Shown here piece after piece: positions 1 through 42,786 of a DNA stretch of 42,786 bases; within the stretch, counting starts at the first letter, position 1, and the number at the start of each line of letters is the position of its first letter. The notes under the pieces were generated by a model. That model saw nothing but the letters and a program-made list of their open reading frames with translations, was not told the origin of the DNA and did no database searches. Origin of the DNA: Syntrophomonadaceae bacterium (lineage in GTDB: Bacteria; Bacillota; Syntrophomonadia; Syntrophomonadales; Syntrophomonadaceae); contig JAAYCQ010000124.1 in assembly GCA_012729715.1 (NCBI GenBank), positions 1-42,786 of the forward strand. The letters are read 5' to 3'. The position numbers were made by a program, and so were the translations under genes.

Positions 1-42
1 AACATGGTATGACCCGGAATAAATTCGAAAGGAGCTAATGGT

Positions 43-264
43 TTGAAATATAAAATTCCTGTTGTGATTACCCGTTTAGAAAGTGGAGACTTTATGGCGC
101 GTTCAGAACCGCTACGCGCTACAGCCATAGGCGTTTCAAGGGAAGAGGCGGTAGCTAAATTAAAGGAAGCCATTTTAGAAATGGTTAATGAATTTGGGGA
201 ACGCCGGGTATTTGAAGACCTGGAATCTGATACTGAGGTTCAGATGGTGGAGCTAGCTTTATGA
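43..264 (+). CDS. HicB-like antitoxin
   Basis: A 73-residue protein resembling the HicB antitoxin fold: an N-terminal MKYKIPVVITR strand, a short SGDFMAR turn and the helix SREEAVAKLKEAILEMVNEF. HicB proteins bind and neutralise a HicA mRNA interferase and often repress their own operon. The start is TTG at 43, preceded by AAAGGAG at about 28-34; the ATG at 38 runs into a stop after two codons. Its TGA overlaps the next start as ATGA (261-264), which indicates translational coupling to the HicA-like frame downstream. No DNA-binding C-terminal extension is visible, so this is a short HicB. Family placement is by eye. Confidence 0.6.
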   Translation: MKYKIPVVITRLESGDFMARSEPLRATAIGVSREEAVAKLKEAILEMVNEFGERRVFEDLESDTEVQMVELAL

Positions 265-498
265 GTAGATTTCCCGGTTTATCACGGGCTGAATTTGAGG
301 CCTTTCTTAAAGCCTTTACCCAGCCGGGTACTTTGGTATTTAGAAATAATAAATGGTTAGGCCTTAACCGAAACGGGAAGAGTTATACGGTTCATGTTCG
401 ACATGGCGGTAGTAGATGATGCTTCTCTAGTTGAAGTAGTTGCAAAAGATCTGGGGCTATCATTACAGGAGTTTAAAGATTGGTATGAGAAACGATAG
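261..498 (+). pseudogene. HicA-like toxin, apparently frameshifted
   Basis: ATG at 261 opens a 52-codon frame ending at TGA 417-419. It shows a helix (RAEFEAFLKAF), strands (GTLVFRNN, SYTVHVRHGG) and then stops. A second frame, open from about 403 to TAG 496-498, continues with DDASLVEVVAKDLGLSLQEFKDW, which looks like the C-terminal helix and tail of HicA toxins (compare the family pattern GTLxxILKQAGLSxEEF). Joined by a one-base shift near 408-416 they give about 78 residues, the usual HicA size. The usual GSH catalytic-histidine motif is not obvious. It may be a decayed toxin, a sequencing indel or a real frameshift site. Its partner is the HicB-like gene just upstream. Confidence 0.45.
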
Positions 499-523
499 TT
501 TTTGTTTCCGGGGAGGTTGGAAC

Positions 524-1462
524 ATGAACGTTCTGGTTACCGGCGGGGCCGGGTTTATAGGGAGATGGGTGGTTAAAAAACTGCTATTTGATGGACATAG
601 GGTTACGGCCCTGGATGATCTGTCCAACGGGCGGTTAATGAATATAGATGAATTCAGGGATAACCCTGATTTCTTGTTTATAGAGGGAGATATTAAGGAT
701 CGGGATACACTGGATAATGTGTTTGCCGGTGGTTTTGACCTGGTTTATCATTTGGCTGCCAGTATCAATGTGCAGGACTCGATTGATAATCCCCGTACTA
801 CCTTTGATAATGATGTAACCGGGACTTTTAATGTATTGGAGGAATGTCGGCGGCACGGTATTAAAACGGTTTTTATGTCTACCTGTATGGTTTACGAACG
901 TAGTTTGGATGAAACGGGTATTAGTGAGAAACACCCGGTGAAACCAGCTTCTCCTTATGCGGCCAGCAAGCTGTCGGGTGAGGCTTTGACTTTGTCCTAT
1001 TATTATGCTTATGGGTTGCCAACGGTGGTGGTAAGGCCGTTTAACACCTACGGGCCTTTCCAGAAGTCCTCTGGTGAGGGTGGGGTAGTAGCTATTTTTA
1101 TCCAGCATGATTTAGAGGGTAAAGACCTTAATATATATGGCAATGGTACCCAGACCCGGGATTTGCTCTATGTGGAGGACTGTGCCGATTTTGTGATTGC
1201 GGCAGGTATGGACAGCCGGGCTGATGGACAGCTGCTTAATGCCGGGTTGGGCCGGGATGTAAGTATTAATGAATTGGCTTATTTGATTTGTAAAGATAAG
1301 AAACGCATCAAGCATGTATCTCACATTCACCCTCAGAGTGAAATCCAAAAGCTGCTCTGTAATTATGAGAAGGCCCAGGCTCTCCTGGGATGGCAGCCGC
1401 AAGTAAGCCTGGAAGAGGGTATCGTCAGAACCAGGGAGTGGATAGCCGCTCTTGTTAGATAG
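524..1462 (+). CDS. NAD-dependent extended-SDR sugar-nucleotide epimerase/dehydratase
   Basis: A 312-residue extended short-chain dehydrogenase. It begins with the NAD-binding glycine motif TGGAGFIG (residues 7-14), has D37 after the second strand for the adenosine ribose, the FMSTCMVYE active-site strand, the catalytic YAASK (Tyr-x-x-x-Lys) and the C-terminal substrate loop RDLLYVEDCADFV. It should epimerise or 4,6-dehydrate a nucleotide sugar; the exact substrate cannot be read from sequence. The start is ATG 524 with GGGGAGG 9-13 bases upstream. The frame is open back to 440, but that extension is not SDR-like and overlaps the HicA-like frame. With the PseC-type aminotransferase and flagellin downstream it probably makes a sugar for flagellin modification. 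Confidence 0.88.
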   Translation: MNVLVTGGAGFIGRWVVKKLLFDGHRVTALDDLSNGRLMNIDEFRDNPDFLFIEGDIKDRDTLDNVFAGGFDLVYHLAASINVQDSIDNPRTTFDNDVTGTFNVLEECRRHGIKTVFMSTCMVYERSLDETGISEKHPVKPASPYAASKLSGEALTLSYYYAYGLPTVVVRPFNTYGPFQKSSGEGGVVAIFIQHDLEGKDLNIYGNGTQTRDLLYVEDCADFVIAAGMDSRADGQLLNAGLGRDVSINELAYLICKDKKRIKHVSHIHPQSEIQKLLCNYEKAQALLGWQPQVSLEEGIVRTREWIAALVR

Positions 1463-1525
1463 TTGGGTGGGTGGTAAAATTTAAGTCAGAGATTGGGTTT
1501 GGATATTCGGGAGGTGTATTTATTT

Positions 1526-1711
1526 ATGCAGACCATAAAGCAGGAAGCAATTGAATTAATTGCCAAATTACCAGATTCGGTGGCGATGGAAGATATCATG
1601 TACCATCTTTATGTTTTGGAGAAAGTGAAAAAGGGGCAGGAAGCTATAGAACAAGGCGAATATTTCGCTATTGAAGACCTTAAAAAAGAAGTAAAGACAT
1701 GGGAAAAGTAA
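1526..1711 (+). CDS. Small antitoxin of a RelE/ParE-type module
   Basis: A 61-residue protein, MQTIKQEAIELIAKLPDSVAM..., ending in a charged tail (AIEDLKKEVKTWEK). It is helical and acidic-basic alternating, like antitoxins that dock on RelE/ParE toxins through a C-terminal helix. I chose ATG 1526 because GGGAGGTG lies at 1509-1516; the frame could extend to TTG 1493. The last 13 bases overlap the toxin gene, the usual antitoxin-first coupled arrangement. The exact antitoxin family is not certain; the DIMYHLYVLEKVKKGQEAIEQGE section resembles antitoxins often annotated as DUF2281- or prevent-host-death-like. Confidence 0.65.
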   Translation: MQTIKQEAIELIAKLPDSVAMEDIMYHLYVLEKVKKGQEAIEQGEYFAIEDLKKEVKTWEK

Positions 1712-1998
1712 TCTGGTCAAAAGTTGCTAAAGATGATTTAAAACAGATATATAAGTATATTTCTCGGGATTCAAAATATTATGCTGATCAAGTAGTAGAA
1801 AAGATTATTGGAAAAACTGAACACCTGGAGAATTACCCGCATATGGGCAGGGTAGTTCCGGAAATTAACAACGAGAGCATTCGTGAATTATTAGTCTACT
1901 CATATCGTCTCGTTTACCAGATATCTCAAGATGATGAGATTCAGGTACTTGCATTAATCCACTCGAAAAAACAGTTTCCCGCTACTTTAGAAATCTAG
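1699..1998 (+). CDS. RelE/ParE family toxin
   Basis: A 99-residue RelE/ParE superfamily protein. Visible family features are the N-terminal strand KVIWSKVAKDDLKQIYKYISRDS, the central loop YPHMGRVVPE, the strand RELLVYSYRLVYQI and the C-terminal IQVLALIHSKKQF. Members are either ribosome-dependent mRNases (RelE) or gyrase inhibitors (ParE). The pattern of N-terminal helices and the YRLVYQI strand favour the ParE branch, but the activity cannot be settled by reading. It follows its antitoxin with a 13-base overlap. The module sits between two sugar-modification genes that would otherwise be neighbours, so it is probably a later insertion. Confidence 0.85.
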   Translation: MGKVIWSKVAKDDLKQIYKYISRDSKYYADQVVEKIIGKTEHLENYPHMGRVVPEINNESIRELLVYSYRLVYQISQDDEIQVLALIHSKKQFPATLEI

Positions 1999-2033
1999 TT
2001 ATGGAATTATTGATGAAACCCAAGGAGAATCAT

Positions 2034-3206
2034 ATGCATGAGTTTATTCCTTATGGCAGGCAAAATATAGATGAAGAGGATATAAAAGCGGTTATAGAGG
2101 CTTTGTGTTCTGACTGGATTACTCAGGGGCCGCGGGTGGAAGAATTTGAGGCCCGCGTGGCGGAGTACTGTGGGGCACAGTATGGCGTAGCTTTTAATAG
2201 CGGTACTTCAGCTCTACATGCGGCCATGTTCGCAGCGGGAATCGAATCCGGGGATGAGGTGATTACCACCCCCCTTACCTTTGTAGCTACAGCCAACGCA
2301 GCTCTTTATGTAGGAGCCCGACCCGTTTTTGTAGATATTGATAAGAATACCTACTGTATAAATATAGAAGGAGTAGAGGAAGCCATTACCCCTCGAACCC
2401 GGGCTATTGTGCCGGTAGATTATGCCGGCTATCCGATTGAAATGAAGCAAATTCGGGAGATTGCCGATAAACACAACTTAGTAGTAATCGAGGATGCCGC
2501 CCATGCTTTGGGAGCAGCACGAGAGGGAGCAAAAGTTGGCACTCAGGCAGATATGACCATGTTTAGTTTCCATCCGGTCAAGCATATCACTACCGGGGAA
2601 GGTGGTATGATTGTTTGCAATAGTCTAGATTATTACCGGCGCTTAAAACTCTTCCGCAGCCATGGCATCACTAAAGACTCCGGGTATTTGGAGGCCAATG
2701 ATGGCCCCTGGTATTATGAAATGCAGGAACTGGGATATAATTTCCGCATTACCGATATCCAGTGCGCATTGGGAATTTCCCAGATTAACAAGCTAGGAAA
2801 ATACATCAAGGAGCGCAACAGCCTGGCAAATAAATATGACCAGGCATTCAATAATGTAAGCTGGTTGCAGACTCCGCCGACACCATCTTCTGGAAGTAGT
2901 CACGCTTATCATCTTTATCCCTTGCTGCTGGCGGAACCGGTTAACCGTACAGAGTTTTTCACCTATCTCAGGCAGCATAATATCGGTGTTCAGGTACATT
3001 ACATTCCCGTACACCTGCAGCCCTATTACCGTCGTCGTTTTGGCTATAAACCAGGCGACTTTCCGAAAGCCGCGAATTTTTATGCCAGTGAAATCAGCCT
3101 CCCCTTATTTCCAGGTTTAACTCAGGAGCAGCAGGAATATGTAATTAAAACGGTAAAAAATTTCGGTGAAGGCCGCAGAAATGTTAAAGGTCTTGCAGGC
3201 GAATAA
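2034..3206 (+). CDS. pseC: PseC-type PLP-dependent sugar aminotransferase (DegT/DnrJ/EryC1 family)
   Basis: A 390-residue DegT/DnrJ/EryC1/StrS aminotransferase. Typical pieces are IPYGRQNIDEEDIKAV at the N terminus, SDWITQGPRVEEFE, FNSGTSALHAA, the PLP-stacking VIEDAAHALGA, and FSFHPVKHITTGEGG containing the PLP-binding lysine. This combination matches PseC, which aminates a UDP-4-keto-6-deoxy-amino sugar in pseudaminic acid synthesis. I place the start at ATG 2034, six bases after AAGGAG, rather than ATG 2001, which directly abuts the toxin stop. No PseF/G/H/I genes are visible here, so the complete pathway must lie elsewhere or the product is a simpler amino sugar. Its position directly before the flagellin supports a role in flagellin glycosylation. 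Confidence 0.85.
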   Translation: MHEFIPYGRQNIDEEDIKAVIEALCSDWITQGPRVEEFEARVAEYCGAQYGVAFNSGTSALHAAMFAAGIESGDEVITTPLTFVATANAALYVGARPVFVDIDKNTYCINIEGVEEAITPRTRAIVPVDYAGYPIEMKQIREIADKHNLVVIEDAAHALGAAREGAKVGTQADMTMFSFHPVKHITTGEGGMIVCNSLDYYRRLKLFRSHGITKDSGYLEANDGPWYYEMQELGYNFRITDIQCALGISQINKLGKYIKERNSLANKYDQAFNNVSWLQTPPTPSSGSSHAYHLYPLLLAEPVNRTEFFTYLRQHNIGVQVHYIPVHLQPYYRRRFGYKPGDFPKAANFYASEISLPLFPGLTQEQQEYVIKTVKNFGEGRRNVKGLAGE

Positions 3207-3284
3207 TAATGCCAACGGTATTCAGTCTCATTAATTGCCTCCCGGATATGGGCCTGATTTGCCAAAGACAAGGAGAAAGCTGTT

Positions 3285-6200
3285 ATGATTATAAACCATA
3301 ATCTCTCTTCGCTTTTTACATACAACTCCCTCAAGCGTAGCGTAAAGGCTAGCGAAAATTTACTGGAAAAAATCTCTTCCGGCATGCGCATCAACCGGGC
3401 GGCGGATGATGCGGCGGGGTTGGCTATATCAGAGAAGATGCGCGGCCAAATTCGGGGGCTTTCTCGGGCAGTACAAAACGTGCAGGATGGGATTTCTCTG
3501 ATCCAGACCGCAGAAGGTGCCCTGAACCAGAGCCATGCGGTATTGCAGCGTATGAGGGAGTTGTCGGTAAAAGCTGCCAGTGACAATCTAACCTCGGGTG
3601 ACCGGCAGGAAATTCAAAAAGAAATTGAACAATGCAAAGAACAGCTGGATAACATAGCTTTAAATACTGAATTTAACGGTAAGAAGTTGCTGGATGGTAC
3701 TGCTTCGGTACTTGCCAGCAGCAGTGACCGTCGGGTGCAGGTCAATGTAAATGGCAGTCTGCTGTCCCGTAACCAATTTGGGGATATAGAGGCAGCTGAA
3801 GGCAACTATCGCCTGAATATTAAGGCTACTGCAGGTAAGGGACAGGTGCTGGGCAGTAATGCCTTAAGCAGCATGAACGATACCTTATCAGGGAGTATTA
3901 ATGTTACCAATATCCGTGGCGAATATTCGGGTATTACCGATTTTAGGAGCCGGGGATTAATGGAAGGTTCTTATCGCATTTCTACCCGCGAGACTCCTTT
4001 CGGGGGCATTACCTATTTGCAAAATAATGGTATGGAGAGCGCCAACCCCCTGGCCGATCTGGGCATAACCTCTGTTTCCACTTCTCCTAACCCTAATATT
4101 ATGCCTTATGGAGAATACAACATTGATATTGCCGACCAGGTGCCTTTTATGGCCCAGTTTGCGGACTTTGCTGATCCGACTACACCGGATATTGTCACCG
4201 GGGTAAATGCAACCGGGAGAAGTAACATTGATGTATCTATGGATATAACTGCAGGGCTGGGGGCCAGCGATGCTCAGAGCAGTCAGCTATGGGGTGATTT
4301 AACTGGCCCGGGCAGTGCTACTATGGTGACCCGGGCTAACTATGATATTAATATGAATACCCATTTTCAAGTGGTGGCCAGTGATACCCGTGATTTGCTG
4401 GCCAACAATGTTAACGCTGTTACCTATTACCGTTCAGAGGCTGGCAGTACAGTTGATCTTAATCTTACCTACCGGGCTCAGGCCGGGGAACAGGTGGTGG
4501 GCCATACCACCTATATCACTGCTTCGGGGGCTGAGATTACTCTACAGGATCATGATGATCCCTTGAAAAAAGTTACGGTAGCGGTAGGAGATATGACTGT
4601 TGATGAGGTGGCTGCGGCTTTAGAAAATGCCATCAATGCTCTCGAAGGTGGAAGCTATGCCGAATTAAATTTCACTGCAGTCGATGCCGGGGGTGGGCAA
4701 CACCGGATTGATGTTAGCAATAGTTCGGGATTAAGCATAGATATTATTGATAGTATTGGCAATTCCGGGACAGAGCTAGGAATTACTACCGGGCCAGGTG
4801 GTTTGGCAGATACGGGAACCATTACCGGAACTGCCCGGGATTTCAACCGGGAAATCAGCTTTAATGTTGGGGGTCAGACCCTGAACGATATCGCCGCTAC
4901 CATGGATACGGCCCTGGCTAGCTATAATATAGATGTGACTTCAGTAGATTTAGGAGCAGGTTTAAGCCGGCTGCAGTTTACCAATAACGGAGTACCGCGG
5001 CATATCTTTACTATAGATTACGATGCAGCAGCTACTTCTCTAGAAACAGAATTAAACATAGGTGGAATTACGGTTAATCCTGGCGGAGGTTCGGCTTTAT
5101 CCCACCGGGTGTACAATAATCACACTATAACAGTTAATGTAGGTGACCGGCATCTGGATCAAATCAACAGCCAGTTGAATACGGCTATGCAGAATGCTAT
5201 GGCACTGGATGATCTGGCAGCCAACAATGGGGTTAATCCTTTTTCTATGCACGACAACGGAGATGGCACCCGCAGCCTGTGGGTTGATAATACTGGTGCC
5301 AGTAACACCCTGTACGATTTGAGGATTGATGATAATGTTAATACCACGGCTTCCGAGTTGGGCCTGGATAATCTCCTAATAATCCGGGGAGCTAGCGACC
5401 ACAGCGGAACCGGGGTAGATTTCAACCGCAATCTGGGCACTATTGCTGCGGGTTCTAATATTGAGCAATGTTTGGCCACGGTACAAGGCTGGGGGTTCAA
5501 CCATAGCGCTAACTGGAGTAATTTGGCTAATACGCCGGGTTACGATGGTTCCCACCATAACGGCCAGTTTACCATTAGCAGTACCGAGACCGGCCCATTG
5601 CGGCGGGAAGTCATCTTTCGGGACAGCGCCGGCAAGGATCAGCTTTTTGGTGCCGGGGGTGATGTTTCTCTGGCTCCGGGTGGCAGTATAAGTACCCAAA
5701 CCTGGCAGGCTCGCGACCGGGTGCAGGTGAGGACTTCGTATACCGGAGTAGATAATAATGGGACTTTTTATGGCCTGCAGAGCCGGACTGACTGGTGGTG
5801 GGAGGGGGATGACGAGACTGCCAATCCTTTAGTAGGTTCAGGTGTATTGCCTTTTAGCTCCATTTACATCCCGGATAATGTTGATAATGGGGTAGAACTG
5901 GGTGGTTCCTGGTGCATGTTTACCCAGGCTCGGGGTGGAGCCAACCATGACCGCATAGATATTGAGACTATCGATGGCAATACCGGGGCTACTTTTGTTC
6001 CTACCGGTGGCCTGCATTTTAATGACGGGGTACTGGACAACAATGATACTGTGCTCATGCCGCAGCTAATTCGTACCGGAGCCGGAACTTTTGCTGTAGT
6101 CAACCATGATATAGATTTCGGACAGATTGCCACCCAGGCTAATGCTGTCATATATAGCGAACGCGGTGGCGCTGGAGGTTTTAATCATTACGCTCACGCG

Positions 6201-8489
6201 GCTTATGGTAATGATACTACTTATTATTTCGCCAATGGCGGAGACCCGGGTGACTATTTGCAGAATATAAGGGTATGGCGGCAGGAGGATGATAATGCTT
6301 CCTTACTTTTTACGGTGCTGACTCCGGGACAGCCTCCCATCGTACAGGTAGAAGGCAAGGGTTACAATCGTGATGGCACTGCCAATGACTTTGGACCGCT
6401 TACCATTGCTTTGACCGGCGGTCCCATCACCATTGGCTGTATTCAATTTGATGCACTGCAGGTAGGTGGAAATCTTGGCGTAAACGATAAATTTGTTATA
6501 AATGTAGCTGCCCGGGCAGGTGGAGGCTATCATGATGGTCCCCCGGTTCACTCCGATGCCAACATAGCTGTTTCCGGTAATCCCTGGACCGTAGGCGGGA
6601 GCACCATGGAATATCGATTTAATGAAAATGCGGAAAACGGCAAGGATTTTAACCTTCTGGGCTATTTTGTCCACCCCCTTAATGGCGGGGATAATAGTGT
6701 CGGAGTATGGACTGGTAGCTTGCTTTTGGAGGGTGTGGCAGCGGGAGGATTTGCTGCGGGCAATGGGGTAGGTTCTAATAATGTACACCTGGAGATAAAC
6801 TACAATGGCACTACTGACCACCGGGCCTCGGCCTTGCTTACTGGCTATTATTTTAAGGATATGCAACAGGGAGAAGCAATTACCCATTTTTTATCGGAAA
6901 CTGAATACCAGGCAGGAGAAAAGCAGAACGCAGCGGTAGTTTTTGAGGTGCTGGATATTACAGGAGGGCAGGTCATTTTGCGGGGTCAGGCTCATATTTA
7001 TGACCAGGACGGAAATTACCGCTATGCGTTTGATGACTATATAGCCCTGGGTGGGAACAATAGTAGTATTACCTTCTTTAATGATAGCGGTGCCGATGGC
7101 TTAAGCTTCAGTCAGTTTAATTTTGCTGATATTTCCCGCCTGCGGGTCGGGGATCGTTTTTCCCTGTTTCTATCTGCAGAGGGCGAACCTGCCGACAGCG
7201 ATGCCGATGAAATATATTTATTCAGCAGCGCCGACCGGCGGGATATTTATCCTCATGCCTGGCGCTTTCATGATGGGGTATTGGATCATCAGAATACCAC
7301 CCTCAGGACTTATCAGGTGAATTATGATACAGGTGACGTACATGAGGGGATAATGGATTTTACCATTGCTGATTTTCATGGTGGTACTGCTCTTGGATTA
7401 TTAGATAGCCTGCATACTCCAAGGGTAATCGATGAAGCGGTGCAGTTTGAGTCAGTTTTCCAGAAGAGTATTAACACAGCTACCGCTCATCATTATACTA
7501 AACTCAAAGATATTGCCCAGTTCTGGACCCCGGAAGGACGATTTTTATTGGAGCCGCCCCAGGAGTTGTTACTACAAAACGGGGATAAGCAAGTTAAGAT
7601 TATGCTCTATGGCGAAGACGAGATTGTAGATGTATTAGATCGCATTAACCAGGCTATTTATGATACTCTGGGTCAGGGTAAACTGGTGGGAGAGAAAAAC
7701 CGTTATAAGTTTGTTTCCTTTGTGGATAGCCCCTCCGATACCAGTAATCTAGAGCAACTGGAAGGGGGACTGGTAGTGCGCAGCGCAGTTTCCGGCAGCG
7801 GGGGCGAGTTTAATTTTATTGGTCCGGAGCCGCTCTTAAATGCCCTGGGGATTTCTGTACTGAGGAATGCCAGTAATAATGAATTGGATATTGAAGTGCG
7901 TGATGCGGTCAGTGGCAAGTTAATTAATAGTTTCCAGGCTCAATCGGACCAGAACATAGTGGGGGCCTTAAACAGCAACGTCGAATTGCGGATTGACTCC
8001 AGCCTGGGCCTGGAGGCTTCCTATGATGAGGCTGCTGAGGATTTCACCTGGCAGGGGGAAGAAAATATTCAGGTGACTGTACAACTGGTGGATAATGCTA
8101 CTGTATTGCAGATGGGGGCTAATCGGGGCCAGGTACAATGGCTGGACTTAATGGATGCCAGTTCCCAGGCCCTGGGGGTAGACGAAATCCTGGTAGTTAC
8201 CCGGGCTCATGCTGCGCAGGCCATGGCGGCACTGGATCGGGCTATTGCCAAGGTATCATCACAGCGTTCTTCACTGGGTGCCATGCAGAACCGTCTGGAC
8301 CATAGTATGAATAACCTGGCCGTAGCTCATGAAAATCTTACTGCTTCAGAATCCCGCATTCGGGATGCCGATATGGCCAAAAACTTGAGTGCCTATGTGC
8401 AGCAGGGCATTATAAGTGAGGCCGCTACAGCCATGCTGGCCCAGTCGAATCAAAAACCACAACTGGTAATGCAGTTACTGGGAAAATAA
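3285..8489 (+). CDS. fliC: Giant flagellin (1734 residues)
   Basis: Flagellar filament subunit with normal conserved ends and a hugely enlarged middle. Residues 1-140 carry the D0/D1 helices (LEKISSGMRINRAADDAAGLAISEKMR, LSRAVQNVQDGISLIQTAEGAL, NTEFNGKKLLDG). Residues from about 1633 to 1734 carry the matching C-terminal D1/D0 (SSLGAMQNRLDH, NLTASESRIRDADMA, ending QLLGK). About 1,490 residues between them form D2/D3-type surface domains, against none to 300 in ordinary flagellins. Flagellin_IN-like repeats begin near residues 428, 523 and 613, and an F-x-DGVLD-xxxT motif recurs near 913 and 1329. The start is ATG 3285 after AAGGAGAAAG. Cysteines, rare in flagellins, occur at 117, 729, 877 and 1052. 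The frame is intact throughout, so it appears functional. No zinc-protease HExxH was seen in the insert. Confidence 0.96.
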   Translation: MIINHNLSSLFTYNSLKRSVKASENLLEKISSGMRINRAADDAAGLAISEKMRGQIRGLSRAVQNVQDGISLIQTAEGALNQSHAVLQRMRELSVKAASDNLTSGDRQEIQKEIEQCKEQLDNIALNTEFNGKKLLDGTASVLASSSDRRVQVNVNGSLLSRNQFGDIEAAEGNYRLNIKATAGKGQVLGSNALSSMNDTLSGSINVTNIRGEYSGITDFRSRGLMEGSYRISTRETPFGGITYLQNNGMESANPLADLGITSVSTSPNPNIMPYGEYNIDIADQVPFMAQFADFADPTTPDIVTGVNATGRSNIDVSMDITAGLGASDAQSSQLWGDLTGPGSATMVTRANYDINMNTHFQVVASDTRDLLANNVNAVTYYRSEAGSTVDLNLTYRAQAGEQVVGHTTYITASGAEITLQDHDDPLKKVTVAVGDMTVDEVAAALENAINALEGGSYAELNFTAVDAGGGQHRIDVSNSSGLSIDIIDSIGNSGTELGITTGPGGLADTGTITGTARDFNREISFNVGGQTLNDIAATMDTALASYNIDVTSVDLGAGLSRLQFTNNGVPRHIFTIDYDAAATSLETELNIGGITVNPGGGSALSHRVYNNHTITVNVGDRHLDQINSQLNTAMQNAMALDDLAANNGVNPFSMHDNGDGTRSLWVDNTGASNTLYDLRIDDNVNTTASELGLDNLLIIRGASDHSGTGVDFNRNLGTIAAGSNIEQCLATVQGWGFNHSANWSNLANTPGYDGSHHNGQFTISSTETGPLRREVIFRDSAGKDQLFGAGGDVSLAPGGSISTQTWQARDRVQVRTSYTGVDNNGTFYGLQSRTDWWWEGDDETANPLVGSGVLPFSSIYIPDNVDNGVELGGSWCMFTQARGGANHDRIDIETIDGNTGATFVPTGGLHFNDGVLDNNDTVLMPQLIRTGAGTFAVVNHDIDFGQIATQANAVIYSERGGAGGFNHYAHAAYGNDTTYYFANGGDPGDYLQNIRVWRQEDDNASLLFTVLTPGQPPIVQVEGKGYNRDGTANDFGPLTIALTGGPITIGCIQFDALQVGGNLGVNDKFVINVAARAGGGYHDGPPVHSDANIAVSGNPWTVGGSTMEYRFNENAENGKDFNLLGYFVHPLNGGDNSVGVWTGSLLLEGVAAGGFAAGNGVGSNNVHLEINYNGTTDHRASALLTGYYFKDMQQGEAITHFLSETEYQAGEKQNAAVVFEVLDITGGQVILRGQAHIYDQDGNYRYAFDDYIALGGNNSSITFFNDSGADGLSFSQFNFADISRLRVGDRFSLFLSAEGEPADSDADEIYLFSSADRRDIYPHAWRFHDGVLDHQNTTLRTYQVNYDTGDVHEGIMDFTIADFHGGTALGLLDSLHTPRVIDEAVQFESVFQKSINTATAHHYTKLKDIAQFWTPEGRFLLEPPQELLLQNGDKQVKIMLYGEDEIVDVLDRINQAIYDTLGQGKLVGEKNRYKFVSFVDSPSDTSNLEQLEGGLVVRSAVSGSGGEFNFIGPEPLLNALGISVLRNASNNELDIEVRDAVSGKLINSFQAQSDQNIVGALNSNVELRIDSSLGLEASYDEAAEDFTWQGEENIQVTVQLVDNATVLQMGANRGQVQWLDLMDASSQALGVDEILVVTRAHAAQAMAALDRAIAKVSSQRSSLGAMQNRLDHSMNNLAVAHENLTASESRIRDADMAKNLSAYVQQGIISEAATAMLAQSNQKPQLVMQLLGK

Positions 8490-8490
8490 G

Positions 8491-8528
8491 ACTCGGTGAA
8501 ACTAGCTTCTCCTTATGCAACCAGTAAG
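8491..8528 (+). pseudogene. Remnant of a sugar dehydratase/epimerase gene
   Basis: Starting two bases after the flagellin stop codon, 38 bases match positions 933-970 of the upstream SDR gene at 33 of 38 sites. Read in the SDR frame they encode SVKLASPYATSK against PVKPASPYAASK, the region holding the catalytic Tyr-x-x-x-Lys. All five differences are transitions toward A or T. The match stops on both sides, so this is a fragment and not a gene. It implies that a paralogous or duplicated SDR gene once lay next to the flagellin. Confidence 0.6.
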
Positions 8529-8630
8529 TCCCCTTGCGCAGAAATAAAAAACAACCTTTCAAAACTAGCAGGAATATGTAATCTGGGTAGCGAATGATTA
8601 AAGATGGAATGTTTTAGGGGGTGTATTTAG

Positions 8631-8816
8631 ATGGAAATTGGCGCCCTGGCCAGTTTAGCCACCCTAATGCAGGCCCAGAGTCTGCAGCAGGCAGTCAGTA
8701 CCAGTGTAATGAAGATGGAGATGGATTCGGCCAAGCAATCCGCTCAGGCTTTAATCGAGATGATGGAAAAGTCGGCACTTCCCCATCTCGGCAGTCAACT
8801 GGATATAATTGCTTAA
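8631..8816 (+). CDS. YjfB-family putative motility protein
   Basis: A 61-residue protein: MEIGALASLATLMQAQSLQQAVSTSVMKMEMDSAKQSAQALIEMMEKS and a short tail. The alternating small-hydrophobic helix and the QQAVSTSVMKMAMD-type core are characteristic of the YjfB family, found near flagellin genes in Firmicutes and annotated as putative motility proteins of unknown function. AGGGGGTG lies 8-14 bases before ATG 8631. The gene lies between the flagellin and fliS, so it is probably expressed with late flagellar genes. The molecular role is unknown. Confidence 0.7.
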   Translation: MEIGALASLATLMQAQSLQQAVSTSVMKMEMDSAKQSAQALIEMMEKSALPHLGSQLDIIA

Positions 8817-8846
8817 AGGATCAAAATGTAAATACGAGGGGAAATT

Positions 8847-9215
8847 ATGGAGAGCTTGATTACCTTATCTCGAGATATGGTTGAATTGAGTAATACTATC
8901 AAAGAAGGTCTGGATCATCTGGATAAAAGATTGGCAGATGGGCATTTGGAAGATAGCTATTATCTGTTCCAGGATATTATACAGGCATTTTATTCGGTTA
9001 CCCGGGCCATGGAATCTATACAATCCAGCATAGAGATTGAAACAGTAGTCCAGGCGGCAGATAAATTACTAAATGCGTTTGAAAAGTTATCAATTTCCTA
9101 TGAGGATCAAAAACTAAACCAGGCCCGTATGGATTTACAACTCATACTATCACCTGCCTTCTCCGCCTGGAGCAACGAATTACATAAATGTTTGCAACCT
9201 ATCATGGAATCCTAA
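8847..9215 (+). CDS. Uncharacterised helical protein in flagellar cluster
   Basis: A 122-residue protein with no motif I recognise. It is predicted all-helical from heptad-like hydrophobic spacing (LITLSRDMVELSNTIKEGLDHLDKRL, then LFQDIIQAFYSVTRAMESIQSSI and ARMDLQLILSPAFSAWSNEL), with no signal peptide or membrane segment. A good GAGGGG site precedes ATG 8847, and it follows the YjfB-like gene by 30 bases, so the two probably share a transcript. Size and helicity resemble flagellar export chaperones (FliT/FlgN/FliS class), but that is inference only. A terminator-like hairpin follows at 9240. Confidence 0.6.
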   Translation: MESLITLSRDMVELSNTIKEGLDHLDKRLADGHLEDSYYLFQDIIQAFYSVTRAMESIQSSIEIETVVQAADKLLNAFEKLSISYEDQKLNQARMDLQLILSPAFSAWSNELHKCLQPIMES

Positions 9216-9239
9216 AATAATTATAAATTTGTCTTCCTT

Positions 9240-9265
9240 CCCGGGACTAACCTCCCGGGTTTTTC
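9240..9265 (+). terminator. Rho-independent terminator before fliS
   Basis: A CCCGGG/CCCGGG stem of six G-C pairs (9240-9245 with 9254-9259) and an eight-base loop, followed by TTTTTC. It ends the flagellin-side transcript 25 bases after the uncharacterised gene. Confidence 0.65.
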
Positions 9266-9271
9266 ATTTCT

Positions 9272-9299
9272 TAAAGTTTTTAAAGTAACCATACGATAT
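9272..9299 (+). promoter_or_regulatory. Putative sigma-D (sigma-28) promoter for fliS
   Basis: TAAA at 9272-9275, 16 bases, then TACGATAT at 9292-9299, close to the flagellar sigma factor consensus TAAA-N15-GCCGATAA. It sits just after a terminator and 33 bases before the fliS start, as expected for a late flagellar promoter. The spacer is one base long and the -10 has mismatches at its ends. Confidence 0.45.
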
Positions 9300-9331
9300 T
9301 TATATATAGTTACGGCAGAGGAGGAGATAGC

Positions 9332-9814
9332 TTGAACCTTAATGCACAGGCATATGATCAATATAAAAGATCCAGTGTGGAAACAGCTCCGGAAAAGCTT
9401 ATAACTATGCTTTATGAGGGTTTGTTGAAAAACATTAAACAGGCTAGGAAATTTATTGAAGATAAAGATATAAACCAGGCGCACCGGGAAATTATTAATG
9501 GGCAGGAAATTCTGGTGGAATTAATGGCCAGTCTTAATATGGATTATGAAATTTCCAAGCCCATGTTTTTACTCTATGAATATCTACATCACCAAATGGT
9601 TCAGGCTAATGTGAAAAAGGATGCACAAATATTGAACGAGGTAGAAAACTTTGTGATTGAATTACGTGATACCTGGCAGGAAGCGATTATAAAAAGCAAA
9701 AGTTCACCCCCGGCAGAGATAAGTACCGGTAATACCACAGGGGGAGTAAGCAATGCGGTAGTGGGAGCAAGCGCAGGTAATAATACGGTTTCTCATATTA
9801 ACATCAAGGGCTAA
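9332..9814 (+). CDS. fliS: Flagellar export chaperone FliS
   Basis: A 160-residue protein with the FliS core: AYDQYKRSSVETAPEKLITMLYEGLLKNIKQA, followed by NQAHREIINGQEILVELMASLNMDYEISKPMFLLYEYL. FliS binds the C-terminal D0 helix of flagellin in the cytosol, prevents premature polymerisation and delivers it to the FlhA export gate. With a 1734-residue client next door, this chaperone must cope with an exceptional load. The tail beyond about residue 125 (rich in Gly, Ser, Thr, Asn) is a disordered extension longer than usual FliS (about 125-130 residues). The start is TTG 9332 behind GAGGAG. FliD, the usual upstream neighbour, is absent here. Confidence 0.93.
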   Translation: MNLNAQAYDQYKRSSVETAPEKLITMLYEGLLKNIKQARKFIEDKDINQAHREIINGQEILVELMASLNMDYEISKPMFLLYEYLHHQMVQANVKKDAQILNEVENFVIELRDTWQEAIIKSKSSPPAEISTGNTTGGVSNAVVGASAGNNTVSHINIKG

Positions 9815-9839
9815 TGGGTTGTACAACCTGGCTTAATTT

Positions 9840-9866
9840 TAAAGGATAATATTAAAATATTGATAA
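9840..9866 (+). promoter_or_regulatory. Putative sigma-D promoter for flaG
   Basis: TAAA at 9840-9843, exactly 15 bases, then ATTGATAA at 9859-9866, matching the GATAA half of the sigma-28 -10 element. It lies 35 bases before the flaG start. The sequence also holds the inverted repeat GATAATAT/ATATTATC (9845-9852, 9866-9873), so an AT-rich hairpin is an alternative reading. Confidence 0.35.
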
Positions 9867-9901
9867 TATTATCACCAAATTTTATGCAGGGAGGCGGAAA
9901 T

Positions 9902-10276
9902 ATGCGGGTTGATGGGCAAGGGATGGCAATTAATACTCCCGCAGTAGTTGAGGCAGGTCGGAGTACGGTTCGGGAAGAAATATTACCCGATCAGCAAAAA
10001 AACAGGGTAGGGGTGGAAGAATTGGTGGCTTCCAGGGCAAGCAGGGAAGAAGTCCACCAGGCTGTTGAAGTTGCCAATGATATTATGAATCTATCTAATT
10101 TCCACCTGGAATTTCAACTTCACGAAGACAGTGGACGTTTCCAGGTAAGGGTGATAGATAATCAGAGCAAAGAAACCATTAAAGAAATACCACCCGATTA
10201 CATGCTGGATTTAAGTGCTCGTTTAAGGGAAATGATTAATCAGGCACTGGGATTACTGGTGGACGAATTGGTGTAG
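9902..10276 (+). CDS. flaG: FlaG family flagellar protein
   Basis: A 124-residue protein with a variable N-terminal half and the conserved FlaG C-terminal domain: LEFQLHEDSGRFQVRVIDNQSKETIKEIPPDYMLDLSARLREM. FlaG proteins affect filament length or cap-region assembly in several flagellated bacteria, but their mechanism is not settled. ATG 9902 is chosen because GGGAGGCGG lies 5-13 bases upstream; the open frame extends to 9860 without a ribosome site. It follows fliS, whereas flaG-fliD-fliS is the commoner order, so fliD has moved or been lost from this locus. Confidence 0.9.
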   Translation: MRVDGQGMAINTPAVVEAGRSTVREEILPDQQKNRVGVEELVASRASREEVHQAVEVANDIMNLSNFHLEFQLHEDSGRFQVRVIDNQSKETIKEIPPDYMLDLSARLREMINQALGLLVDELV

Positions 10277-10363
10277 TAGGTTTTGATTAATTTACCGAAT
10301 GGCTAACCGCAGCTCAGGAGGCTATCTCTTAAGCCGCCTGTTTAAGAAAGTTGGATATAATAA

Positions 10364-10813
10364 ATGGTTTCGCAATCAGTATCGCAAAAGTTAAATGAAA
10401 TTCGTGACCTTTTCGGGGTAATTGAACAATTTTCCCATGCCATTTATAATACGCTGCAACAAGAAGAAGAGCCTGGCGAGAAATTACTGGAATTATTACA
10501 ACAGCGGACAATAATTATTGAAGAAATAGATACAGTGTATGCGGTATTAGATCAGGGGCTTAAGGAATTAATAGATCATCCTGAGTTAGCCACCAGGGAA
10601 GAGATAGAAGAAATAGAGAACCAGAGGGAAGAAACTATTGAGCTAATAAAAGAAATAAGGGAACTGGATGAAAAATCATTAAGCCGGATGCATGAACAAA
10701 AGGATAATATAGCACTCAAACTACAGCAAAGCCGAATTAGTAGTAAAGCCTCCAAAGCCTACTTACAGGAGGAAATTTATACCGAGGGCTGGTTTATTGA
10801 CCAGAAGAAATAA
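10364..10813 (+). CDS. FliT-like flagellar chaperone candidate
   Basis: A 149-residue, wholly helical, acidic coiled-coil protein: EIRDLFGVIEQFSHAIYNTLQQEEEPGEKLLELLQQRTIIIEEID, then long Glu/Lys/Arg-rich heptads and a terminal SSKASKAYLQEEIYTEGWFIDQKK. The layout (helical hairpin with an LLQQRTxIIEEI motif, plus a short amphipathic tail) is that of FliT-class chaperones, which bind the filament cap protein FliD. The C-terminal motif resembles the tail seen in Clostridial FliT-like proteins. The ribosome site before ATG 10364 is weak. Assignment rests on pattern and position after flaG. Confidence 0.55.
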   Translation: MVSQSVSQKLNEIRDLFGVIEQFSHAIYNTLQQEEEPGEKLLELLQQRTIIIEEIDTVYAVLDQGLKELIDHPELATREEIEEIENQREETIELIKEIRELDEKSLSRMHEQKDNIALKLQQSRISSKASKAYLQEEIYTEGWFIDQKK

Positions 10814-10863
10814 CCTGAGGCTGCTTTTAAGGGCCGGTAAGAAAAATAAAGGGAAGATCTAAA

Positions 10864-11331
10864 GTGAATAACATTCTTATAGATAATATTATCCACAATT
10901 TTAATAAGCAATGGTTGCTATGTGAAAAAATGGCCGCCTCTGCCCAGGAGCAGCTGGAGGTGCTTAAACAGGCCGACAATGCGGGAATATCCTCTCAGGT
11001 TATGGATATTGTGGCCCAACGGCAAAAACTGCTGGAAGATTTGCAGGTGTTGGAGGATGAAAACCGAATTTTACAGGAGCAGGTAGTAAGTGAGCTGGGG
11101 ATTGATGAATTTACCTTAAGCCAGCTTGAGGCGAAGCTGGAAAATGAACAGTTTGCCCATCTTAAGGAAATGGTAAACCAGCTGGGTACTATTCTTAAAT
11201 CTATTAGCGAAATTGATGACCAGAGTCAGGTATTAATGAGAGCGAGCCTTACCCGGGCTAATAAAACTAAATCTCGGGCAAATAATAAGCAAGCCAGCCA
11301 GGCCTATAACCAGGCCAAAGAACTGAAGTAA
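10864..11331 (+). CDS. FlgN-like flagellar chaperone candidate
   Basis: A 155-residue helical protein starting at GTG 10864 behind AAGGGAAG. It has the FlgN-type pattern: an N-terminal helix, a central IVAQRQKLLEDLQVLEDENRILQEQV repeat, an LGIDEFTLSQLEAKL turn, a FAHLKEMVNQLGTILKSISEIDDQSQVLMRASL helix and a basic, Asn/Gln/Ala-rich tail. FlgN chaperones carry the hook-filament junction proteins FlgK and FlgL to the export gate. Those clients are not in the window. Assignment is by helical pattern and by being last in the flagellar run; a second FliT-like protein is the alternative. Confidence 0.5.
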   Translation: MNNILIDNIIHNFNKQWLLCEKMAASAQEQLEVLKQADNAGISSQVMDIVAQRQKLLEDLQVLEDENRILQEQVVSELGIDEFTLSQLEAKLENEQFAHLKEMVNQLGTILKSISEIDDQSQVLMRASLTRANKTKSRANNKQASQAYNQAKELK

Positions 11332-11478
11332 TTATGAATTATGAATTTTAAATTTTGAATTAAAGTAGAAATGCTTACGCATTTCTTTTTATTGCATTAG
11401 AATAGAATTGAAATAAAGAGAAATACGAAGTATTTCCACCATAATTAAGAATTCAAAATTAAAAATTAAAAATTATTA
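11331..11478 (+). repeat. AT-rich inverted-repeat element, copy A
   Basis: Imperfect AT-rich ends made of GAATT/AATTC-type words (about 11331-11361 and 11443-11478) enclose two small perfect hairpins: GAAATGC-ttac-GCATTTC (11368-11385) and GAAATAC-gaa-GTATTTC (11420-11436). The first hairpin is identical to one at 24369-24386 and the second to one at 21855-21871. It fills the gap after the FlgN-like gene; the rest of that gap to 11561 shows no gene. Confidence 0.7.
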
Positions 11479-11561
11479 CCCCTACTTATAGCCACTCATT
11501 TGCACCCTACTAAGATTTCCGCAGCAGAATTACCGATTTTCTCATTTCCAATAGGCATTTC

Positions 11562-11590
11562 TTGCTATTTCAAAATATGGTGGGTATAAT
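11562..11590 (+). promoter_or_regulatory. Sigma-A promoter for zinc-ribbon gene
   Basis: TTGCTA (11562-11567), a 17-base spacer and a perfect TATAAT (11585-11590). A second TATAAT occurs at about 11607. The gene starts at 11664. Confidence 0.6.
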
Positions 11591-11663
11591 ATGGTATACG
11601 GGTTGGTATAATGCTTTATGGTATGTTACCGACTAAATTCTAAAAAGTGAGGGATATCTTTCT

Positions 11664-11954
11664 ATGTTCGAAGACAAAACCTTAGTGTGCCAGGATTGTG
11701 GTCAGGAGTTCATTTTCACTGCTGGAGAGCAGGAATTCTATCATGAAAAGGGATTTGAAAATGAACCCAAGCGTTGCCGGGAATGCAGAACCAACCGTCG
11801 CAACAACCGCAATGGCAGCAGAGCTCCACGCGAAATGTTCGAAGCAGTATGTGCCAGATGTGGAGTTGAAACCCAAGTTCCTTTTAAGCCTGTAGAGGGC
11901 AGACCTGTTTACTGCATGGAGTGTTTCCAGCAAATGAAAGAAGCAGCGTTATAG
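11664..11954 (+). CDS. Double zinc-ribbon protein
   Basis: A 96-residue protein with two Cys4 clusters. The first is CQDCGQEF...RCRECR (CxxC, 26 residues, CxxC); the second is CARCGVETQVPFKP...VYCMECF. The N-terminal DKTLVCQDCGQEFIFTAGEQEFY is typical of the probable zinc-ribbon proteins found across Firmicutes, and the second half of the CxxC...KPxxGRPVYCxxC zinc-knuckle type. It should bind two zinc ions; partner and function are unknown, with nucleic acid or ribosome association the usual guess. It has its own promoter and terminator, so it is a single-gene transcript. Confidence 0.8.
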   Translation: MFEDKTLVCQDCGQEFIFTAGEQEFYHEKGFENEPKRCRECRTNRRNNRNGSRAPREMFEAVCARCGVETQVPFKPVEGRPVYCMECFQQMKEAAL

Positions 11955-11970
11955 AATAAAGGAATATTAC

Positions 11971-11997
11971 ACCGGGCTGTAAAAGGCCCGGTTTTTT
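11971..11997 (+). terminator. Rho-independent terminator of zinc-ribbon gene
   Basis: Stem ACCGGGC/GCCCGGT (11971-11977 with 11986-11992) with an eight-base loop and a TTTTTT tail, 16 bases after the stop codon. Confidence 0.85.
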
Positions 11998-12002
11998 CAT
12001 TT

Positions 12003-12067
12003 CAAACAGGGGGACGTTCTTTTTGTTTGCTTGGTACAAGCAAACAAAAAGAACGTCCCCCTGTTTG
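12003..12067 (+). repeat. Perfect 31-bp-arm palindrome with GGGGGACGTTC core (REP-like)
   Basis: Positions 12003-12033 and 12037-12067 are exact reverse complements with only GTA between them. Each arm is itself a smaller hairpin: CAAACA and TGTTTG flank a GGGGGACGTTC-type core. The same core occurs in three other hairpins of this window with different flanking words. Confidence 0.85.
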
Positions 12068-12116
12068 GCTGCGGTATTTATAACAAATTTTGCGCATAAT
12101 ACTAAAGTAACGGTAT

Positions 12117-12144
12117 GGAGGATTTCTTTCAATTAAAGTAGAAT
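12117..12144 (+). promoter_or_regulatory. Sigma-H promoter for hpf
   Basis: GGAGGATTT (12117-12125), 12 bases, then GTAGAAT (12138-12144). This agrees at every defined position with the sigma-H consensus RNAGGAWWW-N11/12-RNNGAAT. The predicted start point is about 30 bases before the hpf ATG. The Bacillus subtilis hpf homologue yvyD is known to be partly sigma-H dependent, so the assignment fits the gene: hibernation factor made on entry to stationary phase. Confidence 0.65.
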
Positions 12145-12179
12145 AATATACATAAGCAACGGGAAAGGGGTGGTCGTTT

Positions 12180-12725
12180 ATGAAGTTTGATATTAGAGGC
12201 AAGAACATTGAACTTACTGATGCTCTTAAGGACTATACCACTAAAAGGCTTTCCAAGTTGGAAAAATACATCGAGGATGTAAAGGAGGCTCAGGTAGCCC
12301 TGTCGGTTGGCGCTGAAGGTCACAAAGTAGAGGTAACCATACCCCTTAACGGGATAATACTTCGGGGTGAAGATTGTACTGATGATATGTATAGCTCAAT
12401 AGACCTGGTAGTAGAGAAACTGGAAAAACAGATTGAAAAATATAAGACCAGATTATACCGGAATAACCGCGGAGCCGGTTTGAAAAGAGCCTTACAGGAA
12501 GAAGCTATTAAGGAACTGGATCAGGGCCAGGCTGCCGAAAAGTTTAATATTGTACGCACCAAGAGATTTGCCTTGAAGCCCATGGATGAAGAGGAAGCAA
12601 TTATGCAAATGAACCTTTTAGGGCATAATTTCTTTGTCTTCTTTAATTCTGGTACTGAGGAAGTAAATGTTGTTTACAAGCGCAAGGACAAGGGCTATGG
12701 ATTGATTGAGCCGGAATTTGATTAG
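12180..12725 (+). CDS. hpf: Ribosome hibernation promoting factor, long form
   Basis: A 181-residue long-type HPF. The N-terminal domain, MKFDIRGKNIELTDALKDYTTKRLSKLEKYI, is the RaiA/HPF fold that occupies the decoding centre. After a linker at about residues 100-125, the C-terminal domain (VRTKRFALKPMDEEEAIMQMNLLGHNFFVFFNSGTEEVNVVYKRKDKGYGLIEP) dimerises to join two 70S ribosomes into an inactive 100S particle. Length and both domains are normal. It sits directly upstream of secA, a common Firmicutes order. A probable sigma-H promoter precedes it, implying stationary-phase or starvation expression. Confidence 0.97.
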   Translation: MKFDIRGKNIELTDALKDYTTKRLSKLEKYIEDVKEAQVALSVGAEGHKVEVTIPLNGIILRGEDCTDDMYSSIDLVVEKLEKQIEKYKTRLYRNNRGAGLKRALQEEAIKELDQGQAAEKFNIVRTKRFALKPMDEEEAIMQMNLLGHNFFVFFNSGTEEVNVVYKRKDKGYGLIEPEFD

Positions 12726-12754
12726 TTGAAGGCTTAGTGCCAAAGTGATAATAT
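12726..12754 (+). promoter_or_regulatory. Putative sigma-A promoter for the secA operon
   Basis: TTGAAG (12726-12731), exactly 17 bases, then TAATAT (12749-12754), beginning right after the hpf stop codon. A transcript would start near 12761 and run at once into the hairpin at 12785-12813. Confidence 0.5.
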
Positions 12755-12784
12755 AAAAATGTTAATTTATTGAATGTAAAATAG

Positions 12785-12813
12785 GAGGAACCTAAAATGG
12801 TTCCTCTTTTTTT
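12785..12813 (+). terminator. Terminator or attenuator in the secA leader
   Basis: Stem GAGGAACC/GGTTCCTC (12785-12792 with 12799-12806), six-base loop and seven T residues. It lies between the putative promoter and the secA start. The CCTCT at 12803-12807 can also pair with AGAGG at 12814-12818, which is the secA ribosome-binding site, giving a mutually exclusive fold. It may terminate hpf transcripts, attenuate secA, or both. Confidence 0.7.
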
Positions 12814-12829
12814 AGAGGAGAGAACAATC

Positions 12830-15322
12830 ATGATTAAAGATGCTTTGATGAGACTGATCGATGATAACGACAAAGAAGTTAAGCGTTTGCGCCGCAAGGT
12901 AGAGACTATTAATCGGTTGGAAGCGGATTTTACAGCTTTACCGGCGGAAGGATTTCCTCGCAAAACTGCTGAATTTAAGGAAAGGTTAAAGCAAGGGGAG
13001 AATTTAAACGATATATTAGCAGAGGCTTTTGCCCTGGTACGGGAAGCTTCCCGTCGTACCATGGGAATGAGGCATTTTGATGTCCAGTTTATTGGCGGTA
13101 TGGTTTTGCATGAAGGCCGCATATCCGAGATGAAAACGGGTGAAGGTAAAACCCTGGTAGCTACTTTACCAGCTTATTTAAACGCTCTGGAAGGCAAGGG
13201 AGTTCATATAGTAACGGTCAATGATTACCTGGCTACCAGAGACTCGGAGTGGATGCGCCCGATTTATGAATATTGCGGATTATCGGTAGGCCTTATCGTC
13301 CATGGTCTCAGTTATGATGAGCGCAGGCATGCCTACTCCTGTGATATTACTTACGGTACCAACAACGAATTTGGTTTTGATTACCTGCGGGATAATATGG
13401 TAGTAGCTCCGGAGCATATGGTGCAACGAGATCTGCACTATGCGATTATAGACGAGGTTGACTCTATTCTTATAGATGAAGCCCGTACCCCTTTAATTAT
13501 TTCCGGTGAAGGGGACAAACCTACCACCCTCTACTACCAGATAGCAAAATTCATTCCCCGTCTGGTAAATGAAGAGGATTATAAAGTAGATGAGAAAGCC
13601 CACCTGGTAACCCTTACTGAAGAAGGGGTGCGTAAGGTGGAAAAGCATTTTAATATTGAAAACCTGTCGGAAAACATGGAACTGGCGCATCATGTAAACC
13701 AGGGGCTTAAAGCCCACGGTCTGATGAAGAGGGACCGGGATTATGTGGTTAAAGAGGACCAGGTAATAATAGTAGATGAATTTACCGGACGCTTAATGTT
13801 TGGGCGTCGCTATAGTGATGGTTTGCACCAGGCCATTGAGGCCAAGGAAGGGGTTAAGATAGAGAAAGAGTCGCAGACTCTGGCAACTATAACTTTCCAA
13901 AACTATTTTCGCATGTACAAAAAACTGGCTGGTATGACTGGTACCGCTAAAACCGAGGAAGAGGAATTCCGTAAAATTTATGGTATGGACGTGGTAGTTA
14001 TCCCTACTAACATGCCCATGGTTAGGAAAGACCAACCTGACTTTATTTATCGCAGCGAACCCGGAAAATTCCAGGCGGTAGTTGAAGATATTGCCGAACG
14101 ATACCAGCAGGGCCAACCGGTACTGGTTGGTACTATTTCCATAGAAAAATCCGAGCTTTTAAGCGATATGCTTAAGAAAAGGGGTATCCCGCACCAGGTT
14201 TTGAATGCCAAACATCATGAGAAAGAAGCCCAGATAATAGCTGGTGCCGGTGAAAAAAATACCGTAACCATCGCTACCAATATGGCAGGTAGAGGAACCG
14301 ACATAGTTCTAGGTGAAGGGGTAAAAGAGCTGGGTGGCTTGTATGTTCTGGGTACGGAAAGGCATGAGGCCCGCCGTATCGATAACCAGTTACGCGGTCG
14401 TTCCGGCCGTCAGGGAGACACGGGAGAATCACGTTTCTATGTTTCCCTGGAAGATGATTTAATGAGGCTTTTCGGAGCTTCTACCATCGAAGGGGTTATG
14501 GATCGCCTGGGGATGGATGATAGTATGCCCATTGAAAATAAAATGGTTTCCCGGGGTATTGAAAACGCCCAGAAGAAGGTAGAAAGCCGCAACTTCAGTA
14601 TAAGGAAAAATGTTTTAGAATACGATGATGTTATTAACCAGCAAAGAGGGATAATTTACGGGGAACGCAAAAAGGTGCTGGATGGTGAAAACCTGAAAGA
14701 TACCATTTCCAGTATGATTGATGATGTCATTGATGAGGTAGTAAATAGTTATGCCGGTGAGATAAAATATTCCGATGATTGGGATTTGCCAGGTTTGCTG
14801 GCTTATGTGGAACAGCATGTTCTTCCCCGTATAGACTTTACTATTGATGAGCTTAAAGGGATGACCCGCAGTGTAATGAAGGATTTCCTGCAGGAGCGCA
14901 CCCACCGCCTCTATGAGGAGAGGGAAGAGGAACTGGGCAGTGAGACCATGCGCGAACTGGAAAGGGCCATCATGCTCAGGATTATCGATGATAAGTGGAT
15001 GGATCACATCGATGCCATGGATCAGTTGCGTAATGGTATAAATTTGCGGGCTTACGGGCAGAGAGATCCGTTGGTGGAGTATAAATTTGAAGCCTTTAAT
15101 GCCTTCGAGTCTATGGTTTACAGTATAAAGGAAGACGTTGTCCGCTATATCCTGCGGGTTAAAGTAGTACAGCAGCCGCAGGAACGGCAGACTTTTGTTA
15201 ACCAGGGCGAAGAGGCGGAGAAGAAACCGGTTCGAGTAGGAAAGAAAATAGGACGCAATCAGCCCTGCCCCTGTGGCAGCGGTAAGAAATATAAGAACTG
15301 TTGTGGAAGAGGGGTTAGTTAA
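12830..15322 (+). CDS. secA: Preprotein translocase ATPase SecA
   Basis: An 830-residue SecA, the motor pushing unfolded preproteins through SecYEG. Visible are the DEAD motor motifs [17 protein letters not shown] (Walker A), [19 protein letters not shown] (Walker B), the preprotein cross-linking domain, [13 protein letters not shown] and the helicase motif [11 protein letters not shown]. The C-terminal zinc-binding tail is [22 protein letters not shown] chose ATG 12830, behind GAGGAGAG. The in-frame ATG at 12797 lies inside the terminator loop, and its AGGAGG is the terminator stem. The linker before the zinc tail is short. The stop overlaps the motA start as TAATG. Confidence 0.97.
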
Positions 15323-16113
15323 TGGATATAGCAACTCTGATAGGTTTACTCATAGGATTAGGAGGGTTAGTAGGCGGTTTCCTCTGGGAGGGCGGTCACG
15401 TCACCATGTTGCTGGTAAAAACGGCCGCCGTAATCGTATTTGGGGGAACCTTCGGAGCAGTTATATTAAGTTTTACTATGGATGAGATAAAAACAGTTCC
15501 TTATTTCCTTAAAGTGGTGTTTACCGATCGCAAGATTGATTATCTTACCGTGCTGGATTCGCTGGTAGAAACGGCTGATAAAGCCCGCCGCGAAGGTTTG
15601 CTCAGTCTGGAAAGCCAGCTTGGTGAAATAGATAACCCCTTCCTGGCTCGGGGATTGCAGCTGGTCATAGATGGGACTGACCCCGAGCTTACCCGTAACA
15701 TGTTGGAAATGGAAATTGAGGCCTATGAAAACAAAGAAAAGGTAGGCCATGACATATTTATGTCAGCCGGCGGTTTTGCCCCTACTATGGGTATTATAGG
15801 TACAGTTATGGGTCTGGTCCACGTTTTAAGTAATATTACTGAACCTGATAAACTGGGTGGTGCTATTGCGGTTGCCTTCCTGGCAACTCTTTATGGCGTA
15901 GCTTCGGCCAATGTTTTGTGGATTCCTTTTGCCACCAAGATAAAAGGTAAATCGGCTAAAGATGTTCTCTTAATGGAACTGGTCCTGGAAGGTATACTTT
16001 CCATTCAGGCGGGAGAAAATCCCCGGGTAATAAGGGAAAAACTTATGACCTTCCTGCCGCCGCAGACCAGGGAGGCTGCAGTCGAACAGCAGCAGGCTCA
16101 GGCAAGGATGTGA
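15322..16113 (+). CDS. motA: Flagellar stator protein MotA
   Basis: A 263-residue MotA with four membrane segments: two near the N terminus (about residues 3-22 and 31-49) and two in the second half (GGFAPTMGIIGTVMGLVHVL and AIAVAFLATLYGVASANVLWIPFA). The cytoplasmic loop between them contacts the rotor protein FliG. The TMGIIGTVMGL segment and the conserved proline after it are the family signature. With MotB it forms the ion-conducting stator; residues near the channel suggest neither sodium nor proton use clearly. It begins at the overlapping TAATG of secA, so it is translationally coupled to it, an unusual partner. Confidence 0.95.
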   Translation: MDIATLIGLLIGLGGLVGGFLWEGGHVTMLLVKTAAVIVFGGTFGAVILSFTMDEIKTVPYFLKVVFTDRKIDYLTVLDSLVETADKARREGLLSLESQLGEIDNPFLARGLQLVIDGTDPELTRNMLEMEIEAYENKEKVGHDIFMSAGGFAPTMGIIGTVMGLVHVLSNITEPDKLGGAIAVAFLATLYGVASANVLWIPFATKIKGKSAKDVLLMELVLEGILSIQAGENPRVIREKLMTFLPPQTREAAVEQQQAQARM

Positions 16114-16117
16114 TAAA

Positions 16118-16939
16118 ATGGCAAGGCGCCGTAAAAAACAAGAATCCGAAGGCGAAGGCGGTATGGAGCGCTGGCTGATTACATATGCTGACTTGATTAC
16201 GCTCCTGATGATATTTTTTATCTTGATGTATACCATGAGCCAGGTTGATGCCCGCAAATACGCAGCCGTAGCTAATTCTTTGAGTGTAGTATTAACCGGT
16301 CAGGCTCTTTCCGTACTGGAAACTCAGGGCCCTTCCCTGGTAGAAGGCATGACAGGACAGCATGTACCGGAGGGACCGGGACCAGCACCGGCCCAGCAGG
16401 GTGAATTAGATGAAGTTAAGCAAATGATAGCTGAATTTATTAAAACTAAAGACCTGGAAGCCAGTCAGGGTGAAGCCCAGGGTAATGCTGCAGTTACCAA
16501 ATTAAGTGACCATATTATAGTGTACGAGCAGGAACGGGGTCTGGTAATAAGTTTTAAGGATACCCTGCTTTTTGCCAGCGCTTCGGACCAGTTAACACCC
16601 AGGGCGCAGAGTATTATCCGGGAGATAGGCAGTACTCTGGTTAAGTTACCCAACTATATTCGGGTAGAAGGGCATACTGATGACGTACCTATTAATACCG
16701 GCAAATTTCCTTCCAACTGGGAACTATCAGCCCTGCGAGCATCAAATGTAGTACACGTACTTAACGAAGAAGCCGGCATACCATCAGAACGATTGTCTAT
16801 AATAGGGTATGGTGAATATCGCCCGTTAGTTGCCAATGAGGATGCGGTAAGCCGGGCTATGAACCGCCGGGTGGATATTGTTATTCTTAAGAAGAAATAT
16901 GATTATTTTGAGCCGGCAGTGAGCTCAACACAACCATAA
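16118..16939 (+). CDS. motB: Flagellar stator protein MotB
   Basis: A 273-residue MotB. A basic N terminus (MARRRKKQ) leads to one membrane helix, WLITYADLITLLMIFFILMY, with the ion-binding aspartate at residue 25. A linker rich in Pro, Gly, Gln and Ala follows, then the OmpA-type peptidoglycan-binding domain (VEGHTDDVPINTGKFPSNWELSALRA, IIGYGEYRPL, NRRVDIVIL). It anchors the MotA ring to the wall. Four bases separate it from motA. The family usually has a plug helix after the membrane segment; MSQVDARKYAAVANSL fits that place. Confidence 0.96.
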   Translation: MARRRKKQESEGEGGMERWLITYADLITLLMIFFILMYTMSQVDARKYAAVANSLSVVLTGQALSVLETQGPSLVEGMTGQHVPEGPGPAPAQQGELDEVKQMIAEFIKTKDLEASQGEAQGNAAVTKLSDHIIVYEQERGLVISFKDTLLFASASDQLTPRAQSIIREIGSTLVKLPNYIRVEGHTDDVPINTGKFPSNWELSALRASNVVHVLNEEAGIPSERLSIIGYGEYRPLVANEDAVSRAMNRRVDIVILKKKYDYFEPAVSSTQP

Positions 16940-16953
16940 AGGGGTGAAAAGTC

Positions 16954-18046
16954 TTGATTGAAGACCCGCAAGCAGTTTGCAGCGATACAATAAAACGACT
17001 TGGAGAAATGAGGGCTTCTCTTTGACATTGATGGCCAGAAACAAAGAGTAGAGCAACTGCATAAAAAAACTCTTAATGAAAACTTCTGGAATGAGCGTCA
17101 GGAAGCCCAGCAAATACTGAAAAGCATCAGTCAGATGCAGGAGAATATTGATAAATATTACGCTCTTTGGGATAAAGCCAATTATCTGAAGGAACTGCTG
17201 GATATGGCTCAGGAGGAGGGAGAACAGGAACTCTGGAATGATACCGTAATAGAATTACAGCAATTACAAAAGAATTTTCGGGAGTTTGAACTCCTGGTTT
17301 TGTTTTCTGGACTCCATGATGAAAGGGACGCCATTGTTTCCCTGCATGCTGGAGCCGGCGGTACCGAAGCCCAGGACTGGGTGGAGATGCTGCTGCGAAT
17401 GTACAGCCGCTGGGCGGAATCATCCGGGTATGCAGTGGAAATTATGGACTATCTGGCCGGTGATGAAGCCGGGGTTAAGAGTGTGACCTTTATGGTCAAG
17501 GGCAAATATGCTTATGGTAAATTAAAGTGTGAAGAAGGGGTACACCGGCTGATTCGGATTTCCCCCTTCGACTCATCCGGGCGCCGCCATACTTCTTTTG
17601 CTTCTATTTCTGTGCTTCCTGAGATAATTGAAAATGTAGAGGTAAATATAAATCCGGAAGAATTACGTATCGACACCTACCGCTCCAGCGGTGCTGGCGG
17701 GCAGCATGTAAATAAAACTGATTCCGCTGTCCGCATTACTCACCTGCCCACCGGTATTGTGGTACAATGTCAAAATGAGCGTTCCCAACATGCCAATCGC
17801 TTATGTGCCATGAAAATATTGACGGCTAAATTATATGATTTGAAGCAAAAAGAAGTGGAAAATAATTTACAGAATCTTAAGGGAGAATATAAAGAAATAG
17901 CCTGGGGCAGCCAGATTAGAACCTATACCTTAAACCCGTTTAACCTTATAAAAGACCACCGTACTAACCTGGAGGAAGGCAATGTCCAGGCCGTACTGGA
18001 CGGTGACCTGGACGATTTCATCTATGCCCGGCTACAGCAGAAATAA
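16954..18046 (+). CDS. prfB: Peptide chain release factor 2, with programmed +1 frameshift
   Basis: RF2 reads UGA and UAA stop codons. Frame 1 starts at TTG 16954 (GGGGTGA six bases upstream), encodes 23 residues ending ...GEMRASL and meets TGA at 17023-17025. Reading continues in the +1 frame from GAC 17024 (DIDGQKQRVEQLHKKTLNENFWNE), giving about 363 residues, normal for RF2. The SPF tripeptide that recognises the stop codon lies near residue 203 and the GGQ catalytic motif (SSGAGGQHVNKTDSAVR) near residue 248. The gene must be annotated across the shift; an ORF caller would truncate it to start at 17135. It follows motB, completing hpf-secA-motAB-prfB. Confidence 0.97.
17011..17026 (+). 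other. Programmed +1 frameshift site of prfB
   Basis: CTT TGA C (17020-17026) is the classic RF2 shift site, where slow reading of UGA lets the ribosome slip from CUU to UUU. An AGGG Shine-Dalgarno-like run at 17011-17014 lies five bases before CTT, two more than the three in Escherichia coli. Low RF2 raises shifting, so the gene regulates itself. Confidence 0.93.
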
Positions 18047-18182
18047 TTGAGAATTAAGAATTTAGAATTAAGAATGAAGGAAGGGAAAAACAAAGTTTTT
18101 CCCCAATTATAATTTATCAAATAATAGAAATGCTTGCATTTCTACAATAATTATTAATTTTTAATTATTAATTCTTAATTCA
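18045..18182 (+). repeat. AT-rich inverted-repeat element, copy B
   Basis: AT-rich ends (18046-18074 and 18147-18182) around two hairpins: GGGAAAAAC-aaa-GTTTTTCCC (18083-18103) and GAAATGC-tt-GCATTTC (18127-18142). It fills the whole gap between prfB and the transketolase gene. Confidence 0.7.
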
Positions 18183-18202
18183 AACCATAAGGAGCGTTGA
18201 AG

Positions 18203-19030
18203 GTGAAGGAGATTACAGAAGAAGCAGTAGCAATTACTATCGAAAAGGCCCGGCAGATGCGCCGAAACATTATTAAAATGCTGGGGCAGGCAGGTTCAGG
18301 GCATACCGGCGGGTCACTCTCCGCCAGCGATATCGTAGCCTGCCTGTATTTCTGGGAAATGAATGTTGACCCGGCTAATCCCCATTGGCCTGACAGGGAC
18401 CGTTTTGTTCTAAGTAAAGGACACGCTGCACCGGTACTATATGCGGTGCTGGCAGAGAAAGGTTTCTTTCCAATCGATAACCTCAATTCTTTAAGGACCC
18501 TGGGCAGTCCCCTGCAAGGACACCCGGATATGCGCAAAGTCCCCGGGGTGGAAGCTTCCACCGGTTCCCTGGGACAAGGTATATCCTGGGCAGTGGGAAT
18601 GGCTCTGGCCGGGAAAATGGATAAGAAATCTTACCGGGTTTATACCATGCTCGGTGACGGGGAAATAGAGGAAGGCATGGTCTGGGAGGCGGCTATGGCC
18701 GCAGCTCATTATAAATTGGACAATCTTATGGCCTTTGTTGATCATAACGGGCTGCAGATTGATGGCCGGGTACAGGAAGTTATGTCCCCCCTGCCTATTC
18801 CTGATAAGTTCAGAGCCTTCGGTTGGGAAGTCCTGGAGATAGATGGGCATGATCATAAACAGATAATGGCGGCTTTAAATAGCGCCCGAACCGTATCGGG
18901 CCGACCTACAGCCGTAATTGCTCATACTATAAAAGGTAAAGGCTGTTCCTTCATGGAGGACCGGGTAGAATGGCACGGCGTAGCCCCCAAACCCGACGAA
19001 GTCAAAAAAGCCCTGGCAGAACTTTTATAA
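18203..19030 (+). CDS. Transketolase, N-terminal subunit
   Basis: A 275-residue thiamine-diphosphate domain equal to the first half of a normal transketolase. Motifs are GQAGSGHTGGSLSASDI, the GHAAPVLYAVL helix, STGSLGQGISWAVGMAL and the ThDP-binding GDGEIEEGMVWEA...NLMAFVDHNGLQIDG (GDG-x(26)-N type). It transfers two-carbon units in the non-oxidative pentose phosphate pathway together with the C-terminal subunit encoded next. I prefer GTG 18203, eight bases after AAGGAG, over TTG 18197, which is only two bases away. Split transketolases are common in Clostridia and archaea. Confidence 0.93.
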   Translation: MKEITEEAVAITIEKARQMRRNIIKMLGQAGSGHTGGSLSASDIVACLYFWEMNVDPANPHWPDRDRFVLSKGHAAPVLYAVLAEKGFFPIDNLNSLRTLGSPLQGHPDMRKVPGVEASTGSLGQGISWAVGMALAGKMDKKSYRVYTMLGDGEIEEGMVWEAAMAAAHYKLDNLMAFVDHNGLQIDGRVQEVMSPLPIPDKFRAFGWEVLEIDGHDHKQIMAALNSARTVSGRPTAVIAHTIKGKGCSFMEDRVEWHGVAPKPDEVKKALAELL

Positions 19031-19125
19031 TTTTGAATTCTTAATTTTGAATTTTGAATTATGGAAGGGATAAACGTAGTTTATCCCAACCTTAATTAAG
19101 AATTAAAAATTAAAAATTAATAATT
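19029..19125 (+). repeat. AT-rich inverted-repeat element, copy C
   Basis: AT-rich arms (19029-19060 and 19092-19125) around one perfect hairpin, GGGATAAAC-gta-GTTTATCCC (19067-19087). It sits between the two transketolase subunit genes. The stem differs from those of copies B and E by paired changes. Confidence 0.7.
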
Positions 19126-19147
19126 CCTAACGGGAGTTGAAGTAATT

Positions 19148-20089
19148 TTGGATAAACAGGCTACAAGAGATGCTTATGGGAAGGCCCTGGTGGAATTGGG
19201 GAGTTTATATGATGATATTGTAGTGTTGGATGCTGACCTTTCCAAATCCACTAAAACCTTTGATTTTGCCAAAAAGTTTCCGGACCGCTTCTTTAATGCC
19301 GGAATTGCTGAGCAGAATATGATGGGTATGGCTGCGGGGTTAGCAGCTGCAGGGAAAGTAGTCTTTGCCAGTTCCTTTGCCATTTTTGCTGCCGGGCGGG
19401 CTTTCGAGCAGGTACGTAATTCTCTAGCTTATGCGAATTTAAATGTAAAAATCTGTGCCACCCATAGCGGTATAACCGTAGGGGAAGATGGCGGGTCCCA
19501 CCAGTCGGTAGAGGATATTGCCATTATGCGCAGCATACCTAATTTAACCGTAATCGTGCCCTCGGATGGGGTAAGTACCCGTCAGGCCCTTTTTAAGCTT
19601 TATCAGCATCAGGGCCCCGCTTATCTGCGTTTGGGACGGCCAGCCTTACCGCTTATTTATAAAGATGATATGGACTTCCAAATTGGCCATGGGATACAGC
19701 TTCGCCAGGGTCACGACGCCGCCATAATTGCCTGTGGGGCAATGGTAGCTTTGGCCCTGCAGGCAGCGGAAATTCTGGCTGCAGAAGGGATTCAGCTATC
19801 AGTGGTCGATATGCATAGCATCAAGCCATTGGATAAAGATATAACTGTTAGCCTGGCAATGCAGACCGGGGCCATGCTTACGGCCGAAGAACATAGCATT
19901 ATTGGGGGACTGGGCAGTGCAGTTTGTGAAGTAGTAAGCGAAAATTATCCGGTACCGGTAATGAGGATGGGAATTAACGATGTTTTCGGACAGTCGGGTA
20001 CTCCTGACGAGCTAATGCAACATTATGGCCTCACTGTCGATAAAATAGTCCAGAATATTCATCTTTTACTTAAAAAGAAGACAAAATAA
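19148..20089 (+). CDS. Transketolase, C-terminal subunit
   Basis: A 313-residue partner carrying the pyrimidine-binding and C-terminal domains. FFNAGIAEQNMMGMAAGLAAAGKVVFASSFAIFAAGRAFEQ includes the glutamate that activates the ThDP aminopyrimidine; THSGITVGEDGGSHQSVEDIA and the final SIIGGLGSAVCEVV domain follow. It starts with TTG 19148 behind GGGAG. With the preceding gene it forms one active enzyme. The 117-base gap holding an AT-rich repeat could let the two subunits be expressed unequally. Confidence 0.93.
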   Translation: MDKQATRDAYGKALVELGSLYDDIVVLDADLSKSTKTFDFAKKFPDRFFNAGIAEQNMMGMAAGLAAAGKVVFASSFAIFAAGRAFEQVRNSLAYANLNVKICATHSGITVGEDGGSHQSVEDIAIMRSIPNLTVIVPSDGVSTRQALFKLYQHQGPAYLRLGRPALPLIYKDDMDFQIGHGIQLRQGHDAAIIACGAMVALALQAAEILAAEGIQLSVVDMHSIKPLDKDITVSLAMQTGAMLTAEEHSIIGGLGSAVCEVVSENYPVPVMRMGINDVFGQSGTPDELMQHYGLTVDKIVQNIHLLLKKKTK

Positions 20090-20115
20090 AAAAGGAATTC
20101 CTATTGTTTTTGTAG

Positions 20116-20142
20116 AACCACCATTATTGGTGGTTTTTTTTA
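20116..20142 (+). terminator. Rho-independent terminator after transketolase
   Basis: Stem AACCACCA/TGGTGGTT (20116-20123 with 20128-20135), four-base loop and a long T run. It ends the transketolase transcript 16 bases before ftsE. Confidence 0.85.
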
Positions 20143-20157
20143 TTTGGAGGTAATTGG

Positions 20158-20841
20158 ATGTTAGTTCAGTTTTATAACGTCTCCAAAATATATCCCAATG
20201 GCGTTAAAGCCCTGGACGATATCTCGCTAAAAATCCAACGGGGCGAATTTCTATTTTTGATGGGCCCCAGTGGTGCTGGAAAGTCTACCCTGGTAAAGAT
20301 GCTGTTTCGGGAGGAACTTCCTACCCGGGGACAGATATTCTTAGCTTCACGTAGTATAGTAAGGATGAAACGAGGGGAGGTACCCCGTTTAAGGCGAAAT
20401 ATTGGGATTGTTTTTCAGGATTTTAAGTTACTGGAGAATAAAACTGTGTATGAAAATATTGCTTTTGCCATGGAAGTTGTTGGCGCCAGCAGCAGAGATA
20501 TTAAAGAGCGAGTTACGGAAGTAATCAAAATGGTGGGTCTAAAAGGTAAGGAAAAATCATTTCCCGGGGAACTATCCGGCGGTGAGCAACAACGGGTGGG
20601 AATTGCCCGGGCTCTGGCTAACCGTCCTCTGCTCCTGATAGCGGATGAGCCTACCGGGAATCTGGATATCAACACCTCTCAGGAAATAATGGAATTATTG
20701 TTCAATATTAACCGCACTGGAACTACAGTTATTATGGCTACCCACGCCCGGGAACTGGTGAAATCTGCCGGTAAGCGGGTACTTATGTTGGAAGAAGGCA
20801 AAATCGTAGCCGATAACCCACCTGGGGAGTTAGTGTTATGA
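20158..20841 (+). CDS. ftsE: Cell division ATP-binding protein FtsE
   Basis: A 227-residue ABC ATPase. It has Walker [10 protein letters not shown] (near residue 37), a Q-loop in [10 protein letters not shown], the signature LSGGEQQRV, Walker [10 protein letters not shown] and the switch histidine in MATHARELV. FtsE works with FtsX, not as a transporter but to gate peptidoglycan hydrolases at the septum or side wall. The N-terminal [24 protein letters not shown] is typical. Its last bases overlap ftsX as ATGA, so the two are coupled. GGAGG lies eight bases before the ATG. Confidence 0.96.
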
Positions 20842-21722
20842 GACCAGGAAGCATTATTTATTTCTTGCGGGAAGCCTTTAAATCACTATCCCGGAATCGT
20901 TTATTAAGCTTTGCTACAATTTCCACGGTGGCGATTTCTATTCTTATACTGGGGTTTGCGGTTCTATTAACGATTAATGCCAGTGCCCTTATGAACTACC
21001 TGGAATCAGATGTTGAAATAGTAGCCTTTTTGGAAAAAGATTTGACCAAATCACAAATTAGTGATATTAAGCAGGATTTAACTGCTATTACCGGAGTAAA
21101 ATCGGTTAATTTTGTTTCCCGGGAAAAGGCGCTGGACAAACTGCAGGAGAGCTATGGCGGAAAAGAATATAATCTAAAAGAAACTTTGGGCAAAAACCCG
21201 CTGCCTAACAGTTATGAAATCAAGGCAGATGATCCCCATAATGTTTCTAAGATTGCTGCTCAGGTAAAGAAAATTGACGGGATTTACAAGGTCAACTATG
21301 GGCAGGGAGTTGTGGAAAGGTTATTTAAGGTAACTCGTTGGGTACGCATTGTTAGTATGGTGTTTATTGTTTTACTGGTTTTTGCGGCCGTATTTTTAAT
21401 TGCTACTACTATCCGTCTCGCTATATTTGCTCGCCGCAAGGAGATTTACCTGATGAAACTAATTGGCTCTACCGATTGGTTTGTGCGCTGGCCCTTTTTT
21501 ATCGAAGGCGTCTTTTTGGGGGCAACTGGGGGACTTATAGCTATCCTGGTGCTGGCGGCAGGTTATGGGTCATTAATTAACCACATGGATGCGCTTTTTT
21601 TCCTGCCTCTGGTTACTAATGCTAAAATTTTAAGTAATGTTTATATTAGTCTTTTAATTTGCGGGGCTGTCCTGGGAGTCCTGGGAACCTGGATTTCGTT
21701 AAATAGATTTTTAGATGTCTAA
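20838..21722 (+). CDS. ftsX: Cell division protein FtsX
   Basis: A 294-residue membrane protein with the FtsX layout. A cytoplasmic N terminus (FLREAFKSLSRNRLLSFATI) and first helix to about residue 48 are followed by an extracellular loop of about 120 residues (YLESDVEIVAFLEKDLTKSQI...), which in Firmicutes contacts a wall hydrolase, and three more helices near residues 170-195, 220-245 and 265-288. It forms the membrane half of FtsEX. The next gene downstream encodes a coiled-coil LytM hydrolase, which is the probable client. Confidence 0.95.
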   Translation: MRPGSIIYFLREAFKSLSRNRLLSFATISTVAISILILGFAVLLTINASALMNYLESDVEIVAFLEKDLTKSQISDIKQDLTAITGVKSVNFVSREKALDKLQESYGGKEYNLKETLGKNPLPNSYEIKADDPHNVSKIAAQVKKIDGIYKVNYGQGVVERLFKVTRWVRIVSMVFIVLLVFAAVFLIATTIRLAIFARRKEIYLMKLIGSTDWFVRWPFFIEGVFLGATGGLIAILVLAAGYGSLINHMDALFFLPLVTNAKILSNVYISLLICGAVLGVLGTWISLNRFLDV

Positions 21723-21728
21723 AACAAC

Positions 21729-21909
21729 AGAATTGAATTAAGAATTGAGAATTGAGAATTAAGAATTCAGGTAGCAATGCTTCCGCATTGCCTTTATGTA
21801 TATCAACTTTATTTGTACAACTTACTTCTTTTTATTTACATATTGTAATAAATAGAAATACGAAGTATTTCAACAATAATTTTTAATTATAAATTATTAA
21901 TTCTTAATT
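21729..21909 (+). repeat. AT-rich inverted-repeat element, copy D
   Basis: AT-rich ends (21730-21767 and 21878-21909) around GCAATGC-ttcc-GCATTGC (21774-21791) and GAAATAC-gaa-GTATTTC (21855-21871). The former is a paired-change variant of the GAAATGC hairpin in copies A, B and E. It fills the gap between ftsX and the M23 peptidase. Confidence 0.7.
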
Positions 21910-21931
21910 GGTCGCGGGGAGGATTAAAGAG

Positions 21932-23074
21932 ATGAGAAGGTTAAAAAGTGGGGTGGCAGTTTGTTTATCGCTGCTGTTTTTAATTACGGTTATTTTTCCC
22001 GTTTACGCTGATAACATTCAAGAACAGCAACAGAAACTGCAGGATGTCAACCGGCAGCTTAAGCAGCAGCGCAATAGCGTAGACCAGGCGCGTAAAAAGG
22101 AAAAATCGGTTATAGGTCAGATTTCCGGCCTGGATCAGGATATCACTAAAACCGAATCGGAAATTAAATATACTGATGACCGTATAGCTTATTTAAAACA
22201 AAGTATAGAAGAAGTTGAAGAAGAGATTAAGTGTAGTGAAGAGGCCCTGGCTGAGCAAAGCGATACTCTGGGTAAACGCCTGGTTTTTATTTATGAGAAA
22301 GGCGGCGATGTATCCTACCTGGAAGTCTTACTTGCGGCTGCTGATATTAAGGATTTTTTGACCCGCTATGATCTTTTAAACATGATAGTAGAACAGGATG
22401 TAGAGCTTATTAAATCCATAAATAAAGAGAAAAAGGAACTCTCCTTAAAAAAATGTGATTTGGAAATCAAGCAACAAGAACTGATAAGTATTCAGGCTGG
22501 TCAGATTGACCAGAAAGAAATACTGGACTCTCAGAAGGAAGAAAAACAGAAGCTGTTAGGCAGTGTACGCCAGGAGAAGAAAGCACTGGAGCAAGCCCTT
22601 AATGAACTGGAACAGGAATCCCGGCAATTGGAGTCAATAATCCGCCAGTACCAGTCGGGTAATACCAGTTCCCAGGCGGGTACCGGAACTTATACCTGGC
22701 CTACCCCGGGGTACACCTGGATAACGTCACCATACGGCATGAGGTTTCACCCCATATTGAATGAAAGAAGAATGCATACCGGGATAGACATAGGAGCACC
22801 GATGGGAGCTACTATAGTAGCTGCTGACAGCGGAACGGTTATATTTGCTGGTTGGATGTCAGGTTATGGACAGGTAATTATAGTTGACCATAGTGGTGGT
22901 TTATCTACCCTTTATGCCCATCAGTCCAGGTTGCTGGTTAGCAAGGGTGTCAATGTAAGCAAAGGGCAGGCGATAGGCAAAGTAGGTAGTACAGGTATGA
23001 GTACCGGTCCCCACTTACATTTTGAGGTTCGTACTAATGGAACTCCTACCGATCCCAGAGCCTATGTTAAATAG
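21932..23074 (+). CDS. Secreted coiled-coil M23 (LytM) peptidoglycan hydrolase
   Basis: A 380-residue protein. A signal peptide ([26 protein letters not shown]) leads into about 215 residues of coiled coil, then a short linker and a C-terminal M23 domain. The zinc ligands and catalytic histidines look intact: HTGID near residue 282 and HLHFE near 361, so unlike EnvC-type activators this should be an active endopeptidase. It is built like PcsB/CwlO-group hydrolases, whose coiled coils bind the extracellular loop of FtsX. The start at ATG 21932 has GGGAGG upstream; the frame is open from 21908, but the extension would disrupt the signal peptide. Confidence 0.93.
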
Positions 23075-23088
23075 GAGTGTATGCAATG

Positions 23089-23120
23089 AGCCAGGGATCC
23101 CCCTGGCTTATTTTATTTTA
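23089..23120 (+). terminator. Rho-independent terminator after M23 peptidase
   Basis: Stem AGCCAGGG/CCCTGGCT (23089-23096 with 23101-23108), four-base loop and a T-rich tail interrupted by A. Confidence 0.75.
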
Positions 23121-23150
23121 TTGGATAAAAGTACAACAAATCTATATAAT
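23121..23150 (+). promoter_or_regulatory. Putative sigma-A promoter for ctpA
   Basis: TTGGAT (23121-23126), 18 bases, then a perfect TATAAT (23145-23150), directly after the M23 terminator and 33 bases before the ctpA start. Confidence 0.5.
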
Positions 23151-23183
23151 TAATTAGATAATAAAGTGGAGGTTTGCAAAAAT

Positions 23184-24332
23184 TTGAAAAAAAATGCTTT
23201 TCTTAAAGGCGTAAACACTTTCCTGGCAGTAATGGGTGCTATTTTTGTAGCTGGAATTTTGTATATATTTCTTACTAATGCTGGTGGTTTAAGTACCTTT
23301 ATCGGTGTGCTGGGTCTGGTTAAGACCCAATCTTTGTATGATATTGACAATACTAACGTTTTTGAAGGTGCTGCTTCGGGTATAGTATCTTCACTTAATG
23401 ACCCCTATTCCGAATACCTGGACAAAAACACCTGGCAGGATCTGCAAATTAGGTTAGATGCGAAGTTCGGTGGTATCGGAGTATATATCCTGCAGGATGA
23501 CCAGGGTAGACTAAAAATTTTATCACCTATAAAAGGTACCCCAGCATTTAAAGAAGGAATCAAGCACGGGGATATTATTACCAAGATAAATGGTGAAAGT
23601 GCAGTAGGTATGAGCCAGGATGAAGCTGTACATTTGATGCGGGGAGACCCGGGAACCCAGTTATTGCTTAGTGTTTATCGCGGTTCTGATGGTAAAGAAC
23701 ATGATTTCCGGATTATTCGGGAGATAATCAATGTGCCTTCAGTAGAGGCACGAGTTATTGATAGTGCCAATCAGATAGGCTATATTAGTCTGAATCAATT
23801 TGGCTCCCGTTCAGCTGAGGAAATGAAAGAGAGTGTAAATGATTTGCTGGACAACAAGAAGGTCAGAGGGCTTATTTTGGATCTGCGCAACAACGGCGGG
23901 GGCGATTTTGATGTTTCTATCGATATCGCAGGGATATTCCTGGATGGGGATAAGGTAGTCAGCTCAGTCGATGCCCAGGGTAATGAAAAGGTTTACCAGG
24001 CCAGCAAAGGTAAAGTGGATATTCCCCTGGTAGTGCTGGTAAATGAAGATAGTGCCAGTGCTTCGGAGATTCTGGCAGCAGCTTTGCGAGATAATCAGCG
24101 GGCAGTCCTGGTAGGTAAGAAAACTTTCGGCAAGGGATTAATGCAAACCGTATTTCCACTGCGTAATGGCGGTGCCCTGAAGCTTACTACCCAGAAATAC
24201 TATACCCCTGCCGGAATAGATATAAATGAAGTTGGAATAACCCCGGACTACGTAGTAGAGAATAATGCTGATGAAGATAAAGACCTGCAACTGGATAAAG
24301 CCATATCAGTTTTGAAGAAACAAATATATTAA
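23184..24332 (+). CDS. ctpA: Carboxy-terminal processing protease, S41 family
   Basis: A 382-residue membrane-anchored serine protease. An N-terminal signal anchor (about residues 9-30) is followed by a PDZ domain (GGIGVYILQD...GIKHGDIITKINGE) and the S41 core with LDLRNNGGGDFD, the nucleophile motif NEDSASASEILAAAL and the general-base lysine in GKKTFGKGLMQT. It cleaves C-terminal tails of extracytoplasmic proteins. Placed after an FtsEX-linked hydrolase, it may process or turn over wall enzymes; that is inference. I chose TTG 23184, 11 bases after GGAGG, over GTG 23166, which lies before that site. Confidence 0.94.
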   Translation: MKKNAFLKGVNTFLAVMGAIFVAGILYIFLTNAGGLSTFIGVLGLVKTQSLYDIDNTNVFEGAASGIVSSLNDPYSEYLDKNTWQDLQIRLDAKFGGIGVYILQDDQGRLKILSPIKGTPAFKEGIKHGDIITKINGESAVGMSQDEAVHLMRGDPGTQLLLSVYRGSDGKEHDFRIIREIINVPSVEARVIDSANQIGYISLNQFGSRSAEEMKESVNDLLDNKKVRGLILDLRNNGGGDFDVSIDIAGIFLDGDKVVSSVDAQGNEKVYQASKGKVDIPLVVLVNEDSASASEILAAALRDNQRAVLVGKKTFGKGLMQTVFPLRNGGALKLTTQKYYTPAGIDINEVGITPDYVVENNADEDKDLQLDKAISVLKKQIY

Positions 24333-24616
24333 TTTTGAATTTTTAATTTTAAATTCTTAATTAACGTAGAAATGCTTACGCATTTCCTTTTATTACAATT
24401 AACTTATCTTGACTGCTATTTTCATGCTTGTTTGCGTGTGCCCTTTAGGGTATGTCCAATTATTCATTCGAATGCATATTTATTGTTTTTGCAGTGGAAC
24501 CAATCTATTATTTTGAATTAAGGGGTAAAAGACAAAGCCTTTTATTGTTTATAATGGGAAAGCGGTAGCTTTCCCCTCCATAATTCAAAATTAAGAATTA
24601 AAAATTCAAAATTAAC
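24330..24616 (+). repeat. AT-rich inverted-repeat region, copy E
   Basis: AT-rich ends (24330-24362 and 24581-24616) enclose GAAATGC-ttac-GCATTTC (24369-24386, identical to copy A) and GGGAAAGC-ggta-GCTTTCCC (24556-24575). The middle, 24390-24510, has no gene and no clear repeat; it could be two neighbouring elements. The following 24617-24744 shows nothing recognisable beyond the next gene's ribosome site. Confidence 0.6.
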
Positions 24617-24744
24617 CTTGCTACTTTGGATTACCACCGAACCTTGCCATACCTGTACTGTTTGCTACCTTCACTTTATTCCCGTGTTAACATTCCGTAC
24701 CCAAAATGAATACTTTATAGCAAAGTATTATGGAGGGGTTAGGA

Positions 24745-25833
24745 GTGAGCAAATCGGGAGAAATTCGCTATGTATTGACCAGTAGTAATACCTGCCAGGG
24801 TTTTCATACCTTTATACCAGACCTGATACAAGGATTAAGAAAAATATATATATTGAAAGGCGCCGCCGGGTCAGGAAAATCCACGTTTATCCGGCTTCTA
24901 GGGGAGTCCCTGTCGGAGAAGGGTTACGAAATTGAGTTTTGGATCTCAGCTTTAGACCCGGTAAGCCCGGATGGGGTATATATTCCCCGCCTGGGAGCAG
25001 CCGTTATTAATGGCAGCCTTCCACAGCCTATTGATCCGCGCTATCCCGGTGCTACCGGGCACATTATTTACCTGGGTGATTACCGCAACCGCAAGGAGTT
25101 AAATGGGAAGACCCGTGAGATAATTGGTTTAATTGACCGCCAGGAAGAGCAAAACGCCAAAGCCTTCGAAGTTCTTAAAACCGCCGCTAAGGACCGGGAA
25201 GAAGTAAAAAAGCCAGCCCGGGACTGCTTGAGTATGGCTCATATTCGCGATTTGATAGAAGAACTGGCCAGTGAATTGCTGAGGGAACAGCCGGGAGAAA
25301 GGCATTATTTTGCCAGTGCGGTTACGGCTGATGGAATGGTAAACTATATTGATGAAATCAGTTATGAATGTAAACGTCGGTACATTTTAACCGGGCCTCC
25401 CGGCAGCGGTAAATCTCTGGTTATTGCCGAACTGGCTCGTATGGCTCGGGAAAAAGGGTATTTCCTGGAATACTACCACTGTGGTTTTGACCTGGAAAGT
25501 ATAGTGATGGTCATTATTCGTAACCTGCAGCTGGCCTTAATAGATGGAGGTAATATGGAGTTGTCTATAAAACCCTGGGATATTGTCATAGATATGGCAG
25601 TTTACCTGGAGAATTACGATGCCGAAGCTGCAGCTACACAGAGCAGCGAAGCCTGCCGCAACTATGAATCGTTGTTATTGGAGGCAGAAGTAATACTGGA
25701 AAACGCTCATGCTACTTTAAAGGAGTTAAAGAAAACTTTTACCGCCTTTATGGATTTTGAACAACTGGACCGCAAGCGTCAGGAAGTCCTGGATGATATC
25801 ATAAACAACGGCGCCCGCCCCCAGTTTCTGTAG
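24745..25833 (+). CDS. PRK06851-type tandem P-loop ATPase, unknown function
   Basis: A 362-residue protein with two related P-loop domains: GAAGSGKST near residue 39 and GPPGSGKSL near residue 217. Each is followed by the same plan of a helix and a strand ending in a short cysteine/aspartate turn (EFWISALDPVSPDGV, EYYHCGFDLES). This double-domain arrangement is that of the Firmicutes family usually labelled PRK06851, whose substrate is not established. It has no signal or membrane segment. The frame opens at 24730, but GTG 24745 has GGAGG eight bases upstream. It is flanked by repeats and probably transcribed alone. Confidence 0.8.
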   Translation: MSKSGEIRYVLTSSNTCQGFHTFIPDLIQGLRKIYILKGAAGSGKSTFIRLLGESLSEKGYEIEFWISALDPVSPDGVYIPRLGAAVINGSLPQPIDPRYPGATGHIIYLGDYRNRKELNGKTREIIGLIDRQEEQNAKAFEVLKTAAKDREEVKKPARDCLSMAHIRDLIEELASELLREQPGERHYFASAVTADGMVNYIDEISYECKRRYILTGPPGSGKSLVIAELARMAREKGYFLEYYHCGFDLESIVMVIIRNLQLALIDGGNMELSIKPWDIVIDMAVYLENYDAEAAATQSSEACRNYESLLLEAEVILENAHATLKELKKTFTAFMDFEQLDRKRQEVLDDIINNGARPQFL

Positions 25834-26045
25834 GGGAACCATAGCCGCGGATAACGTGGATCAGGCAAGATTTACGCGGATTATTATTAAAATTATTTAA
25901 AATAAGTGTGAAAGCTAAAGCTTCCGCTATGAGGATAAATAGGTTCCCCCTTCCCCGGTCTGGGAGGGAAATACTCTATTTCTAAATTCTAATCTAATTA
26001 AAACCCGCGCAAATCCTTATAAATCCGCGCAATCCGCGTGAATTA
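25832..26045 (+). repeat. Degenerate inverted-repeat region upstream of uvrB
   Basis: The gap carries nested imperfect inverted repeats. GGGGAACC near 25833 pairs with GGTTCCCC near 25942-25950, and CGCTAT at 25925 with ATAGCCG near 25841. ACGCGGATTA (25874-25883) is the reverse of AATCCGCGTG (26031-26040), and AATCCGCGC is repeated at the right end. No open frame of note. It looks like a decayed small mobile or REP-type element. Confidence 0.5.
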
Positions 26046-26054
26046 ACTTCGGGC

Positions 26055-26084
26055 TTGCCTTGCTAAGGTCGGGTTTGCTATTAT
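26055..26084 (+). promoter_or_regulatory. Putative sigma-A promoter of uvrBAC
   Basis: TTGCCT (26055-26060), 18 bases, then TATTAT (26079-26084). The predicted transcription start falls in the LexA-like box just downstream. Confidence 0.5.
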
Positions 26085-26091
26085 TATGGGG

Positions 26092-26105
26092 AGAACAACC
26101 GTTTG
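26092..26105 (+). promoter_or_regulatory. LexA/DinR SOS box before uvrB
   Basis: AGAAC-AACC-GTTTG matches the Gram-positive SOS box CGAAC-RNRY-GTTYG except at the first base and one spacer base; the two inverted GAAC/GTTT half-sites are intact. It lies 8 bases after the -10 element and 28 bases before the uvrB start, where LexA would block transcription until DNA damage. Confidence 0.6.
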
Positions 26106-26132
26106 GTAGGACTAGTTTAGCGAGGTAAAAAA

Positions 26133-28121
26133 ATGGGGAGTTTTGCACTACATTCAGACTATAAAGCCACCGGGGACCAGCCCCAGGCTATAAATGCGCT
26201 TAGTAATGGTTTAAATCAAGGTTACCGGGAACAGACCCTGCTGGGGGTAACAGGTTCCGGTAAAACCTTTACCATGGCTCAGATTATCGAGCAACAGCAA
26301 CGTCCCGCCCTGGTTATGGCACCTAATAAAACTCTGGCCGGGCAGCTCTACTCTGAATTCAAACAATTCTTTCCCGACAATGCCGTGGAATATTTTATAA
26401 GCTATTATGATTACTACCAACCTGAGGCTTATGTACCTCAGACGGATACTTATATCGAGAAAGATTCATCCATTAATGATGAAATTGATAAACTGCGCCA
26501 TTCGGCTACTGCATCTCTCCTGGAGCGGCGCGATGTCATTATTGTAGCCAGTGTCTCCTGTATATATGGTTTAGGTGCTCCTGATGATTACTATAAACTG
26601 GCGATATCACTGCGTCCGGGCATGGAGCTTACCCGGGAGGAATTACTGCGCCGCCTGGTTGAAACCCACTATGAACGCAACGATTACGCTTTCAGCCGCG
26701 GTTATTTCCGGGTGCGGGGAGATGTAGTAGAGGTTTTCCCGGCCTCTACCGGGGAAAAAGCCATTCGTATTGACTTTTTTGGTGATGAGATAGATAGAAT
26801 CATTGAATTCAACCCTTTAACTGGAGAAGTTTACGGACGCCGTATCCATGTCATGATATTTCCGGCCTCCCATTTTGTCACCACCTGGGAGCACATGATG
26901 TCAGTTGCTGGAGATATAGAAGAAGAGCTGGAGCAGCAGCTGCAACTTTTTAAGAGCCAGGGAAAACTGCTGGAAGCTCAGCGCCTGGAACAGCGTACCC
27001 GCTATGATTTGGAAATGATAAAAGAAGTAGGATACTGTAAAGGGATAGAGAATTATTCCCGCTATATTACCGGACGGGCTCCGGGGGAACCGCCATATAC
27101 CCTGATAGATTTTTTCCCGGAGGATTATCTCCTTTTTATGGATGAGTCGCACATCTCTGTACCCCAGGTTAGGGGAATGTATGAGGGTGACCGATCCCGT
27201 AAGCAAAACCTGGTGGATTATGGTTTCAGGCTGCCATCAGCCCTGGATAATCGCCCCCTGAAATTTACCGAGTTTTATGATAAAATCGGACAGGTTATCT
27301 ATGTCAGTGCAACGCCCGGTGATGCCGAAGTGGGCAGGAGTCTTCAGGTAGCAGAACAGATAATCAGGCCTACCGGTCTGGTGGACCCGGAGATAGAGGT
27401 AAGGCCTGTTGCAGGCCAGATTGATGATTTGATGGCAGAAATCCGGGTGACGGTAGGAAAGGGCTACCGGGTACTGGTAACTACCTTGACCAAAAGGATG
27501 GCTGAAGACCTTTGCGATTACCTGGCCGGAGTTAATATCCGGGTACGTTATATGCACTCCGACATAGATGCCCTGGAGCGGCTTAATATCCTGCGGGACC
27601 TGCGCAGTGGGGAATTTGATGTGCTGGTGGGTATCAACCTCTTGCGGGAAGGTTTGGATTTACCGGAAGTAGCCCTGGTAGCCATACTGGATGCGGATAA
27701 GGAAGGTTTCCTGCGCTCGGGCCGGTCCTTGATTCAAACTATAGGGCGTGCTGCCCGTAATGTGGAAGGCAGGGTCTTAATGTATGCTGACCATATTACG
27801 GATTCCATGCGTTTGGCTATAGACGAAACTAACCGCCGCCGCCAGGTGCAGATTAAGTATAATGAGGAAAATGACATAACTCCCGAGACTATTAAAAAGG
27901 CGGTCTATGCGGCAGTTGAGGCTACTATCGCTGAGGAACCGGTAGACTATGATGTTAGCGGGATAAAAAGCTTGCCCCGGGAGGAACGCCAGCGCCTGAT
28001 TAAAGAAATGGAACTGGAAATGCAAAATGCTGCTGAAAGGCTGGAATTCGAACGCGCCGCCCAACTCCGCGACGCCATCAAAGAACTCCAGCAACCTGCC
28101 AAAAGTAGGCGAAGAAAGTAA
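26133..28121 (+). CDS. uvrB: Excinuclease ABC subunit UvrB
   Basis: A 662-residue helicase-like damage verifier of nucleotide excision repair. It has Walker [12 protein letters not shown], the damage-probing beta-hairpin region [19 protein letters not shown], the DEAD-type DESH motif ([12 protein letters not shown]), helicase motifs [16 protein letters not shown] and QTIGRAARN, and a C-terminal UVR domain ([22 protein letters not shown]) that binds UvrC. Length is normal. The ATG has GAGG about 7 bases upstream. It is first in a uvrB-uvrA-uvrC run. Confidence 0.97.
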
Positions 28122-28137
28122 AACCGGAGGATTGTCA

Positions 28138-30957
28138 GTGAAAGATTATATATATGTAAAAGGGGCCCGGGAACATAATTTAAAAAATATAGATGTGACT
28201 ATTCCCCGGGATAAACTGGTGGTTTTTACCGGAGTGTCAGGTTCGGGCAAGTCCAGCCTGGCCTTTGACACCATTTACAGTGAAGGCCAGCGGCGTTACG
28301 TGGAATCTCTTTCCACCTATGCCCGGCAGTTTCTGGGGCAGATGGACAAACCTGATGTGGACTATATCGAGGGGCTTTCCCCGGCCATCTCCATAGACCA
28401 GAAATCCACCTCCAATAATCCCCGTTCAACAGTGGGAACGGTAACCGAGATATATGATTACCTGCGCCTGCTTTTTGCCCGGATAGGTACCCCGCATTGC
28501 CCCCATTGTCACCAACCCATTAAAAGGCAAACTGTAGACCAGGTGGTGGACAATCTCCTGACTCTGCCCGAAGGCAGCAGAATCAAGGCTCTGGCTCCGG
28601 TAGTCAGAGCACAAAAGGGAGAACATAAGAAAACCATTGATAATCTCTTCCGCGATGGTTTCGGACGGTTGCTGGTGGATGGTTATGAATACACCTCAGA
28701 TGAAGAAATTCAACTGGACAAAAATAAAAAACATAATATTAGTGCGGTAGTAGACCGGCTGGTAATAAAAGATAGTATCAGGAGCCGTCTGGCCGAGTCC
28801 CTGGAACTGGCTTTTGAACTAAGCGAGGGTATAGTGGTTATCCAACTGCTGAGGGATAGTGGTGAAGAGGAAATGATGTTCAGTCAGGATTTTTCCTGTC
28901 CGGAATGCGGCTTTAGCCTGCCGGAATTAAGCCCGCGCATGTTTTCCTTTAACAGTCCTTTCGGAGCCTGCCCGGAGTGTGACGGTCTAGGCGAAAAACG
29001 GGAGATTGACCCGGCTCTGGTGCTGGATATGAATAAAAGCCTGGCCGATGGGGCGGTTATTCCCTGGTCCAATAATTTTTTCACCTTTTACAACCAGGTT
29101 CTGGCTACCATGGCGGCAAAACATAAAATTCCTATGGATCAGCCCTTAAAGGAATTAAGCCGGAAGCAACTGGATATCATTCTATACGGAAACGGTCAGG
29201 AGCGCTTTAAAGTCAATTACATCAATTCCTACGGTGAAGCCAGTGCTTTCCGCAGCAGCTATGAAGGGATAGTAAATAATCTGAGGCGCCGTTACCATGA
29301 GACAAAATCAGATGCTTCCCGGGAGGAAATTGAAAAATACATGACCATAAGCCCCTGTCCCGGTTGCCAGGGCAAGCGGCTAAAACCAGAAATACTGTGG
29401 GTATTAATTTCCGGGAAATCTATTAACGAAGTAAGCTCAATGTCAATACGGGACGCCCTGGACTTTTTCACCAATCTGGCTTTAAGTGAAAGGGACACCT
29501 ATATTGCCCGTCAGATAACTAAGGAAATCAAGGAGCGGCTAAATTTTCTAGTAGATGTGGGGTTGGATTACCTGACCCTGGATCGCGCCGCGGGGAGTTT
29601 ATCCGGTGGTGAAGCCCAGCGCATACGGCTAGCTACCCAGGTGGGTTCCAGCCTGGTGGGAGTTTTATATGTACTGGATGAGCCCAGTATAGGTTTGCAT
29701 CCCCGAGACAACGACCGTCTGCTGGCTACCCTGAAAAGGCTGCGGGATCTGGGCAATACCGTAATTGTAGTGGAACATGATGAGGATACTATTCGCAATG
29801 CCGATTATATTATTGATATTGGTCCCCATGCCGGGGTTAACGGCGGGCAGGTGGTAGCCTCGGGCAGCCTGGAGGAGATTATGGAAACGGCCGATTCACT
29901 TACCGGCCAGTATTTATCCGGGCAGCTGGATATAGAACTGCCTCCCTCGCGCCGCAACGGTAATGGAGGATTTGTAGGGGTACGGGGAGCAGCTCAGCAC
30001 AACCTGAAAAACATTAATGTTGATATACCCCTGGGTAAAATGGTGGTCATAACCGGGGTATCCGGTTCCGGGAAAAGCACCCTGGTAGGGGATATCATGT
30101 ACCCGGCTCTGATGAAGAAACTGCATGGGGGCAGGCACCGCCCCGGTTTGCATCAGGACATAGAGGGAGTAGAACAGATTGACAAGGTAATTAATATTGA
30201 CCAAGCACCTATAGGCCGTACCCCGCGGTCCAATCCCGCTACCTATACCGGGGCTTTTGATGGGATCAGGGAGCTTTTTGCCAGCACCGCAGAGTCACGG
30301 GTTAGGGGTTATAAGCCGGGACGTTTCAGTTTTAATGTGCGTGGGGGTCGATGTGAAGCCTGCTCCGGTGATGGTATCATAAAAATTGAGATGCACTTTC
30401 TGCCTGATGTATATATCCCCTGTGAAGTCTGCAAGGGAAAGCGCTACAACCGGGAGACGCTGGAGGTTAAGTACAAGGGTAAGACCATATCTGATGTATT
30501 GGAAATGACAGTTGATGAAGCAGTGGATTTCTTTGAAAATATTCCCCGGGTCCACCGCAAGCTCAAAACTTTGCAGGATGTAGGCCTGGGTTATATTCAA
30601 CTGGGACAACCGGCGCCTTCTTTATCAGGAGGAGAAGCCCAGCGGGTGAAACTGGCCACTGAGCTCTCCCGCCGCTCTACCGGCAAGACTTTGTATATAC
30701 TGGATGAGCCTACTACCGGGCTTCATAAGGATGATGTTAAACATTTGCTTAGCGTACTAAACATTCTTGTAGATAACGGTAATACCGTCCTGATTATCGA
30801 ACATAACCTGGATGTTATCAAAACTGCAGACTATATAATCGACCTGGGACCGGAAGGCGGAGAACAAGGGGGAGAAATAATAGCCCAGGGCTCCCCCGAA
30901 GAAGTCGCCGCCAACCCACTTTCCTATACCGGAAAATACTTGAGGAAAGTACTATAG
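28138..30957 (+). CDS. uvrA: Excinuclease ABC subunit UvrA
   Basis: A 939-residue ABC-type ATPase dimer that searches DNA for bulky damage and loads UvrB. It carries two ATPase modules ([10 protein letters not shown] with [12 protein letters not shown] and [23 protein letters not shown] with [12 protein letters not shown] and [11 protein letters not shown]), CPHC/CPEC zinc modules in the first half and the CEACSGDG...CEVCKGKRY zinc finger in the second. The start is GTG 28138 after GGAGG; an open frame to 28027 overlaps uvrB and is not UvrA-like. Its stop codon lies within a 68-bp palindrome. Confidence 0.97.
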
Positions 30958-31023
30958 GTGACAGGGGACGGTTCCTGTGTCACCTTTAGCTAAAGGTGAC
31001 ACAGGAACCGTCCCCTGTCACCT
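30956..31023 (+). repeat. Perfect 68-bp palindrome between uvrA and uvrC (REP-like pair)
   Basis: Bases 30956-30989 and 30990-31023 are exact reverse complements. Each half is also a hairpin, GGTGACA against TGTCACC around a GGGGACGGTTCC core, so the unit can fold as one long stem or two short ones, like a paired REP (BIME). It begins inside the uvrA stop codon and ends 18 bases before uvrC. Confidence 0.9.
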
Positions 31024-31041
31024 CTTAAAAAGGGTGAGATT

Positions 31042-32832
31042 ATGTTAAAGGAACGTTTGGGTAATGTGCCCCTGAAGCCGGGGGTTTATATTTATAAGGA
31101 CAGTGAGGGCCGGGTTATTTATGTAGGCAAGGCTAAATCACTGCGTACCCGTATGCGCTCCTATTTTCAATCCCCTCAAAAACTGCATCCTAAAGTCCGG
31201 GCCTTGATGGCTCGGGTGGCTGACTTCGATTATATTGTCACCAGCAGTGAAGTAGAAGCCCTGATCCTGGAGAACAATCTGATTAAATCCTACCAACCGC
31301 GCTACAATATTCAGTTGCGGGATGATAAAACTTACCCCTATTTGAAGGTTACCACCGGGGAGGATTATCCCCGGCTGGCTCTGGTGCGGGAAGAGAAGGA
31401 TGGAGTATCCCGCTATTTTGGACCTTATACTAATGTAACCTCCCTGCGCGAGACCATAAAGCTGTTAAATCTGGTCTTTCCCCTGCGTACCTGTAAAACT
31501 TTGCGTATGGGAAAGCGTCCCTGCTTAAACCGTGATATTAACCGCTGCCTGGCACCCTGCAGTGGCGAGGTTAATAAGGAAGAATACCAGCAGGTGGTGG
31601 AGGGGTTGCTGGATTTTATGGAGGGAAATTCCCGGGAGCTGTTACAGCAAAAAGAAGAGGAAATGAAGGCAGCGGCGGCCCGCCTGGAATTTGAAAAGGC
31701 TGCTCACCTGCGTGATCAGATAGAGAGTATAAAAAAGGTGGGCGAAAAACAGAAGATTAGTTTTGAAAACCCTTATGACCTGGATGTCATAGCTTTGAGC
31801 GGTAAGGAAAAGGAACACCTGGTGTTGCTATTTAAAATCCGGGCCGGTACCATAGTGGCCAAAGATACCTTTTGGCTCAACCGGGCTATTGACGAAGAGG
31901 AAGCTCAATTGATGGAGTTTTTCCTGAAGCGTTATTATGCTGACCGCGGTGATATACCGGCAGAAATTCTGCTCAGCCATTTACCCGAAGGTCTGGAGGT
32001 GCTGGAATCCTGGCTGCGGGCTGAAAACGGGCGCAAGGTCAGGCTGCGGGTACCACAACGGGGGGATAAGAAAAGCCTCCTGGATATGGTTGTTAACAAT
32101 GCTGCCTTGCTCTGGCAGGAGAAGCATGAAAAAGAACAGAAAAACCAGGCTATACTTAAGCAATTAAGCCAGGTACTAAACCTGGAGGTAGTCCCGCAGC
32201 GAATAGAATGCTATGACATATCCCACCTGAGTGGAGAGGAAACGGTAGCTTCCATGGTAGTTTTTACCGAGGGCATAGCGGATCGGAAAGCCTACCGCCG
32301 TTTTAAAATGAAGATAGATCAGAACGATGATTTTGCTTCGCTTAGTGAAGCTTTGCAGCGGCGTTTTAAGCGAGCCCGGGAAGGGGACCCGGCATTTCTG
32401 CCGGAACCGGATTTGATTCTTATTGACGGGGGAGCCGGGCAGGTAAATGCAGTTTATAAAGTCCTGCAGGATATGCAGGTGGATATACCGCTGTTCAGCC
32501 TGGCCAAGAAGAACGAGGAGATTTATACGCCCGGTCCAGCGGCTCCTTTGCGGCTTTCCCGGCGAGATGAAGCCTTACAGTTGTTGCAGAGGCTGCGGGA
32601 TGAGGCCCATCGTTTCGCCATTGAATATAATCGCCAGCGCCGGGCCGGTAAAGTCCGGGCTTCCAGCCTTGATGAAATCGAGGGTATTGGGCCGGAACGT
32701 AAGAAGAAGCTGTTGAGCCATTTCGGTTCGGTAAAGGCTATACAGCAAGCTTCACTGGAGGAACTGCTCCAGGTCCCCAGTATGACCCGTACAGCGGCGG
32801 AAAATGTCTACCAGCACTTCCATCAAAGGTGA
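31042..32832 (+). CDS. uvrC: Excinuclease ABC subunit UvrC
   Basis: A 596-residue dual nuclease that cuts on both sides of a lesion. It has an N-terminal GIY-YIG domain (PGVYIYKDSEGRVIYVGKAKSLRTRM), a cysteine cluster region (RTCKTLRMGKRPCLNRDINRCLAPC), a UVR motif (MKAAAARLEFEKAAHLRDQI), the RNase H-like 5'-incision domain (IECYDISHLSGEETVASMVVF...LILIDGGAGQ) and tandem HhH motifs at the C terminus. Its TGA is contributed by a REP-like sequence (GGTGACAGTGGA), so the last codons border a repeat. Confidence 0.97.
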   Translation: MLKERLGNVPLKPGVYIYKDSEGRVIYVGKAKSLRTRMRSYFQSPQKLHPKVRALMARVADFDYIVTSSEVEALILENNLIKSYQPRYNIQLRDDKTYPYLKVTTGEDYPRLALVREEKDGVSRYFGPYTNVTSLRETIKLLNLVFPLRTCKTLRMGKRPCLNRDINRCLAPCSGEVNKEEYQQVVEGLLDFMEGNSRELLQQKEEEMKAAAARLEFEKAAHLRDQIESIKKVGEKQKISFENPYDLDVIALSGKEKEHLVLLFKIRAGTIVAKDTFWLNRAIDEEEAQLMEFFLKRYYADRGDIPAEILLSHLPEGLEVLESWLRAENGRKVRLRVPQRGDKKSLLDMVVNNAALLWQEKHEKEQKNQAILKQLSQVLNLEVVPQRIECYDISHLSGEETVASMVVFTEGIADRKAYRRFKMKIDQNDDFASLSEALQRRFKRAREGDPAFLPEPDLILIDGGAGQVNAVYKVLQDMQVDIPLFSLAKKNEEIYTPGPAAPLRLSRRDEALQLLQRLRDEAHRFAIEYNRQRRAGKVRASSLDEIEGIGPERKKKLLSHFGSVKAIQQASLEELLQVPSMTRTAAENVYQHFHQR

Positions 32833-32876
32833 CAGTGGAGGTGACAGTGGACGGTTCCCCTGTCACCTCGGGTTTT
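32828..32876 (+). repeat. REP-like hairpin at the uvrC stop, possibly a terminator
   Basis: The 12-mer GGTGACAGTGGA occurs twice in tandem (32828-32839, 32840-32851). The second copy is part of the stem GAGGTGACAG/CTGTCACCTC (32838-32847 with 32860-32869) around a GGACGGTTCC-type core. GGGTTTTTG follows, so it may act as the uvrC terminator. Confidence 0.75.
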
Positions 32877-33009
32877 TGTAATTTTTTTAAAGATTTGTCG
32901 GGAAATTAATCGGTTGAAGTAAAAATTATGTTAGAATAAGTGCAAGTAATCGTTTATATTCTATATAAAGTATGTTCAGGTAATGTTAACAGGGAAGGGG
33001 GATTTGCCA

Positions 33010-33363
33010 GTGCATGGTTGGGTTATCAGGTGGTTGTTAAGTATTCTTGCCTTATTATTAACTGCTGCGCTTATTCCAGCTTTTCAGCTATCCGTGTGGG
33101 GAGCTATAGTAGGATCTATTTTTTTGGGGGTAATTAATGCGGTTATTCGTCCCCTGTTAATGATTCTTACCCTACCGCTGAATGTAGTTACTCTGGGGCT
33201 ATTTACCCTGGTTATTAACGGTTTTATGCTATGGGTTACCTCTGCAACTATTAAGGGCTTTGATATTCACGGTTTTGGTTGGGCTATATTAAGCGCTCTG
33301 GTATTTAGCATACTAAGTTTTATCATCAGCCTGCTGATAGATGATCGTACCTTTACCTTTTAA
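33010..33363 (+). CDS. Small YvlD/holin-superfamily-IV membrane protein
   Basis: A 117-residue protein with four hydrophobic segments (WLLSILALLLTAALI, WGAIVGSIFLGVINAVI, VVTLGLFTLVINGFMLWV, WAILSALVFSILSFIISLLI). The signatures RPLLMILTLPLNVVTLGLFTLVIN and a terminal ILSFIISLLID define the YvlD family, often called mycobacterial 4TM holin, a name by similarity only. In Bacillus yvlD lies in an envelope-stress operon. I chose GTG 33010, eight bases after GGGAAGGGGG, over ATG 32983. No phage genes are nearby. Confidence 0.85.
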   Translation: MHGWVIRWLLSILALLLTAALIPAFQLSVWGAIVGSIFLGVINAVIRPLLMILTLPLNVVTLGLFTLVINGFMLWVTSATIKGFDIHGFGWAILSALVFSILSFIISLLIDDRTFTF

Positions 33364-33397
33364 AATATATCAAGAGGACCGTCCCCTTGATATATTT
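33363..33397 (+). repeat. REP-like hairpin with GGGGACGGTCC core on the minus strand
   Basis: AAATATATCAAG (33363-33374) pairs with CTTGATATATTT (33386-33397). The minus strand reads GGGGACGGTCC in the loop-proximal part, the same core as in the uvrA, uvrC and hpf palindromes, but the stem word is entirely different. It overlaps the stop region of the YvlD-type gene. Confidence 0.75.
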
Positions 33398-33473
33398 AAG
33401 TAGCTAGATAATTTTTTAATTCCGATAAGCCGGGCAATAGCTCGGCTTCTTGATATAAATCAGGGGGGATCAA

Positions 33474-34301
33474 ATGTCTATAAAATTGGTAGCTATCGAT
33501 TTGGATGATACATTGCTGGATTCAGGCCTTAAAATAGCTGAAAACTGCCTGCAGGCGATAACTCAGGTACAGCAGAAGGGAATTCTGGTGACCCTGGCAA
33601 CTGGTCGTATGTACCCTTCTGCTTTACCGTATGCCCAGCAGCTAAAGGTAGATGTTCCTTTAATAACCTATCAAGGTGCCCTGGTGAAAAACTCCCTTTC
33701 GCAGGAAATTCTTTATTTTCATCCCTTGCCTTCCCAACCGGCGACTGAAATCATTCATTTTTTCAGGCAGGCCGGGGTACACTATCATAGTTATTTGGAG
33801 GATCAAATTTGTATGGAGTCGCTTACCCCAGAAGGTCGTTATTATGAAAGCATATCGGGTATAAAACCGGTTTTAGTTGATGATTTACTGAGTATATGCA
33901 GCAGTGGTAAGGCTATGAAAATCATGGGGGTTACGAAGGATACGGAATTGTTGCTAAACATGGAACGGGAATTGAAAGACAGGTATGGTGATAAACTGAA
34001 TATTACCAGGTCAAAACCCCTTTTCCTGGAGGTTATGGCCCGAGAAGCTAATAAAGCAGATGCCCTGCGGGTAGTCGCTGCTCATTACCAGGTTGAGCGT
34101 GATGAGGTAATGGCTATAGGGGACAGTTATAATGATATAGAGATGATAAAATGGGCCGGTGTAGGTGTGGCCATGGGAAACGCCTGGGAAGATGTAAAAA
34201 AGGCCGCTGATTTTGTTACCTGCTCCAATGACGAAGAGGGAGTAGCGGAAGCCCTGAGGAAATATATATTAGAAGGCGCTAATACTGAAGTTGTCGAGTG
34301 A
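33474..34301 (+). CDS. Cof-type HAD-IIB phosphatase
   Basis: A 275-residue haloacid dehalogenase-type hydrolase. Motif I DLDDTLLDSG holds the nucleophile Asp, motif II is TLATGRMY, motif III includes the lysine in EANKADAL, and motif IV is GDSYNDIEMIKWAGVGVAMGNA. A C2B-type cap lies in the middle. Cof proteins dephosphorylate sugar phosphates and nucleotide or cofactor phosphates with broad range; this substrate is unknown. It lies just before glucokinase and PGI/PMI, so a sugar phosphate is plausible. Confidence 0.92.
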   Translation: MSIKLVAIDLDDTLLDSGLKIAENCLQAITQVQQKGILVTLATGRMYPSALPYAQQLKVDVPLITYQGALVKNSLSQEILYFHPLPSQPATEIIHFFRQAGVHYHSYLEDQICMESLTPEGRYYESISGIKPVLVDDLLSICSSGKAMKIMGVTKDTELLLNMERELKDRYGDKLNITRSKPLFLEVMAREANKADALRVVAAHYQVERDEVMAIGDSYNDIEMIKWAGVGVAMGNAWEDVKKAADFVTCSNDEEGVAEALRKYILEGANTEVVE

Positions 34302-34374
34302 ATAACTTCGAATCTATCGGCTTGACTAACTGTTTAGAGTGAGGCGTGAGGGGTCAGCTCTCTTCCTTCCATAA

Positions 34375-34405
34375 GTCTTAATTCTAAATTTTTAATTCTT
34401 AATTC
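34375..34405 (+). repeat. AT-rich element, partial copy F
   Basis: A single AT-rich end (TCTTAATT...TTTTTAATTCTTAATT) resembling the right or left ends of copies A-E, without a facing arm or hairpin. It lies 21 bases before the glucokinase start. The rest of the 34302-34425 gap holds nothing recognisable. Confidence 0.45.
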
Positions 34406-34425
34406 CTTCAGAGGGGTGTTATGGT

Positions 34426-35388
34426 TTGCGTGAATTGGTGGTGGGGGTTGATCTGGGGGGTACCAAAATATTAGCCGGGATTGCTGACAGCAACGGTAAC
34501 ATTCTGGGGAAGAAACGGATACTTACTCCGGTGGGTGCTGACCCTGATCATGTGCTCGATGTAATAGTAGACTATATCACTGAATTGCTAAGGGTTTACC
34601 AGGTCCAAAAAGAGGAGATTAGGGGAGTAGCAGTTGCCACTCCGGGTCCTCTGTCTTTCCCGGAAGGAGTGGTGAGGAATTCTCCCAATCTGGGTTGGCA
34701 ACGGGTAAACTTAAAGCAAGAATTGATACGGCGTACAGGGCGACCAATTATTGTGGAAAAAGATACTAATATGGCTGTATTGGGGGAATATTATTTTGGC
34801 CGCCAGCGCGGTTGCGGCGATTTACTATATATAACAGTTAGTACTGGTGTAGGTGGAGGAGTTGTTTGTGCCGGTGAGCTATACCGGGGTCATGCTGGTG
34901 GAGCTGGAGAGATTGGGCATATGGTGGTTGAAGCCGGGGGAGTGACCTGTAATTGTGGCCGCCAGGGTTGCCTGGAAGCCTTAGCCTCAGGCAATGCCAT
35001 TGCTCGCAGGTTAGATGAGATGGTTAAACAGGGTCAGGGCCAGGGGATACTGACCTGTACGACTCCGGGAGAACATCCTGGTCCTCGGGAACTGGGAATG
35101 GCAGCCCGGCAGGGAGATAAAGAGGCCAGGTTGCTATTATCTCAGGTAACAGATTACCTGGGAATCGGCATCGCTAATCTGGTAAATATCTTTAATCCCC
35201 AGGCCATTATCCTGGGAGGCGGGATGATGCTGGGGCTTAAGGACCTGCTCCTGGAGCCGGTACAAAATTATGTTTATGAGCATATTTTTAGCCTGAACCG
35301 GGATAACTTAGTAGTGGAGTGTACTTCATTGGGTGACGATATCGTGCTCTATGGTTGTGTTGCAGCGGTAATGAGGGAAAGGGTGTAA
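34426..35388 (+). CDS. glcK: ROK-family glucokinase
   Basis: A 320-residue sugar kinase. The N-terminal phosphate loop is VGVDLGGTKI, VEKDTNMAVLGEYYFG holds the catalytic Asp region, and GEIGHMVVEAGG plus the zinc-binding CNCGRQGCLEALASG mark the ROK family. Glucose phosphorylation is the best guess; other hexoses or ManNAc are possible. The start is TTG 34426 after GAGGGGTG. It precedes the PGI/PMI gene, so glucose to fructose-6-phosphate is encoded together here. Confidence 0.88.
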   Translation: MRELVVGVDLGGTKILAGIADSNGNILGKKRILTPVGADPDHVLDVIVDYITELLRVYQVQKEEIRGVAVATPGPLSFPEGVVRNSPNLGWQRVNLKQELIRRTGRPIIVEKDTNMAVLGEYYFGRQRGCGDLLYITVSTGVGGGVVCAGELYRGHAGGAGEIGHMVVEAGGVTCNCGRQGCLEALASGNAIARRLDEMVKQGQGQGILTCTTPGEHPGPRELGMAARQGDKEARLLLSQVTDYLGIGIANLVNIFNPQAIILGGGMMLGLKDLLLEPVQNYVYEHIFSLNRDNLVVECTSLGDDIVLYGCVAAVMRERV

Positions 35389-35407
35389 CACCAACCGGAC
35401 ATGCACC

Positions 35408-35518
35408 TGTAGGGGCGAATCCATGTGTTCGCCCTGGGTCGGTAATTTTGTAATGCAGAGGGGTAATAACCCCTGGGTTTAGTGCTCAGCCGGGCAGACA
35501 CGCGGGTCTGCCCCTACA
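35408..35518 (+). repeat. TGTAGGGGC inverted-repeat element (111 bp)
   Basis: Begins TGTAGGGGC (35408-35416) and ends GCCCCTACA (35510-35518), exact reverse complements. Inside are GGGCGAA/TTCGCCC (35413-35434), GGGGT-aata-ACCCC (35460-35473) and GGGCAGAC/GTCTGCCC (35492-35513). It has no coding capacity. Similar GGGGCAGACCCG-type interspersed repeats are known to me from several bacterial phyla, but I cannot check copy number. Confidence 0.8.
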
Positions 35519-35563
35519 ATTTCTTAGTAAATTCGATACTCCTGCTAAAAACATCAAGGGGGA

Positions 35564-36601
35564 ATGAAAGTGAGTAATGAAATGACAGCGGAGCAGATGA
35601 TGGAATATTTATACGGTTTACCGGAACAATTTGCCAACGGCCTGGAGTTGGATTTAGCCTTTACCGCCCGGTATAAGAAAGAGTACCGTAATGTTGTAGT
35701 CTCCGGAATGGGAGGTTCGGCCATCGGGGGAGATATACTTAGAGTTTATGCAGCCAAGAAAGCCAGGGTACCGGTAATAGTGGTGCGGGATTATAATATT
35801 CCGGCTTTTGTTGACCAGCATACCTTATTTCTGGCAGCAAGCTATTCCGGCAATACGGAAGAGACTTTAAGCGCATACAGCCAGGCGCGGGAACAGGGTG
35901 CTTCTATTATTTGTGTTACCACCGGGGGTAAGTTAAAAGCTATGGCGGAAAAAGATGGTTATGGGGTAGTGGAAATACCGACAGGATTAGTACCGCGTGC
36001 GGCTACCGGGTATTTATTTGCACCCCTGGCTCTGTTACTGGAGGAACTGGGAATAGTAGAAGGGGTTCGCCAGGAATTACAGGAGACAATAGAAGTTTTG
36101 CGGGGAATGCGGGAAGAGCTGCATCCCGGAGTTGATGTTTCGAGTAATGAGGCCCGGATAATAGCCGCAAAACTTAAAGATTCGCTTCCGGTTATATGGG
36201 GTACTGCAGGGGTATCGGAAGTCGCTGCCCTGCGCTGGAAGGCACAAATTAATGAAAACGCCAAATGCCCGGCTTACTATAGTATTCTTCCTGAATTAAA
36301 TCATAATGAAATCGTAGGTTTTGAAGTGCCCCAGCCGTTGCTGGCTTCAATTAGCTGTATTATTCTAAGAGATAAATATGATAACGAACGGGTTCAGCGG
36401 CGTATAGAAATCAGTAAAGACATAATTAAGGATCAGGTAAAAGAGATAATCGAGATACACAGCCAGGGAAAGTCTTATCTGGCCCGCTTTTACTCGCTGG
36501 TTTATATAGGAGATTACGCCAGCGTTTACCTGGCGTTGGAATATGGCATCAATCCCACCCCGGTAAAAGTAATTGATTATCTTAAGGCACAATTGGCATA
36601 A
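35564..36601 (+). CDS. Bifunctional phosphoglucose/phosphomannose isomerase
   Basis: A 345-residue SIS-domain isomerase, shorter than classical PGI. N-terminal VVVSGMGGSAIGGDILR, AASYSGNTEETLSAYSQA and PRAATGYLFAPLALLLEELG are characteristic of the PGI/PMI family, followed by the second SIS domain with NENAKCPAYYSILPELNHNEIVGFE, which contains the catalytic glutamate/histidine region. It interconverts glucose-6-P or mannose-6-P with fructose-6-P. AAGGGGGA precedes ATG 35564. It acts directly downstream of the glucokinase reaction. Confidence 0.93.
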   Translation: MKVSNEMTAEQMMEYLYGLPEQFANGLELDLAFTARYKKEYRNVVVSGMGGSAIGGDILRVYAAKKARVPVIVVRDYNIPAFVDQHTLFLAASYSGNTEETLSAYSQAREQGASIICVTTGGKLKAMAEKDGYGVVEIPTGLVPRAATGYLFAPLALLLEELGIVEGVRQELQETIEVLRGMREELHPGVDVSSNEARIIAAKLKDSLPVIWGTAGVSEVAALRWKAQINENAKCPAYYSILPELNHNEIVGFEVPQPLLASISCIILRDKYDNERVQRRIEISKDIIKDQVKEIIEIHSQGKSYLARFYSLVYIGDYASVYLALEYGINPTPVKVIDYLKAQLA

Positions 36602-36612
36602 CTTTAGAAAAC

Positions 36613-36648
36613 CTGAGGGAGGCTTATAACCTCCCTCAGATTTTTTTT
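36613..36648 (+). terminator. Rho-independent terminator after PGI/PMI
   Basis: Stem CTGAGGGAGG/CCTCCCTCAG (36613-36622 with 36630-36639), seven-base loop and eight T residues. It separates the sugar genes from the PHP-rapZ operon. Confidence 0.92.
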
Positions 36649-36696
36649 CTGGCTAAAGCTATTGTCGGATGCTAAAACTATAACGAGGTGTTTTTC

Positions 36697-37485
36697 ATGC
36701 AGTTATATGGAGATTACCATACCCATTGCTATCGTAGTGATGGCAGTCAGAATGAAGAGGACATTATTAATGCAGCCCGGGAGCGGGGTTTAAAAGAAGT
36801 GGCTATCACCGACCATGGTCCCCTGGCAGCAGTTATTGGAGTCAGCAATGCTGACGAGTACCTGAAGCTGCGAGAGAAGTTGGACGCCATAGCTGATAAT
36901 TATCCGGACATTAAGGTTCTGGTGGGAGCAGAGGCTAATATTCGGGATTTGCAGGGAACTCTGGATGTACCGGATGAAATTATTGCCCAGCTGGATATTC
37001 TTATTGCCGGCCTCCATCCCTATACCCTTCCTACCTCAATTAAAGAAGGCTGGGGGATTTTTGTGCAAAATTCGCTGCGCCACCTGGGGCGGGGCCAGCA
37101 GGAGAAAGCCATTAACAACAATACCAAGGCTACGGTAGAAGTTATTTATAACAATCCCCAACTGGATATATTATCTCACCCGGGTCTGTTTTTTACGGTG
37201 AATATTGCCGAAGTAGCCCGTGCCTGTGTAACTAAAAATGTACTTTTTGAAATAAATTGCGCACACGAACACCCCGCTATTTCTGCTATAATTGAAGCAG
37301 ACAGGGTGGGAGTCGATTTCATAATTAATAGTGATGCACATTTCCAGGAAACGGTAGGCAACCTGGATTATGGGGTAAAACTGGTGGAAAAGCTGGGAAT
37401 TGCTTCTGAGCAGGTAGCTAACAGGCGTCAAGGGGGAGGCCATAAGCAGTGGAGAAAAATGAAGAGAAACTGCACATACTTATAA
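36697..37485 (+). CDS. PHP-domain metal hydrolase
   Basis: A 262-residue PHP protein of the YcdX/PolX-C type. Metal-binding motifs are GDYHTHCYRSDG at the N terminus, ITDHG, GAEANI, IAGLHP, LSHPG and INSDAH. These are trinuclear-metal phosphoesterases or phosphatases; the substrate is unknown. The start is ATG 36697 after ACGAGGTG (GTG 36688 is inside that site). Its last 37 bases overlap rapZ, where the tail (GGGHKQWRKMKRNCTYL) is unlike the family and is read out of rapZ's own start region, so the stop may have moved. It heads the rapZ-yvcK-whiA run. Confidence 0.88.
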   Translation: MQLYGDYHTHCYRSDGSQNEEDIINAARERGLKEVAITDHGPLAAVIGVSNADEYLKLREKLDAIADNYPDIKVLVGAEANIRDLQGTLDVPDEIIAQLDILIAGLHPYTLPTSIKEGWGIFVQNSLRHLGRGQQEKAINNNTKATVEVIYNNPQLDILSHPGLFFTVNIAEVARACVTKNVLFEINCAHEHPAISAIIEADRVGVDFIINSDAHFQETVGNLDYGVKLVEKLGIASEQVANRRQGGGHKQWRKMKRNCTYL

Positions 37486-38336
37486 TCACCGGTCTTTCTG
37501 GGGCTGGAAAGACCCAGGTAATTAACTGCCTGGAGGATATGGGATATTATTGTGTTGATAATTTACCCCCGGCTTTATTATTAAAATTCGTAGAATTAAG
37601 CATGCAGTCTGAAGGCCGGGTTGACAAGGTAGCTCTGGTCATAGATGTCCGGGGCGGGGAATTCTTCAGTGATCTGACCCAGTCACTGCAGGAACTGGAG
37701 GAGGATCGCATACCCTATGAAATTCTCTTTTTGGAGGCCTCTGATGATGTCCTCATCCGGCGGTTTAAAGAGTCCCGGCGCCGCCATCCCTTGTCAGACC
37801 GGCGCCAGCTAACCGAAGCCATACAACTGGAGCGGAGAATGCTAGAGGAACTGCGGGGTAAGGCTAATCTAGTAATTGATACCAGCGGACTTTCCCCCCG
37901 ATTATTAAAGGATAAATTACAGAGCCTGTACAGTGAAAGCGGTACGGGCAAGTTTACCGTTAATATTGCTTCTTTTGGTTATAAATGGGGTATTCCCCTG
38001 GATTCCGATATTGTTATGGATGTAAGATTTCTGGCTAATCCTTTTTATGATCCTCATATGCGCATGTTAACCGGGCAGGATCGTGATGTAATTGAATATG
38101 TGCTTGATTCACCAGTTACTAAATCATTTACCCGCCGGTTTTTAAATCTCCTAAAGTATTTAATCCCTTATTATGTACAGGAAGGCAAAACTAATTTAGC
38201 AGTATCGATAGGCTGTACCGGAGGGCAGCACCGCTCGGTGGTACTGGCTGATTATGTAGCCGGGCACTTAAAGAAGATGGGATATAATGTTTTAACCCGG
38301 CATAGAGATGTTGCAAAATATAAAATGGAGGAATAA
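37449..38336 (+). CDS. rapZ: RapZ (YvcJ) nucleotide-binding regulator
   Basis: A 295-residue protein. The Walker A motif GLSGAGKT (near residue 14) is followed by the family signature MGYYCVDNLPPALL and a Walker B-like VDVRGG. The C-terminal domain has FGYKWGIPLDSDIVMDVRFLANPFYDP, SIGCTGGQHRSV and LTRHRDV. RapZ controls amino-sugar synthesis through small RNA in Enterobacteria; in Firmicutes YvcJ it binds nucleotides and affects competence and envelope metabolism, probably without that RNA. The start is GTG 37449 after GGGGGAGG. Gene order rapZ-yvcK-whiA is conserved in Firmicutes. Confidence 0.96.
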   Translation: MEKNEEKLHILIITGLSGAGKTQVINCLEDMGYYCVDNLPPALLLKFVELSMQSEGRVDKVALVIDVRGGEFFSDLTQSLQELEEDRIPYEILFLEASDDVLIRRFKESRRRHPLSDRRQLTEAIQLERRMLEELRGKANLVIDTSGLSPRLLKDKLQSLYSESGTGKFTVNIASFGYKWGIPLDSDIVMDVRFLANPFYDPHMRMLTGQDRDVIEYVLDSPVTKSFTRRFLNLLKYLIPYYVQEGKTNLAVSIGCTGGQHRSVVLADYVAGHLKKMGYNVLTRHRDVAKYKMEE

Positions 38337-39296
38337 ATGGATATTAGTCAAAATGAGCCGGCAATCGTGGTAATAGGCGGTGGGACCGGCTTGTCTGTAT
38401 TGCTAAAAGGTCTGAAGCGATATACATCACGGCTTACGGCAATGGTAACAGTTAGCGATGATGGGGGCAGTTCCGGAAGGCTAAGAAGTGAACTGGGGGT
38501 ATTACCACCTGGAGATATCCGCAGCTGCCTGGTAGCTCTGGCCGAAACTGAAACCCTCATGGACAAGGTTTTTCAACACCGTTTCCTTCAAGGGGGAAGT
38601 CTTCAGGGACATAATTTGGGTAATCTGCTCCTGGTAGCAATGACGGAGATTACTGGAGATTTTATCTCAGCCATTAGAGAAGTGAGCAAGGTACTGGCAG
38701 TTAGAGGAAAAGTCCTTCCTGCTACTCTGGAACCGGTGACCCTGGGAGGAATGATGGCGGATGGTAACCGGGTACTCGGTGAAACGGCTATTCGTGATTA
38801 TCCGGCCAGTATTAAGGAAGTTTTCCTTATGCCTGAATGTGGGCCATTGCCGGAGACCCTGCAGGCTATCCATGAGGCTGATGCCATTATTATTGGCCCG
38901 GGGAGTCTATATACCAGCATTATTCCCAATCTCCTGGTTAAAGGAGTTATTGAGGCTATAGCCAGTTCCCCGGCACCTAAATTCTATATAAGCAATATTA
39001 TGACTGAACAGGGTGAAACCGATAGCTTCACCGCTGCTGATCACTTGAAGGTAATTCAAAAGCACAGCGGCAAACAGATAATTGATTATGCTGTAGTAAA
39101 CTGCGGCAAAATTGATGAAGAACGATTAAGGCGATACATAGAGGAAAAAGCAGTACCAGTAAGGGCAGCAGCGGACGAAATCACCAAAATGGGAATAAAT
39201 GTTATAGAATGGGATCTTGTTTCTGATACCGAGGTGGCCTGGCATGATGCCGACAAACTGGCCCGGGTCATACTGGAGACGATAGGAGAATTGTAG
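38337..39296 (+). CDS. yvcK: YvcK/GlmR gluconeogenesis and envelope factor
   Basis: A 319-residue protein of the CofD-like/YvcK family: VVIGGGTGLSVLLKGLK, VTVSDDGGSSGRLRSELGVLPPGDIRSCLVAL, GHNLGNLLLVA and IGPGSLYTSIIPNLLVKGV. In Bacillus GlmR binds UDP-GlcNAc and stimulates GlmS, linking carbon source to wall precursor supply; loss blocks growth on gluconeogenic substrates. It begins immediately after the rapZ stop. It fits an organism living on fatty acids or other non-sugar carbon, where gluconeogenesis matters. Confidence 0.96.
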   Translation: MDISQNEPAIVVIGGGTGLSVLLKGLKRYTSRLTAMVTVSDDGGSSGRLRSELGVLPPGDIRSCLVALAETETLMDKVFQHRFLQGGSLQGHNLGNLLLVAMTEITGDFISAIREVSKVLAVRGKVLPATLEPVTLGGMMADGNRVLGETAIRDYPASIKEVFLMPECGPLPETLQAIHEADAIIIGPGSLYTSIIPNLLVKGVIEAIASSPAPKFYISNIMTEQGETDSFTAADHLKVIQKHSGKQIIDYAVVNCGKIDEERLRRYIEEKAVPVRAAADEITKMGINVIEWDLVSDTEVAWHDADKLARVILETIGEL

Positions 39297-39298
39297 CT

Positions 39299-40240
39299 AT
39301 GAGTTTTTCCCATGATGTTAGGAATGAGTTGGCCCGGGTGATGCCGGAAAAAGAATGTTGTGGCAAAGCTGAACTTGCGGCTTTACTGGCCAGCGCTACT
39401 ATCGTTATTGGATCTGGGGACAATGAATGCAACTTGCGGGTTAGGGTTGAGCATGCAGCCACTGCGCGTAAAATATTTAAACTGCTTAAGGAAAGCTACG
39501 GTTTACAATCTACGGTTCACATAGAAAATTATAAGCGCTTTGGAAAAACAAAAATTTACGAAGTAAATACCTATTTTTCTGCAGATAATTTGTCGATATT
39601 GCAGGAATTACACCTGATAGAAGATAATAATAATAATAAGAATCAACCAGGACCTCATTTAACTAGAAAGACCTGTTGCAAACGTTCATATTTGCGAGGG
39701 ATATTTTTGAGCCGGGGATTTGTTAATCGGCCGGAAAACGATTACCACCTGGAAATAGTGTTTATCGATGGAAAAATGGCTACCCAGGTGCAGAAATTAC
39801 TGGCTCGTTTTGATATAGAAGCTCGTATTTTTGAAAGAAAAAATACTTTGGTATTATATATAAAGGAAAGTGAGAAAATCGGAGATTTTTTACGGGTTGT
39901 AGGTGCCAATCGAGCGCTATTAGAATTTGAAAATGTACGTATTATCAAATCAATGCGTAATACCGTAAATCGGCAGGTAAACTGTGAAACTGCCAATCTG
40001 GCCAAGACTATTGATGCTTCAGTAAGGCAGATAGACTTAATCAACCGGGCGAGGGAAAAGAAAGGGTGGAAGAACCTACCGCCCCAGCTTAAGGAACTGG
40101 CTCTTCTCAGGGTAAACTATCCTGATTATACCCTGAAGGAACTGGGAGAACTGACTGATCCACCTCTTAGTAAACCCGGAGTTGCTTACCGGATGCGCAG
40201 GTTGGAAAAAATCGCGGAAGATATTATTGGGCAATTATGA
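39299..40240 (+). CDS. whiA: WhiA DNA-binding regulator
   Basis: A 313-residue WhiA. The N-terminal half resembles LAGLIDADG homing endonucleases (CCGKAELAALLAS, KTCCKRSYLRGIFLSRGFVNRPENDYHLEI) and the C-terminal half is a helix-turn-helix (LPPQLKELALLRVNYPDYTLKELGELTDPPLSKPGVAYRMRRLEKI). WhiA supports sporulation septation in actinobacteria and chromosome segregation and division in Bacillus. The nuclease active residues are not conserved in the family. The stop-start gap to yvcK is two bases. Confidence 0.96.
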   Translation: MSFSHDVRNELARVMPEKECCGKAELAALLASATIVIGSGDNECNLRVRVEHAATARKIFKLLKESYGLQSTVHIENYKRFGKTKIYEVNTYFSADNLSILQELHLIEDNNNNKNQPGPHLTRKTCCKRSYLRGIFLSRGFVNRPENDYHLEIVFIDGKMATQVQKLLARFDIEARIFERKNTLVLYIKESEKIGDFLRVVGANRALLEFENVRIIKSMRNTVNRQVNCETANLAKTIDASVRQIDLINRAREKKGWKNLPPQLKELALLRVNYPDYTLKELGELTDPPLSKPGVAYRMRRLEKIAEDIIGQL

Positions 40241-40409
40241 ACTTATGCTGATTCAGTAATAGTGGTCATAATCAAAGATAGTGTTAAATCGTGCAAGTTA
40301 ATACCTGGTATGATTTACTTATCTGTTCCATTCCAGTACATATACAAGGGTATAAATTGAGCAGTGCAGAAATATTTATAGTAGAGAGATAGAGAAAAGG
40401 GGGATCTGC

Positions 40410-41789
40410 ATGCGGTTAACTCACGATGTTTTTCTTGAACAGCAGCAAAAGTTACTTATGACACCGGAACTGCGCCAGGCCATTGCTATTCTGCAGATGT
40501 CTACCCTGGAATTAACTGAATATGTACAAAGGGAATTGGAAGAGAATCCTTTTTTAGAGGAAAGAGAAGAATCAGGGGAGATAGAAAGAGATAATGATAG
40601 TTCTGACAACACTAAGATGGAAGAGTGGATGGAATATTTCCACGACCGGGACATAGGCTATTCTTCCCAAGAAAAAGAAGAAGAGAAATCGTTTGATAAT
40701 TTTTTGACCCGCAGGCCCAGCCTTTATGAACATCTGGAATTTCAACTGCATATTGCCAGCAAAAAAGAAGATGATTTGGCTATCGGGAATTACCTGATTG
40801 GCAGTATTGATAGTAATGGATATCTTTGCGTGGATTTGGATGAAGTAGCCAGTAAACTTAATGTGCGCCGAGAAAAGGTGCAAGAGGCTCTGGAATTAAT
40901 CCAGTCTTTTCACCCTCATGGAGTTGGGGCTCGCGATTTGGCCGAGTGTCTGCTGTTGCAATTAAGACACTATGGTAAAGAAAGTCAGATAGCCTGGGAT
41001 ATTATTAATTATCATCTGGGGGATCTGGCCCAGGGTAAGCTGAATAAGATTGCTCAGGCCCTGGCCGTACCAGTGCAAGAAATACAGGATATCGGTGATC
41101 TGATTAGGACGCTGGATCCCAGGCCCGGTTTGCAGTATAGCAATAATAATGAAATCAAGTATATACTGCCTGACGTTTTTGTAGAAAAGGTAGAGGGAGA
41201 ATATATTGTTATAGTTAATGATTTTAATTTCCCCCGCCTGATTATTAACCAGGTTTACAAGAGTATTCTGCGCCAGCCTAATTCTTTTTCTCAGGATGCC
41301 AAGAAGTACCTGGAGGATAAAATGGGTTCTGCCATCTGGTTGATTCGCAGCATAGAGCAAAGGCGCATGACTCTGTACAAAGTGGCTCGTTGTATAGTTG
41401 ATATTCAGACTCAATTTTTAGATGGCGGAGTAGAATATTTAAAACCCTTAAATCTCAAACAGGTAGCTGATATTGTTGAGGTGCATGAATCAACTGTTAG
41501 TCGGGCTACCACCAACAAGTATATTCAAACCCCCCAGGGGCTTTTTGAACTAAAATATTTTTTCAGCACCGGAGTAGAATTACATCACGGCAGTCAGAAA
41601 GTTTCCTCCAAGAGCATAAAACATATGTTGGAAGAAATTGTGGCTGCAGAAGATCCCACCAAACCTTTAAGTGATGATGCCATTACCAAGATATTGAATA
41701 AGAAAGGCATAAGGATTTCCCGTCGTACGATAGCTAAATACCGCCAGGAACTGGGCATATTATCCACCATGGCACGTAAACGGTATTAA
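40410..41789 (+). CDS. rpoN: RNA polymerase sigma-54 factor
   Basis: A 459-residue RpoN. Region I is Gln/Leu-rich (EQQQKLLMTPELRQAIAILQMSTLELTEYVQRELEENPFLEE). An acidic region II, the core-binding domain, the HTH (LKQVADIVEVHESTVSRATTNKYIQTPQGLFELKYFFSTGV) and the terminal RpoN box (ISRRTIAKYRQELGI) follow. It directs activator-dependent transcription from -12/-24 promoters. GGGGGA lies about 8 bases before ATG 40410. The preceding 169-base gap has no clear promoter. It is placed between whiA and cggR. Confidence 0.97.
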   Translation: MRLTHDVFLEQQQKLLMTPELRQAIAILQMSTLELTEYVQRELEENPFLEEREESGEIERDNDSSDNTKMEEWMEYFHDRDIGYSSQEKEEEKSFDNFLTRRPSLYEHLEFQLHIASKKEDDLAIGNYLIGSIDSNGYLCVDLDEVASKLNVRREKVQEALELIQSFHPHGVGARDLAECLLLQLRHYGKESQIAWDIINYHLGDLAQGKLNKIAQALAVPVQEIQDIGDLIRTLDPRPGLQYSNNNEIKYILPDVFVEKVEGEYIVIVNDFNFPRLIINQVYKSILRQPNSFSQDAKKYLEDKMGSAIWLIRSIEQRRMTLYKVARCIVDIQTQFLDGGVEYLKPLNLKQVADIVEVHESTVSRATTNKYIQTPQGLFELKYFFSTGVELHHGSQKVSSKSIKHMLEEIVAAEDPTKPLSDDAITKILNKKGIRISRRTIAKYRQELGILSTMARKRY

Positions 41790-41881
41790 ATTATTTTTAT
41801 TACATTAAAAGTAACATATTTAGGTCATTGTGATATAATATTTAATAGAATTATGGGCTTTGTATACATGATCTAAGCTTT

Positions 41882-41917
41882 GGGACAATTTTGTCCCTGG
41901 GGTGCATATATACCCCA
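41882..41917 (+). promoter_or_regulatory. Putative CggR operator
   Basis: Two adjacent palindromes, GGGACAA-tt-TTGTCCC (41882-41888, 41891-41897) and TGGGGT-n8-ACCCCA (41898-41903, 41912-41917), precede cggR. The first resembles a half of the known CggR operator (CGGGAC-N6-TGTC repeated). A TATAAT follows at 41919-41924 and another at 41834-41839, so the operator could overlap a cggR promoter. Confidence 0.5.
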
Positions 41918-41941
41918 CTATAATACCCTGAGGATAGTTGT

Positions 41942-42786
41942 ATGGATAGATTATTTTCGCTCCTGGAACGCTTTGCCCCGGAAACTCTGGAAACTATCCA
42001 GAGCAGGTACCAGGTGTTACGTCAGGTAATGCACCGGCAACCGGTAGGCAGAAGGCAGCTGGTTAAAGACCTGGGTCTTTCCGAAAGGGCGGTTCGCAGT
42101 GAGGTTGATATTTTAAAAGAACGGGGAATTATACATATCACTCCGGCCGGGTTATACCTTACCCCGACTGGTGAAACTATGCTGCATGAAATCGATGAAA
42201 TTATACCTTTCTTATATCAAACCCAAACATTAGCTGAGAAGATTAAACATTTGTTTAATATACCTGAAGTGATTGTAGTACCGGGTGATTCCTACACGGA
42301 TGAATTAACCCGGAAGGATTTGGGCCGGGCGGCGGCTCGTTATTTAAAAAAGCTGCTTTACCCTTCCTGCACCCTGGCAGTTACTGGTGGTACTACCCTG
42401 GCAGAAATGGCTGATGCTATTGGCCCGGGTATTCAATTGCCAGATGTCGTGGTAGTACCCGCCCGGGGAGGGCTGGGAGAAGAAATGGAACAACAGGCCG
42501 GCACTATTGCCGCCAAAATAGCCACGGCTATAGGTGCTCAGTATCGGCTATTGCATATTCCTGATAATCTGGAAGAAAGCACCGTGGAAATATTAAAAAA
42601 GGACTTCCATATTGCCCGGGTAATTGAAAGCATTAAATCCTGCGACATACTGGTGCATGGTATCGGGTCAGCTATTGAGATGGCTAATCGCCGACAGCTT
42701 ACTGCAGACGAGATTGATTTTTTAAAAAGAAGAAATGCTGTAGGTGAAGCATTGAGATATTATTTTGATGAAAAGGGCAAAATAGT
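41942..42786 (+). CDS. cggR: Central glycolytic genes regulator CggR (3' end outside window)
   Basis: At least 281 codons, open to the window edge. The N-terminal winged helix (VMHRQPVGRRQLVKDLGLSERAVRSEVDILKERGII) is followed by the SorC-type sugar-binding domain (VVPGDSYTDELTRKDLGRAAARYLKKLL, LAVTGGTTLAEMADAI, ILVHGIGSAIEMANRR). CggR represses gapA-pgk-tpiA-pgm-eno and is released by fructose-1,6-bisphosphate. The start is ATG 41942 behind GAGGAT. Full proteins are about 340 residues, so some 60 residues are cut off; gapA is expected just outside. Confidence 0.93.
   Translation, partial: MDRLFSLLERFAPETLETIQSRYQVLRQVMHRQPVGRRQLVKDLGLSERAVRSEVDILKERGIIHITPAGLYLTPTGETMLHEIDEIIPFLYQTQTLAEKIKHLFNIPEVIVVPGDSYTDELTRKDLGRAAARYLKKLLYPSCTLAVTGGTTLAEMADAIGPGIQLPDVVVVPARGGLGEEMEQQAGTIAAKIATAIGAQYRLLHIPDNLEESTVEILKKDFHIARVIESIKSCDILVHGIGSAIEMANRRQLTADEIDFLKRRNAVGEALRYYFDEKGKI

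Follow-up and report, generated by a model that had tools for sequence, protein, structure and literature searches.

A predicted giant, modular second flagellin in a Syntrophomonadaceae genome, with relatives in Synergistota

Flagellins of more than 1,000 aa make thick filaments, and Synergistetes (Aminomonas paucivorans) and Firmicutes have been named among their carriers (Thomson et al., 2018, PMC6248924). The proteins studied in that work were the sole flagellin of their species, measured 1,020 and 1,190 aa, and had grown by duplication of the DE region. In filaments with an outer-domain sheath, large outer domains are in mutual contact on the surface, and such sheaths alter filament waveform and motility (PMC8931119). 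Flagellin ends can also enclose an enzyme, as in flagellinolysin (NF033876), which has an internal HExxH metalloprotease domain.

The protein described here has 1,734 aa and a single large internal region, which places it in the class of giant flagellins above 1,000 aa. Like the giants of Thomson et al. (2018), it combines standard D0/D1 ends with a very large middle, but it differs from the proteins studied there in that a second flagellin is present, the modules are different and the partner proteins are enlarged. Judged from its sequence, it is a real, conserved and modular second flagellin, and a variant of the published giants rather than a separate category.

The giant flagellin gene and its surroundings

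The window, i.e., the whole stretch of 42,786 nucleotides that was analysed, is an entire contig (C87) of a 2.67 Mb genome of 298 contigs that is 93% complete. The giant flagellin gene lies at 3285..8489 on the + strand, starts with ATG, has no internal stops and encodes a protein of 185.8 kDa with a pI of 4.55. Pfam Flagellin_N matches residues 3-139 (E 9e-44) within the N-terminal D0/D1 core (residues 1-140; 3285..3704, +), which is 58% identical to the 926-aa flagellin of the same genome (residues 1-188), and Flagellin_C matches residues 1648-1732 (E 2e-21), the C-terminal D1/D0 core (8226..8480, +). Both scores far exceed the curated cut-offs, and no other Pfam family scored above its cut-off in the protein. 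The original prediction of a 1,734-residue flagellin at these coordinates is thus borne out by the intact frame and the two Pfam ends, and the exposed middle of ~1,490 residues that it described is close to the 1,446 aa measured (residues ~141-1586). This insert is acidic, with 179 D+E against 78 K+R.

The NCBIfam models that score best are those for flagellin (270.8 bits), while FlgL reaches 88.8 bits, under the FlgL cut-off. None of the flagellin models attains its own whole-protein cut-off, owing to the insert. An enzymatic flagellin was considered and rejected, as neither Pfam nor NCBIfam gave a catalytic family for the giant. Flagellinolysin shares the flagellin ends with it but not the middle, and NF033876 scores 60.7 against a cut-off of 205, over the terminal regions only.

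A MAG of 298 contigs could in principle contain a frame produced by joining two genes, the error that the original prediction itself named as a way in which it might fail. Independent assemblies holding full-length orthologues contradict this, and we regard the chance of an artefact as practically negligible. A copy in the Syntrophomonadaceae genome G019 (SV3-B16.2) is 73.6% identical over 1,311 residues, orthologues of 1,742 aa (52% identity) and 1,815 aa (42% identity) occur in the Bacillota MAG Ch109 and in a Synergistetes MAG, and the phylum of locus L023, labelled Synergistetes, has intact frames of 1,963 and 1,966 aa on contigs of 2.57 and 2.63 Mb, its longest frame reaching 2,139 aa. 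Together these rule out both a misassembly and a chance frame. They also qualify the description of the protein as exceptionally large, which fits when textbook flagellins are the yardstick but not when its own family is (~1,600 to ~2,140 aa, Synergistota).

The gene is embedded in a locus with sugar and flagellar genes. Upstream on the + strand are an NAD-dependent sugar epimerase/dehydratase (440..1462; PF01370), whose orthologues at the same place in relatives are 83-84% identical, and, directly before the giant, pseC for the pseudaminic acid pathway transaminase (2001..3206; TIGR03588 equivalog, 511.9 bits against a cut-off of 423.5). A RelE/StbE-type toxin gene (1699-1998; TIGR02385) is found between the two. 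The giant is followed on the + strand by a YjfB-type putative motility protein of 61 aa (8631..8816; PF14070), where a longer overlapping frame at 8621-8884 is probably spurious, then by the unnamed orf122 (8847..9215), which is conserved between giant or pseC and fliS in relatives, by the flagellin export chaperone gene fliS (9332..9814; PF02561, TIGR00208) and by flaG (9860..10276; PF03646). The best sigma-D-like promoter score for the giant was 10/12, and this was equalled in 19 of 300 shuffled sequences, so that no such promoter rises above chance.

In relatives, this locus also includes a PseB-like gene. The position of pseC upstream of the giant, a PseD/Maf-like protein adjoining the main flagellin gene and an MptE-like (Maf) protein adjoining the giant in genome G097 make it likely, on genomic context, that the giant filament protein is glycosylated.

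The outer region and selection on it

The outer region contains three mutually homologous tandem modules of ~95 residues each, all on the + strand: residues 386-482 (4440..4730), whose module HMM matches the other two as well as relatives, residues 498-592 (4776..5060) and residues 605-700 (5097..5384). The HMM of the third module gives nine tandem matches at residues ~810-1510 of a Thermotogaceae protein (L024), at least seven of them strong. The modules are followed by a conserved region with a DWWWEGD motif, which belongs to no known family (residues 701-870; 5385..5894, +). Further on are a domain at residues 1158-1375 (6756..7409, +) with homologues in FlgK, FlgL and the main flagellin, a probable diverged copy of it at residues 1001-1129 (6285..6671, +; hhalign with the FlgK profile, E 4.7e-5, probability 68%), and a C-terminal outer part next to the core at residues 1398-1586 (7476..8042, +), which is homologous to the main flagellin and to a solved flagellin. 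The latter, a filament protein of 793 aa (PDB 9au6), is homologous to residues 1398-1733 of the giant (E 1e-88 overall) and to residues 373-926 of the main flagellin, and lacks a counterpart of the giant-specific middle.

In hhalign comparisons, residues 504-749 of FlgK align with FlgL 576-739 (E 2.8e-14), FliC 353-578 (E 1.5e-11) and giant 1158-1416 (E 6.6e-7). Since such pairwise E-values are poorly calibrated, the weight is carried by a specificity test that searched 943 ORFs, taken from all loci and mostly non-flagellar, with four domain HMMs. Each HMM recovers the other groups among FlgK, FlgL, FliC and the giants (e.g., FlgL was hit by the FlgK model at 1e-10, FlgK by the FliC model at 1e-13 and FliC by the giant model at 4e-8), and all assignable matches below 0.05 are axial flagellar proteins. 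At the level of sequence profiles, this shows that one homologous outer domain is common to FlgK, FlgL, the main flagellin and the giant.

Structure prediction of the outer region had been suggested along with the original prediction. Run on residues 140-1000 and 881-1734, it was confident for residues ~387-700 and low elsewhere (mean pLDDT 42.8 and 36.9). The modules are predicted to have a strand-helix-strand pattern that resembles the flagellin hook IN motif as a pattern, and Flagellin_IN (PF07196) had no match in the giant or its three relatives, even at E 1. A Foldseek search of the first model (residues 140-1000) against the PDB returned nothing at E ≤0.001; a likeness to FliD at E 0.12 was not accepted as evidence.

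The surface is usually the most variable part of a flagellin and is often described as hypervariable. Between the giants of G000 and G019, dN is 0.14-0.22 in the insert and 0.15 in the N-terminal core, and dN/dS in the insert is ~0.07-0.16 in the blocks with estimable dS, with dS near saturation. For the insert of the main flagellin, the same two genomes give a dN of 0.29. The low dN/dS and the closeness of insert and core dN indicate that purifying selection acts on the surface of the giant, with a level of constraint close to that on its own core.

The companion flagellin and the hook-junction proteins

The genome also encodes a 926-aa flagellin whose gene adjoins fliD, fliW, flgL and flgK. 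Eight Synergistota genomes, all of them giant carriers, were searched with Flagellin_N for other flagellins, and seven have a separate flagellin of ~711-915 aa. The eighth, G163, has only a contig-edge flagellin fragment beside the giant and FlgL. A smaller flagellin accompanies the giant in the present genome and in seven of eight Synergistota genomes, and the giant is therefore normally an additional flagellin. At least 20 Flagellin_N matches were counted in G090, from the phylum of L023, the highest number among the genomes searched. The main flagellins (926-936 aa in Syntrophomonadaceae, ~775 aa in Synergistota) have the D0/D1 core and the C-terminal outer region in common with the giant, but lack its residues ~240-1150, including the three tandem modules. 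The giant and the 926-aa flagellin of its own genome are 34% identical over 559 residues.

According to the original prediction, thousands of giant subunits would build the filament. On this picture, the 926-aa flagellin of the genome would be the minor component. The giant gene does lie in a flaG-fliS-hpf-secA-prfB locus, and in Bacillus the flagellar cap and chaperone genes are found near this locus. The filament of Bermanella, moreover, is made of a single giant flagellin (PMC6248924). Against such a role for the giant, it is the 926-aa gene that adjoins flgK, flgL, fliW and fliD, orthologues of the 926-aa protein are far more widespread, and S. wolfei strongly expresses one flagellin, which would correspond to the 936-aa protein, while having no giant (PMC11087674). 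We therefore find it improbable that the giant is the main filament protein. With a 926-aa flagellin encoded by the same genome, the giant may instead supply a small share of the filament, one segment of it, or subunits used under certain conditions.

Thomson et al. (2018) asked whether other flagellar parts are correspondingly large in bacteria with giant flagellins (PMC6248924). The sequences answer yes: FlgK and FlgL are large alongside the flagellin and carry a homologous domain. In the present genome FlgL has 847 and FlgK 848 aa, versus 316 and 466 aa in G024, another member of the family. Overall, genomes with large flagellins have FlgK of 834-902 aa, FlgL of 665-1,030 aa and FliD of up to 946 aa; for Synergistota the ranges are 834-872, 1,006-1,030 and ~895-946 aa, with FliD assigned by position. 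Among the 26 genomes with both frames, a flagellin above 600 aa is always paired with a FlgL above 600 aa and never otherwise, without a discordant case. These genomes are related and the Synergistota were chosen for the giant, so the pairing is a pattern that does not amount to an independent test. Nor are large FlgL proteins confined to this set, since NCBIfam includes FlgL models with 749 and 827 positions. The cap is enlarged in some relatives, with Syntrophomonadaceae FliD proteins of 893 aa (L009:8053-10734) and 762 aa (L013:7832-10120) that contain internal repeats.

We tentatively suggest that the distal flagellum of Syntrophomonadaceae and Synergistota, from FlgK and FlgL through both flagellins, might be built with one homologous outer domain. 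It would then have a continuous coat from junction to filament, with the giant as a specialised thick segment. We consider this extension possible, though doubtful.

Distribution, origin and proposed role

The giant has the alignable central region of a Synergistota-type family of giant flagellins. Over residues ~200-1310 it is 41-42% identical to three Synergistota giants and 25-35% to ten further ones. The central region was found in 3 of 54 genomes of its own family, in 2 of 398 in a sample of its own phylum and in 30 of 188 in the phylum of L023. In a Thermotogaceae MAG (L024), a frame of more than 1,640 aa is cut off by the contig end, and another contig carries a C-terminal part that matches; if the two belong together, the protein would possibly reach ~2,500 aa. 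With a match in only 1 of 103 genomes of that phylum, mis-binning is possible. A search of plasmid records with the giant matched only the flagellin ends, and no record covered 80% of it.

Within the family, the giant is flanked by pseC and orf122, in an operon whose giant-free version in relatives comprises the epimerase, in some cases pseC, orf122, fliS and flaG (whose order varies), hpf, secA, motA, motB and prfB. This syntenic giant-free operon was found in six relatives, and tblastn detected no remnant of the giant in it. The congener G008 is without the giant, while a contig edge in G049, from another genus of the family, preserves its final 463 residues, again followed by orf122, fliS and flaG (a 124-aa ORF, FliS and FlaG). 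A 16-bp perfect direct repeat has one copy inside the 3' end of pseC (3130..3145, +) and one after the giant gene (8567..8582, +), and in the giant-free relative L120 the corresponding gap contains another, partial pseC tail. Repeat and extra tail may be traces of the entry or loss of the giant, although a single short repeat proves nothing. The GC content is 48.7% for the giant, 45.0% for the window and 49% for uvrA and uvrB, so base composition was set aside as a sign of transfer.

A tree built on 1,341 columns of the central region groups the two Syntrophomonadaceae copies with Ch109 (100/99) and then with three Synergistota giants (99/99), and ten other Synergistota giants fall apart from this group. 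The tree was midpoint-rooted and has a long Thermotogaceae branch, and it is from this rooting that we infer a direction of transfer. The D0/D1 parts gave a weak tree from a short alignment; grouping all giants together is marginally rejected (p-AU 0.037), and a single clade of the Syntrophomonadaceae flagellins is not (p-AU 0.131). As far as these alignments indicate, the insert alone may have moved between lineages, rather than the whole gene.

Such an acquisition could be in decay, a real gene that is seldom or never put to use. It is missing from most relatives, and the frame of the G019 copy breaks at ~L021:3998 and goes on in another frame to a normal flagellin end, which gives frames of 1,348 and 390 aa. 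This break may be decay or an assembly error. Given that dN/dS is low along the whole gene, and that the frame is intact here and in many Synergistota, we find decay very hard to credit.

The explanation we lean towards, with moderate confidence in the whole, is that the giant belongs to a conserved family which is commonest in Synergistota, that it is a second flagellin forming a thick outer layer along the whole filament or a part of it, and that its outer region came from a Synergistota-type source. The giant would be exported unfolded like any flagellin, guarded by FliS, and would join the filament via D0/D1, where it would either co-assemble with the 926-aa flagellin or replace it in part of the filament. 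Its outer modules would form a radial layer, packed among themselves and against the homologous domains that neighbouring axial proteins carry. The outcome would be a thick, stiff outer layer, probably decorated with a pseudaminic-type sugar. The sheath filaments described above offer a possible functional parallel. The benefit would probably be mechanical, such as movement in dense anaerobic aggregates. The outer region probably reached Syntrophomonadaceae by horizontal transfer from Synergistota or from a common unsampled source.

The main rival of such packing into a coat is a flagellin that binds partner cells: a minor subunit, perhaps close to the tip or in patches, whose outer domain attaches to methanogens or other cells in syntrophic aggregates. 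Relatives within Syntrophomonadaceae do make their living in partnership with other cells, a division of labour would call for a second flagellin, and recombinant flagellin of the syntroph Pelotomaculum, tested as subunits, bound only its methanogen partners (reviewed in PMC11224092). However, Synergistota and other MAGs, with different partners, conserve this outer region as well, most Syntrophomonadaceae relatives lack the giant, and no adhesin or lectin family was found in it. We therefore judge partner binding to be rather unlikely. The conservation across phyla, along with the homologues of the outer domain in FlgK, FlgL and the main flagellin, favours packing contacts over a fast-changing ligand-binding or immune surface.

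The giant is thus a case of a flagellin surface that is conserved between phyla, and its tandem modules represent a modular route for flagellin growth. How a thick filament is joined to the hook becomes a testable question in cultured Synergistota. If a continuous coat does extend from the junction to the filament, the thickness of the flagellum would evolve as a coordinated property of several proteins and not of the flagellin alone.

Follow-up and report, generated by a model that had tools for sequence, protein, structure and literature searches.

A decayed SDR gene fragment between a giant flagellin gene and yjfB in a Syntrophomonadaceae bacterium

Between the giant flagellin gene and the yjfB-like motility gene of a Syntrophomonadaceae bacterium (assembly GCA_012729715.1) we observed a decayed 41-nt fragment of an SDR gene (positions 8488–8528, forward strand), about 7.5 kb downstream of the intact SDR gene. 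The fragment comprises the codons around the YxxxK catalytic motif. Probably, a redundant copy of the SDR gene, perhaps as part of an SDR-DegT pair, once stood between the giant flagellin gene and yjfB, and the fragment is its non-functional remnant. All positions refer to the window, that is, the whole analyzed stretch of 42,786 nucleotides (contig JAAYCQ010000124.1).

Results

Structure of the locus

The order in this part of the window is HicBA-like pair, SDR, ParE-type gene, DegT, giant flagellin, fragment, yjfB, 122-aa frame, and FliS. Four genes on the forward strand are essential for the analysis. The intact SDR gene (524–1462; NAD-dependent epimerase/dehydratase, Pfam PF01370 and PF16363), the parent or sister of the fragment, is an open frame with orthologs in G001–G004 and other genomes, and is found at E ≤ 1e-100 in 14 of the 54 genomes of the family. 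Its intact neighbor encodes a DegT/DnrJ/EryC1 aminotransferase (2001–3206; PF01041). The giant flagellin gene (3285–8489; 1734 aa, PF00669 and PF00700) separates the fragment from the intact sugar genes. It is found at an identity of at least 67% in only three of the 54 family genomes, and the same three are the only ones among 63 genomes when the wider order is searched at E ≤ 1e-80. Flagellins of more than 1000 residues are known, Firmicutes among their sources, as described in PMC6248924. Finally, the yjfB-like gene (8631–8816; PF14070 and family survey) serves as the fixed right-hand neighbor for the comparison of relatives.

The surroundings contain several other elements. The HicBA-like pair (43–500) is named by resemblance and has no Pfam match; its second frame is interrupted here and intact in G004. 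The spacer genes between SDR and DegT vary by species, with the ParE-type gene in the window (1463–2000), a different toxin-antitoxin-like pair in G002 and G003, and none in G004 (for comparison, L096 7038–7740 and L009 2112–2688). The conserved 122-aa frame between yjfB and FliS (8847–9215) also has no Pfam match. Its six aligned members share 31–95% identity, and a contig scan with the protein alignment yielded four loci, all from metagenome-assembled relatives already in the comparison set. AT-rich repeats with AATTAAGAATT-like arms as inverted pairs, which we take to resemble miniature mobile elements, are located between genes at 11317–11474, 18034–18183, 19018–19125, 21723–21909, 24318–24614, and 34362–34409. 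Long hairpins whose cores are GGGACGTTC or GGGACGGTTCC, presumably similar to REP-type repeats, occur at 12003–12067, 30956–31024, and 32839–32869, the first two being perfect. A motif similar to these hairpins is also present within a DegT duplication of G042.

The fragment and its parent gene

In the repeat search of the window, positions 8488–8528 and 930–970 (the latter within the SDR gene) form one repeat family, with 35 of 41 bases identical (85%). Read in the SDR frame, the fragment corresponds to the catalytic SPYxxSK region. Identity is at background level on either side of the match, whose edges are thus sharp, and the longest exact run common to both copies is 15 bases. When positions 880–1020 were used to search the genome itself (2,674,193 bases in 298 contigs), the SDR gene was found first and the fragment second, with E = 1.2e-6 and 48.2 bits; the third match had only E = 0.33. 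The alignment score of 52 was reached by none of 300 dinucleotide shuffles, which had a maximum of 24. The initial annotation had reported a match to the SDR catalytic region right after the flagellin stop, and both the match and its position are confirmed. The match remains significant after correction for search length, since 48.2 bits correspond to E of about 3e-6 for an all-against-all search of the window. It begins within the flagellin stop codon (8487–8489), which its first two bases overlap, and hence the position was given correctly. On these statistics, with E of about 1e-6, chance is excluded as the source of the match. No other sequence of the SDR gene or of neighboring genes is detectable in 8529–8612, with the exception of a doubtful 16-base match to DegT, and a search of viral contigs for exact occurrences of a 37-base part of the fragment gave none.

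Comparison with SDR genes of relatives points to a local source. Of its 41 positions, the fragment shares 36 with the SDR gene of G004, 35 with that of its own genome, 34 with G003, and 33 with G002, compared with 28–31 for G001, G025, G042, G043, and G044. The closest similarity to SDR genes of its own lineage indicates that the source of the fragment is this locus rather than an old paralog. Its separation from the resident SDR gene is probably about as old as these species, and it would have drifted as non-coding sequence from then on.

Differences between the fragment and the SDR gene

The initial annotation emphasized that all changes are transitions. This is correct for positions 8491–8528, where all five differences from the SDR gene are of the C-to-T or G-to-A type, and incorrect for the full 41-nt match, where a sixth difference, at position 8490, is a C/G transversion. 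Moreover, the emphasis carries no weight. In the comparison of the resident SDR gene with its ortholog from G004, 66 of 86 differences are transitions; against this background five transitions out of five are expected about 27% of the time, and so the pattern is unremarkable. A strand-specific editing process was considered and is not needed, since both C-to-T and G-to-A changes are present.

The distribution of changes over codon positions is more informative. Four of the six differences between the fragment and the resident SDR gene affect codon position 1 or 2. In the comparison of the intact orthologs, codon positions 1, 2, and 3 contain 12, 8, and 66 differences, respectively, so that positions 1 and 2 account for 20 of 86 (Fisher P = 0.04 for the two spreads, with small numbers). 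Since changes in the fragment ignore codon position, it has evidently been free of coding constraint and decayed as non-coding DNA.

Gene order around yjfB in related genomes

Matches to yjfB were found at 15 places in 14 of the 54 family genomes. Ten of these neighborhoods were examined gene by gene; the remaining five places are in G037 (two), G014, G022, and G039. In G001, which belongs to the same genus, the sole SDR copy directly precedes yjfB, and there is no flagellin. In G041–G044, DegT directly precedes yjfB, with the full order SDR-DegT-yjfB in G042, G043, and G044. The giant flagellin gene directly precedes yjfB in the window, as does its ortholog in G033. The gene before yjfB is neither a sugar gene nor a flagellin in G029 and G053, and the contig ends before yjfB in G004. 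Another change of order is seen in G040, where the 122-aa frame is followed by SDR, DegT, and FliS.

The initial annotation suggested that relatives might retain an intact SDR gene 3' of the flagellin or have different flagellins between the same flanks. Neither arrangement is seen: no intact SDR gene lies between flagellin and yjfB in the ten examined neighborhoods, and no other flagellin occupies the space between the same flanks in the examined neighborhoods of the 54 family genomes. SDR and DegT are present in G002, G003, and G004, but each contig stops within DegT or shortly after it; the slot thus coincides with contig ends, and the predicted intermediate is not visible there. The gap between flagellin and yjfB in G033, which represents another genus, is clean: it lacks the fragment and is about 30 bases shorter. 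Within the same genus, the slots are either unassembled or different. In G038, the giant flagellin ortholog is located in another place, with no fragment behind it. In G024 and G025, SDR and a distant flagellin-like gene are about 3 kb apart and in opposite orientations, which was not counted as the sought arrangement.

A possible remnant of DegT

The 16-base match mentioned above (8567–8582, forward strand) agrees in every base with positions 3130–3145, at the 3' end of DegT, and follows the SDR fragment after a spacing of 38 bases. The resulting order, SDR fragment, DegT end, and yjfB, is the order of the intact genes in G042–G044. With ten DegT 3' ends as the reference panel, the score of the match is equaled by 8 of 500 shuffles; in a search of the whole genome, the match has E = 0.25. 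A similar weak match to DegT ends is seen in the SDR-yjfB gap of G001, where 4 of 500 shuffles score as high, and there is none in the gap of G033 (223 of 500 shuffles). We regard a second remnant, derived from DegT, as no more than suggested at this position.

Similar remnants in flagellar modification islands

The second flagellin locus of the same genome (G000), on contig C37, provides a parallel. Here, a gene for a 926-aa flagellin is followed by a 26-nt scrap of maf (23 matches) and an 83-nt scrap of the start of a cytidylyltransferase gene (67 matches). Farther along come a DUF2920 gene and a repeat of the flagellin 3' end, and after these maf and the cytidylyltransferase gene in intact form. 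The DUF2920 gene (L042 2538–4601) is bounded by direct repeats of the flagellin 3' end, with the decayed maf and cytidylyltransferase on one side. Judged by sequence, the scraps are what is left of a second copy that has decayed in gene order between direct repeats, and they make a clearer case than 8488–8528.

Comparable scraps, as direct repeats, are found in relatives. In G001 (L031 3370–3423), a 56-nt scrap of another SDR gene, 93% identical, lies four bases behind the stop of a neighbor gene and is separated from its parent by a segment with a short frame; in G002, the two genes adjoin, with neither scrap nor segment. In G042, 155 nt of the DegT 3' end are repeated at 90% identity directly before yjfB. 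In G029, the SDR 3' end runs into the DegT 3' end.

We considered enrichment of such scraps in the islands and rejected it. Counting only direct pairs of a coding and an intergenic copy, we observed 6 pairs in about 341 kb of islands (25 regions, namely the whole window and 24 island regions) versus 10 pairs in about 903 kb of controls (59 stretches from G000, G001, and G042; 5 further inverted pairs were left out), which is no clear excess. The islands of G000, G001, and G042 alone contain 6 pairs in 148 kb, a higher ratio obtained from genomes that were picked for showing scraps. Several pairs, both from islands and from controls, look like interspersed repeats, and therefore no enrichment is claimed.

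Discussion

Origin of the fragment

A natural explanation of these observations is decay of a redundant copy. A duplication, or a single-crossover insertion carrying the resident sugar genes, would produce a second SDR gene, possibly together with DegT, and the order SDR, DegT, flagellin, second SDR(-DegT), yjfB. The second copy would then have been deleted to scraps and mutated without coding constraint. We favor this scenario because SDR or SDR-DegT precedes yjfB in relatives (G001 and G042–G044), because the 16-base DegT match, though weak, sits in the right order, and because a clearer decayed copy, that of maf and cytidylyltransferase, exists at C37 in the same genome. The suggestion of the initial annotation that the site once held a second sugar gene, or that part of the locus was copied by a recombination event, is thereby supported as a general explanation, short of proof. 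As such the explanation is an ordinary one, a gene remnant: the fragment is a commonplace scar of evolution, and nothing indicates that it has a function itself.

The main competing explanation is a single templated insertion. In this case, about 41 bases of the SDR gene would have been copied once from 7.5 kb upstream during break repair or illegitimate recombination and then decayed, and there would never have been a full second gene. Both edges of the fragment are sharp, the rest of the SDR gene is undetectable in the gap, and in G033 the gap behind the same flagellin lacks the scrap and is about 30 bases shorter; these points favor such an event. Double illegitimate recombination and homology-facilitated illegitimate recombination in bacteria are subjects of studies cited in PMC8116780. 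However, a templated insertion explains neither a possible DegT remnant that follows the gene order nor the presence of SDR or SDR-DegT at the same place in relatives; at C37, moreover, the parallel spans several genes rather than a single patch. On balance we consider it unlikely, while regarding it as a serious competitor.

It is very improbable that the fragment is an artefact of the metagenome assembly or a chance match. The genome is fragmented into 298 contigs, and three close relatives break at the same slot. Nevertheless, no exact word longer than 15 bases is common to both copies, and 15-base exact matches are too short to mislead the usual assembly words; a chance match is excluded by the E-value given above.

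The initial annotation further proposed that repeated homology on both sides of the flagellin gene allows exchange of flagellin cassettes. The two SDR-like stretches are indeed in direct orientation, one on each side of the flagellin, and the giant flagellin is patchily distributed (three of 54 genomes, as above). Still, homologous recombination usually needs roughly 25–50 bases, and with a longest exact run of 15 bases exchange by this route is unlikely. In addition, the fragment is decaying without constraint, the interval would include also the 3' half of SDR, the toxin-antitoxin pair, and DegT, and the examined relatives have neither a different flagellin between these flanks nor an intact SDR gene 3' of the flagellin. 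Selection of the flanking homology for cassette exchange is thus hardly credible. Least plausible of all is a functional non-coding element whose resemblance to the SDR gene is due to descent or chance: flagellin 3' untranslated regions, where the fragment lies, commonly hold terminators, promoters, or RNA elements, but the fragment folds no better than shuffles (z = 0.46), neither a terminator-like site nor a forward-strand promoter-like site was found at it, the Rfam search of the window gave no match, and the element is absent behind the giant flagellin orthologs of G033 and G038.

Relation to known gene remnants

Decaying pseudogenes in intergenic spacers are described for Buchnera in PMC3164680, and PMC9336565 deals with gene fragments, broken or without function, across prokaryotes. 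Like bacterial intergenic gene remnants, the fragment is a short piece of a known gene that has an intact relative in the genome, and it drifts without coding constraint. Unlike them, it has as a parent an intact neighbor 7.5 kb away and retains only 41 nt, perhaps with a second remnant of the next gene. The locus also resembles insertion-duplication, or tandem duplication with deletion, in that direct repeats of a resident gene flank a segment, one repeat being intact and the other decaying, a pattern that is fuller at C37. Compared with fuller duplications, only 41 nt (perhaps plus 16 nt) of the second copy remain, and the event itself is a matter of reconstruction. Short templated insertions through illegitimate recombination could likewise have this size and such sharp edges, whereas the gene order SDR then DegT is not expected of such patches. 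Our search of the literature for duplications in maf or glycosylation islands, and for templated insertion in bacteria, found nothing on point.

Implications for flagellar modification islands

A broader scenario can be put forward tentatively, as a generalization that we consider rather doubtful at present. The flagellar modification islands of the family might renew their cargo, such as the giant flagellin, DUF2920, and toxin-antitoxin pairs, by repeated insertion-duplication. Incoming or duplicated segments carrying resident sugar genes would land beside them, and the displaced copies would decay to ordered scraps that record exchanges of flagellin and glycosylation genes.

The ordered remnants next to both flagellin loci of this genome are worth keeping in view, and the parallel at C37 makes the redundant-copy scenario testable by strain-level genomes. 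If it is true, such scraps are fossil marks of the rearrangement of flagellin and modification genes, and they could be used to rebuild the gene order that existed prior to the arrival of the flagellin.
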